Both the position numbers and the translations under genes were made by a program. 64,000 bases of DNA, from positions 62,001 through 126,000 of the forward strand of contig DUDT01000004.1 of NCBI GenBank assembly GCA_005110385.1. Reading direction: 5' to 3'. Of the stretch, positions 1-64,000 are shown one piece after another; position 1 is the first letter of the stretch; each line of letters starts with the position of its first letter. The stretch is from Candidatus Melainabacteria bacterium (lineage in GTDB: Bacteria > Cyanobacteriota > Vampirovibrionia > LMEP-6097). The notes under the pieces were generated by a model. That model ran no database searches, was not told the origin of the DNA, and saw only the letters and a program-made list of their open reading frames with translations.

Positions 1-2
1 TA

Positions 3-3000
3 GCTCAAAGTATATATGATAAATGGGCAGAGGAAGTCGAGGAGGAAGGAACTTTTGCGAAATTACATATTAAATTTATGCTGCAGAAGTCACTTGACGA
101 GAGTGAAGCTACAATCTATGAGAGTTTCTTTAATGAAACTAAAAAATATATAGATTTAAAGAAAGATCTTCTAAAACAGAAATATCAATCAGCGAAAAAA
201 AGTTCAGTTTCTATAAGGGTTTTAGAAAGATATGAACATAGTATTTGTACTTTAAGTAAGTTAGAGGGAATGAAAGATGCTCGTCTAACCGATGATGATT
301 ACTGGAATCATAATTTAAGTTTTGAACAATGGTTAATTCTAGGTGGGCGCTGGGTTCTAAATGGTGAGAGTAAAGAAAATATTAGTTATGTAAGTTCATT
401 ATTTAAAGATTTTAATGAGAGAATTCTTAAACTATATGTGCAAAATGAGGAGCCTATATTTATAGAGAATAGTAGTCGAATCGTTAAGCAGGCTGGCTCT
501 ACGAAAGAAGCTGATCTAATCAGTACTGATGCTTTCAAGAGCATAGATTTAAGGGCGAAAGCTAAGCAGGAAAATGCTTTTAGAATTTATAAAATAGAGG
601 CACTAAACAATTTTAAAGAAGAATTAAGTGAGTATAGAGAGATTCATCATATTACTAATCTGATTCCTCAATACTGTGCTGAATATTTAGAGCTCATTAG
701 TTCTCATGCAGAATTAAAAGCGAAGATCAGTCAAGCAGCTAAGCTACTCGCATTGTTAGAGGTCTTTGCTAAGTACTTGTCGGGATTCGTTCCTGAGGTT
801 TTGACCTTATGCTCTGGTTTTAGCCTTGCTCAAAATGAATCTGAGCTTAAAGCTGAGTTTATTAATATCTTTGGAGATCATCAAGGTAGTAAGGGGCTGT
901 TTGCTAAATTGGCTGATGCTCTGAAACTTAAGCTAGGTGACGAAGGGCTAGAGATAGCTACTTCTTTTGTTGAGTTAGCCTATTATAATTTTTTAGTTGC
1001 TCTTAGTATTTCGGTCGCTGATCATAATTTAATGATTAATCAGTTAGGCATTTTCTTTGACCAATATCTAAATATTCATGAAGAAGATTATCCTCCTTAT
1101 GCTTTTCATAGACTTTCTGCCGGTGAAGTTTATGGATTTGATAATGAGTATTATTTGTCAAATAAGCTTAGAGAGAAAATGTTTAAGTTAAGTGCTGCTA
1201 GTGGTGCTAATATTTATAAACTTCTCTGGAAGCTGGTTTCGGAATACACTGTTCTGCAGGAGACTTCTCAAGCTTATAGAGATTTATTAATCGGTGATTA
1301 TGAAAATGGTTTGATTCCCATTGGTTATCAACATCAAACTATTTGCATAGAAGAGCGTTTCTGGGATTGTATGAGGGCTTTGAGGAATTTCGTTAGAAAT
1401 TACCATGACAGGCATCCTTTACCAGTAATTATTAAAGGTGATAGTGCTAGGGCTGATTTGCTATTTGGTTTAAATTCAGCTCAGCATAAGATTATTTATA
1501 TAGCAGGTATTAGTAGCCCAGGGAAACACTCTTGGGATTTACCTTTAGTTCTGAGGTCTCCAGTATTTAGAGAGGCTAGAGCAGATACTTTTAATCGTGG
1601 TACTTTTACGACGATTACTGCTTTTACGCCATATCTTACTGAAGAAGGAAAAATTAGACAGCTTTATACTTCCTTTAAAGTAGAAGAACTCTTCAGTAAA
1701 GGTATTGAGTTTGCTGCTCCTTTCGAAAACTCTCATGAAAAGTTTAAGTTAAATGAATATGGCTTTGTGCATGCATTAGTATTGTTGGAGCCATCACCTG
1801 GACTGCCAGATCCCGATATTACTATGTCAGCTCACACTCACCCACAGTATATAAGCGGGTTTACTCAAGAGATAGAAGTACCAGAAGTTTGGTCGTATCT
1901 TAATATGTGCCAAATGTATGCTAAAACTGAGCTTGCTGCAATTTTAGAGAAAGCACAAATTAATGCTTTGGTTCAGATTAACTTTAAGCAGAATCGTTTT
2001 AAAACTAAAACAGAATTATCTCTTTATATAAAAGAAGAGCTAGCGAGATTAAATGCTAATCACTTAGATGAATGGCTTTTGAAATCTAGCAAAGAGTCTG
2101 GTGGTAGAGGTATTAGTGATAGGCTCAATATTCGCGTAGATAAAGAAAAAATTCTAGATTTTATTTTAGAACAGTCGACTACTGATGATGTAGTGATGCA
2201 GGAGTTTGTTCCTAATAATGCTAAAGCCTTTATTGAAGAGGCTTTTTATGAACAATTGGTGGATAGTTTTTTAGAGGCGGGTTTAGTTATTAATACTGAA
2301 TATCCTGCTCCTGAGCTTTTCTTTGCCATGCGTAGCTTCCAGAGTTTAACTGGAGTTAAGGGCTATTTATTTTCAGTGAATGCGGGTAAAGTAACTGTGA
2401 ATGCCGGTCAGGGGGCAAAATTGTTTTATGGTGAACCTATACTTATTATGCCACCATATTTTGCTAATAAGTTGCAGATTCTTCTAGATCACTATGGAGA
2501 AAATATACTTAAAAAAGCAATTCCAGAGCATGCTAAGGAATATGCTCGAAAAAATGAGATGAAAATATATAATCTAAAAGGTGATTTTAGTAATTTGTTC
2601 ATGCTAAATGGTCTCTTTGATTACATCCCATATCTTTATGTAAGTCGAGAATTTTCGCAAAATTCTCAATCTACTGTCTCTGATAGTGATAGCGGAGAAT
2701 GGATAAATAGTGATTTGAAGAAATTTAAAGTTGTTTGTGAAGAAAACTGCTTTGGTGGACTTAATTATTATTATAATTTCAAAGGTGAAAAAGTTATTTT
2801 ATGTTCAGGTAAGTCTCAGGCTGAGTCTTTAATTAAATTGGAAACCTTAATTAAAGAAGTGAAAGCTAAGAATTCCAGTCGTATAGAAAAGGATATTGAT
2901 TTAGATTTAGCTGTTATAGAGCTTAATAGTGGTTTAGGTCAAGCGAACTTGTTGCAAAAAGCTCTGAATGTCGCTGCCTATAAGTATGGTGAATCTAGGG

Positions 3001-3083
3001 TCGATCAGTTTCTATTTGATGAATGGGTTTATGACTTAGCTCAAGCAGGCTTTATGTTTCATAAAGCTAGGCATGATTCTTAG
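3..3083 (+). CDS. Large protein with ATP-grasp-like region (5' partial)
   Basis: The frame is open from the first bases of the window through the track's ATG at 78 (codons before it read AQSIYDKWAEEVEEEG...), so the true start lies off the left edge. I do not recognise the family outright. The segment around residues 640-830 resembles an ATP-grasp fold: a lysine followed by a Gly-rich loop (LLKSSKESGGRGI), then a strand with VVMQEFV, then an Arg-containing strand and a Gly-rich stretch (NAGQGAKLFYGE). That suggests an ATP-dependent carboxylate-amine ligase, but the remaining ~600 residues match nothing I know. The 3' end overlaps the convergent neighbour by 17 nt. ATP-grasp is an inference from pattern only. 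Confidence 0.5.
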   Translation, partial: AQSIYDKWAEEVEEEGTFAKLHIKFMLQKSLDESEATIYESFFNETKKYIDLKKDLLKQKYQSAKKSSVSIRVLERYEHSICTLSKLEGMKDARLTDDDYWNHNLSFEQWLILGGRWVLNGESKENISYVSSLFKDFNERILKLYVQNEEPIFIENSSRIVKQAGSTKEADLISTDAFKSIDLRAKAKQENAFRIYKIEALNNFKEELSEYREIHHITNLIPQYCAEYLELISSHAELKAKISQAAKLLALLEVFAKYLSGFVPEVLTLCSGFSLAQNESELKAEFINIFGDHQGSKGLFAKLADALKLKLGDEGLEIATSFVELAYYNFLVALSISVADHNLMINQLGIFFDQYLNIHEEDYPPYAFHRLSAGEVYGFDNEYYLSNKLREKMFKLSAASGANIYKLLWKLVSEYTVLQETSQAYRDLLIGDYENGLIPIGYQHQTICIEERFWDCMRALRNFVRNYHDRHPLPVIIKGDSARADLLFGLNSAQHKIIYIAGISSPGKHSWDLPLVLRSPVFREARADTFNRGTFTTITAFTPYLTEEGKIRQLYTSFKVEELFSKGIEFAAPFENSHEKFKLNEYGFVHALVLLEPSPGLPDPDITMSAHTHPQYISGFTQEIEVPEVWSYLNMCQMYAKTELAAILEKAQINALVQINFKQNRFKTKTELSLYIKEELARLNANHLDEWLLKSSKESGGRGISDRLNIRVDKEKILDFILEQSTTDDVVMQEFVPNNAKAFIEEAFYEQLVDSFLEAGLVINTEYPAPELFFAMRSFQSLTGVKGYLFSVNAGKVTVNAGQGAKLFYGEPILIMPPYFANKLQILLDHYGENILKKAIPEHAKEYARKNEMKIYNLKGDFSNLFMLNGLFDYIPYLYVSREFSQNSQSTVSDSDSGEWINSDLKKFKVVCEENCFGGLNYYYNFKGEKVILCSGKSQAESLIKLETLIKEVKAKNSSRIEKDIDLDLAVIELNSGLGQANLLQKALNVAAYKYGESRVDQFLFDEWVYDLAQAGFMFHKARHDS

Positions 3084-4527
3084 CGAAAGATTTAGTCTGT
3101 TTATTGATAAATATTCTTGTAGCAAAGACAGTTAAAGAGTGTAATAGTATCTTAGATATAGTCATATCAGCATGAGCTAGTTTAGCATCACGCTTGAGGT
3201 CTGGGTCGTGATCTGTTTTAGGTATCATTTCGCCGTGACTGATTTCACTAGGGAAGTATTTATTAAAACTACCGAATAAACCTTCTCGATTAAGGTCTTT
3301 TTTCACTAATATACCTTCTTCGATACCATGTTTTTTGGCTAAGTTTTTATCAGCCATATTACCAATAAAGCGAGTAAATATATCTCCGAAATATAATATA
3401 GGAGTGAATAATGATGTGATTAAACCACTTTCAAAGATCTCTGCTTTCCCTTGCGAGTTCGCAAGGCGGGAGGCATCGTAAGCAAGTCCTTGATTGAAAT
3501 ATATTGCTGATTTAGTCGGGAATAGTCCTTGTGAGAAACCTGTATTTTTAATAACCCAGTTGGCGACTTTGTTACCATTTTCACTCATTTTGTTCAAAGC
3601 AATTACTCCTCCTTGAAAAATAAACCCAAAGCCAAGAGACATCCATACTGCTATTTTTTGCAGGGGATTCATGGTATGTTTTTCAGTTTCTTGAACTCCT
3701 TTTAGACCAGTGAAGCCTTCTGCTCCTAGTATATGAGTTCTAAATAGGCGGTTTAAGAACGGAATAGATGCCCATAAGCTACCTTTAATACCACTTTCAA
3801 AGAATCTGACACGTAGTTGAAATTTTTTTACTTTTTCTATCTCATCTTGATTTGGATTAAAAGTTTGGGTGAATTTTAAAGCTTCATTAGCTTTGAAAAG
3901 TTCAACTATTTTCTGCTCTTTACTAAAGCCTTCCATTAATTCAAAATTATTTAAATGGTCTCTGGGACCAGTTAGTAAAATGTTTTCAAGCTCTTTTTTT
4001 ATAAGTTCTTTGTTTGAAAGGCTTTCAAATGGCAAACGCATAATATTTCTTGCGTCATCATGCATGTGTTTAGGTAAAGTAAGCTTGGCAGCAGTTTTGA
4101 TGATGCTTTCTGTAACACCAATACTGGAAACATTTAGTACGAATTTTAATAAGCCTTTAAAGGCTTCCTCCGAGGCATTGGCAAAATTTAAAACACCTTC
4201 TGAGACGTTGCGGAGTAAGCCTGCCATCGTTGCAGCTAAATCATCACCAAGCGCAGTTACTATCGCATTATATATGGCTGGTCTTGAACTTAAGTATCTA
4301 TCGGCTCTAGTTTTAAATTTTTTAAATTGATCAGTCTTTGACCAATTCTCGTCATCTGGAATTCCATTGAAAGATCTCAATCGAGATCTTTTTTGTCTAA
4401 TTGACGTTTGTATGCTTTCTATATCTGATGAACTCTGCTGAGTTGCACGTGAAATATCATTAACCGAGCTCTGCTGCATGGTGGTTAATGGGTCTTGAGT
4501 TTTTTGAATCGTAGCTGTTAAGCTCAA
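3067..4527 (-). CDS. Hypothetical protein, 486 aa
   Basis: A full-length ORF of good coding character that I do not recognise. The N-terminus is Ser/Thr/Gln-rich and probably disordered (about residues 1-60). A mixed helical body follows, with one clearly hydrophobic Gly-rich segment near residue 295 (MSLGFGFIFQGGVIAL) and weaker hydrophobic stretches near residues 365-385 and at the C-terminus. It could be peripheral or weakly membrane-associated. There is no signal peptide. It is transcribed toward the ATP-grasp-like gene, overlapping it by 17 nt, and away from the PRTase-like gene, with a 161-nt divergent intergenic region. The reverse-strand 153-aa ORF in the track is a shadow of this gene. 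Confidence 0.55.
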   Translation of the reverse strand: MSLTATIQKTQDPLTTMQQSSVNDISRATQQSSSDIESIQTSIRQKRSRLRSFNGIPDDENWSKTDQFKKFKTRADRYLSSRPAIYNAIVTALGDDLAATMAGLLRNVSEGVLNFANASEEAFKGLLKFVLNVSSIGVTESIIKTAAKLTLPKHMHDDARNIMRLPFESLSNKELIKKELENILLTGPRDHLNNFELMEGFSKEQKIVELFKANEALKFTQTFNPNQDEIEKVKKFQLRVRFFESGIKGSLWASIPFLNRLFRTHILGAEGFTGLKGVQETEKHTMNPLQKIAVWMSLGFGFIFQGGVIALNKMSENGNKVANWVIKNTGFSQGLFPTKSAIYFNQGLAYDASRLANSQGKAEIFESGLITSLFTPILYFGDIFTRFIGNMADKNLAKKHGIEEGILVKKDLNREGLFGSFNKYFPSEISHGEMIPKTDHDPDLKRDAKLAHADMTISKILLHSLTVFATRIFINKQTKSFAKNHA

Positions 4528-4688
4528 ATTATTTTTAATCCAAATAAGGTCACCTGAAGACTAGGTGCTTAATTTATTTTTATCCATATTAAATTGTATT
4601 ACTTTTTGCTTGGAATATGTGTAATTAGTATTAATAAAATAGTTGAAAAATTCTTAATTAGAAATGAATCTGTTACAATTTTCTTTCA

Positions 4689-5348
4689 GTGGATAATCCA
4701 GATAGTTCAGCTAGCCAAGATTTTAGACTTGACACGAAGTTAATCTCGATGAGATTTGAAGAAGTCAAGCAGAAGTTGCTCGAAAAATTAGCCCAAAATG
4801 CTATATTTCGTAGGGATAATATATTAACTAATGGTCAAATTGCTGATATCGCCTTGGATGTTAAAGAGGTTACTTTATCAGCTGAGGGATTGTTTCTTGC
4901 AAGTATGGCAATTCTACATAATCTGCAAGATCAGGTTGAAGCTATCGGTTCTAATTCCTCTATAACTTATTCTTTGCCGTCTACCACAGCTCTACTTGCT
5001 TATATTAGGGGACAAGAATTAACATCGTTCTATGTTAGAAATCAGCCAAGGCAGTTTGGCTTTTCTAAATGGATAGAAGGTCCTTTAAAACAGGGATCTA
5101 AGGTTTGTCTAGTTCAAGATCAAGTTAGAGATTCAGATACCTTAGTGAAATTAATTAGAAAAGTTAGTGAAGAGGCAGATGCTCAGATAATTCAAGTTAT
5201 AGGGCTTGTAGATATCTCTAAAGCGGTGGAATCAAGAATGTTTGATCTTGGTATTCACTACACGCCGATAATTCGTTTAAAAGATATTCTAAAACTTATT
5301 CCGGAAGCAGAACTTCTGGTTCAAGAAGACTATCATGCTAAAGTTTGA
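4689..5348 (+). CDS. Phosphoribosyltransferase-like protein (orotate PRTase-like, degenerate)
   Basis: Starts at GTG. The segment GSKVCLVQDQVRDSDTLVKL near residue 135 has the layout of the PRPP-binding loop of type I phosphoribosyltransferases (hydrophobic strand, then acidic-acidic-x-x-T-G-G-T/S). The acidic pair and the TGG are not conserved (QDQVRDSDT), so PRPP binding may be altered or lost. An upstream helix (EEVKQKLLEKLAQNAIFRR) and the strand after the loop (IIQVIGLVD) also fit an OPRT fold. The 3' end overlaps the PHP-domain gene by 14 nt, so the two are translationally linked. It may act as a pyrimidine-salvage OPRT or have become a regulator. Family call moderate, activity uncertain. 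Confidence 0.5.
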   Translation: MDNPDSSASQDFRLDTKLISMRFEEVKQKLLEKLAQNAIFRRDNILTNGQIADIALDVKEVTLSAEGLFLASMAILHNLQDQVEAIGSNSSITYSLPSTTALLAYIRGQELTSFYVRNQPRQFGFSKWIEGPLKQGSKVCLVQDQVRDSDTLVKLIRKVSEEADAQIIQVIGLVDISKAVESRMFDLGIHYTPIIRLKDILKLIPEAELLVQEDYHAKV

Positions 5349-6132
5349 TTATCATAACCATCCTCAGGCTCATAGAGATGATCTCCATTACAGAGAAGAA
5401 GTCTTGCAGCCATGGGCAGATAGAGCTAGGGCTATCGGTCTTACTGATATAGCGTTGACTGATCATGACAGATATAAAGCTGGAGTTGATTTTAATGAAA
5501 TTAAGAGGCTTCAGGAACGTAATCCAGATCTTAAGTTACGTGCGGGGATAGAACTCGACAATGATCCTGAAACTAGTACTGAGGGTAAATTATGGACAGA
5601 GAAGCACTATGATGACTTGGATTTCATTTTAGGTTCAGTTCACTTTGTCTTTGATTTTCCTTTTGATCATCCTCATTACATCAGTGAGTACGATAAATAT
5701 AATATCGATGATTTATATATTGAATATTATCGATTAATTAAAGAAACAGTGAAATCTGGTCTAGTAGATTCACTTGCTCATTTAGATTTAATTAAAATTT
5801 TCAAGTTCTTTCCCACTAAGGATTTAACGGATTTATATAGTGAGACTTTAGATATTATTAAAGCAGCGGGTGTATCTATGGAAATTAGTACAGCTGGCTA
5901 CCGCAAGCCTATTGGGGAGCAGTATCCACATTTTGATTTAATTAAAATGGCTAAAGAGAAGGGTATCAGCTTTACTATTGCTAGTGATGCTCATGCAGCA
6001 CATGATTTAGGTAAAAATTATGATAAACTTGAAATGATTTTAAAAGAATTTAATATCACAGAAGTAGCTGTCTATGAGAAGCATAAGAAAATTATGCTTT
6101 CTCCCTTTGCTTCAGAAGGCTTGAAACTTTGA
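5335..6132 (+). CDS. PHP-domain phosphatase, histidinol-phosphatase-like
   Basis: A 265-aa PHP-superfamily metal-dependent phosphoesterase. The ordered metal-binding motifs are visible: FDYHNH at the N-terminus, TDHD near residue 43, a Glu in GIELDND near 75, LGSVHF near 101, AHLD near 145 and SDAHAAHDLG near 215. The length and the HxH/TDHD/SDAH set fit the HisK/HisJ type that dephosphorylates histidinol phosphate in histidine synthesis. No other his gene is nearby, so another small phosphoester substrate is possible. It overlaps the PRTase-like gene by 14 nt and the convergent membrane protein by 41 nt. Confidence 0.8.
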   Translation: MLKFDYHNHPQAHRDDLHYREEVLQPWADRARAIGLTDIALTDHDRYKAGVDFNEIKRLQERNPDLKLRAGIELDNDPETSTEGKLWTEKHYDDLDFILGSVHFVFDFPFDHPHYISEYDKYNIDDLYIEYYRLIKETVKSGLVDSLAHLDLIKIFKFFPTKDLTDLYSETLDIIKAAGVSMEISTAGYRKPIGEQYPHFDLIKMAKEKGISFTIASDAHAAHDLGKNYDKLEMILKEFNITEVAVYEKHKKIMLSPFASEGLKL

Positions 6133-7438
6133 TTATCACATAGTCTTTACTTTTAAAAACCACTTTGTCACTTGAAGCTAAGCTTTGAAGTATAGTATTG
6201 CCGTTAGAAACTTTTCCGTGTTCGTCTAAATTAATTACGATAAAATCTATGCCATATTTTTTGATTAATTTAGACATCACTTGAATATCGTGAGCTGAGT
6301 ATATGCTCTCTGCGTCTTTAAGCCTTTCTTTCATAGCTAATGAATATTTCTTGCCGACTGGCATTTTTGCTGCGGAGTTTATTAAAACACTGCGATATGC
6401 AAGAGCGGGGATATTATCAGCTATATTTAAAGGAGCTAGTATTAGAGAGTCTTTCGCTGTGCTTTTTATGAATTTATAAATCCTATATTCATTTCTACTA
6501 ATTCTAATTAAGTTATCGTGCCAAAAATTAAAGCTCATAAATAATACAGAGATGACAAGAATAGTTCTAGCATTATGTTTTAAAAAATGTTTAGCTGAAG
6601 TGTCGAGTTTATTCACTATTATTGAATTATCTTCTACTAAACTAGTTTCAAGTTTATAAAAAAAACGCGTCAAAATAATCATCGTTACGGTAGGTGAAAT
6701 GTAAACTAAATAATGCTTTAGCAGCAGTTCTTCGTGTAAATATCCAGATACAAGTGTATCTGTAAAGAATAGATATCTAATGTAAATTACTAAAACCCCA
6801 AAAGCTGTTCCAGAGATAGTTGTAATTAGCTGTATCTTTGAAATCTTCTCTTGTATAAGGTTTTTATATATTAAGTCTAAAAATAGAATAGCCAAGGAAA
6901 TGATAAACACTATGGGGTATATAAAAGCTTGAATAACTAATGATAGGGAAACCGCTAGCCAAGATCTTTTAGCGAACATCCAGAGAAAGAAAAAAAATAG
7001 AGGATAGAAAAAAGATCTCTGTAAGCCACCAGCTAGATTATCAATCATCCAGATGCTCACATTAAAACCAAAGCAGAGCCAGAAAACATATTTACAATCA
7101 AAGCGTATTTCAGCTGCTTTAAATAGGAAAATGGTTGAAACTATGACTAGAATTAAAGGTATGAGTTGCGTGATTTCATTTGGTTCTATATTTTTAGGCA
7201 GTATATTGTAAATGACAGCTAAAATCGGTGAAATCATTTTAGGCTGAGCGAAGTGATCAGCGATTAGATCATTCGGGAAGAGGCTAGGATCCATTAATCT
7301 TGCCATCCAGTATATTTGATTGCGAACGCCAGAATTGATCGCTGTATCGTCAAAAATAGCCCTGAATTGAACGAAAGCAGCAATTGAAAAACTTAAAAAT
7401 AAGGATAAAAGAAAATACTTTCTTTTAGTGATTTCCAT
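6092..7438 (-). CDS. Polytopic membrane protein, possible GT-C-like transferase
   Basis: A 448-aa protein with many hydrophobic segments: residues 10-27, about 75-107, 115-135, 145-165, 170-190, 200-220, 235-255 and 290-305. A soluble C-terminal domain of about 130 residues follows (FVINLDEHGKVSNGNT near its end). This is the layout of GT-C fold glycosyltransferases and other DUF-type inner-membrane proteins, but I see no diagnostic catalytic motif. It is convergent with the PHP gene, overlapping it by 41 nt, and divergent from cdsA with a 57-nt gap. A lipid-linked sugar transfer role is an inference from topology only. Confidence 0.5.
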   Translation of the reverse strand: MEITKRKYFLLSLFLSFSIAAFVQFRAIFDDTAINSGVRNQIYWMARLMDPSLFPNDLIADHFAQPKMISPILAVIYNILPKNIEPNEITQLIPLILVIVSTIFLFKAAEIRFDCKYVFWLCFGFNVSIWMIDNLAGGLQRSFFYPLFFFFLWMFAKRSWLAVSLSLVIQAFIYPIVFIISLAILFLDLIYKNLIQEKISKIQLITTISGTAFGVLVIYIRYLFFTDTLVSGYLHEELLLKHYLVYISPTVTMIILTRFFYKLETSLVEDNSIIVNKLDTSAKHFLKHNARTILVISVLFMSFNFWHDNLIRISRNEYRIYKFIKSTAKDSLILAPLNIADNIPALAYRSVLINSAAKMPVGKKYSLAMKERLKDAESIYSAHDIQVMSKLIKKYGIDFIVINLDEHGKVSNGNTILQSLASSDKVVFKSKDYVIIKVSSLLKQREKA

Positions 7439-7495
7439 TGCTTAAATTCTACTAAACTTCATTTAAAATAGTAATATATAGAATCCCATAAATTT

Positions 7496-8413
7496 ATGAA
7501 TAGAGTAATTATTGGAGCTTTGCTTGTAGCATTAGTATTGCTAGCAAACTGGGGAGGCCAGCTAGGCGTCTCTGCTATGGTACTGTTATTCTCTTTAGCG
7601 GCTCTGAGAGAGGCTTTCAATATACTTGAAAAACAGGGAATTCAAGTACCAAGAACTTTAATTTTAATTTTCGTCTGTCTTTTTAATGTTTTAGCTTTAA
7701 TAATTCCAGATTTTTATGAAAAATATTTTTTAATAATTGTATTTTCTCATTTAGCAGTATTTTTTTTATTTACCCTATGCTTTTGTTTACTAAAACTAAT
7801 AAATATAAAGTTTCCCCAGCTTGGTTTAAATGTTTCTAAAGATTATGAACATTTTATTTCTTCAATACTACTTCTCGTTTATTTAGGATTAGCACCTTCC
7901 TTCTATCCTTTAATTAGAGGCTTAGAGCATGGTGACTTATTTCTTCTGACTATTATTTTCTCAGTAGCTTTAAATGATATTTTCGCTCTAGTGGGAGGGA
8001 AAAATTTTGGTTTAATTCCTCTTAGTAAAACGATTAGTCCAAATAAAAAAATAGAGGGTAGCTTGTTTGGCTTGCTTATGGGTTCTCTGTGTTTTGCTTT
8101 ATGTATATTACTTTGTAAACATCAGTTAGATCCACAAATCATTAGTGCGATAGGAAGATTTATGAAGGGATATTTAGGCATCGTTCAATTTAAAGAAACA
8201 CTCCTTAATTGGTCTTTAGTTTTTATTCTTGGCTTGATTTTGGCGATTATCGCTCAAATGGGTGATTTATTTGAGAGTATGATTAAGCGTCGAGCGAAGA
8301 TTAAAGACTCAGGTACTTTACTTCAGGCTCAGGGAGGGATTCTTGACAGAATAGACAGCCATTACTTTGTTGTAGGTTTTGCTTATTTGGTGTTTTATTT
8401 TTTCATTAGGTAG
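7496..8413 (+). CDS. cdsA: Phosphatidate cytidylyltransferase
   Basis: CdsA makes CDP-diacylglycerol from phosphatidic acid and CTP in the inner membrane, the entry to phospholipid synthesis. The C-terminal signature is present: GDLFESMIKRRAKIKDSG followed by GGILDRIDSHYF, matching the family pattern S-x-x-KR-x2-K-D-x4-GGxLDRxD. One difference is QAQGG where most members have PGHGG. About eight membrane segments precede it. The length of 305 aa is slightly above the usual 260-290. The 3' end overlaps the convergent ABC exporter by 8 nt. No partner lipid genes are adjacent except the MsbA-like exporter. Confidence 0.9.
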   Translation: MNRVIIGALLVALVLLANWGGQLGVSAMVLLFSLAALREAFNILEKQGIQVPRTLILIFVCLFNVLALIIPDFYEKYFLIIVFSHLAVFFLFTLCFCLLKLINIKFPQLGLNVSKDYEHFISSILLLVYLGLAPSFYPLIRGLEHGDLFLLTIIFSVALNDIFALVGGKNFGLIPLSKTISPNKKIEGSLFGLLMGSLCFALCILLCKHQLDPQIISAIGRFMKGYLGIVQFKETLLNWSLVFILGLILAIIAQMGDLFESMIKRRAKIKDSGTLLQAQGGILDRIDSHYFVVGFAYLVFYFFIR

Positions 8414-10382
8414 TTGAATATCCTTGAGCGTCTATCAAAGCTGCGAACTTATTCTTGGCTGCAAGCAGCTCATCATAAGTACCACTTTCTAAAATCTCTC
8501 CATTTTCTATGTAAATAATTTTATTACAGCTCTGTATAGTATCTAATCTGTGAGCGATTATTATTACAGTTCTCTCTTTCATTAGTTCTTGGATAGAGGA
8601 ATACACGAATTGTTGTGATTTATTATCAAGCGCACTAGTGGGTTCATCTAGGATTACTATAGGAGCTTTACTGAGAAAGGCTCTTGCTAAAGAGACTCTT
8701 TGTCTTTGTCCTAGTGAGAGCTTTTGACCACGCTCGCCGATGTTGCTATCTATGCCTTCAGGTAGTTCATTTATAAACTCACGTAGATAAGCTTTATCTA
8801 AGGCTAGGTTTAGTGATTCATTTATAGTTTCTTTTGAAAGATGTTTTGGTAAAACGATTTCTAAATTCTCTCTTAGTGTTCCAGTAAACAATAGAGGATC
8901 TTGGTTTACTAGAGCTATGTAGCGTCTTAGCTGATGTAAGCTTAGATCTTTTATGGAATGAGCATCAACTAAAATCTCTCCAGCATTAATTTCATAGAAT
9001 CTTGGTATTAGGCTCACTAGTGTGGTTTTCCCACTGCCACTGGGTCCTACTATAGCAAGGCTGGTTTTGGCGGCTATGTAAAGATTTAGATTATTAAATA
9101 ATCGGGACTGCTCGTAAACTCCAATTTCTGCGTTTTCGCCTGCCTCTACTTTAGATCTAGCTTCATATTCAAAAATCACGTTTTTAAATTCTACTGAGGC
9201 TGCAAGAGGTAGAGCTGACAGGTTTTCAGTTCTAGGTTCACTACTATCTTGGGATTGCTCACGATTTTCTTGAATAGGCTCGTCTAGAATTTTATAGACT
9301 CTTTCTGAAACACCAAGTGCTGACTGTAATATAGTAGATACTCTCCCTAATCGTTTGATTGGATCATAGAGTAGAATGCTGGTTACGAAAAATGAAGAGA
9401 ATTCACCGATGCTAATATCGTGCTGCCCGACTGATCTTAGACCAAAATATAGAATAATACTGATACCTAAAGCTGCGACTATATTTGTAATGGGAGAAAC
9501 TATTGACATGAATAAAAACCAATTGGATTGAAGCTTATAGAGTATTTTGGATTCTTGAGCAAATTTATTCTGTCTCCAGTTCTCTAAATTGAAGGCTTTT
9601 ATAATTCTCTGATTAACTAGTGTTTCATTGATAAAGCTGCTTATTTGTCCGACATAATCTTGACCACTTTTACTATATTTGCGTATTTGCTTACCGATTT
9701 TAATTACAGGTAAGGCGAAGAGTGGGATGGTGACTAGGGTTAGCGTCGTTAATTTAAAATTTATAAAGAGCAACCAACCGAACAAGAAAAGTGCTTTAAA
9801 GCCATCATTAAAAAGATTAGTCATAGTTTCAGACAGCCAAGACTGTAAGCTCTGTAAATCACTACTGACGACTGAAACTAAGGAACCTGAATCATATTTC
9901 TCTTGTTCTTTTAAAGCCATTTGGTTTAAATGTAAATGAAATTTATCTCTTAAATCTTGAACGATTCGCAGTCCCCATGAGCGAATCGAAAATATATAAC
10001 TAAGCTTGAAAATAGCATCTATTGTAAAAACTACTACTATGGCTATTGGTAGAAGATTAATGAAATCCCCAGTGCTTAAATATAATGCCTTGCTTAAGCC
10101 TGAAGCTGAAAAAATATGTTTAAAATTGAAGAAGCTGATTTCAAGACCGCTTGGATAGTGTTTTAATAAATACTCTTCTGCTTGTTTTGGTATTATAGAA
10201 AATTTGGTGGAATTAGAGCCAAGTGCAGAAATCCCATCAATAGAGACTTTAATTAGCCATGATGGTAATATATTTGCTATTCCGCTTAGGAACATGAAGC
10301 TAAGTGAGAATATAAAAAGATGATCGTAAGGTCTTGCTGTTTCTCTTAGATTTTGGAATATGCTTTTAGATTTGGATTTCAT
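8406..10382 (-). CDS. ABC exporter, fused permease-ATPase (MsbA-like)
   Basis: A 658-aa half-transporter: an N-terminal six-helix ABC membrane domain (about residues 20-340) and a C-terminal nucleotide-binding domain. The NBD has Walker A GPSGSGKTT, Q-loop region VNQDPLLFTGT, signature LSLGQRQRVSLARA, Walker B IVILDEPTSALD and H-loop IIAHRLDTI, so it should hydrolyse ATP. The family includes MsbA-type lipid flippases and drug exporters. Proximity to cdsA mildly favours lipid export. An extra 80-90-residue segment sits between the first two helices and may form an external domain. It lies 18 nt downstream of yhhQ on the same strand, probably as one operon. Confidence 0.85.
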   Translation of the reverse strand: MKSKSKSIFQNLRETARPYDHLFIFSLSFMFLSGIANILPSWLIKVSIDGISALGSNSTKFSIIPKQAEEYLLKHYPSGLEISFFNFKHIFSASGLSKALYLSTGDFINLLPIAIVVVFTIDAIFKLSYIFSIRSWGLRIVQDLRDKFHLHLNQMALKEQEKYDSGSLVSVVSSDLQSLQSWLSETMTNLFNDGFKALFLFGWLLFINFKLTTLTLVTIPLFALPVIKIGKQIRKYSKSGQDYVGQISSFINETLVNQRIIKAFNLENWRQNKFAQESKILYKLQSNWFLFMSIVSPITNIVAALGISIILYFGLRSVGQHDISIGEFSSFFVTSILLYDPIKRLGRVSTILQSALGVSERVYKILDEPIQENREQSQDSSEPRTENLSALPLAASVEFKNVIFEYEARSKVEAGENAEIGVYEQSRLFNNLNLYIAAKTSLAIVGPSGSGKTTLVSLIPRFYEINAGEILVDAHSIKDLSLHQLRRYIALVNQDPLLFTGTLRENLEIVLPKHLSKETINESLNLALDKAYLREFINELPEGIDSNIGERGQKLSLGQRQRVSLARAFLSKAPIVILDEPTSALDNKSQQFVYSSIQELMKERTVIIIAHRLDTIQSCNKIIYIENGEILESGTYDELLAAKNKFAALIDAQGYSTT

Positions 10383-10400
10383 TGCTTGGATTTAGGTTCT

Positions 10401-11138
10401 TTAATTTTTGGAAAGCTGCGTAGAATCATCTTCACTAAGATGAAATGGACTGAAGTCGGTGTGCCTGTCATAGTAATCTTCATTCTCACTGCGCTTGAGG
10501 AATTTAATTAACTGCTTAGTACCTGGATAAGCTATCACTTCCCATATAACCTTTACTAGATAATTCATTATCATTATTCTGAAAATTAAATTTGGCGGAA
10601 AATTAGGATCACCCCAAAAAGCAAGCGGGTAGAAGATTAGAGTATCAACCAGTTCACCTGCTACTGTAGATCCGATGATACGTAAGGCTGTAAATTTACC
10701 TTCACATATCACTTTGAGTTTAGCCACCACGTAACTATTACAAAATTCGCCACAGAAAAATGCAAGCATACTCGCAACGCTTACCCTAAAGCTCATCGCA
10801 AAGATAGCTTCATATGATGACTGTAAATTCCAGTTAGGGTCTGGTGGTAAGCTTACGAGAATTTTAATTAAAATATTTGAGACTATTAGTGAAATAAAAC
10901 CAGTCCAGATTACTTGGCGGCTTTTAGCGTAGCCATAGACTTCTGTAAGTAAATCTCCGACTAAATATGATATCGGGAAAAATAATAGACCAGCAGCAAA
11001 GCTCACTTTACCTATAAAAGGCAAGTCTATTTGAGTGATTTTAATACTCGCAATAAGGTTACTGAGTAGTAAAATCACTACAAAAATTACTGTAATCGTA
11101 TTCAGGAATTTATAATTTCTTATCAAGTCTATTATCAT
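10401..11138 (-). CDS. yhhQ: Queuosine precursor transporter (YhhQ/VUT family)
   Basis: A 245-aa six-helix inner-membrane protein of the VUT/YhhQ family, which imports the queuosine precursors preQ0/preQ1 for tRNA wobble modification. Recognisable family stretches are LLSNLIASIKI in helix 1, FPISYLVGDLLTEVYGYAKSR between helices 2 and 3, and GSTVAGELVDTLIFYP in helix 5. The length matches the family. It is probably co-transcribed with the downstream ABC exporter. The divergent nuclease gene starts only 22 nt away, so their promoters must overlap or lie inside one another's 5' regions. Confidence 0.88.
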   Translation of the reverse strand: MIIDLIRNYKFLNTITVIFVVILLLSNLIASIKITQIDLPFIGKVSFAAGLLFFPISYLVGDLLTEVYGYAKSRQVIWTGFISLIVSNILIKILVSLPPDPNWNLQSSYEAIFAMSFRVSVASMLAFFCGEFCNSYVVAKLKVICEGKFTALRIIGSTVAGELVDTLIFYPLAFWGDPNFPPNLIFRIMIMNYLVKVIWEVIAYPGTKQLIKFLKRSENEDYYDRHTDFSPFHLSEDDSTQLSKN

Positions 11139-11159
11139 AGCAATTAGGAAATATTAATC

Positions 11160-11792
11160 ATGAAAGCTTTAAATCAAGTATTTTTTCTATGTCTAATCTC
11201 TGTATTTCTTGTTTCTTGTGATGAAACTAAGATCCCTGCTAAGGTCTTGAAAGTTAGTGATGGAGATACTTTAAGGGTTGCAGTGTGTGAAAAAATAATT
11301 CGAGGGGAATGTGTGCCATATTCACATATGGAAGGCTTTATGAAACTGGGGTTTCAGTCAAGCACAAAGTATAAAAATGGGGACTATGGAAAATCTCCAA
11401 ATATTATTAAATTAAGAATGCTCGGCATGGACGCCCCAGAGACTCAGCAGCAGGACTGGGGTAAAAAAGCGACAGAATTTTTAAAACAAGAACTAAGTGA
11501 CGATAAATATATTTTTATTGAGACAGATATAGAGCCGAGAGATCGTTATGGTAGGCTGCTTGCTTATGTCTATGATTCCAAGGGAAATAGTATGAATGAA
11601 AAGATGCTCAGGGAGGGCTATGCTGAGCTTTTAATTCTTGGAGCTAATGATAAATATGCGACTTCTTTTAAGGCTGCAGAGGCTTATGCAAAGCAGCATG
11701 AGTTAAATATTTGGTCTAAAGATGGTGGACTGGAGATGAGTCCTTATAAATATAGGAGGAAGACTAAGGGGAAATTTAAATCAGATAGTTAA
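11160..11792 (+). CDS. Thermonuclease-family lipoprotein nuclease
   Basis: A staphylococcal-nuclease-like (SNase) protein that should cut DNA and RNA outside the cytoplasm. The N-terminus is a lipoprotein signal (FFLCLISVFLVSC, lipobox LVSC with Cys about residue 20). The SNase core follows: KVSDGDTLRV, then LRMLGMDAPETQQ with the metal-binding Asp and active-site Arg, and the second catalytic region DRYGRLLAYVY. An insertion of about 35 residues sits between the first strand pair and the LRMLGMDAPE motif. The ATG has a GGA-type ribosome site (taggaaat) upstream. A nutrient-scavenging role is inferred. Confidence 0.88.
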   Translation: MKALNQVFFLCLISVFLVSCDETKIPAKVLKVSDGDTLRVAVCEKIIRGECVPYSHMEGFMKLGFQSSTKYKNGDYGKSPNIIKLRMLGMDAPETQQQDWGKKATEFLKQELSDDKYIFIETDIEPRDRYGRLLAYVYDSKGNSMNEKMLREGYAELLILGANDKYATSFKAAEAYAKQHELNIWSKDGGLEMSPYKYRRKTKGKFKSDS

Positions 11793-11843
11793 AAATAATT
11801 TAAAACAAGGGTCTTGCTCATTTAATTTTATAATATAGTTTTG

Positions 11844-12158
11844 ATGACATTTTGCCTTATATACACGACTACAGATTCTAAATCCAATGCAGATTTATTA
11901 GCGGAGAGTCTTTTAGAGTCTGGCTTAATTGCTTGTGCAAATATTTACTCTAATGTTAATTCCATATATAAATGGCAAGGCAATTTAGAAAAAAATGATG
12001 AATTTGTAATTATCATGAAAACTAAAAATGATAATTATGCAGAGATAGAAAAATTAATTTTAGCGAAGCATAGCTATACTTGCCCAGCTGTACTACAAAT
12101 ACCCATTATGAATGTTAATGTTGCTTATAAAGACTGGTTAGTAAATAATTTAGCCTAG
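11844..12158 (+). CDS. cutA: CutA1-like divalent-cation tolerance protein
   Basis: A 104-aa member of the CutA1 family of small trimeric proteins linked to copper and other divalent metal tolerance. Their precise role is unsettled. Family features: TTTDSKSNADLLAESLLESG, LIACANIYSNVNSIYKWQG, and the end motif YTCPAVLQIPI. The track begins at a TTG at 11841, but the next codon is ATG (11844), which I prefer. It is followed immediately by a stem-loop shared with the convergent ppx-like gene. Confidence 0.88.
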   Translation: MTFCLIYTTTDSKSNADLLAESLLESGLIACANIYSNVNSIYKWQGNLEKNDEFVIIMKTKNDNYAEIEKLILAKHSYTCPAVLQIPIMNVNVAYKDWLVNNLA

Positions 12159-12188
12159 AGGTCACTGCACAAATCGAGCAGTGGTCTT
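12158..12188. terminator. Stem-loop between convergent cutA and ppx-like genes
   Basis: Arms GAGGTCACTGC and GCAGTGGTCTT pair over 11 positions with G-U wobbles around a 9-nt loop. No T-run follows in either direction. The arm word (CACTGCAC) is shared with the larger hairpin at 18801-18921. The heptamer GCCTAGA flanks the hairpin on both sides (12153-12159 and 12189-12195), which could be a short target duplication or chance. Likely a bidirectional terminator or a deleted copy of the hairpin family. Confidence 0.5.
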
Positions 12189-12205
12189 GCCTAGATAAAC
12201 TTTAA

Positions 12206-13075
12206 TTAAAACCCCACTTTAGAGATAAATTGAATTGCCTCCTGCTTGGAATTCAGTAAGGCATTGCTTTTCAACTGCTTCATAACATTTAAGATGATTT
12301 TAATTGCTTGGGGTAGAATCGCTAAGCGATATTCGACGAAGAGTTCTTTGATTTTAGGGTCACTAACCATATACTCTAAAATTATTTTACGTTCCGTTAT
12401 GGAAGCTGCTTCCAGTCTGATATTTAATGATTGGATGTCACTGTAGATATCTCGGGATCTAGATAAGCTATCTGCTCCAGATAGTATCTGCCCCGTCGTG
12501 CCAAGTATTACTAAATTTGAGCTTTCTGAAAACCCTTCACTGATTAAGTCTGGTAAGCTGTTTATACTTAAATCAGTGTGAGAGCCAATGGGGAAAGATT
12601 TATATTTTACAGGCTCAAGGTTTATTACTTGTACGAGTTGGTGACTAGCACCACCAGTATCTAATATTAGAAAGTTTTTTAAATTAGGTCTTAATGTGCG
12701 AACTTCATCTATAACAGCTCTAGCTCCATAAAGGCATTCTTCTTCTTCAGAAAACACTCTAATATTTTTAAAGCCTCTGTTAATAAGTTCTTTAAGGAAA
12801 TTCTCACCACTTTTAAGTGGGTCTGCCATGCTGAGCCTTATTGCTGCGGTAGCAAAGACAAGTACTTCTGGGCTGACCACTCCACGTGCTTTTAAGAATG
12901 GAAGAATTTTTTCATCTAAGTTTTTTATAGCAACTTTTATAGACTCTGGATTAAGTCTTTTAGCTTTAGTTAAATCTATAAGGTTTTTACCTAAACTGCT
13001 TTCAAATTTTTCACTGAAAGCACCAAGTTTGCATAGTTTATAACTTCCGCTTCCAATTTCAAGAACAGTTTGCAT
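12206..13075 (-). CDS. Ppx/GppA-type phosphatase domain protein
   Basis: A 289-aa protein with the ASKHA-fold N-terminal module of exopolyphosphatase/pppGpp phosphatase: phosphate-1 loop region VLEIGSGSYKL, VFATAAIRLS near residue 85, EEEECLYGARAVIDEV with the catalytic Glu region, and phosphate-2 loop ILDTGGASHQL. It lacks the C-terminal HD domain of full Ppx/GppA, as in short Ppx homologues of about 300 aa. It should hydrolyse polyphosphate or (p)ppGpp, or both. It is coupled to uvrA by a TAATG stop/start overlap and is the last gene of the ilvB-uvrA-ppx run. Confidence 0.8.
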   Translation of the reverse strand: MQTVLEIGSGSYKLCKLGAFSEKFESSLGKNLIDLTKAKRLNPESIKVAIKNLDEKILPFLKARGVVSPEVLVFATAAIRLSMADPLKSGENFLKELINRGFKNIRVFSEEEECLYGARAVIDEVRTLRPNLKNFLILDTGGASHQLVQVINLEPVKYKSFPIGSHTDLSINSLPDLISEGFSESSNLVILGTTGQILSGADSLSRSRDIYSDIQSLNIRLEAASITERKIILEYMVSDPKIKELFVEYRLAILPQAIKIILNVMKQLKSNALLNSKQEAIQFISKVGF

Positions 13076-15978
13076 TAGTCCATCATAGCTAAAAACTTAG
13101 CCGTGTGGGTATCAGTATCCTTAACAAATTGCTTTGGAGTGCCAATCTTTACTATTTGACCGCCTTTAGCACCGCCTTCTGGTCCTAAATCTATAATATG
13201 ATCACATTGGCGAATCACATCTAGGTTATGTTCTATAACAAGTACAGTGTTTCCAGAATCGACTAAGCGATTTAAGACGAGCAGTAATAATTCTATGTCA
13301 TGCCAGTGAAGTCCTGTAGTTGGCTCATCAAGTAAGTATAAGGTTTTACCTGTAGACCTTTTAGCAAGCTCGTTTGCGAGCTTAACCCTCTGAGCTTCAC
13401 CGCCAGAGAGGGTGGTAGCTGACTGACCTAATTTAATATAGTCTAAGCCTACGTCGTGTAAGGTCTGTAATTTGTTTTTTATTTTAGGTATGGCTTCAAA
13501 GAATTCTACCGCCGTTTCTACCGTCATTTCTAAAACATCGTAAATGGACTTACCTTTATATTTAACTTCTAAAGTCTCTTTATTATATCTTTTACCTTTA
13601 CATACTTCACAGTTGATGAAAACTGAGGGTAAAAAATTCATTTCTATTTCGATAAGACCCGCCCCGGAGCAGGCTTCACATCTGCCACCTTTTACATTGA
13701 AGCTGAATCTTCCCTGACTATATCCTCTAGCTTTAGCTTCTATAGTTTGGCTGAACAGCTCTCTGATTGGGTCAAAGGCACCAGTATAAGTAGAAGGATT
13801 AGAACGAGGAGTCCTACCTATAGGACTCTGGTCTATAACTATAACTTTATCTATATTTTCTACTCCCCGAATACCTTGGATATTATTAGGGAAGGCGACT
13901 TTTAATTTTAATTTATTTTGCACAGCAGGTAAGAGTAATTCATTTATTAATGTGCTTTTACCAGAACCAGAGACTCCAGTTACAGCGATGAATTTACCTA
14001 AAGGTAAATCTAGAGATAGATTCTGAAGATTATTCGCTTTTGCACCGTCTAGTGTAATCATGTGACCGTTACCATCCCTGCATTTATTAGGAACGGGAAT
14101 CTGTTTTCTACGTGAAAGGTAAGCTGCGGTTAGAGATTCAGTATTAGTTAATATATCTTCAAATTTTCCTTCAGCAATAAGAGTTCCACCATGTACTCCA
14201 GCACCTAATCCTATATCAATAATCCAGTCAGCGTGCCTCATGGTATCTTCATCATGCTCTACGACTAGTACTGTATTACCAAGATCACGAAGATGCCTTA
14301 GGGTCTTTAGTAAACGAGCGTTATCACGTTGATGCAAACCAATAGACGGTTCATCTAAAACATATAGAACACCAGAGAGGCCAGAACCTATCTGTGAAGC
14401 TAGGCGAATGCGCTGCGCTTCACCGCCAGAGAGCGTTTTAGCTGTACGAGCTAAGCTTAAATATTCAAGTCCCACATCGATTAAGAATTTAAGTCTGACT
14501 TTAATTTCATGTAGAAGCTTCTCTGCGATTAGTTTCTGGGTTTCAGTTAATTTGTTATTTATTTGTTCAAAAAAAGTATACAGATCTTCTATGGATAGTT
14601 CACATAGTTCATGAATGCTTTTTTTTGCTACCTTTACTGCACGTGCCTCCGCTCTAAGTCTAGAACCGTGACACTCTGGACAAGGTCTTTCTATCATAAA
14701 TTTTTCTATATCAGCTTTCCATGAATCGGAGTTGGTGTCTTTATATCGCCTCTCTAATTGAGGTATAACTCCTTCGTAGTGAGTTTGATAGTTTGCATAG
14801 CCGAGGCTTGGATACTTATCAGTATTTATCGTAATGAGATCATTCTCTAAGCCATGGAGAATGATATGCTGCTTATCCTCGCTTAAGTCTTTAAATTTTT
14901 TATTTATTGAGAATCCTAATTTTTTAGAAAGTCCTTCTAGTAGTGCTTCGTAGTAAACATTATTCGTTTTAGCCCAAGGAGCGATAGCTCCTTCTTTAAG
15001 GCTTAATTCATCATTCGGGATTATTAATTCAGCAGAAAAATCAAATTCGACTCCAAGCCCAGAACAGTGTGAGCAAGCGCCATGTGGTGTGTTAAAGCTA
15101 AATAGTTTAGGATCTAATTCTGGTATGCTACCGTGACCATTAGGGCAGGAATATAGTTCTGAAAATAGGTGATCTTTAGAGCTTTCATCATCAAAGAGTT
15201 CTTGGATAATAACTTTTCCTTCACCCTTATTTAAAGCAAGGCTAACGCTATCAGCGATTCTACTTCTTGCGCTATCTTTGATAACAATACGGTCAACAAC
15301 TAGATCTACATCATGTTTTTTATTTTTATCAAGCTTAATCGCCTCTTCTAGTGTATAGAGTGTTCCGTTGATGCGAATGCGCATAAAGCCATCGGCTTTA
15401 AGGCTTGAGAAAAGGTTTTGGTGTTCTCCTTTTTTCCCTTGTAATAGTGGAGCGAGTACTAATATCTTACGTCCTTCTCCGAGAAGCATTATGCTGTCTA
15501 TTATTTGATCTATAGTTTGGGCTTCTATTTTAGTGTCACAGACTGGGCAATGAGGAGTGCCCGTGCGAGAAAAAAGTAGTCTAAGGTAATCATAGACTTC
15601 GGTTACAGTACCGACTGTCGAACGTGGATTATGAGAAGTGGATTTCTGATCTATAGCTATAGCTGGGCTAAGACCTTTAATTTCTTCTACATCGGGTTTA
15701 TCGAGTTGACCTAAAAATTGTCTTGCATAGCTTGAAAGACTTTCTATGTAACGTCTTTGACCTTCTGCGAAAATAGTATCGAAGGCAAGGCTACTTTTCC
15801 CTGAACCGCTTACACCAGTTATGACTACTAGTTTATTTTTAGGAATATTGACATTCAGATTTTTTAAATTATGCTGCCTTGCACCGATGACTTGAATTTG
15901 ATCATTCTGATACTGATCGCGAACTTCAGGTTCTGCCTTTTGGTTGTTCTCAATAGTACCTTGTAAACATTTAGACAT
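13075..15978 (-). CDS. uvrA: UvrABC excinuclease subunit A
   Basis: The damage-recognition ATPase of nucleotide excision repair, acting as a dimer with UvrB. It has two ABC cassettes: Walker A GVSGSGKSSLAFDT near the N-terminus and GVSGSGKSTLINE in the second half, signatures LSGGEAQRIRLA and LSGGEAQRVKLA, and Walker B VLDEPSIGL and LLDEPTTGL. It also has the zinc-binding CxxC pairs (CPVC, CSHC, CEAC/CEVC). Length 967 aa is normal. The track start is a TTG at 15993. The ATG at 15978 gives an 8-nt ATGTCTAA overlap with the ilvB stop and is preferred. Confidence 0.97.
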   Translation of the reverse strand: MSKCLQGTIENNQKAEPEVRDQYQNDQIQVIGARQHNLKNLNVNIPKNKLVVITGVSGSGKSSLAFDTIFAEGQRRYIESLSSYARQFLGQLDKPDVEEIKGLSPAIAIDQKSTSHNPRSTVGTVTEVYDYLRLLFSRTGTPHCPVCDTKIEAQTIDQIIDSIMLLGEGRKILVLAPLLQGKKGEHQNLFSSLKADGFMRIRINGTLYTLEEAIKLDKNKKHDVDLVVDRIVIKDSARSRIADSVSLALNKGEGKVIIQELFDDESSKDHLFSELYSCPNGHGSIPELDPKLFSFNTPHGACSHCSGLGVEFDFSAELIIPNDELSLKEGAIAPWAKTNNVYYEALLEGLSKKLGFSINKKFKDLSEDKQHIILHGLENDLITINTDKYPSLGYANYQTHYEGVIPQLERRYKDTNSDSWKADIEKFMIERPCPECHGSRLRAEARAVKVAKKSIHELCELSIEDLYTFFEQINNKLTETQKLIAEKLLHEIKVRLKFLIDVGLEYLSLARTAKTLSGGEAQRIRLASQIGSGLSGVLYVLDEPSIGLHQRDNARLLKTLRHLRDLGNTVLVVEHDEDTMRHADWIIDIGLGAGVHGGTLIAEGKFEDILTNTESLTAAYLSRRKQIPVPNKCRDGNGHMITLDGAKANNLQNLSLDLPLGKFIAVTGVSGSGKSTLINELLLPAVQNKLKLKVAFPNNIQGIRGVENIDKVIVIDQSPIGRTPRSNPSTYTGAFDPIRELFSQTIEAKARGYSQGRFSFNVKGGRCEACSGAGLIEIEMNFLPSVFINCEVCKGKRYNKETLEVKYKGKSIYDVLEMTVETAVEFFEAIPKIKNKLQTLHDVGLDYIKLGQSATTLSGGEAQRVKLANELAKRSTGKTLYLLDEPTTGLHWHDIELLLLVLNRLVDSGNTVLVIEHNLDVIRQCDHIIDLGPEGGAKGGQIVKIGTPKQFVKDTDTHTAKFLAMMD

Positions 15979-17779
15979 AATCACTTGTGTCAAATTCTGG
16001 TGTTTCTAGCTTTAAAGTACTGCTACCAATTCCCATCATATCCATATTAGAACCACCAGCTGGAACTATAGGCCAGACATTCATATCATAAGCCATAGGG
16101 CAGTCGATTACTGTCGCTTCCTCATCGCTTATAGATTCTCTAATTATTTCTTCTAATTCATCTCTAGTTTCAGGTTTGTAGCCTTTAAGACCATAAGCTT
16201 CCGCCACTTTAGAAAAATTTGGGCTACCGTGTTTTAAATCTACATGAGAGTAGTTTCCATCATAGAAAAGCTCCTGCCACTGTCTTACCATGCCAAGATT
16301 ATTATTATTAAATATGCAGTTTACAACTTTTAGGTTATAAGCTTTTAGAGTGCCTAATTCTTGAATATTCATCTGGAAACTACCATCACCAGTGATATTT
16401 ACTACAGTTTCACTAGATCTGTCTTCAGTAGTACCTTTAGAATCTTCAAGTGCAGCAGCAGCTCCCATAGCGGCTGGAAGTCCATAACCCATAGTCCCAG
16501 CTCCACCACTAGTGAGCCATTGACGCGGGTGATCTATTTCACAGTGCTGTGCTGCCCACATTTGGTGCTGTCCTACATCTGTCGAATATATAGCTTTATC
16601 ACCAAGTTCTTTAGAAAAATGTTTTAAAATATGCTGCGGGCTGATATATCTGTCTGAAATAGGGTCATGGTCAAGAGGATACTCTTTTTTCCACTCGTCT
16701 ATTTTTTTAAGCCATTCTTCGCTATTGACTTTGCGATTATTTATCTCTTTAAGAAGATCTTTTAATATATGGTAAGCATCGCCGACTATAGGTATATCTA
16801 CCTCTGGACGCATATTTTTATTTTTACCTATTTCAGCAGGGTCTATATCTATATGGATAATATCTGCGTCTGGAGCGAAAGCTTCTAGCTTTCCAGTCAC
16901 TCTGTCATCGAATCTAACTCCTATACCTATAAGTAAGTCACAGTTATAAACGGCATAATTAGCATAAGCTGTGCCATGCATACCGAGCATACCCATAAAT
17001 AATGGATGCCTATGAGGTATTACCCCTTTCCCCATAAGAGTGGTAGTCGCTGGTATCATACAGCTTTCAGCTAATTCTTGAACTAATTTAGAGGCACCTG
17101 CGTGAATTACACCGCCACCGATATAAAGAACTGGTCTTTTAGCTTTTAGAATTTTATTTACAGCCAAAGTGATCTGGCGAGGATTTCCATGAATTTTAGG
17201 TTTATAACCTTTAATGTCTGGCTTATAGTTATCTGTGGTGTTTTCATTAGTGACAGTGTAAGCACCATTTAGAACGTCTTTTGGCATGTCTACTAATGTA
17301 GGCCCTTTTCTACCAGTAGTACTTATATGAAAAGCATTGGCTACGCATCTAGCGAGGTTTTCAGGTTTTTTTACCAAATAACTATGTTTTACTATGGGGT
17401 AAGTAATTCCAGAAATATCTGCTTCTTGGAAAAAATCACTTCCAATACCAGCTGTAGGCACTTGACCTGTTAAGCAAACTATTGGAGTGGAGTCCATGTA
17501 AGCATTTGCGATTCCAGATACTAAATTAGTACTGCCAGGTCCACTAGTAGCTAACATTACACCAGCTTTGCCACTTGTAGTCGCATAGCCTTCTGCTGCA
17601 TGGCAGCCACCTTGTTCATGTCTGACTAAGATATGTAATAAATGTTCTTCATTATAAAGTTCGTTATAAAGACCCAGTAGGACACCACCAGGGTAGCCAA
17701 AGAATCTTTTCACACCCTGTTTTCTTAACTCTTTTAACAGAGCTTTAGCACCAGTAGTTATTTCTGCGTTTTCTTTCAT
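15971..17779 (-). CDS. ilvB: Acetolactate synthase, large (catalytic) subunit
   Basis: A ThDP-dependent enzyme of branched-chain amino-acid synthesis (2 pyruvate to acetolactate). The N-terminal ThDP Glu is in LVRHEQGGCHAAEGYA, the middle FAD/Rossmann domain is present (GIGVRFDDRVTGK), and the C-terminal ThDP motif is NITGDGSFQMNIQELGTL with the NN of IFNNNNLGM. Length 602 aa is typical. No regulatory subunit ilvN or ilvC is adjacent. The gene overlaps uvrA by 8 nt, an unusual operon partner. The 198-nt upstream region contains no convincing T-box or attenuator. Confidence 0.95.
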   Translation of the reverse strand: MKENAEITTGAKALLKELRKQGVKRFFGYPGGVLLGLYNELYNEEHLLHILVRHEQGGCHAAEGYATTSGKAGVMLATSGPGSTNLVSGIANAYMDSTPIVCLTGQVPTAGIGSDFFQEADISGITYPIVKHSYLVKKPENLARCVANAFHISTTGRKGPTLVDMPKDVLNGAYTVTNENTTDNYKPDIKGYKPKIHGNPRQITLAVNKILKAKRPVLYIGGGVIHAGASKLVQELAESCMIPATTTLMGKGVIPHRHPLFMGMLGMHGTAYANYAVYNCDLLIGIGVRFDDRVTGKLEAFAPDADIIHIDIDPAEIGKNKNMRPEVDIPIVGDAYHILKDLLKEINNRKVNSEEWLKKIDEWKKEYPLDHDPISDRYISPQHILKHFSKELGDKAIYSTDVGQHQMWAAQHCEIDHPRQWLTSGGAGTMGYGLPAAMGAAAALEDSKGTTEDRSSETVVNITGDGSFQMNIQELGTLKAYNLKVVNCIFNNNNLGMVRQWQELFYDGNYSHVDLKHGSPNFSKVAEAYGLKGYKPETRDELEEIIRESISDEEATVIDCPMAYDMNVWPIVPAGGSNMDMMGIGSSTLKLETPEFDTSDYV

Positions 17780-17977
17780 GTTTTGAACAGAGCTGGAATT
17801 AACTTAATCTAATTTGCTCGTCTCTAAATCTAATTTTAGCTTGCTGTTAATGTTTTTTGTAGGGAAAGATATTGAAAGCTTTATTTATCAAAAAAATATA
17901 TTTACAGCTTTTTATTCTATATGGGATTGTCCGAAAATAGAATCTCATAGAAATTACCTGTAAAAGGGGTATTTTAA

Positions 17978-18796
17978 TTGGCTGTAAATCAGACCACTAT
18001 TAAGCCATTAACGGGAGAATACTCAGTTACAGTTCCGTCTGTCGGTATAGATAGTTCTGGGCGTATAGTCCCATATTTACCAGAAACTGGAAATTCTAAT
18101 AGCGAAACTCGCGAAAATGCTTCAGCGTTGGCTGTTATACCACCTCATGCTTCAGCTTTAACAGCGCCAGCTTCTGCCGATAATACTAAAATTTCTCCTT
18201 ATCAAGAAGCTATTGAAGAGATAACAAATCCTTCAGATCCCAAGAATTTAAATCTCGATCCGAAAGCCTCTGGTGCTTGGCTTGGTGGTTTAGGATTTTT
18301 AAAAGACTCAGCCGCAAAAGTTTTTAATTTTGCTTCAGGCCTAGTCGGAGATGCGATTCCAGCTGCTGGTTACGCTTTAGATAAGGCTGGAACAAGTAAA
18401 AAAACTAATAGTTTACTGACGCATTTAGCTTTAGGTGGAGCTGGGCTTTTAGCTCTCACTTCAGCTACTGATTTTATTAATACTTTTAAAACTTGGTTTA
18501 AATGGCAAGATCCAGCAGTACCTGGAGTTGTAGATGTTACCAATGGTCTTGCAAAAGTAGGCTTAGCTGGTTTAATTGCTGGCAAGGCTATCTCTGGTGA
18601 ATCGATAGAAAAAAATGAATTAATTTATGGTGGAGCTGGTTTAGTTTTACTTAAACTTGTAAAAGATGCGATGAAAGGAGTTGGTCCGTTTGCGAGTATA
18701 CCTGGGGTTAAGGATTTAATTTATTTCACGAGAGATAGTATAAAAGCTTTAGGTAGCGGTTCTGGAGCAGCAGAAGGCAAAGTTCCACAGCAATAA
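17978..18796 (+). CDS. Hypothetical Ala/Gly-rich protein with hydrophobic segments
   Basis: A 272-aa protein I do not recognise. The start is TTG, chosen because a strong ribosome site (aaaagggg) sits 7-8 nt upstream. The first ~100 residues are Ser/Pro/Ala-rich and look disordered. Three hydrophobic Gly-rich stretches follow (LALGGAGLLALTSATDFI, VGLAGLIAGKAI, LIYGGAGLVLLKLV), suggesting membrane insertion or a hydrophobic bundle. The C-terminus is small and polar. It is transcribed divergently from ilvB and convergently with gatB. A large stem-loop begins 5 nt after the stop. Confidence 0.5.
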   Translation: MAVNQTTIKPLTGEYSVTVPSVGIDSSGRIVPYLPETGNSNSETRENASALAVIPPHASALTAPASADNTKISPYQEAIEEITNPSDPKNLNLDPKASGAWLGGLGFLKDSAAKVFNFASGLVGDAIPAAGYALDKAGTSKKTNSLLTHLALGGAGLLALTSATDFINTFKTWFKWQDPAVPGVVDVTNGLAKVGLAGLIAGKAISGESIEKNELIYGGAGLVLLKLVKDAMKGVGPFASIPGVKDLIYFTRDSIKALGSGSGAAEGKVPQQ

Positions 18797-18800
18797 ATTA

Positions 18801-18921
18801 GAGACCGCTGCACAACGTGCAGTTTCAAGGCTGAGGAGGACGAATGACCGCAGTGTACTGCTGGTACATGAGGATCATGAGGACGACGAAAACGCAGAAA
18901 ATGGAGTTGTGCAGTGGTCTC
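18801..18921. repeat. Large intergenic stem-loop with 16-nt arms (copy 1)
   Basis: Arms GAGACCGCTGCACAAC (18801-18816) and GTTGTGCAGTGGTCTC (18906-18921) pair over 16 positions with a single G-U. The 89-nt interior has its own small stem (TGTAC/GTACA, 18854-18868) and ends in ACGCAGAAAATGGA directly before the right arm. The copy at 48424-48480 has unrelated arms of the same length, the same AAC/GTT junction and the same pre-arm core. The wobble pair suggests function at RNA level. It fills the gap between convergent genes and ends 2 nt before the gatB stop codon. Confidence 0.65.
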
Positions 18922-18923
18922 AA

Positions 18924-20393
18924 CTAGCTAAGTAATTTATCTAAACAATCATTAACCAACTGTGGTGCAGCTTTACCTTGAGTGATCTTCATAACCTGAC
19001 CTACGAAAAATCCTTTGATCTTTATATTACCTTGCTTGAACTGCTCTGCTTGAGTAGGATTGGCTTTTATGATATCAGAAATTATCGCTTCGATTTCAGC
19101 TGGATCTGCTATCTGAGCGAGACCTTCTTTTTCTACTATCGTTATAGCAGAGCCGCCTTTCTCTAAAAGCACGTTAATGATAGATGTTTTCGCAATATTG
19201 TCCGAAATGGTTCCATCTTGAATCAGATTAATCATTTCATTTAAGTTTTCAGCAGTTAATTTAGTTTCATTAATCGAGGTTTCATTAGCATTTAAGTATG
19301 CAGATACCGAACCAGTTATCCAGTTGGCGACTTTTACTGAATCAGAGCCTAAAATAATAGTTCCTTCGAATAGAGAAGCTAAAGCAAAATCATCACTAAT
19401 AATAGTGGCAGCCTCTTCTGTAATAGCGAATTCAGCGACGTATCTAAGTCTCTTTTGGCTAGGTAGTTCTGGTAATTCCTCTTTCGTCTTAGTAATAAAA
19501 TTTAAATCTATGTTTAATGGAACTAAGTCTGGTTCTGGAAAGTATCTGTAATCATGTGAGTCTTCTTTGCTTCTCATAGAAAAGGTTTTACCAGAATTTT
19601 CCTCAAATAACCGGGTTTCCTGAATCACTTTTTCACCTAAATCTAAAAGCTGTGACTGACGTTTGAATTCATATTCAATGGCTCTAGTTATAGATCTAAA
19701 GCTATTAACGTTTTTTATTTCAGCTCTAGTCCCATATGGTTCCCCTGCTTTATTTAAGCTAATATTAATATCACATCTAAGTGAACCCTCTTGCATATTA
19801 CCGTCACAGACATTTAAAGCCATTAAAATTTTACGTAATTCTTTTACATAAGCCACAGCTTCTTCACCACTGCGTATATCTGGAGCTGAAACTATCTCTA
19901 TGAGAGGAGTTCCTGCACGATTTAAATCCACTAAGCTGTAATCTGAGCCATGAAGCCTATCAGCACTATTGTCTGAGTTGTGAACTAATTTACCAGCATC
20001 CTCTTCTATATGGATGCGTACTATACCGATATTTTTATCGAATATTTTTAATTTACCGTTAGAACAAATTGGTTTATCAAACTGGCTTATCTGGTATCCT
20101 TTTGGTAAATCGGGGTAAAAATACTGTTTACGATCAAATTTACAGTTAGGGTCTATTTTGCAATCGAGTGCAAGACCAGCTTTAGTCGCAAATTCTACTA
20201 CTTTTTTATTTAATACAGGTAATACGCCAGGGTATCCCATGCAGATTGGGCAGGTATTCTGATTAGGTTTAGCTCCAAATTTAGTCGAGCAGCTACAGAA
20301 AAGCTTGGTCTCAGTTTTCAGCTGGGCATGAACTTCAAGCCCGATTACCATTTGATACTTTGTGTGAGTAGTCATCAAGAAAGATTTTAACAT
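18924..20393 (-). CDS. gatB: Asp/Glu-tRNA(Asn/Gln) amidotransferase subunit B
   Basis: GatB is the kinase/amidation core of the GatCAB complex that converts Glu-tRNA(Gln) (and Asp-tRNA(Asn)) to the amide form. Family hallmarks: MVIGLEVHAQLKTETKLFC, FDRKQYFYPDLPKGYQISQ, IHIEEDAGKLVH and DLNRAGTPLIEIV, plus the C-terminal YqeY-like tail (AEQFKQGNIKIKGFFVGQVM). Length 489 aa with the track start. A second ATG at 20375 (MTTHTKYQM) fits the family's usual N-terminus better, but neither has a clear ribosome site. gatA and gatC are not in the window. Confidence 0.95.
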   Translation of the reverse strand: MLKSFLMTTHTKYQMVIGLEVHAQLKTETKLFCSCSTKFGAKPNQNTCPICMGYPGVLPVLNKKVVEFATKAGLALDCKIDPNCKFDRKQYFYPDLPKGYQISQFDKPICSNGKLKIFDKNIGIVRIHIEEDAGKLVHNSDNSADRLHGSDYSLVDLNRAGTPLIEIVSAPDIRSGEEAVAYVKELRKILMALNVCDGNMQEGSLRCDINISLNKAGEPYGTRAEIKNVNSFRSITRAIEYEFKRQSQLLDLGEKVIQETRLFEENSGKTFSMRSKEDSHDYRYFPEPDLVPLNIDLNFITKTKEELPELPSQKRLRYVAEFAITEEAATIISDDFALASLFEGTIILGSDSVKVANWITGSVSAYLNANETSINETKLTAENLNEMINLIQDGTISDNIAKTSIINVLLEKGGSAITIVEKEGLAQIADPAEIEAIISDIIKANPTQAEQFKQGNIKIKGFFVGQVMKITQGKAAPQLVNDCLDKLLS

Positions 20394-20438
20394 TGATTAA
20401 GGGCTCAGTGGAAAATGCTAAAACCTATCACTGAATTT

Positions 20439-21590
20439 TTAACTACTTCTAAGAAAAATCTCTTTAGAAATAATCAACCTCTGAATCTGTGAAGTACCTT
20501 CATAAATCTGATAGATTTTAGCATCACGCATTAATTTCTCTACTGGGTACTCTTTAGAGTAACCATAACCACCATAGACTTGGACTGCATTAGTAGCTGA
20601 TTTCATTGCTGCATCAGCAGCAAACGCCTTCGCAAAAGAAGCGAATTTAGTGTTTCTTTCACCTCTATCTATCATCCAAGCTGATTTCCAAGTTAATAAC
20701 TGAGCGGCTTCGTGCTCCATAGCCATTTCTGCCACCATAAAACTCACAGCTTCGTGCATGGCTATAGGTACCCCAAATGAAGTTCTTTCCATGGAGTATT
20801 TAATAGAGTAATCTCTACAGGCTTTAATAATACCCACTGCACCAGCAGCTACTCCTGGGCGCGTTCTGTCGAAGGCTTTCATTGATATTTTGAAACCATC
20901 TCCTTCTGCACCGAGTAAGTATTTAGCTGGGATTTTAACATCTTTAAAAGTTACTGAGTGAGTGCTACTTGCTCTCTGTCCCATCATATCTTCTTTTTTA
21001 TTAACTATAACTCCAACGGTGTCCGCTGGTACTACGAATGCAGAAAGTCCTTTATGACCTTGATTAGCATCTGTTTGAGCTAATACATAGAACCATTTAG
21101 CATATTTAGCACCAGTTATCCACTGTTTGTTACCATTAATGATATATTCATCGCCTATTTTTTTAGCTGTAGTCTGCACTCCAGCTACATCTGAGCCGGC
21201 ATTGGGCTCTGTTACGCAGTAAGAAGCGAATTGTACTTCTTCCATCATCGGCGCTAAAAATTCTTTATTGATTTCATGATTATCTACTGCTATGAGTGGT
21301 GCTGATGCTAGCATGTTGGCTCCCAGGGCAGTGGCTATGCCAGTACAGGCAGCCCCTAGCTCCTCTGCGATAATACATTCTTCTAAAATTCCGAGATCCA
21401 GTCCACCTACATATTCAGGGAAACCCGGATTCATTAGCCCCACTTCAAAGGCTTTCTGTGCTATTTCTAGTGGGAATTTAGACTCTTTATCGTGATGTTC
21501 TGCTTGTGGCAGTATCTCTTTTCTTGCAAAATCGCTCGCTAATTTTTGAAGTTCCTTCTGGGTTTCATTTAGCTCAAAATCAATTACCAT
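20439..21590 (-). CDS. Acyl-CoA dehydrogenase
   Basis: A 383-aa FAD-dependent acyl-CoA dehydrogenase with the expected order of motifs: YCVTEPNAGSDVAG (signature 1), WITGAKYAKWFYVLAQT, MGQRASSTHSVTF, and the C-terminal QVYGGYGYSKEYPVEKLMRDAKIYQIYEGTSQIQ containing the catalytic Glu position (YEGTS). It would oxidise a short- or medium-chain or branched acyl-CoA and pass electrons to ETF. Neither etfAB nor other beta-oxidation genes are in the window, so the substrate is unknown. It is divergent from sucC. Confidence 0.93.
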   Translation of the reverse strand: MVIDFELNETQKELQKLASDFARKEILPQAEHHDKESKFPLEIAQKAFEVGLMNPGFPEYVGGLDLGILEECIIAEELGAACTGIATALGANMLASAPLIAVDNHEINKEFLAPMMEEVQFASYCVTEPNAGSDVAGVQTTAKKIGDEYIINGNKQWITGAKYAKWFYVLAQTDANQGHKGLSAFVVPADTVGVIVNKKEDMMGQRASSTHSVTFKDVKIPAKYLLGAEGDGFKISMKAFDRTRPGVAAGAVGIIKACRDYSIKYSMERTSFGVPIAMHEAVSFMVAEMAMEHEAAQLLTWKSAWMIDRGERNTKFASFAKAFAADAAMKSATNAVQVYGGYGYSKEYPVEKLMRDAKIYQIYEGTSQIQRLIISKEIFLRSS

Positions 21591-21764
21591 ATATTGATTT
21601 TATTCCACACTGCGTGATTTGAAAACTGTCATGTAGTATTTTGTCTGTTTGAATATTTTGGTAACAGTATGATTAAACTTTAAGGATTTGCTGAAAAACA
21701 CTAGATATTTTAAATTCCCTAAATTTTTGGTATACAATATAACCCTAGAAGAAGGAATTTAACT

Positions 21765-22883
21765 GTGAGACTATTTGAATTTGAAGCTAAGGAACTTTTT
21801 AGAGAGTTAGGTATACCTACTCCAGTGGGACAGACTATTAAGTGTGCAGAAGAGGTATTTTCTATACCAGCTAAGTCTTTTCCTAAAACGCTTAAAACAC
21901 AGGTGTTATCTGGTGGTAGAGGTAAAGCTGGTGGGATTAAGTTCGCTGATAATCAAGAAGATGCTTACCATAAAGCACAAGCAATTTTTAAATTACCTAT
22001 TAAAGGTGAATTACCTAAGACTATTTTAGTAGAACCGAAGGTTACTATTAAAAAAGAAATTTATTTAGCGATACTAATCGACAGAGCTTATAAAGGTCCT
22101 ATCCTTATGGCTTCTGCTGAAGGTGGAATTGAGATAGAAACTTCTGAAAATATTCAGATAGTTCCAGTTCCAGGAGCTAATTATTCTAATTTTTATGCTA
22201 GAGAGTTAGCTGCTAAAGTTGGTTTACAAGGGATTCAGCTAATTAAGTTTGCAGCTATTGTAGATAAGCTATGGCAAGTATGGACTAAATTTGACTGCGA
22301 TTTAGCTGAAATTAATCCACTTATCATAGATGGTGACGATAATTTCATCGCCTTAGATGGAAAAGTTACTCTAAATGAAGATTCTATAGGTAGACATCCT
22401 AGATTCGCTGGTCAATTAGTTAATCACTTATCTGATTTAGGCGATAGAGAATTTAGAGGTAAAATGTGCGGTCTAAATATAGTTGAGCTTGAAGGAAATA
22501 TCGGCATACTTTGTAATGGTGCCGGTCTTACTATGGCGACTATGGACTTGGTTTTACATAAAGGTGGTAAGCCTTCTAATTTCCTAGATGTAGGTGGTGG
22601 TGCTAATAAGGATCACGTAAAAAGAGCTTTAGATTTAGTTTCTTCTAGTGACGATGTTAAGGTACTATTAGTCAATATACTTGGTGGTATTACTGCCTGT
22701 GACGAGGTTGCAGCAGCTTTAGCTTACTATAAAGAGATAAGACCTGATGCGAAGATGGTTGTAAGATTAGTTGGTAATAATGAGGATAAGGCTAAGGCTA
22801 TTATGGATAAGGCTGGCATCCCGATGACTAATATTTTGGAGAAGGCAGTAGAAGAAGCTGTTAGCTTAGCAGCTAAGGCTTAA
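21765..22883 (+). CDS. sucC: Succinyl-CoA synthetase beta subunit
   Basis: The ATP-grasp beta subunit of succinate-CoA ligase (TCA cycle, substrate-level phosphorylation). Starts at GTG with a strong ribosome site (agaaggaa) about 8 nt upstream. Motifs: TQVLSGGRGKAGGIKFA, CDLAEINPLIIDGDDNFIALDGKVTL and the CoA/SucD interface NFLDVGGGANKDHV. Length 372 aa is usual. sucD follows after 35 nt and yidC after that, so these form an operon. No other TCA genes are adjacent. Confidence 0.96.
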   Translation: MRLFEFEAKELFRELGIPTPVGQTIKCAEEVFSIPAKSFPKTLKTQVLSGGRGKAGGIKFADNQEDAYHKAQAIFKLPIKGELPKTILVEPKVTIKKEIYLAILIDRAYKGPILMASAEGGIEIETSENIQIVPVPGANYSNFYARELAAKVGLQGIQLIKFAAIVDKLWQVWTKFDCDLAEINPLIIDGDDNFIALDGKVTLNEDSIGRHPRFAGQLVNHLSDLGDREFRGKMCGLNIVELEGNIGILCNGAGLTMATMDLVLHKGGKPSNFLDVGGGANKDHVKRALDLVSSSDDVKVLLVNILGGITACDEVAAALAYYKEIRPDAKMVVRLVGNNEDKAKAIMDKAGIPMTNILEKAVEEAVSLAAKA

Positions 22884-22918
22884 TTACAGAGAAACGAATA
22901 TAATAAGAGAGTTGAAAA

Positions 22919-23797
22919 ATGGCAGTACTAATTAATAAAAATACAAACGTAATCGTACAGGGGATTACAGGAACTATGGGTGGAACCCATGCTCGTTTGA
23001 TGAAAGCTTACGGCACTAATATCGTAGCTGGGGTTACTCCGGGGAAAGGTGGACAAGATTTTGAGGGTATTCCAGTCTTTGATACAGTTTACGAAACGAC
23101 TAAACACTTTAGAGTAGACTGTTCAGTAATTTTCGTTCCACCATACTTTGCTTTAGATGCTGCTTTAGAAGCTATCGAAGCTGGGATTCCTTTAATATCG
23201 GTTATCACTGAAGGTTTACCACCGCAGGATGCTGTTAAATTGCATGCTGCCGCTAAAGCTAATGGTACTTTAGTTAATGGTCCTAATTGCCCTGGTATTA
23301 TCACTCCTGGTGAGTGTTTGATAGGTATTCACCCTGGATCTATTTATAAGCCAGGTAAAATAGGTTTAATTTCTAGATCTGGTACTTTGACCTATGAGAT
23401 TGGTTTAGGTTTAAAACAGGCTGATATTGGTATTTCTACTGCTATTGGTATTGGTGGTGATCCGATTATTGGGATAGATCAGATTAAATCATTAGAACTT
23501 TTCCAGAATGATCCAGAAACTGAGATGATTATTCTTGTGGGCGAAATCGGTGGTTCTGCTGAAGAAGAGGCTGCTGAATATATTAAATCTAATGTTAGAA
23601 AGCCAGTAATCGGTTATGTAGCTGGTGTTACGGCACCCCCAGGAAAAAGAATGGGGCATGCTGGAGCTATTATCGCTGGTAATAAAGGTACGGCTAAGTC
23701 TAAGAGAGAGGCTTTTGAGGCTGCTAATGTAAAAGTTGCGGATACCCCTTATGAGATTATTGACTTAGTGAAGCAAGAATTAGCTATACTAGCTTAG
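22919..23797 (+). CDS. sucD: Succinyl-CoA synthetase alpha subunit
   Basis: The CoA-binding and phospho-histidine-carrying partner of SucC. It has the N-terminal CoA-binding Rossmann region (VQGITGTMGGTHARLM), NGPNCPGIITPGE, the RSGTLTYEI segment, and the active-site His in MGHAGAIIAG. Length 292 aa is normal. It lies 35 nt after sucC and 16 nt before yidC. Confidence 0.96.
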   Translation: MAVLINKNTNVIVQGITGTMGGTHARLMKAYGTNIVAGVTPGKGGQDFEGIPVFDTVYETTKHFRVDCSVIFVPPYFALDAALEAIEAGIPLISVITEGLPPQDAVKLHAAAKANGTLVNGPNCPGIITPGECLIGIHPGSIYKPGKIGLISRSGTLTYEIGLGLKQADIGISTAIGIGGDPIIGIDQIKSLELFQNDPETEMIILVGEIGGSAEEEAAEYIKSNVRKPVIGYVAGVTAPPGKRMGHAGAIIAGNKGTAKSKREAFEAANVKVADTPYEIIDLVKQELAILA

Positions 23798-23813
23798 TTC
23801 AAGTAATTTTCTG

Positions 23814-24941
23814 ATGGATATTTCTGTAATAACTTACTCCGTTTTCATTCCTCTACTGAATGAGCTCCACACACTTCTAAAGACTATCGGTTTAAATAGT
23901 CTTGGCTGGTCTATAGTCTTTCTTACAGCTATTGTAAAGCTTATATTGACGCCTCTTACTTTTAAACAGATTAAAAGTACGAAGAAGATGCAGGTAGTAC
24001 AACCTAAGCTTAAAAAGCTTCAGGAAGACCTTAAGAAGAAAGAGGAAAAATTTAAAGATAATCCAGAGAAGCTTAAAGACTTGCGTTCAAGCTTTCAGCA
24101 GGAAATGATGTCTTTTTACAAGGATAATAAAATTAATCCATTAGGTGGATGTTTACCATTATTAGTTCAGATGCCTATTTTGATTGGTTTATTCTGGACT
24201 TTTTCTGGTACGCCTTTTAAAGATCAGCCCATATTCATGGATGTAAAGGTAGTGAAAGCAGCTGATGCTCATAAAAAAGAAGTAAAAGCTTCTACTAAAG
24301 CTGAAATCTATGTTAATGCTGAAGGTAAAAGGGCTAGAATAGCTTTAAACAGTAAGTCTGTGACTTTACTTGAAGGTGAAGAATTTATAATTCAACCGAC
24401 TAAATTAATGGGCGATGCTGAGTTTGATAATAGTTTAATTAAATGGGGTTTCTTCGGTGATAAAAAAGAAAATGAATATGTTTCTTTAGAGACTTTGCCT
24501 GATGGTACGGCAAAGGTGCTTGCTGTAAAAGCTGGTGGTACTGCTAAGGTACAGGCTTATTTACCAGCCTCGCAGCAGCCAGAATCATTCTTCTTTATTA
24601 AAGACTTCGGTACTACTGGTGTCTATGATGTAAAGAAAGGCACTTTTAATTTCGATGTGTTAATTCTGGTCGCTTTATTTGGTTTTAGTGTCTGGCTTTC
24701 ATCATATTTAAATGCTCCTAAATTTCCAGATGATCCTAAAAAAATAGAAGAAGATCCGCAGCTAATGATGCAGAAGACTATGACAAGTATGATGCCAGTG
24801 ATGATGACGGGTATGATGTTCTTTATTCCACTACCAACGGGTGCCCTGCTTTATATGATAGTAAGTGGTTTCATACAGAGTGGCCAGACTTATTATGCGA
24901 TGAAGCATTATGATAAGAAGCTTACAGAGCAAGCTTCTTGA
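23814..24941 (+). CDS. yidC: YidC/Oxa1/Alb3 membrane insertase with extra external domain
   Basis: Inserts and folds inner-membrane proteins with or without SecYEG. Visible features: first helix with the positively charged groove residue (lysine in LTAIVKLILTPLT, where many members have Arg), charged cytoplasmic hairpin rich in Lys/Glu (about residues 50-95), LGGCLPLLVQMPILIGLFW, and the Met-rich C-terminal helices TSMMPVMMTGMMFF. Unusually, about 125 residues lie between helices 2 and 3 on the external side. These include a stretch like a bacterial Ig-like Big domain (TAKVLAVKAGGTAKVQAYL). The long N-terminal P1 domain of proteobacterial YidC is absent. Probably in one operon with sucCD. Confidence 0.92.
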   Translation: MDISVITYSVFIPLLNELHTLLKTIGLNSLGWSIVFLTAIVKLILTPLTFKQIKSTKKMQVVQPKLKKLQEDLKKKEEKFKDNPEKLKDLRSSFQQEMMSFYKDNKINPLGGCLPLLVQMPILIGLFWTFSGTPFKDQPIFMDVKVVKAADAHKKEVKASTKAEIYVNAEGKRARIALNSKSVTLLEGEEFIIQPTKLMGDAEFDNSLIKWGFFGDKKENEYVSLETLPDGTAKVLAVKAGGTAKVQAYLPASQQPESFFFIKDFGTTGVYDVKKGTFNFDVLILVALFGFSVWLSSYLNAPKFPDDPKKIEEDPQLMMQKTMTSMMPVMMTGMMFFIPLPTGALLYMIVSGFIQSGQTYYAMKHYDKKLTEQAS

Positions 24942-24946
24942 CTGAA

Positions 24947-24987
24947 ATAGAGTCATTCTATACAAGCTTCATATCGAATGATTCTAT
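24947..24987. terminator. Stem-loop between convergent yidC and flagellar cluster
   Basis: Arms ATAGAGTCATTC (24947-24958) and GAATGATTCTAT (24976-24987) pair over 12 positions with one G-T wobble. The right arm lies inside the last codons of the opposing 108-aa gene. There is no T-run. It is placed like a bidirectional terminator. Confidence 0.5.
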
Positions 24988-25284
24988 ATTCATTTGATAT
25001 TTTTGATTACGGAAATTAAATATAATTTCTTCTGAGCCTTGAGCTAAAGCAGTTTCTCTTAATTTAAGAATATTGCTAAGTTCTCCAGGTGTGATATCTA
25101 AGTCGCTTAAATTTACAGTTTCGCTTTCATTCACCTTTGTGACATCACTATTTATCAGTGAAGCGAAATTATTTAATGCATTAGAACCGCCACTCAGATC
25201 TTTAACGGACTGCTTCAGACCTTGAAGTACACCTTTGCCGATATTTGTCGCTAGAGTGCCAGTGAGGTTGTTAAAAAAAGTCAT
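24958..25284 (-). CDS. Small hypothetical protein downstream of flgD
   Basis: A 108-aa protein I do not recognise. The N-terminal half is polar and helical (IGKGVLQGLKQSVKDLSGG). The C-terminal half has a helix-turn pattern and ends in FRNQKYQMNIESFDMKLV. It lies 1 nt after the flgD stop on the same strand, so it is almost certainly the last gene of the fliJ-fliK-flgD operon and may be a flagellar accessory factor. That role is inferred from context alone. Confidence 0.6.
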   Translation of the reverse strand: MTFFNNLTGTLATNIGKGVLQGLKQSVKDLSGGSNALNNFASLINSDVTKVNESETVNLSDLDITPGELSNILKLRETALAQGSEEIIFNFRNQKYQMNIESFDMKLV

Positions 25285-25285
25285 A

Positions 25286-25714
25286 TTATTTTCCTCCTGT
25301 AGTGGTCGGAGCTTTACCCATAATTACAAAATCTCTAATTTCCTTAATGCTAAGTTTTAATCCTTGTAATTCAGTCGTGAGAGTCGTATTCAGTTCTTTA
25401 ACAGCTTTAGTTTGCTGTGCAGCTTGTTCAACTTGAGCTATAACAGCTTGCTGTTGTACGATTTGATCAGTTTCTACTGTGTCAAAAGGGCTCTGGTTCT
25501 GTAATTGAGCTGATAGTAGCTTGATAAACATGTCTGGATCAAAATCACTGGTTGCCCCACCATTGATTTTAGTGGTAGCAACTGCTTGATCTATAGCTGC
25601 TTGATCTATTATTCCACCTATTGGTGTATCCTTGGTTCCTGCTTTTGTGGTTCCAGCTATTGGTGCTGGTGTGGTTGTTGTGGGTGGTGTGGCTCCTGCG
25701 GGACTTACTGGCAT
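25286..25714 (-). CDS. flgD: Flagellar hook-assembly scaffold FlgD (short form)
   Basis: FlgD caps the growing flagellar hook. The conserved N-terminal block is present near residue 60: FDPDMFIKLLSAQLQNQSPFDTVETDQIVQQQAV, followed by a coiled segment. The first 45 residues are Pro/Thr/Gly-rich and disordered. At 142 aa it lacks the FlgD Ig/tudor C-terminal domains of the usual ~220-aa protein, as in some short FlgD forms. It sits downstream of fliK in the same operon. Confidence 0.8.
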   Translation of the reverse strand: MPVSPAGATPPTTTTPAPIAGTTKAGTKDTPIGGIIDQAAIDQAVATTKINGGATSDFDPDMFIKLLSAQLQNQSPFDTVETDQIVQQQAVIAQVEQAAQQTKAVKELNTTLTTELQGLKLSIKEIRDFVIMGKAPTTTGGK

Positions 25715-25769
25715 AAATTTTTCCTTTTAAATTTTTTTTATTTTTTAATTACCTTATGGATAGTGGCTT

Positions 25770-27392
25770 TTACCTTAGAATGCTGAACAACTCTGTTTGA
25801 AAGCTGTACTGATCTTTAGTCCTGTCATCTTGCTGACGCTGATTACTTTCTTGTCTTTTTTTCTGCTCCTCTCTCCCTTCATTAAAAGAATTTTTCCCTT
25901 CTGGGTTTTTATCGTTTAAATTACCTGAACTGGATTTACTAATATTGATATCACTGATAGAGACACCTTTATCACCTAGTGCTGCTGTAAGTTCTGATAT
26001 TTTATGCTTTAAAGTCTCTTCTGCTGCTTCATTGGTCACGCTGAGTTGAATTGAGATCTGCTGATCAGCATTTTTACTGATGGTGACATCTACTGTCCCG
26101 AGCTCTTCTGGATTGAGTTTTATTTTTAGCTCTCGACTAGAATTAGGGTTCGTATCTCTAACTAAGTCTGGTAAAGTTCTTACCAGCTCTGCGGCTTTCA
26201 TAGCCGTATTTATAGTTTCTGGATTGCGGCTGTGACTGAGTTTTACTTCTTTATGAAAGAGTAGATTATTGTCTTTATTTTGACTATCGCTGTTAAGAGG
26301 AGCTTGATCTACCTGTATGGATTCTAAGCCTATGCTAGATAGGCTTTCATCATTTCCTATGCCTTCTTGTTTAAAATCAACCTCTATTTTAAATTCACTA
26401 TCTAAATTACCGAGTAACTGGAAAATTTCTGTTTTTATGCTTTTAGTCTCATCATCACCCAGATCCGAGATAGATTTATTTATATTTTTCAACTGAGCAT
26501 TAAGTTCTTCACTGAGAGCGGAACTGACTTCTAGTAGCTTAGTTACTTGTTCATTTTTATCGCCAAGTTTAATTATTTGGTCTAACTTGACTTCTAGTTC
26601 TGGATTAAGCTTTGGTAACTGTGTTTCAGAATCTAGGGCTAATTTTTCTAAAGAAACATCACTGATATTTATATTCTCGATTTCTTTATTTAAAATGCTT
26701 TGCATTTTCTCTAATTTATCTGAGAGTGCTGAAACTACTTCATTTAAAACTACTGCTTTGAGCTCAGGAGCCTTACCAGCCAGCTCAGGGCTATTTAAAA
26801 GTTGATTAACGAGTTCGCTTATTGGTGTGGTAGTTTCACTATCACCTGAACTGCTTAAGCTAATTTCATTAGCGTAGCTTTGTAATAAGCTGTTGATCGC
26901 AGGGCTATTAGTGTGTTCTGCTGCCGTGATGTCTATATTCTGAGATATGATAAAACCTTGCTCCGCCGTGCTAGTAGAATCTTTAAGCTCTGGTGTTGGT
27001 GGCACTTGTGCTATCTGAGTTTGCTGTATAAATGTGATTAATGCATTCAGAACCTCTTTGGTGACTTCTTTTAACTCTTCTTTGTTAATTTCGCTTTCAT
27101 TGTTATCTGATTTTTTACTAGGAGACTTATCTGCTAAAGTCTTATCGAAACTATTAGCTTCGCTTTTTTTGGTCTCATTTGTAGCATTGCTGCTTTTATC
27201 TAAATTTTGAGTGCTAGAAACTTCAGCTTCTATAGAATTTTGTTGTTTAACACCTTTACTAGAAGCCTTATCCTGCCCACTTTTTTGAAAACTATCACTG
27301 CGAGAGGATCTCGCATCAAGCTTGGCATTAGAGGAAAAGCTAAGCGCTTGCACGGGATTTACTGACTTTAGGGGATTTAGAATTTCCTGCAT
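25770..27392 (-). CDS. fliK: Flagellar hook-length control protein FliK
   Basis: FliK measures hook length and switches export specificity of the flagellar type III apparatus. The C-terminal Flg_hook domain is recognisable at residues ~410-490: RELKIKLNPEELGTVDVTIS, then LSVTNEAAEETLKHKISEL and ALGDKGVSISDINIS. The first ~400 residues are Ser/Lys/Glu-rich and low complexity, as is usual for the ruler part. The C-terminus is polar (KKRQESNQRQQDDR). Gene order fliJ-fliK-flgD supports the call. The fliJ stop lies 2 nt upstream of the start. Confidence 0.9.
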   Translation of the reverse strand: MQEILNPLKSVNPVQALSFSSNAKLDARSSRSDSFQKSGQDKASSKGVKQQNSIEAEVSSTQNLDKSSNATNETKKSEANSFDKTLADKSPSKKSDNNESEINKEELKEVTKEVLNALITFIQQTQIAQVPPTPELKDSTSTAEQGFIISQNIDITAAEHTNSPAINSLLQSYANEISLSSSGDSETTTPISELVNQLLNSPELAGKAPELKAVVLNEVVSALSDKLEKMQSILNKEIENINISDVSLEKLALDSETQLPKLNPELEVKLDQIIKLGDKNEQVTKLLEVSSALSEELNAQLKNINKSISDLGDDETKSIKTEIFQLLGNLDSEFKIEVDFKQEGIGNDESLSSIGLESIQVDQAPLNSDSQNKDNNLLFHKEVKLSHSRNPETINTAMKAAELVRTLPDLVRDTNPNSSRELKIKLNPEELGTVDVTISKNADQQISIQLSVTNEAAEETLKHKISELTAALGDKGVSISDINISKSSSGNLNDKNPEGKNSFNEGREEQKKRQESNQRQQDDRTKDQYSFQTELFSILR

Positions 27393-27394
27393 AG

Positions 27395-27841
27395 TTAATA
27401 TTCATTAACCCTGAAACGAGTGGAAACTAAATCATCTATTTCCTTTATCTCTTCCTGTAAAAGCTCTTTTTTATAGTCTTCTAGTGCATTTTCTTTCATG
27501 ATTTCTAGTCCTTTTTCATCACGAGAGTACTGCACTAGTTTTTTTTGTTCTACTTGGACTAATTTTTGTCTTTTAGCTAATCTAACTGTTTCTGTATTTC
27601 GTTCGTGCTGAAGCTTTTGACCGAATATTTCTTTACTTTGATGATCAAGAAGATTAAAGCCCTCTTGGGCTTTTTGAATCATAGTATGGTAAACCTCTTC
27701 CTGTTTATCATCTATGGCTGTGATCTTATCTTCGATCTCACGATAACCTTGTAATGCTTTATTGTATTGGGCGAGCTGTTTATCTTTCAGTATCTTTTTG
27801 TACTTTAATACAGCATCTAGCCTAAACTGAAATTTCTTCAC
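27395..27841 (-). CDS. fliJ: Flagellar export protein FliJ
   Basis: A 148-aa, almost entirely alpha-helical coiled-coil protein. It opens with the FliJ hallmark FQFRLDAVLKYKKILKDKQLAQ and continues with heptads rich in Lys, Gln and Glu. FliJ is the stalk of the flagellar export ATPase FliI. Position directly upstream of fliK supports the identification. The 149 nt upstream, up to the tRNA, should hold the operon promoter, though none is obvious. Confidence 0.85.
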   Translation of the reverse strand: MKKFQFRLDAVLKYKKILKDKQLAQYNKALQGYREIEDKITAIDDKQEEVYHTMIQKAQEGFNLLDHQSKEIFGQKLQHERNTETVRLAKRQKLVQVEQKKLVQYSRDEKGLEIMKENALEDYKKELLQEEIKEIDDLVSTRFRVNEY

Positions 27842-27974
27842 TTCACTTATATTTGTTTAATTCAGTACTTTTGATCTAAGCTTTTTGGTGTGTTTTTTCA
27901 GATGTATTCACTATTTCTAAATTTTAATAATTATTCCTTAAAAAGGACTTTAGATACATACTTTCTTGTGGTAT

Positions 27975-27980
27975 TATAAT
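27975..27980 (+). promoter_or_regulatory. Probable -10 box for tRNA-Asn
   Basis: A perfect TATAAT sits 10 nt before the first tRNA base. No convincing -35 lies 16-18 nt upstream. Confidence 0.5.
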
Positions 27981-27990
27981 CTAGCGTTGA

Positions 27991-28065
27991 TCCCAAGTAG
28001 CTCAGCGGTAGAGCTATCGGCTGTTAACCGATCGGTCACTGGTTCGAATCCAGTCTTGGGAGCCA
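27991..28065 (+). tRNA. tRNA-Asn (GTT), CCA encoded
   Basis: Cloverleaf by eye: acceptor TCCCAAG/CTTGGGA, D-arm GCTC/GAGC, anticodon stem ATCGG/CCGAT around the loop CTGTTAA (anticodon GTT at 28023-28025), T-arm ACTGG-TTCGAAT-CCAGT, discriminator G and encoded CCA. The gene is intact. It is also the integration target of the adjoining island: bases 28021-28067 recur at 39908-39954, so the 3' half has probably been restored by the element. Its own terminator now seems to lie about 12 kb away at 39962. Confidence 0.97.
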
Positions 28066-28067
28066 TT
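28021..28067. repeat. Attachment site, tRNA-proximal copy (47 bp)
   Basis: Identical over 47 bp to 39908-39954. It spans the tRNA anticodon loop to just past the CCA and includes the self-complementary word ACCGATCGGT, a plausible core for a tyrosine recombinase. The copies flank about 11.9 kb that contain a recombinase at each end. Confidence 0.9.
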
Positions 28068-28093
28068 TTTAAGAGTCAGAATACAGTGAATCA

Positions 28094-28113
28094 CCAGACG
28101 TTCCGTGCGGGAC
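28094..28113 (+). repeat. Subterminal inverted repeat, left copy
   Basis: CCAGACGTTCCGTGCGGGAC. Its reverse complement, with one mismatch, lies at 39824-39843. Each copy is just inside one end of the island (27 nt and 64 nt from the att repeats), like recombinase arm sites or element termini. Confidence 0.75.
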
Positions 28114-28265
28114 TAATTTATTATATCTTATAGATAAATTTTTGCTTTGGGTGGTCGGTAAAAAAATAATTTAGTTACTTTGGGTAATCGGCCATTGCTG
28201 ATTCGACAAAAAATGATATATTAAGACTAGATACCAAGAGAAAGTGATATTTCTCCTAAGGTCCA

Positions 28266-28330
28266 GATAAGCCAGTGGGTAGCTCATAAGAGTCCATATA
28301 TAGCTGAATCTGGGTAGCCACTGGTCTATC
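28266..28330. repeat. Long imperfect hairpin in island left end
   Basis: Arms GATAAGCCAGTGG and CCACTGGTCTATC (13 positions, one mismatch, one wobble) enclose about 39 nt. The word GGGTAGC occurs just inside each arm. It could be an RNA structure or part of an origin or arm-site region. Confidence 0.5.
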
Positions 28331-28370
28331 ATCATAGTCTTTTGTATCTTTTTATAGTTAGATCTATTTA

Positions 28371-28392
28371 AATCCGTAATAACGGGGAGTTT
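28371..28392 (+). repeat. 22-bp direct repeat, copy A
   Basis: Contains ATCCGTAATAACGGGGAGTT. It recurs with one change at 28430-28451, 59 nt start to start. Each unit also contains the small dyad CCGT/ACGG. Confidence 0.7.
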
Positions 28393-28429
28393 GGCTAGTT
28401 CTAATTTTACTAATATTTTCTTCTACATG

Positions 28430-28451
28430 AATCCGTAGTAACGGGGAGTTT
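28430..28451 (+). repeat. 22-bp direct repeat, copy B
   Basis: Contains ATCCGTAGTAACGGGGAGTT, differing from copy A at one base. It lies about 85 nt upstream of the recombinase start, which suits a regulatory or replication iteron. Confidence 0.7.
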
Positions 28452-28536
28452 ATGTATAGGGCGGTATAGTAAACAGTTTTTAGCTCAATGAGCCTTGTGC
28501 GTTCATTGGAAATTTATATTATTAAAGGACAATAAA

Positions 28537-28914
28537 ATGACTTTTGAGAAAGAGTTTTGCAATTCTATTGCAGTAGCCAGAGGCTTTACAAAAACAGATC
28601 AAAAAATACATAAACTAAAACAAAAGATCCCAACACAACATAAATCAGTAATAGAAGCATGGGATCAAGCCATGAAAAATGCTGCATCTTGTTATGGAAG
28701 AATAGTAGGACCGAATACTAGAAGGATTTACTTTAATGCTGCGGTTAAATTCTTTAAATACGTGAAAAATGATTATTCTAATCTCTATCAAGCCTGTGTA
28801 ATGGCTATAGATGAATGCAGACCAGAGCAGTTTTCAACTCGTAAGCATATTAAGGAGGCTGGGATTAGCTTAGCCAAATTTTTAATTTATAAAGGAGAGC
28901 TATTAAATGACTAA
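28537..28914 (+). CDS. Tyrosine recombinase, N-terminal core-binding half (split gene)
   Basis: 125 aa from the ATG at 28537, which has a ribosome site aaaggac. The track's GTG at 28495 is not needed. The segment GRIVGPNTRRIYFNAAVKFFKYVK and the helices after it look like the SAM-like core-binding domain of phage-type integrases. The second recombinase in this island has a similar stretch, GRPIGPRTLEIYEYYFHLY. There is no catalytic domain here. That lies in the next gene, which starts in another frame with an 8-nt ATGACTAA overlap and its own AAGGAG site. The two products probably assemble into one recombinase. Confidence 0.7.
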   Translation: MTFEKEFCNSIAVARGFTKTDQKIHKLKQKIPTQHKSVIEAWDQAMKNAASCYGRIVGPNTRRIYFNAAVKFFKYVKNDYSNLYQACVMAIDECRPEQFSTRKHIKEAGISLAKFLIYKGELLND

Positions 28915-29563
28915 TGAATTAATTGAGTTAATCAAATCTGTAAATCTAAAAAAGGTAAAGGAAGCTCATGTCAAATTAAAAGATACGAAAATTAAAAGAA
29001 CTATTTCTAGGGTAATAGATACCTTAAGCTTAGAGGATTTAGGAAAAGCTCTAGAAACTAACGAAAGACTTTTAACTAGTGAAGCTAATAAAGAGCTAAA
29101 TAAAATTATTATGCTCTTTGCTTTCTGGACTGCTTTTAGAGCCTCTGAAATTATTAACCTAGAAATAACAGATATAAACTTAAAAGCTAATCGTCTTCTA
29201 GTAAGACAGGGGAAAGGCTCTAAAGATAGAGAAACGGGGATGAGTAAAGAGATTAAGCCACATTTAGAAAGGTATCTAAATGAGATTAGACCACAGTCTA
29301 AATCATTAAAAGCTTTTCTTTTATCTGATGGGCGGGAAATTACTTTAGACAGGCTAGAGAAGAGAATTAAGTATATCTTTAAAAAAGCTGGTCTTAAAGG
29401 TTTATTACACAGCTTTAGACGTGGTGCTTTAACTCATTATGCTAATCGTGGAGTGCCTTTAAGCCATCTTCAGATTATCGCAGGACACGCAAATATTCAG
29501 ACCACTATGAGCTATGTAAATCACAAAGTAGAAGAGGTAATCAATGCACAGATTAATTGGTAG
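28907..29563 (+). CDS. Tyrosine recombinase, catalytic half (split gene)
   Basis: 218 aa carrying the full catalytic set of the tyrosine recombinase family: Arg in FRASEI near residue 77, Lys in GKGSKDRE near 107, HSFRRG near 168, the GH of IIAGH near 192 and the nucleophile in TTMSYVNH near 203. It lacks the N-terminal core-binding domain, which the overlapping upstream ORF supplies. Its job should be integration and excision at tRNA-Asn. The intact catalytic residues and the coupled start argue against a decayed frameshifted integrase. Confidence 0.85.
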   Translation: MTNELIELIKSVNLKKVKEAHVKLKDTKIKRTISRVIDTLSLEDLGKALETNERLLTSEANKELNKIIMLFAFWTAFRASEIINLEITDINLKANRLLVRQGKGSKDRETGMSKEIKPHLERYLNEIRPQSKSLKAFLLSDGREITLDRLEKRIKYIFKKAGLKGLLHSFRRGALTHYANRGVPLSHLQIIAGHANIQTTMSYVNHKVEEVINAQINW

Positions 29564-29615
29564 TGATTTTAAAAGCATAAATAATAATTTAAACAAACCA
29601 ACAGGAGACAGTATT

Positions 29616-31901
29616 ATGGACAGTTTTAGATGTTCGATCAACGATAAGATAATTAATAAAGATCTAGATGCTCTAAAGAAGCATAATTCAAACTTTCAGG
29701 AAATTGAGCTTAATATTCAGGAGTTATTAGAGAGTATTAGTCAAGGTAAAGCCTTCTCTCCAATAGCATTTAAGGATAATACTAGAACTGGTAAGAATTT
29801 CATATCGGCTCAGCTCTTAGTTCTAGATTTTGACAATTCCAATCTAAAAGAGACTTTAGGGCATGAATATATAAAAAGCCATGCTAGTGCTTACTATACG
29901 ACACCTAGCCACAGAGTAGGTTCTAATGGTGATAAATTTAGAATCATTTTTCAAGTACCTGAAATTATTACAGATCAAGAGACGTATAAAACTTGTTTGG
30001 AGAATTTGCTAGGGAAATTTCCAGAGGCAGATCAAGCCTGTAAAGATACCGCTAGAAGCTTTTATGGTTCTAAGAATTGCATTTATGAATACTGGAATAA
30101 GAAAATCAGCTTAGAAGAATTTGAAAATCTAAAGATACCTAAAATTACCAGAAAAAAAAGTGAGAAAAGGCTGTCACCCCTGTCACCTGTCACTGATGAA
30201 AAACTATTTAATGAAATAAGAGACATGCTAAAGTCCATTCCAGCTTCTATCACTTATGAAGAATGGCGTAATATAGTCTGGGCTTTATGTTCTAGGCTTA
30301 ACCCTGAAGAAGTCAGAGACTTAGTTAATTCATGGAGTCCAGATTATAAGAATGATGGAGAGCATTTAGAAGAATTAATCAGCAGATATGACGGCAGTAT
30401 AACGATCAGGACTCTTTACTATCATGCTCAAAAACATGATTATGATTTACCTAAGCACTACCTAAAAAAACTAACAGCAGGGCAGGCAGTGGAAGAAGAA
30501 TTAATTAAAAGAAAGAATCGGATAATTATTTCGGTCTCTGGTTTACTGCATGAGTATAAGAACGGCTACTATGAGCCAATTAAAGACACTGAGTTTAATA
30601 AGGAAGTATCTAATTTCTTTAAGGAGTATATTACTAGTTTCAAGACTGGAGCCACTGATTATGCTAAGCCCTGCCATACAGAGGAAGCGTATAAATATCT
30701 AGTACAGAGTTATGCAGTAGATATAGATAAAATTAATCCAAGTGGGATAAACCTAAAGAATGGCTTTCTGAGACTAGCTTATGATGAAAGATTTAAGCCA
30801 GTTTTTACTCTAGAAGAGCATAAGCCAGAACAGCTTAATATCTATATCTGTGATTATGAATATAGTCCAGAGGCTAATGATTCAGACTTAAGCGGATTCT
30901 TAAATAATGTCTTAGATAAGGTAGATCAGGAGATCATTTTAAGATTAGTCGCTAGCTGCTTAGATATTAAGACTGCTCGCAAACATGCTGGTAGAGGGCT
31001 AAAAGCTGTAATAAATTATGGGGATGGAGCTAATGGAAAAGATACTCTAAGAGAGATCTTTACTCAGCTAATCGGGAAGCATAGATTTACTAGCATATCC
31101 TTGCAAAGCTTTAAGGAAGCTGATTCGGGAAGGAGATTTGGGATTTTTGATTTATATCGCTCTGCGATTAATTGGTCCTCTGAGAATAGTGCGATTAATA
31201 CAGATAAATCACAGACCCTAAAAGCTGCGATTACTGGTGATCCTATACAGCTAGAGAGGAAGAATAAAGATCCGATAGAAGCTAGTCCTAGAGCGATTTT
31301 CTTTTTTAATATGAATGGAACACCTAATATTAGTTCTCTAAGCGAAGCCGTGAAATCTAGGTTATGCCCTATAGAATTTAAAAATACTTTTAAAACTAAT
31401 CCTAATCTGAGTATTAGCACTGAGAAGAAGGCGGACCCGAGATTTAAAGAAGATCCAGAGTTTATTAGAAAGACTATTCTGCCAGCTCTACTGAACCTGA
31501 TTATAGATTCTTTCAGTAAATTATTAGATGAAGGGATAGATTATAGCTCTAAAGAAAAGCATTTCGAGGATATAGCTAGAAGTAATAATCATCTATTAGA
31601 GTTTATTGGGGAATTGTCTTTAGTGGAATGCTCTTTAGATCAAGGTCTTAGCGTTGGTGAAATTTATGAGTCTTATATTCAGTGGTGCTTAAGCTCTGGG
31701 TTAGCTAATGATAAGAGTGGAATCTCTAAAGCTAGCTTTATTAGTGAGACTGATAGATTTATCTCTAATCCAGCTGAGATGAGTAAGAGGCTTGGGGAGT
31801 GTTTTTTAGGTGTTAAGAGGGGGAGAGTGAAGAGGGATGGAAGGCTTGTTAGGGTGATTGGGGTGAGGGTGGATGACTTCTCTAGAATCTCAGCACATTA
31901 A
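29616..31901 (+). CDS. PrimPol-PriCT2-SF3 helicase replication protein
   Basis: 761 aa from the ATG at 29616, which has a good AGGAGA site 8 nt upstream. The track's ATG at 29544 lies inside the previous gene. The N-terminal part resembles an archaeo-eukaryotic primase-polymerase: acidic strand LLVLDFD near residue 67-73, TTPSHRVGSNGDKFRIIF near 100. A PriCT-2 linker follows (LKSIPASITYEEWRNIVWAL). The C-terminal D5/P4-type SF3 helicase has Walker A GDGANGKDT near residue 467 and later FFFNMNGTPNI and KSRLCPIEF. Such proteins start replication of satellites and plasmids such as phage P4. The 3' end overlaps the convergent hsdS-like gene by 4 nt. Confidence 0.85.
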   Translation: MDSFRCSINDKIINKDLDALKKHNSNFQEIELNIQELLESISQGKAFSPIAFKDNTRTGKNFISAQLLVLDFDNSNLKETLGHEYIKSHASAYYTTPSHRVGSNGDKFRIIFQVPEIITDQETYKTCLENLLGKFPEADQACKDTARSFYGSKNCIYEYWNKKISLEEFENLKIPKITRKKSEKRLSPLSPVTDEKLFNEIRDMLKSIPASITYEEWRNIVWALCSRLNPEEVRDLVNSWSPDYKNDGEHLEELISRYDGSITIRTLYYHAQKHDYDLPKHYLKKLTAGQAVEEELIKRKNRIIISVSGLLHEYKNGYYEPIKDTEFNKEVSNFFKEYITSFKTGATDYAKPCHTEEAYKYLVQSYAVDIDKINPSGINLKNGFLRLAYDERFKPVFTLEEHKPEQLNIYICDYEYSPEANDSDLSGFLNNVLDKVDQEIILRLVASCLDIKTARKHAGRGLKAVINYGDGANGKDTLREIFTQLIGKHRFTSISLQSFKEADSGRRFGIFDLYRSAINWSSENSAINTDKSQTLKAAITGDPIQLERKNKDPIEASPRAIFFFNMNGTPNISSLSEAVKSRLCPIEFKNTFKTNPNLSISTEKKADPRFKEDPEFIRKTILPALLNLIIDSFSKLLDEGIDYSSKEKHFEDIARSNNHLLEFIGELSLVECSLDQGLSVGEIYESYIQWCLSSGLANDKSGISKASFISETDRFISNPAEMSKRLGECFLGVKRGRVKRDGRLVRVIGVRVDDFSRISAH
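30171..30193 (-). repeat. Triple GTGACAG heptamer cluster inside primase gene
   Basis: Three CTGTCAC words (30171-30177, 30180-30186, 30187-30193), i.e. GTGACAG on the minus strand, at spacings of 9 and 7. They encode the linker LSPLSPVT between PrimPol and PriCT-2. A second trio in the other orientation lies at 38211-38234. Possible initiator binding sites. Confidence 0.5.
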
Positions 31902-33322
31902 TCCTGTTCTTGTTTTATTGCGTCTTCAATTATCTTGTTAATTGCCTGTTGTTTTTCTTCTATTTGTCTGTCAATTACTTTTTGCTCGTCAAGTTGTGTT
32001 TTGATTTTTTCAACTATTTCAGCTTGTTTGGTTTCGTCCCAATCAGGAATTGGAAATTCCTTTATTTGGCTTGGAAAAATGTTGGTATTGTTGCCAAGTC
32101 CTTTTTTGTGAGTGTAAACCAAATACTGAAAAAAGTCGCTACGCATATAGTAGTAAGCACACAAAGGGTCAAAACCTGTAAGTCTTATTCTTTGTGTGAA
32201 GTCTGCAAAAATTCCGTTGATGTCTTCGTCTTCAATTAGAGCAACTTTTCCAATTGTTCCTTCGCCTGAACGTGCTAAAAGTATGTCGCCTTTTTTGACT
32301 GTCTTGTTTAGGTTGCTTGCTGAATAACTTTCAGATACCTTTTTGCAGTCTTCGGGGTCAAATGCCCACGTTTTGATGTTGGACATTGCGATGTAAAAAT
32401 ATTCCCCGTCTTCGTCATAGTCGCTTGGGGAAACACTTTTGCCTAAAACGATATTATCGGAAATGTAATCTTTAATTTTTTTGTTTGTCTTGCTTTCTAA
32501 GAACGATTGGATATAAGCTCCTGCTTTATTGTGAAAGCGAATACCCATTCGGCAATCAATGTTGTTTGCAAATTTTGAAATACTTGATGTGTAGGCTTTT
32601 TCTTTCTTAATGGATTCAAACGCTGACCAATCAAATACTAATGCTTCCCCAAAAACTTGATTAATGATGTTTAAAGTCTGTTTTTTTGTCGTCTTTAAAT
32701 TTGAAATTTCTTGTTTTAAAGGATTTATTTTTTCAAGTAGTTCTAATTGTGAGTTAACAAGAGCATCTACAATTGCTTTTGGAAAACGAATAGTTTTTAA
32801 ATCATCTTCTTTTAAAGTTGGGTATCCTTTCCCTTGTCTTGATACAGCATTTATTTGATTGATAAATTTTGTTCTTAGAACTAAAAAGAAAAGTTCAGAA
32901 TTTATTCTTGGTCTTATTTGAATAAATGCTTTGGTGAAATAAGTGTCTTCATTCTCAATCAGAACGTTTTTATTTAGGTATGGTCTAATTTTAGAAATTA
33001 ATACATCACCTGATAAGGGTTTGATAATGTCGCCTTTTTCTATTTTTTTAAATAAACTTTCATTTTCTTCCTGTCTTTCATCAAATGACAATTCTACAGG
33101 TTCAACTTCTCCCAATTTATTCACGTTGCCAATTTCAGCATATAGAAATTTATCGAATGTTGAAATATCAATGCTTTGAAAAGAAACGAAATCAAATAAC
33201 TGTCGATAAGAGTAAAAGTCTTTATTGCTCGTTTCAAAAGACGAAATATACTTGTAATCGTATCTCAAACTTTCTTCTGAGCGGAAATCAGAAAGTTTCT
33301 TTTTTTGAATATTTACTCCCAT
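31898..33322 (-). CDS. R-M specificity subunit (HsdS-like)
   Basis: A 474-aa two-TRD specificity protein of the type I/BcgI kind. It has two target-recognition halves (about residues 20-180 and 240-420). Each ends in a helical spacer, with LELLEKINPLKQEISNLKTTKKQ centrally and EIVEKIKTQLDEQKVIDRQ at the C-terminus. Typical strands are KGDILLARSGEGTIGKV and FPSQIKEFPIPDWDE. It sets the DNA sequence recognised by the adjoining nuclease-methylase, whose stop it overlaps by 10 nt. Base and codon use differ from the neighbours (more C-ending Asp/Asn codons, more CGN Arg), as in the next gene. This suggests the pair was acquired separately, perhaps from Bacteroidota. Confidence 0.85.
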   Translation of the reverse strand: MGVNIQKKKLSDFRSEESLRYDYKYISSFETSNKDFYSYRQLFDFVSFQSIDISTFDKFLYAEIGNVNKLGEVEPVELSFDERQEENESLFKKIEKGDIIKPLSGDVLISKIRPYLNKNVLIENEDTYFTKAFIQIRPRINSELFFLVLRTKFINQINAVSRQGKGYPTLKEDDLKTIRFPKAIVDALVNSQLELLEKINPLKQEISNLKTTKKQTLNIINQVFGEALVFDWSAFESIKKEKAYTSSISKFANNIDCRMGIRFHNKAGAYIQSFLESKTNKKIKDYISDNIVLGKSVSPSDYDEDGEYFYIAMSNIKTWAFDPEDCKKVSESYSASNLNKTVKKGDILLARSGEGTIGKVALIEDEDINGIFADFTQRIRLTGFDPLCAYYYMRSDFFQYLVYTHKKGLGNNTNIFPSQIKEFPIPDWDETKQAEIVEKIKTQLDEQKVIDRQIEEKQQAINKIIEDAIKQEQD

Positions 33323-36105
33323 ACTACGTCTTTTCTTATGTTGTCTAATATGGTTTGTAATTCAGAAGTGCGAAGCACAATGTCGTCACTTTTGTATCTT
33401 GAAAGCACGCCATTTTTAAAATGGTTGATTAGTTCGGTATCTGTTCTTTCGGTAAATTCTGATTTTAGGCTGTCGCTTTCATAATACTTTTTGAAAATCT
33501 CTAACACTTGGGCTTTTTCAGTTTCAACCTGTTCAATTTTCAAGTTTTGATTTTCAATATCAGCCGTTAGTTTTTCAGATTTCTTTTTAAGTGCTTCGGT
33601 TTCTTTACCGTCTAATTTCTTATTGACTGTTTCCAATTTCGTTTTCATTTCTGCCAATTGCTCTTTCAAAATCTTAATGTCTTGGTCGTAATCTTCCAAG
33701 ATTTGTTTTGTCTCAATTGTGTTTGGTGCATATTCAATATCGTAAAGCTCGTTGGGCATTGGATTTTCGCCTCGTTTGGTTCGTTTGTAGCCAACATTTT
33801 CGGCTTCTGCCATAAAAATATCGTAGTCTATTTCCTTGGCTACTTCACCAAATACCCACCAAGCATTATAAAAGCCAAATACATTGGTTTCCTTTTCAAA
33901 TTTTGAAAGGCTGTTAATTTCTTCGCTGTATTTGGTTAATAGTTCTTTTGGGTTGAGTGCTTCGTCTTCGGGTGTAATGTAGTCTTTCAAGAAGCGTTTA
34001 ATGTTCTCTTTAATGTGTTTTAAATCTTCTTTTTCAATGATTTCAACGGCTTCTCTATCTTCTTTCTTCAAAAGTTCCTTTAGGTCGGTAGAGAGTTCTT
34101 TTACCCAAGCAAATTTTTTGCTGAGTTTGGCTTGATTTACAAAATAGTCGTGATAGCGAGTTACACGAGTTTTAAGTTTTGCCCATTTTTTTCCGTATTG
34201 GTCCCAAAGCTCGTTCCATTGCTCAACTTGTTTTTTGGTTTTCTTTTGAGCAAATAGCAAACTTGTTTTGGTTGAAGTGTAAGGCTCAAATGTTACCTGC
34301 GGTAAACTAACGATTGCTTTTACATTGAAATACTTGAACAGAAATAAGCGAATGTATTTGTTTTCGGTGGTGTCAAAAACGCTTTCAGGCAAAACAACAC
34401 CCAAACGACCGCCTTCTTTTAAAAGCTGGTAATATCGTTCAATAAATAAGTTTTCAGAATTATTTTTGTCGCCAAACACAAAAGTACTTTTTACTTCTCG
34501 TTGTGTTTGTGTGTCCAAATCAACGCTAAAAGGTGGGTTACTTATCACAATGTCAAATTTTGCATTTACTTCTTTATCGTTATAAAGCGTTTCGGGGTTT
34601 GCTGTTTCTAAATAGTTGGGTGATGTTTCTTTTACATAGAAACGGAAAGGTGACAAACCGTCTTTTACAAAAATGTTTGTTGAGCCGTCACCATGCAAAA
34701 TCATATTTACTTTGGAAGCTGTGCCTAAGTCAAAGTTGATTTCAGAGGCATAGAGATATTCTTTTGCCCATTTGTTCTCGGCGTAATCAGGCGTGAAAAG
34801 TTCTTCGTAACGCTGTTTGATTTGTCGGCTTGATTTGAGTTTATCTTTTTGTTTGTATTTAACTTCTTTGGTGATGAGCTTCATTGCTTCAACTAAATAG
34901 GTTCCACTTCCTGCCGAGGGGTCAATGATGAGCGGTAATTCTCGGTCGTTGTTCAGTCGGTCAATTGCTAACTTGTCAAGTTGTAAAGCGTAAAGTAAAA
35001 AGTTTACGATTGGGGTAGGGGTGAAAAACTGTCCTTTGTGTTGTTTGAAACCATCTCTTGTAATGCTTTCAAAGAAATCTCCCAAAATGTCTTTTCCGTC
35101 TAACGAACTACGACCTTCCAAAAATGAAAAGTTCTCTAAGGATTGAACGGTATAAATGAGCTTGTTTAGTGGAAACTTATTTTGGTTAATGATGTTGTCC
35201 TCATCAATTTTTTTCTGTTCCGAAACATTGAGCTGGTCTTTTAAGGCTCTTTTGTAAAGTTGGTTTATTCGGTCGTAAACCTTTTCAGATGCTTCAATAT
35301 GGCTTCCATACTGGTAAATCTGAAAATCGTATTCTTCTCCGTCTTGCTTTTCATATTCGTCTTGAATTTTTGCAAGAATGATTTTTACAAGTGAGTAGAA
35401 AATTTCACTGTCGTTAGTTCCGCCACCGCCCCAAAGCACATTGTGTAAGTTTCTGCCCAAACCTTCAATTTCTTCACGATTGATTTTGCTTCTTAAATCG
35501 TGTTTTTCATCTCCTTTGAATAGTGGCTGTTTCTTGGGTTCACCGTAACTTGCGGTTAATTCAATTCCAATGGAAATAAAACCGTCATTTTCCCAATCAG
35601 TGTAGTTTCTGTACTTCTCAAAATCAATGATAATTGCTTTGTCTAAAATCCCTTCATCTTGTAGATCGGCTGTATAGTAAACCAAATATTTTACTTTGGT
35701 CTTATAGTCTTTTTCTTCGGCTGCTGCCAATGAGAAAAGTTGCCCTTCAATTTCTTCTTTGTCTTTCTCGAACTTGTCTGGTGCTTTGGCTTCTATGAAA
35801 AAGAAGGGATTGCCTTTATCGTCTTTAACAATGATGTCAATACGTGGTGTTAATTTTCCGTGTCCTGCTTTTATCGAATATTCTTTTTCAATTTCAATGT
35901 TTTCGGGTTTGTAGTCAAGTTCATTGACTAAGTGGTCAATGAGAAATGCTCTTACAATTTCTTCGTCACCTGTCAAGGATTTTAAAACTCTGTTCTGCTT
36001 TATTTTCTCGGAATACTGAACAGTCGCTTTGTCAATGTTGATTTTGGCAACACTATTTTTCTGTTTGTGCAGGTTCTGTTCAATATTTTGTTTCCAATCT
36101 TTCAT
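33313..36105 (-). CDS. Fused restriction nuclease-N6-adenine methylase
   Basis: 930 aa. The N-terminus is an HSDR_N-like PD-(D/E)xK nuclease fold: PRIDIIV near residue 85 and FFFIEAKAP near 103 give the D...ExK catalytic set, with a later GQL. An HsdM-type N6-adenine methyltransferase follows, with the AdoMet loop DPSAGSGTY near 395 and catalytic NPPF near 523. The C-terminal ~200 residues contain a long coiled coil (EQLAEMKTKLETVNKKLDG). With a separate S subunit and no hsdR anywhere near, the layout is that of BcgI-like type IIG/IIB enzymes, which cut and methylate in one complex. It could alternatively be a methylase with an inactive nuclease domain. Confidence 0.85.
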   Translation of the reverse strand: MKDWKQNIEQNLHKQKNSVAKINIDKATVQYSEKIKQNRVLKSLTGDEEIVRAFLIDHLVNELDYKPENIEIEKEYSIKAGHGKLTPRIDIIVKDDKGNPFFFIEAKAPDKFEKDKEEIEGQLFSLAAAEEKDYKTKVKYLVYYTADLQDEGILDKAIIIDFEKYRNYTDWENDGFISIGIELTASYGEPKKQPLFKGDEKHDLRSKINREEIEGLGRNLHNVLWGGGGTNDSEIFYSLVKIILAKIQDEYEKQDGEEYDFQIYQYGSHIEASEKVYDRINQLYKRALKDQLNVSEQKKIDEDNIINQNKFPLNKLIYTVQSLENFSFLEGRSSLDGKDILGDFFESITRDGFKQHKGQFFTPTPIVNFLLYALQLDKLAIDRLNNDRELPLIIDPSAGSGTYLVEAMKLITKEVKYKQKDKLKSSRQIKQRYEELFTPDYAENKWAKEYLYASEINFDLGTASKVNMILHGDGSTNIFVKDGLSPFRFYVKETSPNYLETANPETLYNDKEVNAKFDIVISNPPFSVDLDTQTQREVKSTFVFGDKNNSENLFIERYYQLLKEGGRLGVVLPESVFDTTENKYIRLFLFKYFNVKAIVSLPQVTFEPYTSTKTSLLFAQKKTKKQVEQWNELWDQYGKKWAKLKTRVTRYHDYFVNQAKLSKKFAWVKELSTDLKELLKKEDREAVEIIEKEDLKHIKENIKRFLKDYITPEDEALNPKELLTKYSEEINSLSKFEKETNVFGFYNAWWVFGEVAKEIDYDIFMAEAENVGYKRTKRGENPMPNELYDIEYAPNTIETKQILEDYDQDIKILKEQLAEMKTKLETVNKKLDGKETEALKKKSEKLTADIENQNLKIEQVETEKAQVLEIFKKYYESDSLKSEFTERTDTELINHFKNGVLSRYKSDDIVLRTSELQTILDNIRKDVVWE

Positions 36106-36413
36106 ATTGGCTCCCCATTGATAAAATATACCAGTAATTGAAAGAGAAAAGGTTAGTAGGATTGAAAAATAACAAGCTAAGCTAATCTCGGATTAGGTTT
36201 CAGGGATAAAGGATTGACACCTAATAATTTTCAAATTTTGTAAATCTCGTGAATACTAAATCTATCATTTTCCTGTAAATCTAAACTTTCTGCGTAATCC
36301 CCTTTAAACCTAATTAAGCCGCATAAGGCATTCCCCACCCTACTCCCGTAGATTTAAAATCTGAAATTCTCTATAAACTTGGTCTTCAGAAGGATAAGCA
36401 TTCTCGTTCATTC
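36106..36413. other. Intergenic region between R-M and AbiE genes
   Basis: 308 nt. It should contain the promoter for the methylase gene, but I see no clear boxes. On the minus strand directly after the AbiEii stop, a 23-codon ORF (36340-36411, MNENAYPSEDQVYREFQILN...) starts 2 nt away. It could be the leftover start of a third gene lost when the R-M genes arrived. Otherwise nothing recognisable. Confidence 0.4.
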
Positions 36414-37268
36414 TCACACCACTTCGTTTGAAACAAAAAGCCAGTCTAGTAAAAGATTATACTCCACTAGATAAATCTCTATATCTGGTAAATCCCTAAG
36501 CTGATGCTTAAGCATATTATTCCAAGCACTTTTCAGCTCAGCTACTTTCTCTATGTTAGTCATGAGTCCTTTATCAGGCAGCCCAACGCCTTTAAATTCA
36601 CACTTTTTAGCTAGCACTCGCTTTAGCTCAGTAGGAGCGGGAAGTAAATCTTTTCTTTTATAGATTTCTATGACATCATATAAATCACGAGGCAAGGACC
36701 TTTCTACAGTGGCTCTCAGCTTTTCTGCAAAGATCTCTAAATACGAGTATGAATGTATATAGAATAAGCTTTCTTCTAGATCAGTGTAAGTATGATGAAC
36801 TATGGATCTTACAGGCTTATCTATTAAAGCTTCATCTACAGTGAGATCTAGCTTAATTCTTGGTAAGCTACCAAGCCTGCGAATTGGTCCATGATAGCTA
36901 AGTTTGCCTTTAATTGAGACTGTGTTTCGTATGGTTTCACGTTCTTTAAAGTTTATATCCTCTAGTGGCAGTTCTACGCCACTATTGTCATAAACCCATT
37001 CAGAAAGGCTTTTAAATTTTTCTTCAAGGAATTTAGTATCTAGGTGAGCCTTGTTCATGAGTGTAAAATCTAGATCCTCTGAGAATCTATAATCTTTAAA
37101 GAAACATTTCTTAAGGCAAGTACCACCTTTAAAAATCCAGTTATCTTTTAATTCAGAATCGTGATTAATAGCTGCTAATACCCAGCCAAGTACATAATCT
37201 TTCTCTATCACATCTAGGCTTAAACCCAGTCTCACAGAAGAATCACTAATTTCATTTTTAGTTATCAC
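36414..37268 (-). CDS. AbiEii-family nucleotidyltransferase toxin
   Basis: 284 aa. The toxin of type IV-like AbiE toxin-antitoxin/abortive-infection systems, a DNA-polymerase-beta-fold nucleotidyltransferase. Motif FKGGTCLKKCFF then RFSEDLDFTL near residues 45-70 gives the GG...DxD catalytic signature. The downstream LEIFAEKLRATVERSLPRDLYD is the conserved EKLxA...RDxYD block. The start overlaps the antitoxin stop by 4 nt (ATGA), as is usual for AbiEi-AbiEii. Family members tie toxicity to NTP transfer onto tRNA. Confidence 0.92.
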   Translation of the reverse strand: MITKNEISDSSVRLGLSLDVIEKDYVLGWVLAAINHDSELKDNWIFKGGTCLKKCFFKDYRFSEDLDFTLMNKAHLDTKFLEEKFKSLSEWVYDNSGVELPLEDINFKERETIRNTVSIKGKLSYHGPIRRLGSLPRIKLDLTVDEALIDKPVRSIVHHTYTDLEESLFYIHSYSYLEIFAEKLRATVERSLPRDLYDVIEIYKRKDLLPAPTELKRVLAKKCEFKGVGLPDKGLMTNIEKVAELKSAWNNMLKHQLRDLPDIEIYLVEYNLLLDWLFVSNEVV

Positions 37269-38074
37269 AGATTCATATCCTTAACCCAGCCCTTAGAAAC
37301 CCACAAACGCCATTTACTCACTAACTGATCTTTAGGTAAATCAGTATCTAATTTAGAATAGCCTGCACTTAAATTCTTGTAAGCTACCTCTATAATAGCT
37401 TTCTCCTGCGGGGAAATTCTTTCTGTAATAAAACCTAGCCGCTTAAAAACCACTCCCTTATTAAACCTTAGAGCATAATCTATTAATAGATCTATATTTT
37501 TATGCTTAGAGTTTAAATAGTTTTTATAAAACTCCGTCACCTGCTTAATTCCACCGAAATAAGAGGGCTTGTAAAACATATCTATAACTGTTTTACTAGG
37601 ATCTGAGATCTGTACCTTACTCTGTCCCTGCCATATAGTCTTAGTGCCGAAGATCATAGATTCTTGTACTGTGTGCAGAAGGTATTTAGTGCCGTTAAGC
37701 TCATACTCTTGCTGATTTTGCTGTTTACTAGTAAAGACCTGCACTGTATTAAATATCTGCTCTGTAAAATCCCAGTATTCGCAAGCCGTCCAGCCAGCAA
37801 TATAGCAAGGTTTCCATAGCTTACTTGCGACAGCCCAAGGATGTTCTAAAGGTGGGGACTCTAATCTAGACGATAGATCTACAGGAACATAGTAACCTCG
37901 CTTAATCCTAGACAGCCAGCCTTGTTTGCGAAAGCTATATAAAGTCATTCTAGCTTTCTCTCTAGATACCCTCCAAGCACTGACAGCAGTATCTACGCTG
38001 ATAAGCTCGGTAGAAGAGCTTAGTAATTGAGCTAGCTTAGTTTTTAATTTTGATTCTAGGTTTAGAGAATTCAT
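37265..38074 (-). CDS. AbiEi-family antitoxin with N-terminal winged helix
   Basis: 269 aa. The N-terminal winged helix-turn-helix (VDTAVSAWRVSREKARMTLYSFRKQGWLSRIKRGYYVPV) followed by the AbiEi domain (AGWTACEYWDFTEQIFNTVQVFT) identifies the transcriptional-repressor antitoxin of the AbiE pair. It should repress its own operon and neutralise the AbiEii protein. A small palindrome about 66-82 nt upstream (38140-38156) could be an operator. Confidence 0.9.
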   Translation of the reverse strand: MNSLNLESKLKTKLAQLLSSSTELISVDTAVSAWRVSREKARMTLYSFRKQGWLSRIKRGYYVPVDLSSRLESPPLEHPWAVASKLWKPCYIAGWTACEYWDFTEQIFNTVQVFTSKQQNQQEYELNGTKYLLHTVQESMIFGTKTIWQGQSKVQISDPSKTVIDMFYKPSYFGGIKQVTEFYKNYLNSKHKNIDLLIDYALRFNKGVVFKRLGFITERISPQEKAIIEVAYKNLSAGYSKLDTDLPKDQLVSKWRLWVSKGWVKDMNL

Positions 38075-38139
38075 TTTATATTTTATAGCTAGATATTTTA
38101 TTTGAAATAAATTAACTATATAAATAATATACCACTTAG

Positions 38140-38156
38140 CTGTATTTTATATACAG
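38140..38156. promoter_or_regulatory. Palindrome upstream of abiE pair (possible operator)
   Basis: CTGTAT-tttat-ATACAG, a 6-bp dyad in very AT-rich DNA 66-82 nt before the AbiEi start. AbiEi proteins are known to bind inverted repeats at their promoter. Assignment here is by position only. Confidence 0.35.
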
Positions 38157-38210
38157 TTAATCCCTATTTACTTGATTAGCTTTGTATAAAATATAGTAAT
38201 TTTACTATGA

Positions 38211-38234
38211 GTGACAGGGTGACAGCAGTGACAG
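38211..38234 (+). repeat. Triple GTGACAG heptamer cluster, intergenic
   Basis: GTGACAG at 38211-38217, 38219-38225 and 38228-38234, in a 220-nt gene-free gap. The same heptamer is clustered three times, on the other strand, inside the primase gene. Iteron-like. It may be bound by the PrimPol-helicase. Confidence 0.5.
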
Positions 38235-38294
38235 GACTTTTCATATTATTATTTCTGAGATTTCTCCGCTACTCTAAAATACTTTAGACTTTTA

Positions 38295-38540
38295 TCATTT
38301 CTTCTGAGCTTTATCTATCTTATTCAGACCATAACAAGCCTTTCTGATTCTGTTTAACTGTGTTTTTAGTCCTCTAGCACCTTCATACTTACTCAGTTCT
38401 GTAAAAAGAAGGCTTAGTTTAGTTTCTAACTCTTTTTTCTGAGCTATCACCGTATTAATAAAAGCTCTATCTGATTTACTTTGACGCTCTGCCTTTGCTA
38501 ACTGAGTTCTAAGGTTTTTAATCTCTAAAGACTGCTCCAT
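38295..38540 (-). CDS. Small coiled-coil protein
   Basis: 81 aa, predicted helical throughout with heptad-like spacing (EIKNLRTQLAKAERQSKSDRAF, then KKELETKLSLLFTELSK) and a basic C-terminus (NRIRKACYGLNKIDKAQKK). I do not recognise it. It lies between the AbiE pair and the HTH-recombinase on the same strand, where elements of this type often have a small excision or copy-control gene. That is only a suggestion. Confidence 0.45.
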   Translation of the reverse strand: MEQSLEIKNLRTQLAKAERQSKSDRAFINTVIAQKKELETKLSLLFTELSKYEGARGLKTQLNRIRKACYGLNKIDKAQKK

Positions 38541-38686
38541 GACTATATTTTAGCCTGTTTTTTGATTAAAACAAGGATATTGCTTCCTAATCAGAATCTA
38601 TACTAATAGATGTCTACTATTTTTTGATTTTTCTGAGCTGGGGCTTTCTCTGCGTGGCGAGGATTAAAGATAACCGCTATAAACTT

Positions 38687-39802
38687 TCACCACTCCCTCA
38701 TAGCAGCTACAACCTCATCCTCTGTAGTCATAATGTAGCTTTGAGTAGTACCTAAATCAGCATGCCCTAAAGCTATTCTCAAATGATTTAAAGGTTTACC
38801 TCTATTAGAGCTAAATGTAGCGAATGTTCTTCTAAGCCCATGAGCAGTAAACTCTATACCGCAGCTTTTAGATAGCCTGTGAAATTTTCTAATCAATACA
38901 TCTCTTACTAGTGGCGTACCATGAGCATTTGTAAAAAAAGAATCATTCTCTGAGGGATTAGCTTTTAACCTTAATTCGAGATAAAGCGATAGAGCTTTTA
39001 TTAGCTCTTGGTTTATACCTACTTTTCTGTTTTTATTTCCCTTACCTAGCCACACTGAGACTATACCTTGATTAAGATCTACATCAACCATCTTTAGATT
39101 AGCTACTTCACTTGCTCTAAGCCCAGTATTTACTATGAAAATTAATAGTGCTTTAGTGAGAGCCTTGTTGTATCGAGGCATAGGAGAGGTATCTAGATGA
39201 GCTAAGATCATTTCATATTGAGTTGGATTAAGTACTGTTCTTTTAGCAGGGAATACTCTTTTAGGTTTTAACTTTTTTAGTTCTAGCTTTTCAGCTTCAG
39301 TAAAGAGTTTCTTCTCTATTAAGTATTTAGAAAAGCTTAGGACTGAATCATAAATTTTAGCTTTAGTGCTAAAGCTCTTAGGATCATAAGAGCCTAAAAC
39401 CTCTCTTAGATTATTTACTGAAATTATTGGTTTAGTGTAATGCTGTCCTAGACCTTTAATATATAGATGAAAATAGTATTCATAAATTTCTAGCGTTCTT
39501 GGACCTATAGGTCTGCCATTCAGCTTTCCAGTTTTACACCAGTCAAGCCATTCTATAGACATGCTTTCTAGATCACTTTTAGTTAGATCTAAATCCTTTT
39601 CTATCTTTTTGATTAGCTTTCCAGAACCTCTATAGTATTTATTTTTCCATTCTTGATAATCTGAGATTCTAACTGAATATGTTCTTATTCCAGAGAAGCT
39701 TTTAATAGCTGGAATGAAACCTTCTTTGCAGTATTTTTGAATAGTTCTTTCAGCGATTTTAAGATCTTTAGATATTTCATTGATAGTGATATACTCGTGC
39801 AT
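38687..39802 (-). CDS. Tyrosine recombinase with fused excisionase-like HTH
   Basis: 371 aa. Residues 1-55 form a MerR/excisionase-type helix-turn-helix with a wing (EISKDLKIAERTIQKYCKEGFIPAIK...YSVRISDYQEW). A SAM-like core-binding domain (IEWLDWCKTGKLNGRPIGP) and a complete catalytic domain follow: GLRASEVANL near residue 225, the Lys in LGKGNKNRKVG, HGLRRTFAT near 318, ALGHADLGTTQSYI near 347-356. It lies 105 nt from the right att repeat and points into the island, with the right subterminal inverted repeat upstream of its start. An integrase carrying its own DNA-binding module may combine integration and directionality. Confidence 0.9.
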   Translation of the reverse strand: MHEYITINEISKDLKIAERTIQKYCKEGFIPAIKSFSGIRTYSVRISDYQEWKNKYYRGSGKLIKKIEKDLDLTKSDLESMSIEWLDWCKTGKLNGRPIGPRTLEIYEYYFHLYIKGLGQHYTKPIISVNNLREVLGSYDPKSFSTKAKIYDSVLSFSKYLIEKKLFTEAEKLELKKLKPKRVFPAKRTVLNPTQYEMILAHLDTSPMPRYNKALTKALLIFIVNTGLRASEVANLKMVDVDLNQGIVSVWLGKGNKNRKVGINQELIKALSLYLELRLKANPSENDSFFTNAHGTPLVRDVLIRKFHRLSKSCGIEFTAHGLRRTFATFSSNRGKPLNHLRIALGHADLGTTQSYIMTTEDEVVAAMREW

Positions 39803-39823
39803 AAGGACTCCTTTTAGTTAGGT

Positions 39824-39843
39824 GTCCCGCACGGACCGTCTGG
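39824..39843 (-). repeat. Subterminal inverted repeat, right copy
   Basis: GTCCCGCACGGACCGTCTGG, the reverse complement of 28094-28113 with one mismatch. It lies just upstream of the HTH-recombinase start, so it could also be its operator. Confidence 0.75.
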
Positions 39844-39907
39844 TCATCGAAATTTTTCAAGTCTTAAAATTTAAAACCCTTTTCCTGAGTGGGTTTTAGC
39901 ATGGCGC

Positions 39908-39954
39908 CTGTTAACCGATCGGTCACTGGTTCGAATCCAGTCTTGGGAGCCATT
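39908..39954. repeat. Attachment site, distal copy (47 bp)
   Basis: An exact copy of the tRNA-Asn segment 28021-28067. It marks the right end of the ~11.9-kb island. The 528 nt from here to the dinD start hold only att fragments, hairpins and terminators. Confidence 0.92.
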
Positions 39955-39961
39955 AAAAAAT

Positions 39962-39996
39962 AAAAAGCCTGCCCTTGTGGTGGGCTTTTTATTTTT
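39962..39996 (+). terminator. Rho-independent terminator, probably the original tRNA-Asn terminator
   Basis: Stem AAAAAGCCTGCC/GGTGGGCTTTTT (12 positions, two wobbles) followed by ATTTTT. It begins 8 nt after the distal att copy, i.e. where the tRNA 3' trailer would have ended before integration. Confidence 0.8.
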
Positions 39997-40020
39997 AATT
40001 CCTAAAATGTATCCAACTAA

Positions 40021-40064
40021 GTGACCGATCGGTTAACGATACAACAAAAAATTCGATCGGTCAC
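40021..40064. repeat. Hairpin carrying an antisense copy of the tRNA-Asn anticodon region
   Basis: GTGACCGATCGGTTAAC (40021-40037) is the exact reverse complement of 17 nt of tRNA-Asn (anticodon loop to T-stem). A second GATCGGTCAC at 40055-40064 pairs with its first 10 bases to form a perfect stem around ~24 nt. It is a relic of an inverted att event or a small structured element. Confidence 0.7.
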
Positions 40065-40099
40065 GAAATGCAGACTAGAAGACTAAGCTGCGATTGGGT

Positions 40100-40131
40100 T
40101 CACTGGTTCGAATCCAGTCTTGGGAGCCATT
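40100..40131. repeat. Third tRNA-Asn 3'-end fragment (att-like)
   Basis: 32 nt identical to the tRNA T-arm/acceptor end (TCACTGGTTCGAATCCAGTC and onward to CCATT). The anticodon arm is missing. It is followed by its own terminator. Confidence 0.85.
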
Positions 40132-40138
40132 AAAAACT

Positions 40139-40169
40139 AGCCCTGATCGAAAGATTGGGGCTTTTGTTT
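40139..40169 (+). terminator. Rho-independent terminator after third tRNA fragment
   Basis: Stem AGCCCTGATC-GAAA-GATTGGGGCT with a GNRA-type loop (one wobble), followed by TTTGTTTT. It is a second terminator trailing a tRNA 3' end, as expected if an element brought its own. Confidence 0.75.
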
Positions 40170-40402
40170 TAGAGATTAAAATTTAGAGTTTACTGATTTA
40201 GTTTGCTACGCTTGCCTAGCGTAATACATCGTAGCTTGACCTGATTATCCTTTGCTATTGATAGAATTAATTTAGTAACCAATCGGCAAAATCATGGGTG
40301 ATTATAATAAAGAAACTTTAAACGTTCAATTTGCAAAAGAATTCTGGAAATACTTTTTTAATGAAATTCTTTGCATCAAAATATAAGAGGAAGCGAGTTA
40401 AT

Positions 40403-41122
40403 ATGAAAATAGAAATAGTAAGATCACTCACTGATAACTTTGAGTCTTTTGTTAATAAGACCGAAGATGAGGTGGAGTTCTGGTTAGCAAGAGACTTGCA
40501 GCATCTACTCGGCTATAGTAAATGGGATAATTTTCAAAATGTTATATCGAAAGCTAAAACAGCTTGTGAAGTTTCTGGAAATGATATAAATGACCATTTT
40601 GCTGACGTCGGGAAAATGGTTGATCTTGGCTCTGGAAGCAGTAGAGAACTCGATGATTTAATCCTTACTCGTTATGCTTGTTATCTAATAGCTCAAAATG
40701 GAGATCCCCGAAAAGAACAAATTGCTTTTGCGCAGACATACTTTGCGGTTCAGGCAAGAAAAGCTGAATTAATAGAACAAAGAATATTAGAGCATGAAAG
40801 GGTTCAAGCACGCGAAAAGCTTGCTAGTACAGAAAAAGAACTCTCAAGCATAATCTTTGAACAAACGGGTGGTAATCATAATTTCGCACTCATTCGTAGT
40901 AAAGGCGATCAAGCTTTTTTTACTAAGAGTACTCAAGCAATGAAAGATAAATGGCAAATCAAAAATAAGCCATTAGCTGATTTTATGCCGACTATCCTTC
41001 TAAAAGCAAAAGATTTCGCTACTGAAATCACTTCTTCTTGGGATTCTTATCCAGTCTTAGGAGCCATTTTAAACCGATTGAGAATACAAAACATACGAAA
41101 AAGCTTGCGTCTTGCGTGTTAA
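40403..41122 (+). pseudogene. dinD: DinD-like damage-inducible protein, C-terminus replaced
   Basis: 239 aa from the ATG at 40403. The track's TTG at 40331 adds an unlikely leader. The N-terminal BRO/DinD-type region (WLARDLQHLLGYSKWDNF, ILTRYACYLIAQNGDPRKEQIAFAQTYFAVQ) and middle (KGDQAFFTKSTQAMKDKW, KPLADFMPTILLKAKDFATEIT) are well conserved. Family proteins continue for about 60 more residues. Here the match stops right after FATEIT and the reading frame enters a tRNA-Asn-like sequence (41050-41070), giving the odd tail SYPVLGAILNRLRIQ. It was probably truncated by recombination at an att-like site. DinD is SOS-regulated in E. coli, but no LexA box is evident here. Confidence 0.75.
41050..41070. 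repeat. Fourth tRNA-Asn 3'-end remnant inside dinD
   Basis: ATCCAGTCTTAGGAGCCATT plus one more base matches the tRNA acceptor end with one mismatch (A for G). With the copy at 40100 it encloses about 0.95 kb holding the dinD gene. Confidence 0.65.
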
Positions 41123-41137
41123 ATTTATGATAGCTTT

Positions 41138-41743
41138 ATGACACTGGAAAATAAATTAAACATCACGAGTCAGGTTGAACTAGCTAAAGCCGAAGAAAAA
41201 ATTAGTAAGCAAAAAGCCAAGCAGCTATTTGACTCTGGCGATATTGACAAGGTGGAAGTTGGTACGTTTAAAGGACTTGCTTTTATTCATACTTATTTGT
41301 TCGGAGATATTTATGACTTTGCTGGCATAATTCGTGATGTAAATATCGCTAAGGGCAATTTCCGTTTTGCGCCACTAATCTATCTAAAAGCATCGTTAGA
41401 ACATATCGACGCCATGCCACAAGAGACTTTTGATCAGATTATCGAAAAATATGTGGAGATGAACGTTGCTCACCCTTTCCGCGAGGGTAACGGACGTGCC
41501 ACCCGCATTTGGCTAGACCTAATTCTCAAAAAAGAGTTGAAGCAGGTTATAGATTGGAATGTGGTGGATAAAGATGATTATCTTTCTGCTATGCAACGCA
41601 GTGTAGTAAAGGATTTGGAAATTAAAGCATTACTGAAAAATGCGCTGATCAATCAAATTAATGATCGAGCCCTGTTTATGAAGGGCATTGATGTTAGTTA
41701 TTACTACGAAGGTTATAGCGAATTTAAAACGGAGGAGTTGTAG
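41138..41743 (+). CDS. fic: Fic-family AMP-transferase, class III-like
   Basis: 201 aa. The Fic core motif HPFREGNGR near residue 115 is complete (His base, Asn and Arg for ATP). The protein resembles Neisseria meningitidis Fic along its length: FDSGDIDKVEVGTFKGL, LFGDIYDFAGIIRDVNI, IEKYVEMNVAHPF, LDLILKKELKQVIDW. It ends with the class III auto-inhibitory helix motif SYYYEG, where the Glu blocks productive ATP binding in the characterised homologue. It should AMPylate a bacterial target (gyrase in related proteins) when inhibition is relieved. No separate antitoxin is needed. It starts 15 nt after dinD. Confidence 0.92.
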   Translation: MTLENKLNITSQVELAKAEEKISKQKAKQLFDSGDIDKVEVGTFKGLAFIHTYLFGDIYDFAGIIRDVNIAKGNFRFAPLIYLKASLEHIDAMPQETFDQIIEKYVEMNVAHPFREGNGRATRIWLDLILKKELKQVIDWNVVDKDDYLSAMQRSVVKDLEIKALLKNALINQINDRALFMKGIDVSYYYEGYSEFKTEEL

Positions 41744-41767
41744 TTATGGATAGTAAGTCAAGGTCAT

Positions 41768-41848
41768 TATAATCTTAAATATATGCGTAGTTTTGCAGGT
41801 ACATGGACAGATGTTGAATTTGTGCAGCGGGCTGTTGCACAATTGCCG
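41768..41848 (+). pseudogene. Relic of a DUF1016 (YhcG-like) gene
   Basis: The stretch YNLKYMRSFAGTWTDVEFVQRAVAQLP closely matches the conserved block of DUF1016 N-terminal proteins (NLKYMRxFAE...FVQRxVAQLPW). It sits in a ~240-nt gap after fic. There is no start of its own beyond the fic stop, and the frame turns into unrelated sequence after LP. The 60-aa ORF in the track is this fragment plus random tail. It is debris of a nuclease-like gene often found in accessory islands. Confidence 0.6.
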
Positions 41849-41965
41849 TTTTGTACCCAATTAATTTCTGCCACCAGTGGTGTCAGTCTTGGACTTTCCC
41901 CAACCTTGATTATTCATTTTCTCACTAACAGATTTTCCTCTTGGACAAAGCCTGTCAAATTATAG

Positions 41966-42000
41966 GTTATGAAGATGCTAACTCAAGCATCCTCAATAAC
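41966..42000. terminator. Stem-loop at the convergent end of the acidic-protein gene
   Basis: GTTATGAAGATGCT and AGCATCCTCAATAAC pair with one mismatch and one bulge around a 6-nt loop. The right arm encodes the last residues of the minus-strand gene (VIEDA). No T-run. Confidence 0.5.
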
Positions 42001-42387
42001 ACTATCCAAAGGATTAATCTCCAAATCAGACACCTCACTGAGAATAGTTTGTAATAAGCTAGTAATCCCAGTACTCTCTTCACTATTAAGCTCTGGGTAA
42101 TCTAATTCTATTTCATAATCAGTAGCAGAGTTTCTGATAATCGAAAACTCAATATCCATACCATCAGTTTCTTCTCCAGTGTAGAGACCGAATAAGATAT
42201 TAGGCTCTGAACCTTGCTCAATGATTAAAGAACCGCCATAAGCTGTTTCGATATCTAATCTCCCGTCTGTGTCAAGCTTCTCTGCTTCACTAAGGAACTT
42301 GGAAACTTGATCAAGGAAATTTGCGATGGAAATTTTATCCGGAGGTGATATCATTCCGCCCATTTTAACATGATGGTGAAAACACAA
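41983..42387 (-). CDS. Small acidic hypothetical protein
   Basis: At most 134 aa and very acidic (GEETDGMDIEFSI, DYPELNSEESTG). I do not recognise it. The true start is probably MGGMISPPDK at 42363 or MISPPDK at 42354 rather than the track start. It is divergent from the SDR gene with only a short spacer. Low hydrophobicity and no motifs. It looks like a cytosolic chaperone-like or regulatory protein, but function is unknown. Confidence 0.5.
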   Translation of the reverse strand: MCFHHHVKMGGMISPPDKISIANFLDQVSKFLSEAEKLDTDGRLDIETAYGGSLIIEQGSEPNILFGLYTGEETDGMDIEFSIIRNSATDYEIELDYPELNSEESTGITSLLQTILSEVSDLEINPLDSVIEDA

Positions 42388-42411
42388 TAGTCTGGTATAG
42401 TGATCTTTGTA

Positions 42412-43923
42412 ATGAAAAAAGTCTTAGTAACTGGAGCTAACGGCTATATCGGTCAAAGACTGGTAATGTCTCTTTTGGCTCAGGGCTATAAGGTCGTTTG
42501 CGTAGTTAGAGATCTTTCTCGCTTTGATACCAAGCGGCTTTTAAATTTTGATCCGAGTTCGTATATCCCAGATGATTATATAGCTCAGGAAAATAATTTA
42601 AGGGAAGACAATATTGAAGTTATTCAGGGTGATTTTTTAAATTTAGATTCTCTGAAAAATATTCCCCGAGATATTTCTATCGCTTATTATCTAATTCATT
42701 CCATGAGTAATAGTCAAGAAAGGGATTTTACTGAAATGGAAGCTCTATCGGTGAAGAATTTTATAGAAAGTACTAAAGATACTGATTTGGAACAGGTGAT
42801 TTACTTAGGTGGCATCGTTAATGATGAAAATCTTTCTCCGCATTTAAACTCAAGACTTAATGTAGAAGCTACTTTACGTAGCGGTAAATTTAATTTAACT
42901 GTACTCAGAGCTGCGATAATCATCGGTTCAGGCAGTGCCTCATTCGAGATCATCAGAGATCTTACCGAAAAACTACCTGTAATGCTCGCTCCTAAATGGC
43001 TGAGTGTTAAATGTGAGCCTATCGCGATTAAGAACGTTATTCAGTATCTTACTGGCGTTATTTTAAAGCCAGAAGCTTATAATAAAGTCTTTGATATAGG
43101 TGGCGGTGAAATACTCTCCTACAAAGAGATGCTCTTAGGCTATGCTAAAGTACGTAAACTGAAACGCTGGATTATTACTGTGCCAGTAATGACGCCGCGG
43201 CTTTCATCTTATTGGCTTTATTTAGTAACATCGACTAACTATTCTTTAGCTAAAGCTCTTGTAAGTAGCTTGCGTAATGAAGTTGTTTGTAAACATAAAG
43301 GTATCGAAAAAATAGTGCCATTGGAACTCTTTAACTATGAGGATTCTATTCTTAGAACTCTCTATAAAGTTTCCCGGGATGAAATTCCCTCAAGCTGGAA
43401 AGATGCTTGGAATCTGAAATCTACTAATATAAATTTTCATCTTGCAAATAAACAAGCAGTACCAGAGTTTGGAATTCTGTTTGATTTACGTAAAATGGAA
43501 TTTACGCGTAATGCTGAAGAGGTTAAAGCTAATGTCTGGCAGATTGGCGGTAATCGGGGCTGGTATTACATGAATTGGGTTTGGCAGATACGCGGTTATT
43601 TAGATAAATTCGTTGGCGGCGTAGGCTTAAGGCGTGGGCGTAGAGAGGATTTAGATCTTAAAGTCGGGGACTCTTTAGATTTTTGGCGGGTACTTTACGC
43701 AAATAAAGAAGAAGGGCATTTAATACTCTTTGCTGAAATGAAAATCCCTGGTGAGGCTTGGCTAGAGTTTAAAGTGACTGCTAATGGGACTGGAGGTACT
43801 TTAGAGCAGAAAGCTACTTTTAGGCCACATGGTTTATTTGGCATAATTTACTGGTATTCTTTAGTGCCAGTGCATGAACTGATATTTAAGGGTATGGCAA
43901 GGAATATAATAAAATATCATTAA
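42412..43923 (+). CDS. NAD(P)-binding SDR fused to DUF2867
   Basis: 503 aa from the ATG at 42412. The track's GTG four codons earlier adds MIFV. The Rossmann fold has the glycine motif VTGANGYIGQRL at the very N-terminus. AYYLIHSMSN and QVIYLGGI follow, as in atypical/extended SDRs of the YbjT type. The C-terminal ~150 residues are a DUF2867 domain (NWVWQIRGYLDKFVGGVGLRRGRRE, then KATFRPHGLFGIIYWYSL). This fusion is common in bacteria, with proposed oxidoreductase or lipid-related roles. The substrate is unknown. Confidence 0.85.
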   Translation: MKKVLVTGANGYIGQRLVMSLLAQGYKVVCVVRDLSRFDTKRLLNFDPSSYIPDDYIAQENNLREDNIEVIQGDFLNLDSLKNIPRDISIAYYLIHSMSNSQERDFTEMEALSVKNFIESTKDTDLEQVIYLGGIVNDENLSPHLNSRLNVEATLRSGKFNLTVLRAAIIIGSGSASFEIIRDLTEKLPVMLAPKWLSVKCEPIAIKNVIQYLTGVILKPEAYNKVFDIGGGEILSYKEMLLGYAKVRKLKRWIITVPVMTPRLSSYWLYLVTSTNYSLAKALVSSLRNEVVCKHKGIEKIVPLELFNYEDSILRTLYKVSRDEIPSSWKDAWNLKSTNINFHLANKQAVPEFGILFDLRKMEFTRNAEEVKANVWQIGGNRGWYYMNWVWQIRGYLDKFVGGVGLRRGRREDLDLKVGDSLDFWRVLYANKEEGHLILFAEMKIPGEAWLEFKVTANGTGGTLEQKATFRPHGLFGIIYWYSLVPVHELIFKGMARNIIKYH

Positions 43924-43953
43924 CCTTAGGAACTCTGCATTCCGTAACAGTCG

Positions 43954-46398
43954 TTAAAAATAGAACCAGTGTCTTAAGCTCGGTAAAAATACTATTAAAC
44001 TAAAGCTACTAATCACCACTAGTAAAACGATAATAAAAGCTTTATTCTCGAAGAAAGCCTCTGGGATTGATTTATGTGTCCAAGATTTATTAACTAAGGC
44101 TAAGAAAAAATTACCAATTAATAAAGTTCCGAAGCTTAAGAGGCGAATTTCGCCTTCTGGTTTTTTAGCTTGCACTGCTAGTAAATATACGCCTAGTACT
44201 AGTAATAGTACGGAAAAACCTTGTAAGACGCTGCTAATTAGCTTCTTGTAGTTTAAAATAGGCTCAGTAATTTTTCTAGGTGCTTTTCGCATAGAGTCTT
44301 TAGTCGCTGGTTCTGCTTCGAAAACTATAGAGCAAGTAGGATCAATAATTAATTCTAAAAAAGCTACGTGAATCGGAAAAAAAATAGTAGGTAAGTTACT
44401 GAAAATAACAGGTATTAAAGTCAAACCCGCTATAGGAATGTGTACGGCGACTATGTAAGACATAGCTTTTCTAAGATTTTCAAAAATCCTTCTCCCGAGC
44501 TTAATCGCTGAGACTATAGAAGAAAAATTATCATCTAATAATATTAAATCTGCTGATTCCCGTGCGACATTAGTTCCAGTGGCTCCCATGGCTATGCCGA
44601 CGTCACTTGATTTAAGTGCTGGAGCGTCATTGACGCCATCTCCAGTCATGGCGATGATTTCTTGGTTTTTTCTTAAGGCATTAATGATTCTCAGCTTTTG
44701 TTCAGGGATGACTCTTGAAAAAATACTGACATCTTTAATTCTTTCTTGAAGCTCTTCGTCACTGAGTTTTGCTAAATCATTTCCAGTAATAAATTTATCG
44801 GGATTTTTTAATCCTATCTCGGTAGCGATGTTTTGAGCTGTAATATGGTAATCACCAGTTATCATGATTATTTTTATTCCAGCACTATAGCAGTCTGCTA
44901 CTGCTTCTTTTACACCTGGTCGAATAGGATCGAAAAATCCAAGTAGACCGCAGAATTCAAAATCTATGTCATGTTGCTGATCTGGAGTGTATTCTAATGT
45001 TGATTTTGATTTAGCAACACCAAGTACTCTTAAGCCTCTAGAGGCAAGACCAGTGGCTACGACTGTTAGTTCTTCAATCTCATCAGTGCTTAGGTGACAT
45101 AAGTCGAAAATTGCTTCAGGTGAGCCTTTAGAATAAAAAGAAAATTCTTTTTTATCTTTGCTAGTCCAAGCTCTTGACATAGCTGATAGGTCTTTAGATA
45201 AAGGATACTCTTGTATTAATTTCCAGTCCTGATGTAAATGCTCAGAGTCTACTAAATTAGTAGAAATCATCTTCATTAAGGCTTTCTCCATGGGGTCGAA
45301 GGAATTTTCTTTACTCGCCAAAATAGCAAACTCTATTAAATGATGAAACTTCTCAGGTAAAGGCTCTTCAGTTATTTTATAAGATTCTCCTTGATGGAAT
45401 ACTTCACTGAGCTTCATCTTATTCTCTGTTATAGTTCCAGTTTTATCAGAACAGAGTACTGTAATTGAGCCAAGTGTCTCAATAGCAGCCATTTTTCGCG
45501 TTAGGACATTTTTCTGTGAAATGCGAAAAGCTCCTAGAGCCATAAAAATAGTTAAAACGGCTGGGATTTCCTCTGGTAGCATAGCTATCGCAAAAGTAAT
45601 GGAAGTCAGTAGACCTTTAAGTAGATCGTTCCTTAATGCAAAGCAGCCTATTATCACTAGGGATAAAACCCCAGCGATGATAAGCATTCTATTGACTAAT
45701 TTTGCAACTTCTAGCTGAAATCTTGAATCATTTTTGGTGATAGATTTCAGCGCACTGCCAATTTTACCTAACTCAGTGTTTTTACCAATAGCGATTATTT
45801 TTGTATAAGCCATTCCCTGAGTGATAAGCGTGCCATTGTAAACTGCAACTCCACCTTCTTCGCCCGGTCTGGTGATGGTAGATCCCTCTGCCCATGTGTT
45901 TTTTCTTACAGGTACAGATTCACCAGTGAGTGAAGATTCGTCGACCATTAGATTTGCGGTATCTAAGACTATGACGTCAGCAGCTACTTTATCCCCCTCG
46001 TTTAATATAAGGATGTCATCTATAACTAATTCACGACTCGGTATATATAATTCTTGAGAATCTCTTATGACAAGTGACTTAGGACTGCTTAAATCTTTAA
46101 GTGCGTTCAAGGTGCTTTCTGTTTTCCATGACTGGAACAGGGTAATACCTATGATTACGACTACAAAGACTGATAGTATAAGTGCTTGCTCGAGGTCGCC
46201 TAAAATTATATATAATATGCAACAAAGAGCCAGTAGTATAAACATTGGTTCTTTGATAACATCTAAGCTAATTGTGAAAAAATTTCTCGGGTTTGCTCCG
46301 CTAATTTCGTTTGGACCGTCTTTTTTTAATCGCTCTAGGGCTTCTTCTTGGCTAAGTCCTTTATAGTCAGTAGGATTGATGCTAGTGCTTTGTTTCAC
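43954..46398 (-). CDS. P2-type cation-transporting ATPase
   Basis: 814 aa from a GTG start. N-terminal cation-ATPase motif LSQEEALERLKKDGPNE, actuator motif LTGESVPV, membrane ion site LPEEIPAVLT, phosphorylation site CSDKTGTIT, hinge MITGDYHITA, and TGDGVNDAPALKSSDVGIAM. About ten membrane segments include the four-helix C-terminal extension of P2 pumps. The family includes Ca2+ and other cation exporters (PMR1/SERCA-like). PEEIP instead of PEGLP at the ion site leaves the ion uncertain. Confidence 0.92.
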   Translation of the reverse strand: MKQSTSINPTDYKGLSQEEALERLKKDGPNEISGANPRNFFTISLDVIKEPMFILLALCCILYIILGDLEQALILSVFVVVIIGITLFQSWKTESTLNALKDLSSPKSLVIRDSQELYIPSRELVIDDILILNEGDKVAADVIVLDTANLMVDESSLTGESVPVRKNTWAEGSTITRPGEEGGVAVYNGTLITQGMAYTKIIAIGKNTELGKIGSALKSITKNDSRFQLEVAKLVNRMLIIAGVLSLVIIGCFALRNDLLKGLLTSITFAIAMLPEEIPAVLTIFMALGAFRISQKNVLTRKMAAIETLGSITVLCSDKTGTITENKMKLSEVFHQGESYKITEEPLPEKFHHLIEFAILASKENSFDPMEKALMKMISTNLVDSEHLHQDWKLIQEYPLSKDLSAMSRAWTSKDKKEFSFYSKGSPEAIFDLCHLSTDEIEELTVVATGLASRGLRVLGVAKSKSTLEYTPDQQHDIDFEFCGLLGFFDPIRPGVKEAVADCYSAGIKIIMITGDYHITAQNIATEIGLKNPDKFITGNDLAKLSDEELQERIKDVSIFSRVIPEQKLRIINALRKNQEIIAMTGDGVNDAPALKSSDVGIAMGATGTNVARESADLILLDDNFSSIVSAIKLGRRIFENLRKAMSYIVAVHIPIAGLTLIPVIFSNLPTIFFPIHVAFLELIIDPTCSIVFEAEPATKDSMRKAPRKITEPILNYKKLISSVLQGFSVLLLVLGVYLLAVQAKKPEGEIRLLSFGTLLIGNFFLALVNKSWTHKSIPEAFFENKAFIIVLLVVISSFSLIVFLPSLRHWFYF

Positions 46399-46558
46399 AT
46401 ACTTAATCTTACTATCAAAATACCATTTTAATCTGCAAAAGCTTTTTCATATCCCTTACGCAGTCCTAATTTCAGGCTGCTTGGGACTGCTGCCGAACTC
46501 TAAGAAATTCTCCAGAATGGTATTATATTAAAGAAAAGAAAAATGCTGATCCTATCCT

Positions 46559-48400
46559 ATGACTAAAACTGAGATTAATACAGCTTCCCCGCTATATATT
46601 TTAAAAACAGTTTTTGGTTATTCTCAATTTAGGGATAAACAGGCTGAAATAGTCGATCATATTATTTCAGGGGGGGATGCTTTAATTTTAATGCCTACTG
46701 GTGGAGGGAAATCCCTCTGCTACCAAGTTCCAGCTCTATGTATGGCTGGCTTAACTATAGTTATTTCACCTCTTATCGCTCTTATGCAGGATCAAGTGGA
46801 TGCTTTAAAAGAGCTTGGTGTAAAAGCTGCATTATTAAATTCATCTTTAAATATGGAGCAGGCTTTTGCTGTAAAAGAACAGATGATAGATGGTGAACTT
46901 GATATAGTCTATGTTTCACCAGAACGCCTGAATACTGATGATTTTTTAGACTGTCTAAGTGACTGTGAGCTTTCTTTATTTGCTATAGATGAAGCTCACT
47001 GTGTTTCACAGTGGGGACACGATTTTCGTCCAGATTACACTGAACTTTCTAAGCTAAAGCAGAGATTCCCGGATGTTCCTAGAGTAGCTTTAACTGCTAC
47101 TGCTGATGAACGTACTCAGCGAGACATTATTAAGTATTTAAATTTAGAATCAGCTCGGATATTTATTTCTAGCTTTGATAGGAAAAATATTCGTTATAAA
47201 ATACAGCCGAAAAATAATGAGAAGAAGCAGTTGCTTGATTTTATTAAATCTGAACATCCTCATGATTCAGGTATAGTTTACTGTCTTTCTAGGGCGAAGG
47301 TGGATAAAACTGTAGAATGGCTTAATAAGCAGGGTTTTAACGCGTATCCTTATCACGCTGGTTTAGATGCTAGAAAACGTGAAAAGAATCAGTCTCGTTT
47401 TATTAAAGAAGAATCTGTGATAATGGTGGCTACCATTGCCTTTGGCATGGGGATAGATAAGCCAGATGTGAGGTTCGTCGCTCATTTAGATTTACCTAAA
47501 AGTATAGAAGCCTATTATCAAGAGACTGGACGCGCTGGTAGGGATGGTTTAGAAGCTAATGCTTTTATGGTCTATGGTGCTGAAGACATTGTTAAGCTCA
47601 GGCAGTTTATACAAGCATCTGCTGCCCCTAAAGAGCAAAAGATGATAGAGAATAAAAAACTTGAGGATTTAATAGGCTTTGTTGAAGCTTTACCTTGTAG
47701 AAGAAAGATTCTGCTTGAATATTTTGATGAAAAGCCGTCTTGGACTAGTTGTGGTAATTGTGATAATTGTTTAGAACCAGCTAAGGGATTTAATGGTACT
47801 GTAGCTATTCAGAAAGCACTTTCTTGTATCTATCGTACTCAGCAGCGTTTCGGTGTTCTGCATAATATAAATATTCTTCTAGGTAAAACCGATGAACGCA
47901 TTATGAAACTCAGGCATAATGAACTTAGTACCTTTGGTATTGGTGTGGAATATTCTGAATCGCAGTGGAAATCAATATTTCGTCAAATGGTAGCTTTAGG
48001 TTTAATTGATGTAGATATGGACTCTTACGGTATTTTGAAGCTTAATGAAGCTTCTAGTAAGGCTTTAAAAGGTGAGCAGGAGATCTTCTTAAGGGAAGAT
48101 ATTCTACCAGCTAAATCTAAAGAGAAATTAACTAAGCTTAAATCTAAATCTAAGTCTGGGGCAGGTGAATCTAAAGGTGATTTAGCTGTTGATGAACAGT
48201 TATTTAATAAGTTAAAGGCACTTAGATTAAGTTTAGCTAAAGAGCATAAACTAGCTCCTTATATGGTTTTCCATGATACGACATTAAAAGAAATGGCTGC
48301 AAGCAAGCCTCAAAACTTAGATGAAATGAGCAGTATCACTGGAGTTGGTCAAGCTAAGTTAAAGAAATATGGCGAAGCTTTTTTAGCTTTAACTAGTTAG
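46559..48400 (+). CDS. recQ: ATP-dependent DNA helicase RecQ
   Basis: 613 aa, normal RecQ length. It has SF2 helicase motifs [15 protein letters not shown] (I), [19 protein letters not shown] (II and the RecQ aromatic loop), ALTATAD (III) and [12 protein letters not shown] (VI). A zinc-binding RQC region ([10 protein letters not shown]...CGNCDNC) and a C-terminal HRDC domain ([21 protein letters not shown]) follow. It acts in replication-fork repair and recombination. A perfect palindrome overlaps its stop codon and probably terminates transcription. Confidence 0.96.
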
Positions 48401-48420
48401 GGGACTGCTAGCAGTCCTCT
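48399..48420. terminator. Palindrome after recQ
   Basis: A nearly uninterrupted dyad centred on CTAG; the core GGACTGCTAGCAGTCC is perfect over 16 bp. It overlaps the last bases of the recQ stop. There is no T-run. A related GCAGTCC/GGACTGC pair (46460-46490) lies upstream of recQ. Confidence 0.55.
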
Positions 48421-48423
48421 AAC

Positions 48424-48480
48424 GGGCGCGTAGCCGAACGAATAAGTTCAACGCAGAAATTGGAGTTCCGCTACGCGCCC
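48424..48480. repeat. Intergenic stem-loop with 16-nt arms (copy 2), overlaps carA end
   Basis: Arms GGGCGCGTAGCCGAAC (48424-48439) and GTTCCGCTACGCGCCC (48465-48480) pair at all but one position. As in copy 1, the arms are 16 nt, the junction is AAC/GTT, and the interior ends ACGCAGAAATTGGA before the right arm. The arm sequence itself is unrelated to copy 1. The right arm contains the carA stop codon and encodes its last residues (LGA). Confidence 0.65.
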
Positions 48481-49601
48481 AATATTAGCTCGATGAAACG
48501 GTCAAACAGGTAATCACTATCATGCGGTCCTGGACTAGCTTCTGGGTGATATTGAACAGAGAATACATCTGTACGATTGTTTAGTTTTAAACCAGCTACA
48601 GTATTATCATTTATATTTAAGTGGCTAATAGTGATATTAGATGGTAAATCATCTGTACTAACAGCGAAGCCATGATTATGACTAGCTATCTCTATCTTGG
48701 AAGATTCTATTTCTTTAATAGGGTGATTAGCTCCCTTATGACCGAATTTGAGCTTATAGGTTTTAGCACCTTGAGATAGGGCTAATAGCTGATGCCCAAG
48801 GCATATGCCGAATATCGGTTTCTTAAATTCTTTAACTAAAGTTTTAATAGTTTCTATCGCGTAGCTTACAGCAGCTGGATCACCAGGTCCATTACTGAGA
48901 AATATGCCATCTGGATTCTGTTTTAAAACATATTCAGCAGAAGTGTTCGCTGGAACTAGTTCTACTTCACAGTTTCTTTCTAAAAGTTTATTTATAATAT
49001 TCTGCTTAATCCCAAAATCAAAAGCGATTACTTTTAAGGTTTCAGTAGATTTATTAACGGGATGAACACTAGATAGGGAATAGATTTTATTTGGATCAGG
49101 TCTGTGTGTGCTAATCTCTTGAGAACTGACAGTGGAAGCTAAGTCTAGACCATCCATACTGGGATGATTATTCAGCTGTCCCATGAGTGTTTCTTTACTC
49201 ACTGAATCATCTGCTATAGCTGCTTTCATGGAACCCTTGTCTCTAAGATGTTTAGTTAAGGCACGAGTATCTATACCATAGATTCCAGTCACACCATGCT
49301 GCACAAGAAATTCCTCTAGGCTTTGTTCCGAATTGCTATTGCTGCTAATTGGACTAGGATTTTTTATTACTACCCCTTTGGCGTAGGGTTTACTACTTTC
49401 CATGTCTACAGTATTGCAGCCATAATTGCCAATTTCAGGATATGTGAAGCTGATTATCTGCCCAGTGTAACTAGGATCTGTAAGTATTTCTTGATAGCCA
49501 GTCATGCTGGTATTGAAAATTATTTCACCGAAGCAAGTCTCACTACTTCCGATTCCTTTACCTATAAATTCTTTGCCATCTTCTAGTAATAATCTCGTCA
49601 T
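48471..49601 (-). CDS. carA: Carbamoyl-phosphate synthase small (glutaminase) subunit
   Basis: 376 aa. The CPSase small N-terminal domain (LLLEDGKEFIGKGIGSSETCFGEIIFNTSMTGYQEI) plus a class I glutamine amidotransferase triad: Cys in GICLGHQL, His in QYHPE, Glu two residues later. It supplies ammonia to CarB for arginine and pyrimidine synthesis. carB is not adjacent. It is transcribed 15 nt after the aroK-aroB fusion gene. The last codons lie in the arm of a hairpin element. Confidence 0.95.
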   Translation of the reverse strand: MTRLLLEDGKEFIGKGIGSSETCFGEIIFNTSMTGYQEILTDPSYTGQIISFTYPEIGNYGCNTVDMESSKPYAKGVVIKNPSPISSNSNSEQSLEEFLVQHGVTGIYGIDTRALTKHLRDKGSMKAAIADDSVSKETLMGQLNNHPSMDGLDLASTVSSQEISTHRPDPNKIYSLSSVHPVNKSTETLKVIAFDFGIKQNIINKLLERNCEVELVPANTSAEYVLKQNPDGIFLSNGPGDPAAVSYAIETIKTLVKEFKKPIFGICLGHQLLALSQGAKTYKLKFGHKGANHPIKEIESSKIEIASHNHGFAVSTDDLPSNITISHLNINDNTVAGLKLNNRTDVFSVQYHPEASPGPHDSDYLFDRFIELILGA

Positions 49602-49616
49602 AGTTATATCCTTGGC

Positions 49617-51308
49617 TTATTTATCTTTATTACAGCTACTTAAATCCTTTTGGTTTCTTTTAAGGGCTTTTTTAACGAGTTTAGGAGCTATATCTTTAAT
49701 AGTGGAAACAGAACCTATACGCTCTCGGGGAAGTATAAATTTTAATTGACCTTGTTCGACTTTCTTATCATGCTTCATTGCTGTGATTAAATCATTTATA
49801 TCTATATCCTCTGGAATCTGGTACTCCATTTCAAAGCTTCTCATCAATTCTATAACTTTATTAGTTAAGATTGGGCTGAAAATATCTATCTGCTCTGCTA
49901 GGTAACAAGAGCAGATAATGCCTATAGCTACAGCTTCACCGTGGCTATATCTTTCGTAATTAGTAGCTTCTTCTAAAGCATGACCAAAAGTATGACCTAG
50001 ATTAAGGTGCATCCTTATCCCGGATTCACGTTCATCATTAATTACTATATTAGTTTTAATCTGCAAGCAGTGTCTAATGATTTTACTGAGAGTCTCGGGG
50101 TCTCGGCTCATTATCGCTTTATGATTTCTATCAATGTAATTAAAGAAGCTATCATCCTCATCTTCGACGATTAAAGAATCCCATTGATGACCGAGCAGGG
50201 CATATTTTATAAGCTCACCGAGTCCACTTTTAAATTCTTTATCTGGAAGTGTCTCTAGGTGAGCTACATCAATGAAAACTAAATTGGGTTGATAAAAGGA
50301 GCCGACTAAATTTTTCCCTTCTGGAACGTTAACTCCAGTTTTACCACCAACTGAAGAATCTATCATAGACAGTAGAGTGGTAGGTATCTGAATATAATTA
50401 ATACCTCTGTGGTAAGTCGAAGCAGCGAAACCACCCATATCACCAATAACACCACCACCAAGGGTGATGACTGTATCTTTACGTTCAAATTTATGACTAA
50501 GTAAGTTCTGGACTATGATTTGGTAGTTAAAAAAGTCTTTATTTTTTTCACCATCTTCTAGTATTAAAGAATGAACCTCGAAATGATGAGCTAGAACTGA
50601 TTTCAGGCGATTTAAATATTGATCTGGTACTCCTACTTGGCTGAGTATAAGTACTTTACGACCAAGATCTAATTTTTTTAAGTTGATTTTCAGTAAATCA
50701 TCGAAAAGAATATCGTAAGAGCGAGAACTGCGTGGAATTTCGACGTTTAATCTGCCATAAGCGATTTCTTCTAAATTCAATTCAGAGATTATAAATTTTG
50801 CGATACCATCTACTGAACGGTTTTGAGTTGAAACCTGTAAGTCTGTATCCATATAAGCATCTTTGCGTGATTCCCATAGATTTATAAGAGTTTCTTTTTG
50901 ATCAGTGCCTTTAAGTAAGGGTCTATGAGTCTTATGCTCTACTCTATCTGATATGGTATCTATGTCTGCAAGCAGTGTTATAAGTTTAGATCTCTTGCGG
51001 ATTAAGTCTCTATTGTTAGTATCGACTATAGAGCCGCCACCTAAGGCAATCACTAAATTATTACTACTGAAAACTTCATTTAAAGCTCTTTTCTCTACTG
51101 CACGAAAATAAGTTTCGCCTTCGACTTCGAAGATTTCTTTAACTGTTCTGCCTTCTTGTTTTTCTATATAACCATCTAAATCGATAAACTTACGCCTGAG
51201 ATACTTCGCCAATTTAGAGCCGACAGAACTTTTTCCTGCTCCCATAATCCCAGTTAGGGCTATATTCATTTTCGCATCAAACTCTGGCACAGATAACAGC
51301 AGGTCCAT
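49617..51308 (-). CDS. aroKB: Fused shikimate kinase - 3-dehydroquinate synthase
   Basis: 563 aa from the ATG at 51308. The track's 51413 start would run back over the phosphohexomutase start. The N-terminal shikimate kinase has P-loop GIMGAGKSSVGSKLA, DLDGYIE and LGGGSIV, and ends near residue 170. The C-terminal dehydroquinate synthase has ITLGGGVIGDMGGFAASTYHRG, the metal/substrate-binding SGLGELIKYALLG and HLNLGHTFGHALE. The fusion joins two non-consecutive shikimate-pathway steps (2 and 5). Genes for these enzymes are often neighbours (aroKB), so this is a fused operon. carA follows after 15 nt. Confidence 0.93.
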   Translation of the reverse strand: MDLLLSVPEFDAKMNIALTGIMGAGKSSVGSKLAKYLRRKFIDLDGYIEKQEGRTVKEIFEVEGETYFRAVEKRALNEVFSSNNLVIALGGGSIVDTNNRDLIRKRSKLITLLADIDTISDRVEHKTHRPLLKGTDQKETLINLWESRKDAYMDTDLQVSTQNRSVDGIAKFIISELNLEEIAYGRLNVEIPRSSRSYDILFDDLLKINLKKLDLGRKVLILSQVGVPDQYLNRLKSVLAHHFEVHSLILEDGEKNKDFFNYQIIVQNLLSHKFERKDTVITLGGGVIGDMGGFAASTYHRGINYIQIPTTLLSMIDSSVGGKTGVNVPEGKNLVGSFYQPNLVFIDVAHLETLPDKEFKSGLGELIKYALLGHQWDSLIVEDEDDSFFNYIDRNHKAIMSRDPETLSKIIRHCLQIKTNIVINDERESGIRMHLNLGHTFGHALEEATNYERYSHGEAVAIGIICSCYLAEQIDIFSPILTNKVIELMRSFEMEYQIPEDIDINDLITAMKHDKKVEQGQLKFILPRERIGSVSTIKDIAPKLVKKALKRNQKDLSSCNKDK

Positions 51309-51377
51309 TTCTGATTTTCGCACATGAATAAGCTTAAACTCAATGACGTAAGTGCATATCTTTGTTAAAATAAAATT

Positions 51378-52838
51378 ATGCAAGCAATTTCCAAGCCTTC
51401 TACTTCTCATCAAATACGTTTTGGTACAGATGGATGGCGGGCTTTAATAGCTAAAGAGTTTACTTATGATAATTTAGAGCTTGTTACTAAAGCTATTTCT
51501 GCTTATATATTAAAAAACTTTAAAGATGAAAGACCAGTATTTATAGGCTACGATGCAAGATTTCTTGCTGATCAATTCGCTAAATTTTCGGCGAATATAT
51601 TTAACTCTTTTGGTATTGATGTAAAGTTTATTGCTGAGCCGATAGCTACTCCAGTTATTGCTTTTGCTGCTCAAGCTGAGCCAAGTTATGGTGCTTTAAT
51701 GTTCACTGCGAGCCATAATCCCCCAGAGTACATGGGGATTAAATTTATTCCAGAATATGGAGGACCAGCTTCTGTCGAGATTACTAATGCTATTTTAGAA
51801 GAGATAGAGAATTTCGTATCTGATGAGGCTTATGCTGAAAAGATTATGGCTAAGGCTCACAAAGCTATTGGCTTAAACAGTGCATTCGATGCTAAAAAGC
51901 CTTACGTAAGTTACATTAAGACTGTTATTGACTTTGATTTTCTGCGTAAAGTGAATTCAAATCAGAAAGTTAAAGTTGTATATGACTCACTTCACGGTGT
52001 AGGAAAGAATTTTGTTAATCTGTTACTTGAAGATGCGGGTTTTGAAGTTATAGCTCTGCATAATACTGTAGATCCTACTTTTGGAGGCTCTTTACCAGAT
52101 CCTACTGTAAAACGCTTAGTAGAACTAAAAGAGACTGTTATTAAATCTTTTGCTAATTTGGGTGCTGCTAATGATGGGGATGCTGATAGATTTGCTTTCA
52201 TTGACGATAAGGGAGAGTTCTATCCAGCAAATAAAGTCTTACCTGTAGTCGCTAAATTTCTCTATGAAGAAAAAGGCTTTAGAGGTTCTATAGCAAGAAC
52301 ACTTGCTACTACTCATCTTTTTGATGAATTAGCTAAGAAATTTGGTATCGAATGCATAGAAACACCAGTAGGCTTTAAGTGGCTCTGTGATTTAATGCGT
52401 AAGCAGGATATGCTTATCGTCGCTGAAGAATCAGGTGGTATGAGTATTCATGGTCATATTCCAGAAAAAGATGGCATACTTGCGATTTTATTAACTGCTG
52501 AAATTTTGGCTAGGACTAATAAAACTCTTTCTCAGCTCTGGCAAGAAGTACAGGAGTTTGTTGGTAAGCAGTATTTTTATGACAGATTGGATCTTCATAT
52601 AGATGGTGTTCAGAAAGATAATTTTATCGCCGTATTTAAAAATCCTAGTTTTACAGAGATAGCCGATTTTAAAGTAATAAAAGTAGACCTTAAAGAAGGG
52701 GTAAAAGTCTATCTAGATAATGGTTCTTGGTTCTTAGCAAGACCAAGTGGTACAGAAGCTATGTGCAGGGTCTATTTTGAAGGTAACGATAAAGCTGCTT
52801 TAGATAAGTTAGTTAAAGCAGTTGAAGCTTTAGTTTAG
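51378..52838 (+). CDS. Phosphoglucomutase/phosphomannomutase-family enzyme
   Basis: 486 aa alpha-D-phosphohexomutase. Substrate-facing start RFGTDGWRALIAKEFT, phosphoserine loop MFTASHNPPEYMGIKF, metal loop GAANDGDADRFAFID, sugar loop VAEESGGMSIHGH and phosphate-binding RPSGTEAMCRVYFEG. It interconverts the 1- and 6-phosphates of glucose, mannose or glucosamine. Which sugar cannot be told from motifs. It is divergent from aroKB with a 69-nt gap. Confidence 0.9.
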   Translation: MQAISKPSTSHQIRFGTDGWRALIAKEFTYDNLELVTKAISAYILKNFKDERPVFIGYDARFLADQFAKFSANIFNSFGIDVKFIAEPIATPVIAFAAQAEPSYGALMFTASHNPPEYMGIKFIPEYGGPASVEITNAILEEIENFVSDEAYAEKIMAKAHKAIGLNSAFDAKKPYVSYIKTVIDFDFLRKVNSNQKVKVVYDSLHGVGKNFVNLLLEDAGFEVIALHNTVDPTFGGSLPDPTVKRLVELKETVIKSFANLGAANDGDADRFAFIDDKGEFYPANKVLPVVAKFLYEEKGFRGSIARTLATTHLFDELAKKFGIECIETPVGFKWLCDLMRKQDMLIVAEESGGMSIHGHIPEKDGILAILLTAEILARTNKTLSQLWQEVQEFVGKQYFYDRLDLHIDGVQKDNFIAVFKNPSFTEIADFKVIKVDLKEGVKVYLDNGSWFLARPSGTEAMCRVYFEGNDKAALDKLVKAVEALV

Positions 52839-52877
52839 TGCTTTACTAAACTATAAACTAGGTTTAGAATTTACCTT

Positions 52878-53630
52878 ATGGATAACCAAAACTCAGAAAT
52901 AGTAAAACTTGTTCAGTTCCCTGCCATGTTCGGACTACCGAATGCTAGTCCATATTGTATGAAAGTCGAAACTTTTATGCGTATAGCTGGTATCCCTTAC
53001 GAAATTATTGAGGAAGTTAATCCTTCGAAAGGTCCTAAAGGAAAGCTTCCCTACATTATTCATAAAGGTAAAGAAATAGCAGATTCTACTTTTATATTAG
53101 AATATTTATCTGCGGAGTTTAATGTTGATTTAGATTCACACCTATCTATTCAAGAAAAAGCAGTCGCTCATTCATTCCAGAGGCTTTTTGAGGAGAGTCT
53201 TATCTGGGTTATGGCTTATAACCGTATGACTGATAACTGGCATGTAATTGAATCAGCTTGGTTTGGTTTTCTGCCCCCAGTCTTGAAAATGTTTTTACCA
53301 AGCATGCTTAAGCAGCAATTTAAATCTAAGCTTATGGCTCAAGGTATTGGCAGGCATTCAAGAAATGAAATTTATCATTATGGTATGAAAGATTTAAGAG
53401 CCATCGTAGATCAGCTTGGTGCTAAACCTTTCTTGATGGGTGATAGAGTTTCTTTAGTGGATACTACTGCTTATGCTTTTGTCTCCAGTCTTTTAATAAA
53501 TGAATTTACATCACCTATAGATGAACTTTCTAAGACGGCTGAAAACTTAAGGGCTTATAGAGATCGTATGCAGAACCTTTACTTTCCAGAGTTGAATTAT
53601 TCTCGTAGAGATGATTTAGCTAGCGTATAG
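52878..53630 (+). CDS. GST-fold protein, Faxc/metaxin-like
   Basis: 250 aa. The N-terminal thioredoxin-like domain (FGLPNASPYCMKVETFMRIAGIPYEI, then GPKGKLPYIIHKGKEIADSTFILEYL) and the helical C-terminal half match glutathione S-transferase-like proteins of the failed-axon-connections/metaxin type. It has a single Cys in the S-P-Y-C motif. Function is unknown in bacteria and glutathione use is not implied. It ends directly against the ABC exporter start (TAGATG), so it is the first gene of the export operon. Confidence 0.85.
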   Translation: MDNQNSEIVKLVQFPAMFGLPNASPYCMKVETFMRIAGIPYEIIEEVNPSKGPKGKLPYIIHKGKEIADSTFILEYLSAEFNVDLDSHLSIQEKAVAHSFQRLFEESLIWVMAYNRMTDNWHVIESAWFGFLPPVLKMFLPSMLKQQFKSKLMAQGIGRHSRNEIYHYGMKDLRAIVDQLGAKPFLMGDRVSLVDTTAYAFVSSLLINEFTSPIDELSKTAENLRAYRDRMQNLYFPELNYSRRDDLASV

Positions 53631-55376
53631 ATGTCCTCTAATAAAAAAATATATAAAGAATTGCTGAATATATTGTTTGCTGAGAAGCAGATACTCATGG
53701 TTTTTCTTGCGTATTCGATTTTCATTAGTCTTATTTATCTAGCTGTGCCACTTGGCGCACAGATTATAGTTAATATTATTTCGACTGGCGTTCTTATACA
53801 GCCTTTAGTCATAATCTCCATTGGAGTTTTATTCGGTTTAATTTTTCTTGGTGTTTTAAGAATATTGCAGCTCTATATTACAGAGATATTGCAGAGGAAG
53901 ATTTTTGCTAAAATCTCGTGGCAGACGGCTTCTAGATTACTTAAAGTTGCTCAAAAACATCTTTCTGAAGTATATGCGCCAGAATTAGTTAATAGATTTT
54001 TTGATACGGTTACTATACAGAAGTCTCTTACCTTAATACTTTTAGAGGTGCCATCGGCTATTTTACAGATATTAGTTGGTTTAATTATCATGGGAATCTA
54101 TCATCCTATCTTAATTATTTTTGACATTTTTTTAATAGCGGTTATTTTCTTAATTGTAATTCTTGGCTATAAAGGCTTAGAGACTAGTCTTGCAGAATCT
54201 AGCTCTAAATATAAAGTAGCTTATTGGTTAGAGGAGATCGCTCGCTGTAATGTCGGTTTTAAGATGAATGCTAAAGAGGATTTTCTATTAAATCATCTTG
54301 ACGAGAAGATTCTAAGCTACCTTTCAGATCGTAAGCAGCATTTTAAAGTCATACTTAGGCAGTTCTCAGGCAGTTATTTGTTTGAAGCTTTTGCAAGTGC
54401 AGGGGTTTTATCTATAGGAGCTTGGCTCGTTATTAATGGCAAGATGACACTCGGTCAGTTAGTGGCTTCAGAGATTATTATACTTATGATACTTTCCTCT
54501 ATAGATAAGATAGTTCAGAAAATAGAGACTTGGTATGACCTGCTTACAGCGATAGACAAGGTAAGTTACATTAGTAAACTTGGGGTAGAAAAGAAAGATG
54601 GTATTTTACTTGAGCCTAGTGAAATCGGCTCTGAGATTAAGATTATAGATGTAGATTTTTCATATAATGATTCAGTTAAGGTTTTTAATAAATTAAATAT
54701 GGAGCTAAGCTCTGGTGCTAGAGCAAGTTTAGTCGGAGTGAGTGGATCTGGTAAGACCTCCTTAGCTTATATTTTATCTGGTCTCTATGAAATTAATTCA
54801 GGGCATATTTTTATAGATGGTCGGGATATTCGTTCTATAGATTTAGATAGTTTAAGAACTAGCTTTGCATTAGTAAGTGATTTTAATGAAATCTTCTCTG
54901 GGACAGTAGAAGAGAATATTTTACTCGGGCGTAATGCTTTAGAGAAGGATTCATTAGATAAGGTTATTGATTTACTTGAACTCGAAAGGGATTTAAGAAA
55001 GTATCCTAAAGGGCTTAATACGCAGCTTTTAAGCGAAGGACGTAATATCTCACTTGGGCAGAGGCAGAGAATACTTATAGCAAGATCAATTATCGGTAAT
55101 CCACAGCTCCTCATTCTAGATGAGGCTTTCGGTGGCATGGATCAAATGACTAAGCTTAAGATTATTAATAAGATCTTTGATCTAAGAAATCCTTGGACTA
55201 TTCTGAATATCACTCATGACGCAGAAGTAGTGGCTAGAACTAAAGAGATTTTTCTATTAGAAGATGGTGCTATTAAAGAAAAAGGCTTAATAGATGACCT
55301 TTCAAATGATACTAAATCTGCATTCTCGCAGCTTTTCCCTGAGCTCGCTAAATTTAAAATAAGGGAGGCTAATTAA
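53631..55376 (+). CDS. ABC exporter of a type I secretion/efflux system
   Basis: 581 aa. A six-helix ABC membrane domain (about residues 20-300) plus NBD: Walker A GVSGSGKTSLAY, signature ISLGQRQRILIARS, Walker B LLILDEAFGGMD, switch His in LNITHDAE. There is no C39 peptidase or CLD domain at the N-terminus, so leader cleavage is not expected. It abuts the GST-like gene upstream and lies 1 nt before the HlyD-like adaptor. With TolC further on, it forms a tripartite exporter. No cargo gene is evident nearby. Confidence 0.88.
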   Translation: MSSNKKIYKELLNILFAEKQILMVFLAYSIFISLIYLAVPLGAQIIVNIISTGVLIQPLVIISIGVLFGLIFLGVLRILQLYITEILQRKIFAKISWQTASRLLKVAQKHLSEVYAPELVNRFFDTVTIQKSLTLILLEVPSAILQILVGLIIMGIYHPILIIFDIFLIAVIFLIVILGYKGLETSLAESSSKYKVAYWLEEIARCNVGFKMNAKEDFLLNHLDEKILSYLSDRKQHFKVILRQFSGSYLFEAFASAGVLSIGAWLVINGKMTLGQLVASEIIILMILSSIDKIVQKIETWYDLLTAIDKVSYISKLGVEKKDGILLEPSEIGSEIKIIDVDFSYNDSVKVFNKLNMELSSGARASLVGVSGSGKTSLAYILSGLYEINSGHIFIDGRDIRSIDLDSLRTSFALVSDFNEIFSGTVEENILLGRNALEKDSLDKVIDLLELERDLRKYPKGLNTQLLSEGRNISLGQRQRILIARSIIGNPQLLILDEAFGGMDQMTKLKIINKIFDLRNPWTILNITHDAEVVARTKEIFLLEDGAIKEKGLIDDLSNDTKSAFSQLFPELAKFKIREAN

Positions 55377-55377
55377 T

Positions 55378-56715
55378 ATGAGGTCTTTAGCTAGTATTGA
55401 AACCCCTTTTATTTTAAAAACCTTTGCCTATGTAATTGGTGCTGTTTTCTTTGTTGCTTTTATTTCTCTGTTTTTGCCTTGGCGGCAGACTATTACTGGA
55501 GTTGGTAAGGTTACAGTGTTTTCCCCGATGAATAGACCGCAGTTAGTGCAGTCTCAGATCAGCGGTAAAATCGTTAATATCTCTATTCATGAAGGTGACT
55601 GGGTCGAGCGAGGTCAGCTTTTAATTGAGCTAGAGGAATTAGAAGAGAAATTTTTAGATAAGTCTCAGTTAAAGCGTTTACAGGGACAGCGCTTAGCTTA
55701 TTTAGATAAACGTAATGCTATCGAAAGGTTAATTAATACTCTAGAAAGGCAGATAAATTCTTTACTTAGAGTTCAGTCAGCGACGGTACCTAATGCTGGA
55801 ATAGAAATTAGACAGACAGAGGATAAGCAAATAGCAAGCCAGCAAAAGCTTAGAGCTGCTGAACAGAATTTTAAAACGGCACAGTTGAATTTTTCTCGTA
55901 GTGAAAAACTCTATGAAAAAGGTTTAAGCTCTAGAAGAGATTTTGAATTAGCTGAATTAGCTTTAGTGAAGTCTAGATCAGAATATGAGGCTTCTACTGC
56001 TGAACTCAACATCGCTGGTAGAGATATAACTCAATCACGTTTTAGTTATGATAAGGTTTCAGCAGAGGCTGCTTTAAAGGTACAAGAAGCAGAAGCTAAG
56101 CTAGCTCAGTCTTTTGAGAAATTAGCTGACATTAATAGTGAGATTTTTAAGTTAGATATTAACTTAGCTAATATGGAAAGTAGAATTACACAGCGTAAGA
56201 TATACGCTCCAGCCGATGGTCAGATAGTAAGGCTAAAGGTTCTAGGTCAAGGTGAGACGGTTAAATCTGGCTCTGATCTATTAACTATAGTGCCTAAAAC
56301 TTCAGATCAAGCTGTAGAACTGTATATCTCTGATGTTTTCGCCCCACTTATAAATACAGGCAGGGAAGTGCGTTTACAGTTTTCGGGTTTTCCAGCTTTA
56401 CAGTTCTCTGGCTGGCCTACTGTAGCTTTAGGCACTTTTCCTGGAATAGTAAAAGTTATAGATGCTAATGCTAATGAGGAAGGTGAATATAGGATTTTAG
56501 TTCAACCTGATTATAAAAGGATAAATTCTAAAAAAGATAAGCCTTGGCCTGATAATAGCTTTCTTAGACCAGGTTCTAATGTAGTGGGTTGGGTAATATT
56601 AGATGAAGTACCAGTTTGGTATGAATTCTGGCGTATCCTAAATGGTTTTCCTCCGACTATGATTAGTAATCCAGCTAAATCTACTTATAAGAGGAAAATT
56701 CCTAAGGTTGGATAA
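55378..56715 (+). CDS. HlyD-family membrane-fusion protein
   Basis: 445 aa. A single N-terminal membrane anchor (FAYVIGAVFFVAFISLFLPW) is followed by a lipoyl half-motif (QISGKIVNISIHEGDWVERGQLLIEL), a long coiled-coil hairpin (about residues 95-265), the second lipoyl half (RKIYAPADGQIVRLKVLGQGETV) and beta-barrel domains. It links the ABC exporter to the outer-membrane channel. It starts 1 nt after the exporter stop. Confidence 0.9.
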   Translation: MRSLASIETPFILKTFAYVIGAVFFVAFISLFLPWRQTITGVGKVTVFSPMNRPQLVQSQISGKIVNISIHEGDWVERGQLLIELEELEEKFLDKSQLKRLQGQRLAYLDKRNAIERLINTLERQINSLLRVQSATVPNAGIEIRQTEDKQIASQQKLRAAEQNFKTAQLNFSRSEKLYEKGLSSRRDFELAELALVKSRSEYEASTAELNIAGRDITQSRFSYDKVSAEAALKVQEAEAKLAQSFEKLADINSEIFKLDINLANMESRITQRKIYAPADGQIVRLKVLGQGETVKSGSDLLTIVPKTSDQAVELYISDVFAPLINTGREVRLQFSGFPALQFSGWPTVALGTFPGIVKVIDANANEEGEYRILVQPDYKRINSKKDKPWPDNSFLRPGSNVVGWVILDEVPVWYEFWRILNGFPPTMISNPAKSTYKRKIPKVG

Positions 56716-56762
56716 GGTTTTTATTGTGCGAGCGGCCCTGTTTAAGTTTTAATAATAACCTT
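56714..56762. terminator. Stem-loop between convergent hlyD-like gene and 229-aa gene
   Basis: Arms AAGGTTTTTATT (56714-56725) and AATAATAACCTT (56751-56762) pair with one mismatch. The left arm begins in the hlyD stop codon, and the right arm encodes the end of the opposing gene (KVIIKT). No T-run. Confidence 0.45.
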
Positions 56763-57431
56763 GCTCAAACAATTTAACGATTTGCTTAGGATTCTAATTT
56801 GAGGATCTAAATCGACTTTAAGTTCTTCACAGAACTTTTTCCAACTATTAATGATGTCATTTAAAAAATGTGGTTTAGTCAAAATTAATTTAATACCCAG
56901 AAGAGTTGAATCTAGGTTCATATCTGTGCAAAGTTTATTAATATTCTGAATAACATGATTCAGAATATTAGATTCAGGTTCAGACGTGGGTTTATTAATT
57001 AAAATTAAATTCGTTAAAAAACTAGCTAGTTCATTTGAGAGTTTTTTAGGATTTTTGTTTGAGATTTTTTGATGAAGTAGCCGATGTAAATTTCTAGAAA
57101 CATAATGTATATCTAATCCTAGTCTAGAAAATTTTTCATCCTTATGTAACTCTTTCAGAAGATTGTAAAGTTCTGGGTAAGTTTTTTTAATATTAAGATT
57201 AAGCAGAGTTAGAGTATCTAGAGGTCTAGAAAGCAACTTTGTAAAAATATCTATGCCTTGATCTAAATGTTTAGATGAAAGAAAATCAATTAAAAATTGA
57301 CTCAATGCTTGCTTGAAAGATTCTTTAGCTAGAGTACTGGGTGTCCCTGCTGAGCCATTTTTACTACTTCCTATACTTTGTAGTATATTAATCCCAATCA
57401 ATTCTTTTATCCCAACTCCAAAAAGTTCCAT
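56742..57431 (-). CDS. Hypothetical helical protein, 229 aa
   Basis: Not recognised. Leu/Lys/Asn-rich and helical throughout with repeated amphipathic segments (FKQALSQFLIDFLSSKHLDQ, LASFLTNLILINKPT). It opens with a Gly-rich MELFGVGIKELIGIN. No signal peptide or membrane segment. It lies between the adaptor gene and the tolC-like gene, on the opposite strand, so it interrupts the export operon. The upstream 108 nt are shared with the tolC promoter region. Confidence 0.5.
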   Translation of the reverse strand: MELFGVGIKELIGINILQSIGSSKNGSAGTPSTLAKESFKQALSQFLIDFLSSKHLDQGIDIFTKLLSRPLDTLTLLNLNIKKTYPELYNLLKELHKDEKFSRLGLDIHYVSRNLHRLLHQKISNKNPKKLSNELASFLTNLILINKPTSEPESNILNHVIQNINKLCTDMNLDSTLLGIKLILTKPHFLNDIINSWKKFCEELKVDLDPQIRILSKSLNCLSKVIIKT

Positions 57432-57569
57432 GTGAAGATTTTATCTTGATTTGGAAATAAATCGTATCACATATGAGGTATTTGATGGAAGAAGCAATTA
57501 GTTAATTGCTGATAATAAATTAGCTAAATGTTTCATTGATTGATCTATAATCGAGGTTTAGATAAGTAT

Positions 57570-59099
57570 ATGGCGCATATTCTTTTAGTTTTATTTTGTT
57601 TATTTTTCTCACAGCAAGTTTTTTCTAAAAAAACTATGCAGCCACTAAAGCTTAACGCTAACTTTCTTGAAGAAATAGATTTTCAAGAAAATTTTAATTT
57701 ATATAATTCTGGACTTTTGTTTACTGAAGCTGCGCGCAAGCCTCATAGTGAAAATATCATCTGGGATAAGCTGGAATTTCAAGATTTCCTAAAGCTAGTC
57801 AGTGAGAACCATCCACAGATTTTACAAGCTAAACTTAAGCGTAATCAAGCTAATGCTAAGCGCTTAGAAACCCAAGGTGCTTTCGATCCTTCGCTAAATT
57901 CTAAAAACTCTTATAATATTTATAATAGTTCATCTGATCCGGGTAAGGAGCAGGAGGCTTTCACCTCTTCTAATAGTTTAGATATTTTAACTCGCTATGG
58001 AGCGAAGTTATCGGCTGGAGCTAAGTTTGCAGAAGGGGATATTAAGACACCTCTTTCTCCGACTGGCTCTGGTGGCGAATATTTTATAGAAGCACAGATA
58101 CCACTTTTAAGAGATGCTATTTATAACTCAAAAAATATTAAAGAAAAAAGTGCGATTTTAAATGAAGCAATAGCCGATTTAACTCTATATCGTAAACAGT
58201 TAGATGTTTTGCAGAAAGCGAGTGAATTGTATTGGAAATGGTACGCTAGTTTTAAAGTTCTTGAAGTTGAGAATCATCTGGTGGATTTAATTACAGAGCA
58301 GAGTGATTTCGTGAAAGCTCAAGTGGAGTATGGGAATCTTGCGCAGCTTGCTTATATAGAAGTGAGTACTGAATTACAGAAAAGACTCTTTAAAAGAGCT
58401 AAGGCTGAAAGGGAGGCACAGGAGATGTCCCTTGCTTTAGCTAACTATTTATGGCTAGAAAGTGGCGAACCCTTGGGTTTATTTGCTAAGGATCAGGTGC
58501 CTAATGTTAAAGAAGAAATCGCTCAAGGCTTAGTTCTGGAAAATATAAATGAAGCTAAATTAAAAGCCTTGAAATTTAGACCAGAGTTTAAAGCCATAAA
58601 TTTATCTAAAGATATAGCTATTCTGGAACGTAAATTTGCGAAAAACCAAATGCTGCCTGAATTAGACTTTTTTATTAATCAAGGAGTAGAGACTGGTGAG
58701 GATAGTATAGGACCTACTACTGCTGCTGGCGTGAATTTATCTATCCCCTTAAGAGTCAGAACTGGACAGGGTTTAAAGAAACAGGCTGAATTGAGTTTAC
58801 AGTCTTTAAATCTTGCGAGCAGGGAATTAATGCAGAATGTAATTTTAGAGCTTGAGAACGCTGTCTCTGAACTAGAACAGAGTAAAGCTAAAACTAAATT
58901 CGCTAAAGAAAGTTTAATCTTAGCGAACCAGCTTTTCGAGGGTGAATCTGAAAAATTTAAATTAGGCGACAGCACTTTATTTTTAGTAATTAGAAGACAG
59001 AGGGCTATGGCTGAAGCTAATATTCAGTATTATAAAGCTTTTGCTGATTACAGAACAGCGGAGCAGGTTTTTAAGTTTTTACAGGGTGAGTTGATTTAA
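57570..59099 (+). CDS. TolC-like outer-membrane efflux protein
   Basis: 509 aa from the ATG at 57570, giving a Sec signal (MAHILLVLFCLFFSQQVFSK). The track's TTG start at 57540 adds a charged leader of 10 residues. Two OEP repeats of helical coils are visible: HPQILQAKLKRNQANAKRLETQGAFDP and RPEFKAINLSKDIAILERKFAKNQMLPELDF. The C-terminal repeat ends KAFADYRTAEQVFKFLQGEL. It should be the channel for the ABC/HlyD pair. Its last 61 nt are duplicated at 59754-59814. Confidence 0.88.
   Translation: MAHILLVLFCLFFSQQVFSKKTMQPLKLNANFLEEIDFQENFNLYNSGLLFTEAARKPHSENIIWDKLEFQDFLKLVSENHPQILQAKLKRNQANAKRLETQGAFDPSLNSKNSYNIYNSSSDPGKEQEAFTSSNSLDILTRYGAKLSAGAKFAEGDIKTPLSPTGSGGEYFIEAQIPLLRDAIYNSKNIKEKSAILNEAIADLTLYRKQLDVLQKASELYWKWYASFKVLEVENHLVDLITEQSDFVKAQVEYGNLAQLAYIEVSTELQKRLFKRAKAEREAQEMSLALANYLWLESGEPLGLFAKDQVPNVKEEIAQGLVLENINEAKLKALKFRPEFKAINLSKDIAILERKFAKNQMLPELDFFINQGVETGEDSIGPTTAAGVNLSIPLRVRTGQGLKKQAELSLQSLNLASRELMQNVILELENAVSELEQSKAKTKFAKESLILANQLFEGESEKFKLGDSTLFLVIRRQRAMAEANIQYYKAFADYRTAEQVFKFLQGELI
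59039..59099 (+). repeat. tolC 3'-end repeat, in-gene copy
   Basis: 61 nt including the tolC stop. It recurs 715 bp downstream with three substitutions, all silent (ACA/ACG, AAG/AAA, GAG/GAA). Confidence 0.95.
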
Positions 59100-59121
59100 T
59101 GACATTAAGATTTTTGAATCA

Positions 59122-59661
59122 CTAGATATTAAAACCTATTTTTTTATTAGAGGCTTTATCGGGAAGGATCATGCTTTTAATTACAGCTATAACATCTTTT
59201 ATTTGACTATCATGCTCAGAGAGCTTTTCTTCGATATTATTAATTTTCTTGGCTAAGTCTTGGTTAGTGGCTAACATTGAACGCATTTTAGTAAATGCTC
59301 TTACTATTTGTATGCTTGTGTGGACAGCAACTTCACTATTTAAAATGGAGGCTAGCATAATAGCACCATGTTCTGTAAAGGCATTAGGATTTGAATTAGA
59401 GTATTTCAACTTATTAAATCTCTGAAAATTTATAAGTAATTTATTTTTTTCTTCTTTGGCTAATCTAAACATAAAATCAGAGGGAAAGCGGTTTTGATTG
59501 CGTTTAACCTGCTCATTTAGTCTCTTGGTGGTAACTCCATACAAACTAGCAATATCACTATCTATTAGGACATTCTGTCCCCTCAATTCAATTATTAAGT
59601 CTTCTATGGATAAGACTATATCTAATTTTGATTGATCTAGAATTTTAGATTTATTGGGCAT
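59122..59661 (-). CDS. ORF6N-domain protein
   Basis: 179 aa starting at MPNKSK. The track's 59691 start would run through a perfect palindrome. The ORF6N DNA-binding domain common in phages and mobile islands is clear: VLIDSDIASLYGVTTKRLNEQVKRNQNRFPSDFMF, then NAFTEHGAIMLASILNS and IQIVRAFTKMRSML. A short coiled tail follows. It is the only gene on a ~715-bp segment bracketed by copies of the tolC 3' end. The palindrome immediately upstream could be its operator. Confidence 0.9.
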   Translation of the reverse strand: MPNKSKILDQSKLDIVLSIEDLIIELRGQNVLIDSDIASLYGVTTKRLNEQVKRNQNRFPSDFMFRLAKEEKNKLLINFQRFNKLKYSNSNPNAFTEHGAIMLASILNSEVAVHTSIQIVRAFTKMRSMLATNQDLAKKINNIEEKLSEHDSQIKDVIAVIKSMILPDKASNKKIGFNI

Positions 59662-59663
59662 GA

Positions 59664-59698
59664 TTTTTAAGTGGTCGCAAACTGCGACCACTTAAAAA
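59664..59698. promoter_or_regulatory. Perfect palindrome at the start of the ORF6N gene
   Basis: TTTTTAAGTGGTCGCA-AAC-TGCGACCACTTAAAAA, 16-bp arms with no mismatch and a 3-nt centre, beginning 2 nt before the ORF6N ATG. It is either an operator for the ORF6N protein or a terminator or end structure of the cassette. Confidence 0.6.
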
Positions 59699-59753
59699 AG
59701 CATATCTAAACTGATAGAAGATGAAAAATTAATGAGTAAATTAACTTAAATTA

Positions 59754-59814
59754 TTTTGCTGATTACAGAACGGCGGAGCAGGTTTTTAAATTTTTACAGG
59801 GTGAATTGATTTAA
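59754..59814 (+). repeat. tolC 3'-end repeat, downstream copy
   Basis: Still encodes FADYRTAEQVFKFLQGELI plus stop, with only synonymous changes from the in-gene copy. It is probably the resident gene end displaced by an insertion that carried its own. Confidence 0.95.
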
Positions 59815-59834
59815 AAACGTATTAAAATCTTTAT

Positions 59835-59849
59835 TGTAATACTATTACA
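59835..59849. promoter_or_regulatory. Fur/Zur-type box upstream of COG0523 gene
   Basis: TGTAATACTATTACA, a perfect 7-1-7 inverted repeat 23 nt before the start codon. The form matches Fur-family operators, and COG0523 genes of the YciC type are classically Zur targets. A Fur-family gene lies 1.4 kb downstream. Confidence 0.7.
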
Positions 59850-59872
59850 TTTAGTGCTATCTTTAGATAATT

Positions 59873-61111
59873 ATGAGTCAAAGTTCTAGTCTTCTTGTAG
59901 ATACTCCTAAGCTCCCGGTAACTGTACTATCTGGCTTTCTTGGTGCTGGTAAAACCACTTTATTGAACCATATCTTAAATAATCGAGAGGGATTAAGGGT
60001 CGCTCTAATCGTCAATGATATGAGTGAAGTGAATATAGATGCTGATTTAGTGAATCGTGAATCTACTTTAAGTAGGACTGATGAAAAATTAGTAGAAATG
60101 TCAAATGGCTGTATCTGCTGCACTTTAAGAGAAGATCTTTTACTGGAAGTGAAGAAATTAGCTGCTGATAATCGTTTTGATTATTTAGTTATAGAGTCGA
60201 CTGGGATTTCTGAGCCGATGCCTATCGCAGAGACCTTTAGTTTTGAGGATGAAGAAGGAAGTTCACTATCTGATATCGCTAAGCTAGATACTATGGTAAC
60301 TGTGGTAGATTCATTTAATTTTCTGAAAGATTATGGCTCTACGGATTTTCTCTCTGATAGAGAGATGGCACGTGATGGTGAAGATGTTCGTACTATAGTG
60401 GATCTTTTGCTCTCACAGATTGAATTTGCAGATGTAATAATTCTGAATAAATTAGATTTAATTAGTGATGAGGATACAGCTTATTTACGTAAAATGATTA
60501 AAGCTTTAAATGAGGATGCGAAGATAATTGAAGCAGTAAACGCAGCTGTACCTCTAAAAGAGGTTTTAAATACTGGTCTTTTCGATATAAATAGTGCAGA
60601 AGAGAATCCTGAGTGGATGGAGTCTCTGAAAGAAGAAGATAAATCAGAAGCCGATGAGTATGGCATTACTAATTTTACTTATGTCGCACGTAAACCATTT
60701 CACCCACAGCGTTTACGTAAAGTCTTTGATGAAGAGTGGCCTGGGGTAATTCGCTCTAAAGGTTATTTTTGGTTAGCGAGTAGAATGGATAAGGTGGGTT
60801 TCTGGTCACAAGCTGGAGCTATCTGTCAGAGTCGTATGGCTGGTTATTGGTGGGCGGGAGCGCCAGCAAGCTTCTGGCCAGAAGATGAAGCGACGGTAAA
60901 AGAAATTAAATCTTCATGGGTAGAGCCTTTTGGTGATAGAAGACAAGAATTAGTAATTATCGGTATTGATATGGATAAAGAAGCGATTATAAATAAGCTG
61001 GAATCCGCTCTGCTAACGGAAGATGAACTCGCTTTGGGTGAAAAGGCTTGGCTTGAGTTTAAAGATCCTTTTCCAGTATGGGGTGAGATGGAAGAAGCGG
61101 TGGCTGTTTAG
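59873..61111 (+). CDS. COG0523 GTPase, YciC/ZigA-like metallochaperone
   Basis: 412 aa of the CobW/COG0523 family. P-loop [13 protein letters not shown], switch [14 protein letters not shown], metal-binding SNGCICCTL (CxCC), DEE-containing acidic stretch, guanine motif LNKLDL, and the CobW_C domain ([29 protein letters not shown]). Length and the [11 protein letters not shown] block fit the zinc-responsive YciC/ZigA subgroup that helps load zinc enzymes under starvation. Control through the palindrome just upstream and the nearby Fur/Zur gene is likely. Confidence 0.9.
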
Positions 61112-61122
61112 GGGCTGTGGAA

Positions 61123-61155
61123 TATAGCAAGTCTTTGTTATAGTATTTTTTTTAA
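61123..61155 (+). terminator. Rho-independent terminator after COG0523 gene
   Basis: TATAGCAA-gtct-TTGTTATA (8 bp, one wobble) followed within 3 nt by a run of eight T, 12 nt after the stop. Confidence 0.65.
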
Positions 61156-61218
61156 ATAAATCAGTTCTCGAAGGTACGAAATCTTGCCAGAGAAAGGAAT
61201 AGGATCATTGACGTTGCT

Positions 61219-61638
61219 TTAATGACACTTCTCGCAGAGACCTAATACCTCATCTATAACTTCTACCTGCGCAAAGCCATTTATATGAAGCTCTGTAGCT
61301 GCTCTCTCTACTGGCTTGACGTTATGGCAGCTTTTACAGACTAGGAGGCGATGTAAATGATTCTTATGCTCACAGCATTTCATAAAACTATTTATCGAAT
61401 GAACTTTATGCACTATATCTAATTCTAAAAGTGTATCTATGACCCGATATATGGTGATCGCTGAATAGTTTTTCCCTTCATTTTTTAGTAAATCCTGAAG
61501 CTCGTATGCTGAAAGGGCTTTATCGTGTTTAGCGATAGCTTCTAAAATATCATTGCGTGCTCGAGTTGATTTAAAGGCGTGCTGCTTTAGTTTTTCTAGG
61601 GCTTTTTCGATGAAGGTCTCTTGGTGTAGGTGGGGCAT
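61219..61638 (-). CDS. Fur-family repressor, probably Zur
   Basis: 139 aa. The N-terminal winged helix (KSTRARNDILEAIAKHDKALSAYELQDLL...YSAITIYRVIDTLLELDIV) and the metal-binding dimer domain are present, with HRLLVCKSC and a terminal GLCEKCH giving the two CxxC structural zinc pairs. Local company (COG0523 gene with a matching 7-1-7 box) and the lack of iron genes favour zinc sensing over iron. Fur cannot be excluded from sequence alone. It is convergent with the COG0523 gene. Confidence 0.88.
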   Translation of the reverse strand: MPHLHQETFIEKALEKLKQHAFKSTRARNDILEAIAKHDKALSAYELQDLLKNEGKNYSAITIYRVIDTLLELDIVHKVHSINSFMKCCEHKNHLHRLLVCKSCHNVKPVERAATELHINGFAQVEVIDEVLGLCEKCH

Positions 61639-61673
61639 GGGGCTTTCTTTCTGTATTATAACTGTGTTTTATT

Positions 61674-63683
61674 TTATCTATCTAGGTTATCTCTGCTGCT
61701 AGGTTCTACCGGCTCGTTTTGATCATTAACAGCTGTTTCTGCATGAGGGGTAGCAGTTTCTGTGCTAGTTTCAGCTGCTTCTGCTGTAGCTTTCTGAGTA
61801 GTGTTTGCTGGGTTGTGATTTATCTGAGTCTCTTGGGTAGTAGTTGTGGCTGAATTAGATTCTGATTTCCAGCTCTCTGGTAATGGTGGAAAATCTTCAT
61901 AGGTCTTATTTCTCTCATGATATTCTTTACGGTCTATAAATGAAAACTGTCCAGTGAGAGCTATTCCGCCTACTTGTTTATCATGTTCTTCTTCCCCAGA
62001 GGCATTAGTTCTATTTTGTAAATATTCTTTTGCGGCTAGTTGTTTATTTGTGTGAGTAGTAGAAGGATCAGATTGTTCAAATCCTGCTAGTACGTTATTG
62101 TCATAGGAAAAAGCTTTATCTATTAATTCTGGTAGCAGATTAAGCTGCTGGTTGATCTGAACTCTATTGTTTATATAGTTTTGTACAGTCTCTGCATTAA
62201 GATTCTTTCTTAAATTTGGACTGTTTTGTGATTGAATTTGTGATCTATTCTGATTTATTTGTTCGTTAAAATATTGAGAGATGGGTGAGCTTATTAGCTT
62301 GGTTTCATCGAGACTAAATGTGCTTAAGACTTCCCTTGCACTATTTTTAAATGATCTATTCTCTGGGGAGAAAATATTTTTCAGTAATTCTTTTGTAGAT
62401 TCCTCTATAGATTTTCTTGCAGAACTAGTTTCTTGAGACCTTTCTGTATTCATTATTCTAAAATCAGTATTGGAAAAACTAGCACCTTGATTTAGAATAC
62501 TACTGGTACTAAGGCTTTGATTCATAGCTGTTGGATTTAAGACCACTTTACTGGCGGACTGTACTTGTTTTAAAGCTTCTTTAATCTTAATGCTGATTTG
62601 ATTTAGGTTTCTCTCGAAGTTATTTTTAAGTGCAGTTAGAGGGTTTGGATTCTCTAACGTATTCAGTATCGATAAAATAGACTGAGCTTGGATAACGTCT
62701 TTAGCGTGCATTTCCTTCTGGTGTATATCACCATTACTTATTTTCTTAGAGCTTGCTGTTAATTCTACACCTCTTAGGAAATCAAGCAGAGGTAATTTAT
62801 GTACTGTAAAATCATTACTAAGTTTCTCTCTATGAGCGAAAGTTAGTTCTAGCTGTGTCGGGTCAAATGTTCGACCATTATTTTTATCAGTAATAATGTA
62901 AATGGAATTGCTAGATGCTATTAGTTGATTATGTGTTTGGTGATTATCTCCTAGCTCATTGAGTTTGACAAGAAACGTTTGCAGACCTTGGAGTCTTTCT
63001 TGTTTAGTGTTTGTAATACTTTTATTAGTTTGAGTTCTATGGGAATCCTGGAATTCTTCTAGGACTCTCGTGGTGTCTTCTGTTGTTAACTCTCGTCCTC
63101 CACCATGTTTACAACCTTCGCCGCAAATATGTACCCCTAAAGCATTTAATCTTGCTTCTCCATTGTGCAGTTTATTTCCCGCCTTACTCAAACTCTCCAA
63201 AGACTGACGCAGCTTAGCTTTCTCTACTCCTGTCTGCGTATCCTCTAATTTTCGCTTAGCTCCCTCTAAGTAACTAAGCTTAGTATTCATAGTTCTTAAT
63301 AAGCTATCCCCAAGCTTACTTTCATCTGCATTAAGTTCTATACTTTCATAATTTTCTTTAATAAAAGCTTTATCTAAAGCTGCTTCTAAATTCCTCTTAG
63401 CTAGAGCATTTGGCTTTATAATGTACAGTTTCGGCTTTTTAAGTTCGGGGTCTAGCTCGAAATACAGGTCTCTGCCGCTAAACTTCTCTTTTAGCTTAGC
63501 TTTCAGCTCTGAAAAATCACCTTCGGGTAAAGCTACTATAAATAAAGGCTTTAAGCCTTCTTGAATTATCGCTTTTTCATTTTTAATATTCACTGCGGCT
63601 TCAGTTTCTGAGTTTTTTTCAGGGGCTTTCTGACCGAGAAAAGAATTTAGAACAGGAATATTTCTTAATAGACCTAAAACCAT
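61674..63683 (-). CDS. Large hypothetical protein with Cys/His motif
   Basis: 669 aa, not recognised. The N-terminal ~130 residues are globular and Lys/Glu-rich (LKAKLKEKFSGRDLYFELD). Near residue 185 is a compact CxxxCxHGGG motif (HICGEGCKHGGG) that could bind a metal. The middle is helical, and the last ~110 residues are Thr/Glu/Ala-rich and disordered (ATTTTQETQINHNPANTTQK). No signal peptide. Its start codon directly abuts the stop of the upstream gene, which also has Cys/His motifs, so they are co-transcribed. The Fur-family gene follows on the same strand. Confidence 0.55.
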   Translation of the reverse strand: MVLGLLRNIPVLNSFLGQKAPEKNSETEAAVNIKNEKAIIQEGLKPLFIVALPEGDFSELKAKLKEKFSGRDLYFELDPELKKPKLYIIKPNALAKRNLEAALDKAFIKENYESIELNADESKLGDSLLRTMNTKLSYLEGAKRKLEDTQTGVEKAKLRQSLESLSKAGNKLHNGEARLNALGVHICGEGCKHGGGRELTTEDTTRVLEEFQDSHRTQTNKSITNTKQERLQGLQTFLVKLNELGDNHQTHNQLIASSNSIYIITDKNNGRTFDPTQLELTFAHREKLSNDFTVHKLPLLDFLRGVELTASSKKISNGDIHQKEMHAKDVIQAQSILSILNTLENPNPLTALKNNFERNLNQISIKIKEALKQVQSASKVVLNPTAMNQSLSTSSILNQGASFSNTDFRIMNTERSQETSSARKSIEESTKELLKNIFSPENRSFKNSAREVLSTFSLDETKLISSPISQYFNEQINQNRSQIQSQNSPNLRKNLNAETVQNYINNRVQINQQLNLLPELIDKAFSYDNNVLAGFEQSDPSTTHTNKQLAAKEYLQNRTNASGEEEHDKQVGGIALTGQFSFIDRKEYHERNKTYEDFPPLPESWKSESNSATTTTQETQINHNPANTTQKATAEAAETSTETATPHAETAVNDQNEPVEPSSRDNLDR

Positions 63684-64000
63684 CTAATGAACTCCTCCGT
63701 GATGAACTAGTGAATGTAAATGATCTTGATCGCTAGCGTTATTCGCTCCAGCTACGCTAACCCCTTCGGAAATTTCAGCGAGGTGAAGATCTACTCCATG
63801 AGCCTCGCCGCAGACTGGACATTCTAAAAGCTCGGCTGTAAGAGCGCTATGATCTAAAGCAGAATTAGAATTATGATTAGCTTTATTTTTAAATAAGTTA
63901 AATAGCTCGGGAATAACAGTGAAGGCCCCAGCCATAGCTAAGTTTTGGCTAACGAATGCTAGGATTTTATTTGGAATCTTTTGAGCGATACTCCGCCCTA
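63684..64000 (-). CDS. Hypothetical protein with CPVCGEAHG and His-rich tail (5' partial)
   Basis: The track starts at 63935, but the frame is open to the window edge and reads sensibly upstream (RSIAQKIPNKILAFVSQNLAMAGAF), so the gene probably begins off the right edge. The C-terminal part has a zinc-knuckle-like ECPVCGEAHGVDLHL and a His-rich end (DQDHLHSLVHHGGVH). I do not recognise the family. It lies directly before the 669-aa gene, two genes from the Fur/Zur-type regulator. Metal handling is inferred from residues and neighbours. Confidence 0.5.
   Translation of the reverse strand, partial: GRSIAQKIPNKILAFVSQNLAMAGAFTVIPELFNLFKNKANHNSNSALDHSALTAELLECPVCGEAHGVDLHLAEISEGVSVAGANNASDQDHLHSLVHHGGVH

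Follow-up and report, generated by a model that had tools for sequence, protein, structure and literature searches.

A defence-carrying element in a tRNA-Asn gene belongs to a class-wide family of small tRNA islands in Vampirovibrionia

The tRNA-Asn locus and its genes

All coordinates given here refer to the whole 64,000-nt stretch of DNA that was analysed (the window), which belongs to an uncultured, non-photosynthetic relative of the cyanobacteria within the Vampirovibrionia (genome G000, 88.5% complete). A sister species (G001) was available for comparison. An island of about 12 kb (11.9 kb) resides in the tRNA-Asn gene, and the locus contains the following features:

27991..28065, + strand: tRNA-Asn(GTT), the target of integration, still intact after insertion (ARAGORN; Rfam RF00005)
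28018..28067, + strand: att core, tRNA side; 28021-28067 (47 nt) is identical to the right copy
28090..28113, no strand assigned: inverted arm site on the tRNA side, 22 bp inward from the core; 22/24 complementary to 39824-39847
28354..28451, + strand: 39-nt direct repeat, present twice, with the near-identical end AATCCGTARTAACGGGGAGTTT; it lies upstream of IntA and may serve as an operator or iteron
28537..28914, + strand: IntA-N, N-terminal (core-binding) part of a split tyrosine recombinase; 47.5% to its counterpart IntA2_N, alone without a Pfam match
28907..29563, + strand: IntA-C, complete catalytic domain (R-K-HxxR-H-Y) of the split tyrosine recombinase; PF00589 3e-27
29544..31901, + strand: replicase, AEP PrimPol + PriCT_2 + DUF5906/SF3 (P4-type) helicase; domain matches and modelled N-domain
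31898..33322, - strand: S (specificity) subunit, type I/BcgI-like; PADLOC Specificity_I 1e-21
33313..36105, - strand: fused nuclease (HSDR_N, ID..EAK) and N6-adenine methylase, type IIG-like RM; PF13588, PF02384; REase_MTase_IIG 8e-42
36414..37268, - strand: AbiEii nucleotidyltransferase toxin; PF08843 8e-35; PADLOC 2e-108
37265..38074, - strand: AbiEi antitoxin/regulator; PADLOC 4e-89
38295..38540, - strand: 81-aa ORF, 75% in the sister species, there also beside IntB
38687..39802, - strand: IntB, HTH_17/excisionase-like N-terminus fused to a tyrosine recombinase; PF00589 2e-30, HTH_17 8e-5, phrog_66 excisionase 1.5e-4
39824..39847, no strand assigned: inverted arm site on the IntB side, upstream of intB and 57 bp inward from the core; inverted match to 28090-28113
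39905..39954, + strand: att core, distal copy; 39908-39954 is the exact 47-nt part
39955..40037, + strand: terminator-like hairpin and inverted partial core (40020-40037), the original tRNA flank as at the empty site (alignment with G001:C18)
40100..41122, + strand: older 1-kb insertion outside the island, with a partial att (40100-40131), a truncated DinD (40403-41122) and a weak partial att remnant (41049-41070)

The two core copies agree at 49/50 positions, 47 of them in an exact run that corresponds to the 3' half of tRNA-Asn, while no repeat longer than 18 nt arose when the region was shuffled 50 times under a first-order Markov model. The 47-bp copy around 11.9 kb from which the preliminary description started is thus an exact repeat far above the shuffle maximum. 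Inside the cores, the arm pair forms a 20/21 inverted match, as opposed to 13-17 in shuffles, and because these matching sites lie at its two ends, the segment is regarded as one unit. The tRNA was the sole RNA in an Rfam scan of 27-42 kb, and no counterpart of the 39-nt repeat was detected at the other loci examined. The preliminary description had overlooked the arm sites, the inverted partial core and the further copies of the tRNA-Asn 3' end beyond the right boundary.

The gene content proposed earlier was confirmed and in part refined. There is a recombinase at each end, the left one encoded by two ORFs overlapping by 8 nt; the P4-type PrimPol/SF3 replication protein is resolved into AEP, PriCT_2 and DUF5906/SF3 domains; and both partners of the AbiE toxin-antitoxin are clear. 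Restriction-modification genes are indeed present, but instead of a nuclease-methylase pair we found a single fused HSDR_N-N6_Mtase protein accompanied by a type I-like S protein. A nuclease-methylase fusion with a separate two-TRD S protein is also the arrangement of BcgI-like/type IIG systems with an S subunit, from which the island's RM protein differs in its length (930 aa) and a type I-like C-terminal extension. The deviant codon use suspected for this block was borne out (z = 10.8 for RM+S and 9.3 for the RM protein against the window background), whereas the remaining island genes are host-like. Also as described before, profile searches of the island revealed neither virion or structural genes (Pfam, PHROGs) nor relaxase or T4SS genes, and the lineage is poorly sampled, its nearest relatives being Caenarcaniphilales/Caenarcanales MAGs.

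The best named relatives of the replicase are encoded on Nostoc-type cyanobacterial plasmids (34-38% identity), most of which are predicted to be mobilizable or non-mobilizable. Matches to P4 or other phages reach 24% identity at most, and P4 or another phage was therefore discarded as the nearest source of the gene. In a predicted structure, the N-domain resembles the AEP of the cyanophage S-2L PrimPol and RepB' primase; the full model is poor (mean pLDDT 49) and well resolved only at residues ~30-200. An AEP with a PriCT domain and a helicase is likewise known from archaeo-eukaryotic primases encoded in integrated mobile elements (PMC5862659).

Empty and occupied sites in the sister species

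Loci with and without the segment, as expected for a mobile island, were both found in the sister species. On contig G001:C18 the site is empty, and tRNA-Asn is followed by the terminator, the inverted core and Fic. The right end of an occupied site is present on G001:C97, where IntB is 99% identical and a type III restriction gene replaces the IIG module. Both alleles stem from one MAG, such that the bin may contain a second strain to which the empty site belongs; since SNPs that separate the two contigs lie beyond att, C18 did not arise by collapsing the flank of C97 itself. The older 1-kb insertion is missing from both alleles. The left end of this Asn island was not found when searched for with the left-end DNA of the window (not assembled). 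With a tRNA repeat at both ends, an empty site in a relative and its own recombinase, IntB, beside att, the island is a tRNA-targeting integrative element.

A family of tRNA islands in Vampirovibrionia

The island belongs to a class-wide family of tRNA islands of about 6-13 kb. Their shared plan combines IntB, an integrase fused to an HTH, with an exchangeable replication module, and their cargo is mostly for defence. In the source genome, another island (G000:C12) occupies tRNA-Lys and is 8.5 kb long, with a 50-bp repeat, an IntB at 49-50%, a split IntA (IntA2) and a DUF3854/DUF3987 replicase. At tRNA-Met of the sister species, a 62-bp repeat links contig C91 (IntA, PrimPol 82%) with contig C28 (IntB, AbiE). 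Elsewhere in the class, IntB islands of 6-13 kb are found at Thr, Arg, Asp, Pro, Val, and Glu tRNAs. Replicases have been swapped between members, and the cargo families listed include defence families and no named structural PHROGs.

In eight islands the arm facing the tRNA is offset by about 17-30 bp and the opposite one by 48-62 bp, regardless of which end holds intB. Most islands of the family have two inverted arm sites that flank the att core asymmetrically, the arm towards the tRNA being the nearer one. Taken singly, the pairs are non-significant in two of the eight, the tRNA-Met island of the sister species (2/60) and the Val island (3/60); four further islands do not fit the pattern or are unassignable (G006 Thr, G045 Thr, G037 Asp, and a 22-kb island of G006), and arm sites were not found at the Glu island.

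The split recombinase IntA

IntA-C has its own ATG and an SD-like GGAG, and IntA2 of the tRNA-Lys island is even distributed over three ORFs. All internal starts in these genes combine a ribosome-binding-like site with an 8-nt overlap, and the first split point is common to two IntA genes of only 39-58% identity. This recurrence, together with the presence of the three-part form in an independently assembled genome, rules out a sequencing error as the cause. The three-part IntA is retained in the sister species, and dN/dS values of about 0.22, 0.11, and 0.06 across its parts indicate purifying selection in the two species compared. A class-wide search returned no split IntA genes beyond G000 and G001, and single-ORF homologues of 311 aa are encoded on G001:C91 and G002:C26.

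Possibly, IntA is a naturally multi-part tyrosine recombinase. Its core-binding domain and the R/K and HxxR-H-Y halves of its active site would then be individual polypeptides, coupled in their translation, that join to form a functional enzyme; together with IntB and a replicase, this enzyme would be dedicated to a new family of satellite-like islands in non-photosynthetic relatives of the cyanobacteria. That IntA is instead decaying into a pseudogene, or is expressed by programmed frameshifting, seems unlikely: the single-ORF homologues would fit such an origin, as would the fact that every junction moves into the same frame and that one junction contains AGGGGGTAT, the motif of the prfB frameshift site, but neither decay nor frameshifting accounts well for downstream parts with individual starts, for a split site shared by such divergent genes or for the conservation in two species. 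Within the limited literature covered, we encountered only engineered split tyrosine recombinases and the SSV integrases, and no natural precedent. In SSV-type archaeal suicidal integrases the gene is split by integration into distant intN and intC halves (PMC8371274), whereas the IntA pieces are adjacent, overlap and have a start each.

Discussion

The 11.9-kb segment is very probably one integrative mobile element, for which we propose integration by IntB, copying by the AEP-SF3 replicase, transfer by a helper, swappable defence cargo and an assisting IntA. Direct support comes from the tRNA-Asn att repeat that bounds it, the empty site in the sister species and the plan common to other islands, and the earlier view of an integrated, mobile, modular island that carries defence genes is upheld. 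IntB would bind the core as well as both inverted arms, the latter probably through its HTH domain, and move the element into or out of the 3' half of tRNA-Asn. The excised circle may then be copied by the replicase. As the element is without transfer genes of its own, transfer would depend on a helper: a phage that packages or transduces it, or a different element capable of conjugation. R-M and AbiE are probably exchangeable cargo shielding host and element from phages. IntA and the replicase may be expressed from one operon that yields separate N-terminal and catalytic IntA polypeptides; these most likely assemble non-covalently and could assist by resolving multimers of the replicating circle or as a partner recombinase at the att site.

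Which kind of element this is can be narrowed down to some extent. It is possible, if doubtful, that the island is an IME-like, plasmid-like integrative element, either helper-dependent or non-mobilizable, that spreads through the conjugation of another element or through natural transformation: the plasmid affinity of the replicase and the lack of virion genes agree with it, but no relaxase was found among the island genes.

The preliminary description had seen the economy of a phage satellite. This economy does match that of PICMI satellites of Vibrionaceae, and the satellite reading is plausible but unproven: neither packaging or hijack genes nor a helper phage turned up, and the replicase is plasmid-like. 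PICMI are small and combine an integrase, AlpA/HTH_17, a DUF5906/DUF3987 primase and defence cargo (PMC10803314). The island has the integrase and DUF5906, and an AlpA-like HTH only as the weak N-terminal domain of IntB. Scans against Pfam, PHROGs, and NCBIfam found no packaging, capsid-remodelling, terminase or helper-hijacking genes in it, which leaves room for a satellite because PICMI also lack capsid-remodelling genes (PMC10803314). PICMI differ in carrying fis and a separate alpA and in being tied to a helper phage (PMC10803314), whereas the island targets a tRNA, has the HTH fused to its integrase and possesses a second, split recombinase. A true PICMI-type satellite, which would lie dormant in the tRNA until a helper phage induces it, replicate with its own primase and be packaged by the helper as concatemers without capsid remodelling, is an unlikely identity despite the shared gene logic and despite a complete prophage on G006:C34, which lies in tandem with islands, shares the tRNA-Asn att and encodes an IntB relative (47%). 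In IMG/VR, integrases of the IntB type are all but missing (2 weak matches), no packaging site was found, and no island protein scanned against Pfam matched Fis, the site being tRNA-Asn. No terminase was found in G000, G001, or G002; in G000, at 88.5% completeness, this holds for the only two queries, PF03237 and the G006 prophage terminase, and by this search the genome has no helper prophage.

P4-like satellites and PICIs also have a site-specific integrase, an SF3 replicase (P4), defence cargo and a size of about 10-12 kb, but genes of the sid/delta/psu-, stl/ppi/terS- or another hijack type were not seen in the island. Tycheposons of Prochlorococcus, cargo elements of 4-200 kb, are by description similar in being islands that are bounded by a tRNA and combine a tyrosine recombinase with diverse cargo (PMC10872708).

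That two tandem elements, IntA-replicase on the left and cargo-IntB on the right, were fused by loss of an internal att is improbable, because the matching arms sit at the outermost ends and the order IntA-replicase...IntB recurs at tRNA-Asn, tRNA-Lys, and tRNA-Met, even though the R-M block is foreign in composition, some IntB islands have no IntA and the tRNA-Asn locus bears serial att scars.

If the split recombinase works, it would parallel, in nature, the split-Cre enzymes obtained by engineering and would offer a direct test of how far the active site of a tyrosine recombinase can be divided. With the integrative element in tRNA-Asn as a starting point, a family of small integrase-replicase-defence islands is described across a whole class of uncultured bacteria, and its simple att signature, a tRNA repeat with an asymmetric inverted arm pair, lets more such islands be found.

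Boundaries and gene content of the island

The window belongs to a genome of 1.9 Mb in 25 contigs (G000). Its named relatives are Candidatus Caenarcaniphilales RE-15aug16-7, 'Cyanobacteria bacterium' REEB446 and Caenarcanales DT_14, and on this basis the lineage is placed as uncultured and within the non-photosynthetic sister class of cyanobacteria, which we take to be Vampirovibrionia. All comparisons were built on MAGs or draft genomes. An 11.9-kb island (28021-39954) lies in the following gene:

27991-28065, tRNA-Asn

The 3' part of this gene recurs 11,887 bp downstream (49/50 matching, 47 nt exact), giving an att core at each end, and shuffled sequence held no direct repeat longer than 18 nt. 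The gene content claimed in the preliminary description stood overall, with some assignments refined: a recombinase near the tRNA end (IntA) beside an AEP-PriCT2-DUF5906/SF3 replicase, a fused IIG-type nuclease-methylase with an S subunit (RM+S), AbiEi/AbiEii (AbiE) and, at the other end, an HTH-fused tyrosine recombinase (IntB). The deviant codon use ascribed to the restriction-modification block was borne out (RM+S, z 10.8); that of IntA, the replicase, AbiE and IntB is host-like.

A class-wide family of IntB islands

Relatives of IntB were found in 26 of 289 class genomes (E<=1e-30), where islands of 6-13 kb are bounded by repeats of 39-87 bp that derive from a tRNA and are identical or nearly so. 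The examined islands each have intB at one end, all carry cargo and most contain a replication module (AEP-PriCT2-DUF5906, DUF3854-DUF3987, Prim-Pol with AAA_25, or Toprim with a DnaB-like helicase). For 45 cargo proteins, none of the 25 PHROG families listed was named as head, tail, portal or terminase; the same proteins matched DpnII, D12 methylase, Mrr, TIR, Schlafen-AlbA and other PADLOC families. IMG/VR contains almost no IntB. A second island in G000, at tRNA-Lys (G000:C12:109866-118397, 8.5 kb, 50-bp exact repeat), encodes IntB2, a three-part IntA2 and a two-part DUF3854/DUF3987 replicase, and outside it lie three 35-bp att scars spaced by about 223 bp.

Internal to the two cores, the tRNA-Asn island has inverted copies of one 24-nt site:

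28090-28113, arm site, tRNA-proximal
39824-39847, arm site, other end

The best 21-nt window of this pair matches at 20/21 positions, as against 13-17 in shuffles, and the pairing of the two ends argues that the segment is a single unit. Eight islands that each bear a tRNA at one end (two in G000, at Asn and Lys; one at Met in the sister species G001; and two Arg, two Pro and one Val in other genera) have a common spacing: the proximal arm begins at a distance of 17-30 bp from its core and the distal arm at 48-62 bp, regardless of whether intB occupies the tRNA end. The Met and Val pairs are individually non-significant, and the Met island was inferred from two contigs with a common 62-bp repeat. 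The Thr islands of G006 and G045, the Asp island of G037 and those of G006:C34 are off pattern or bear two full tRNA copies, and the same test found no arms in a Glu island. The unequal offsets indicate that attP is probably asymmetric; such asymmetry fits directional recombination by tyrosine integrases.

A split recombinase beside the replicase

IntA consists of two ORFs in the window. Its homologue in the tRNA-Lys island of G000 consists of three, and this three-part gene also stands at tRNA-Lys in G001. The N parts of the window and tRNA-Lys genes share 47.5% identity, and the window C part matches the middle and C parts (38.5% and 58%), so the first cut point is homologous and old. Every internal start is an ATG preceded by a GGAG-, GGGGG- or GAGG-type sequence and overlaps the stop of the previous ORF by 8 nt. 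Comparison of G000 with G001 gives dN/dS values of about 0.22, 0.11 and 0.06 for the three parts in turn. The three-part form also divides the catalytic residues: one polypeptide carries the first arginine and the lysine, and a second carries HxxR, H and Y. We read IntA as a translationally coupled, multi-part recombinase, with frameshifting or decay as the weaker alternatives. Uncut homologues (311 aa) occur in G001 and G002 upstream of an 82-83% identical replicase, and no further split IntA was found among 382 class genomes searched. The placement of IntA next to the replicase points to a function in the replicating circle; its position toward the tRNA end in all three islands having both recombinases would permit one in att recombination. 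Upstream of IntA (28354-28451) lie two 39-nt direct copies ending in AATCCGTARTAACGGGGAGTTT.

Relation to phage satellites

The hallmarks of PICMIs, phage satellites of Vibrionaceae, are genes for an integrase, an AlpA/HTH_17 protein, a DUF3987 or DUF5906 primase and Fis; capsid-remodelling genes are lacking (PMC10803314). The islands described here share the integrase and the DUF3987/DUF5906 primase in modified form, and the weakly matching HTH fused to IntB is a candidate counterpart of AlpA/HTH_17. The predicted structure of the N-domain of the window replicase resembles the PrimPol of cyanophage S-2L and the plasmid primase RepB'. Among named phage and plasmid records, the proteins nearest to this replicase in sequence are those of cyanobacterial plasmids. 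The preliminary description had likened the island to phage satellites; the PICMI-like gene set agrees with this, but neither a helper nor a packaging function was found for the island, and we therefore call it a satellite-like mobile island rather than a satellite.

Occupancy of the tRNA-Asn site

The tRNA-Asn locus of G006 carries a full prophage, which encodes a relative of IntB, in tandem with two islands, with four att copies in total. Besides the prophage, whose terminase-, portal- and capsid-like genes were assigned by eye, this array (G006:C34:31235-105691) contains a piece of 7.5 kb and a defence island of 22 kb, and tRNA-Asn half copies separate the three. Outside the window island, a 1-kb piece (40100-41122) is edged by a partial att copy, and its DinD gene is truncated at a tRNA-Asn-like 3' end (41049-41070); the piece is missing from G001, which argues that the window locus was struck repeatedly. 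CTTGCGTCTTGCG, which serves as arm motif in the tRNA-Lys island, also occurs at 41095-41118, outside the window island and upstream of Fic, and may be left over from an earlier element. At a tRNA-Asn of another family (G028:C12:270016-275819), a large serine recombinase gene overlaps the tRNA 3' end beside an SF3 primase; an unrelated integrase thus evidently targets tRNA-Asn too, with the same kind of replicase.

An empty tRNA-Asn site in a relative, named in the preliminary description as a check, is present in G001, where contig C18 reads tRNA-Asn, terminator, inverted core copy and Fic gene. Contig C97 of the same bin reads Fic, att, IntB (99% identical to that of the window), a small ORF, AbiEi/AbiEii (97%) and then, at the position of the window IIG module, a gene interpreted as encoding a type III restriction subunit. 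SNPs beyond att distinguish the two contigs and rule out C18 as a simple collapse of the C97 flank; the contigs are best read as two strains. With one contig empty and the other occupied and carrying what appears to be a different restriction gene, the tRNA-Asn site is, as judged from these assemblies, polymorphic and the island's cargo exchanged.
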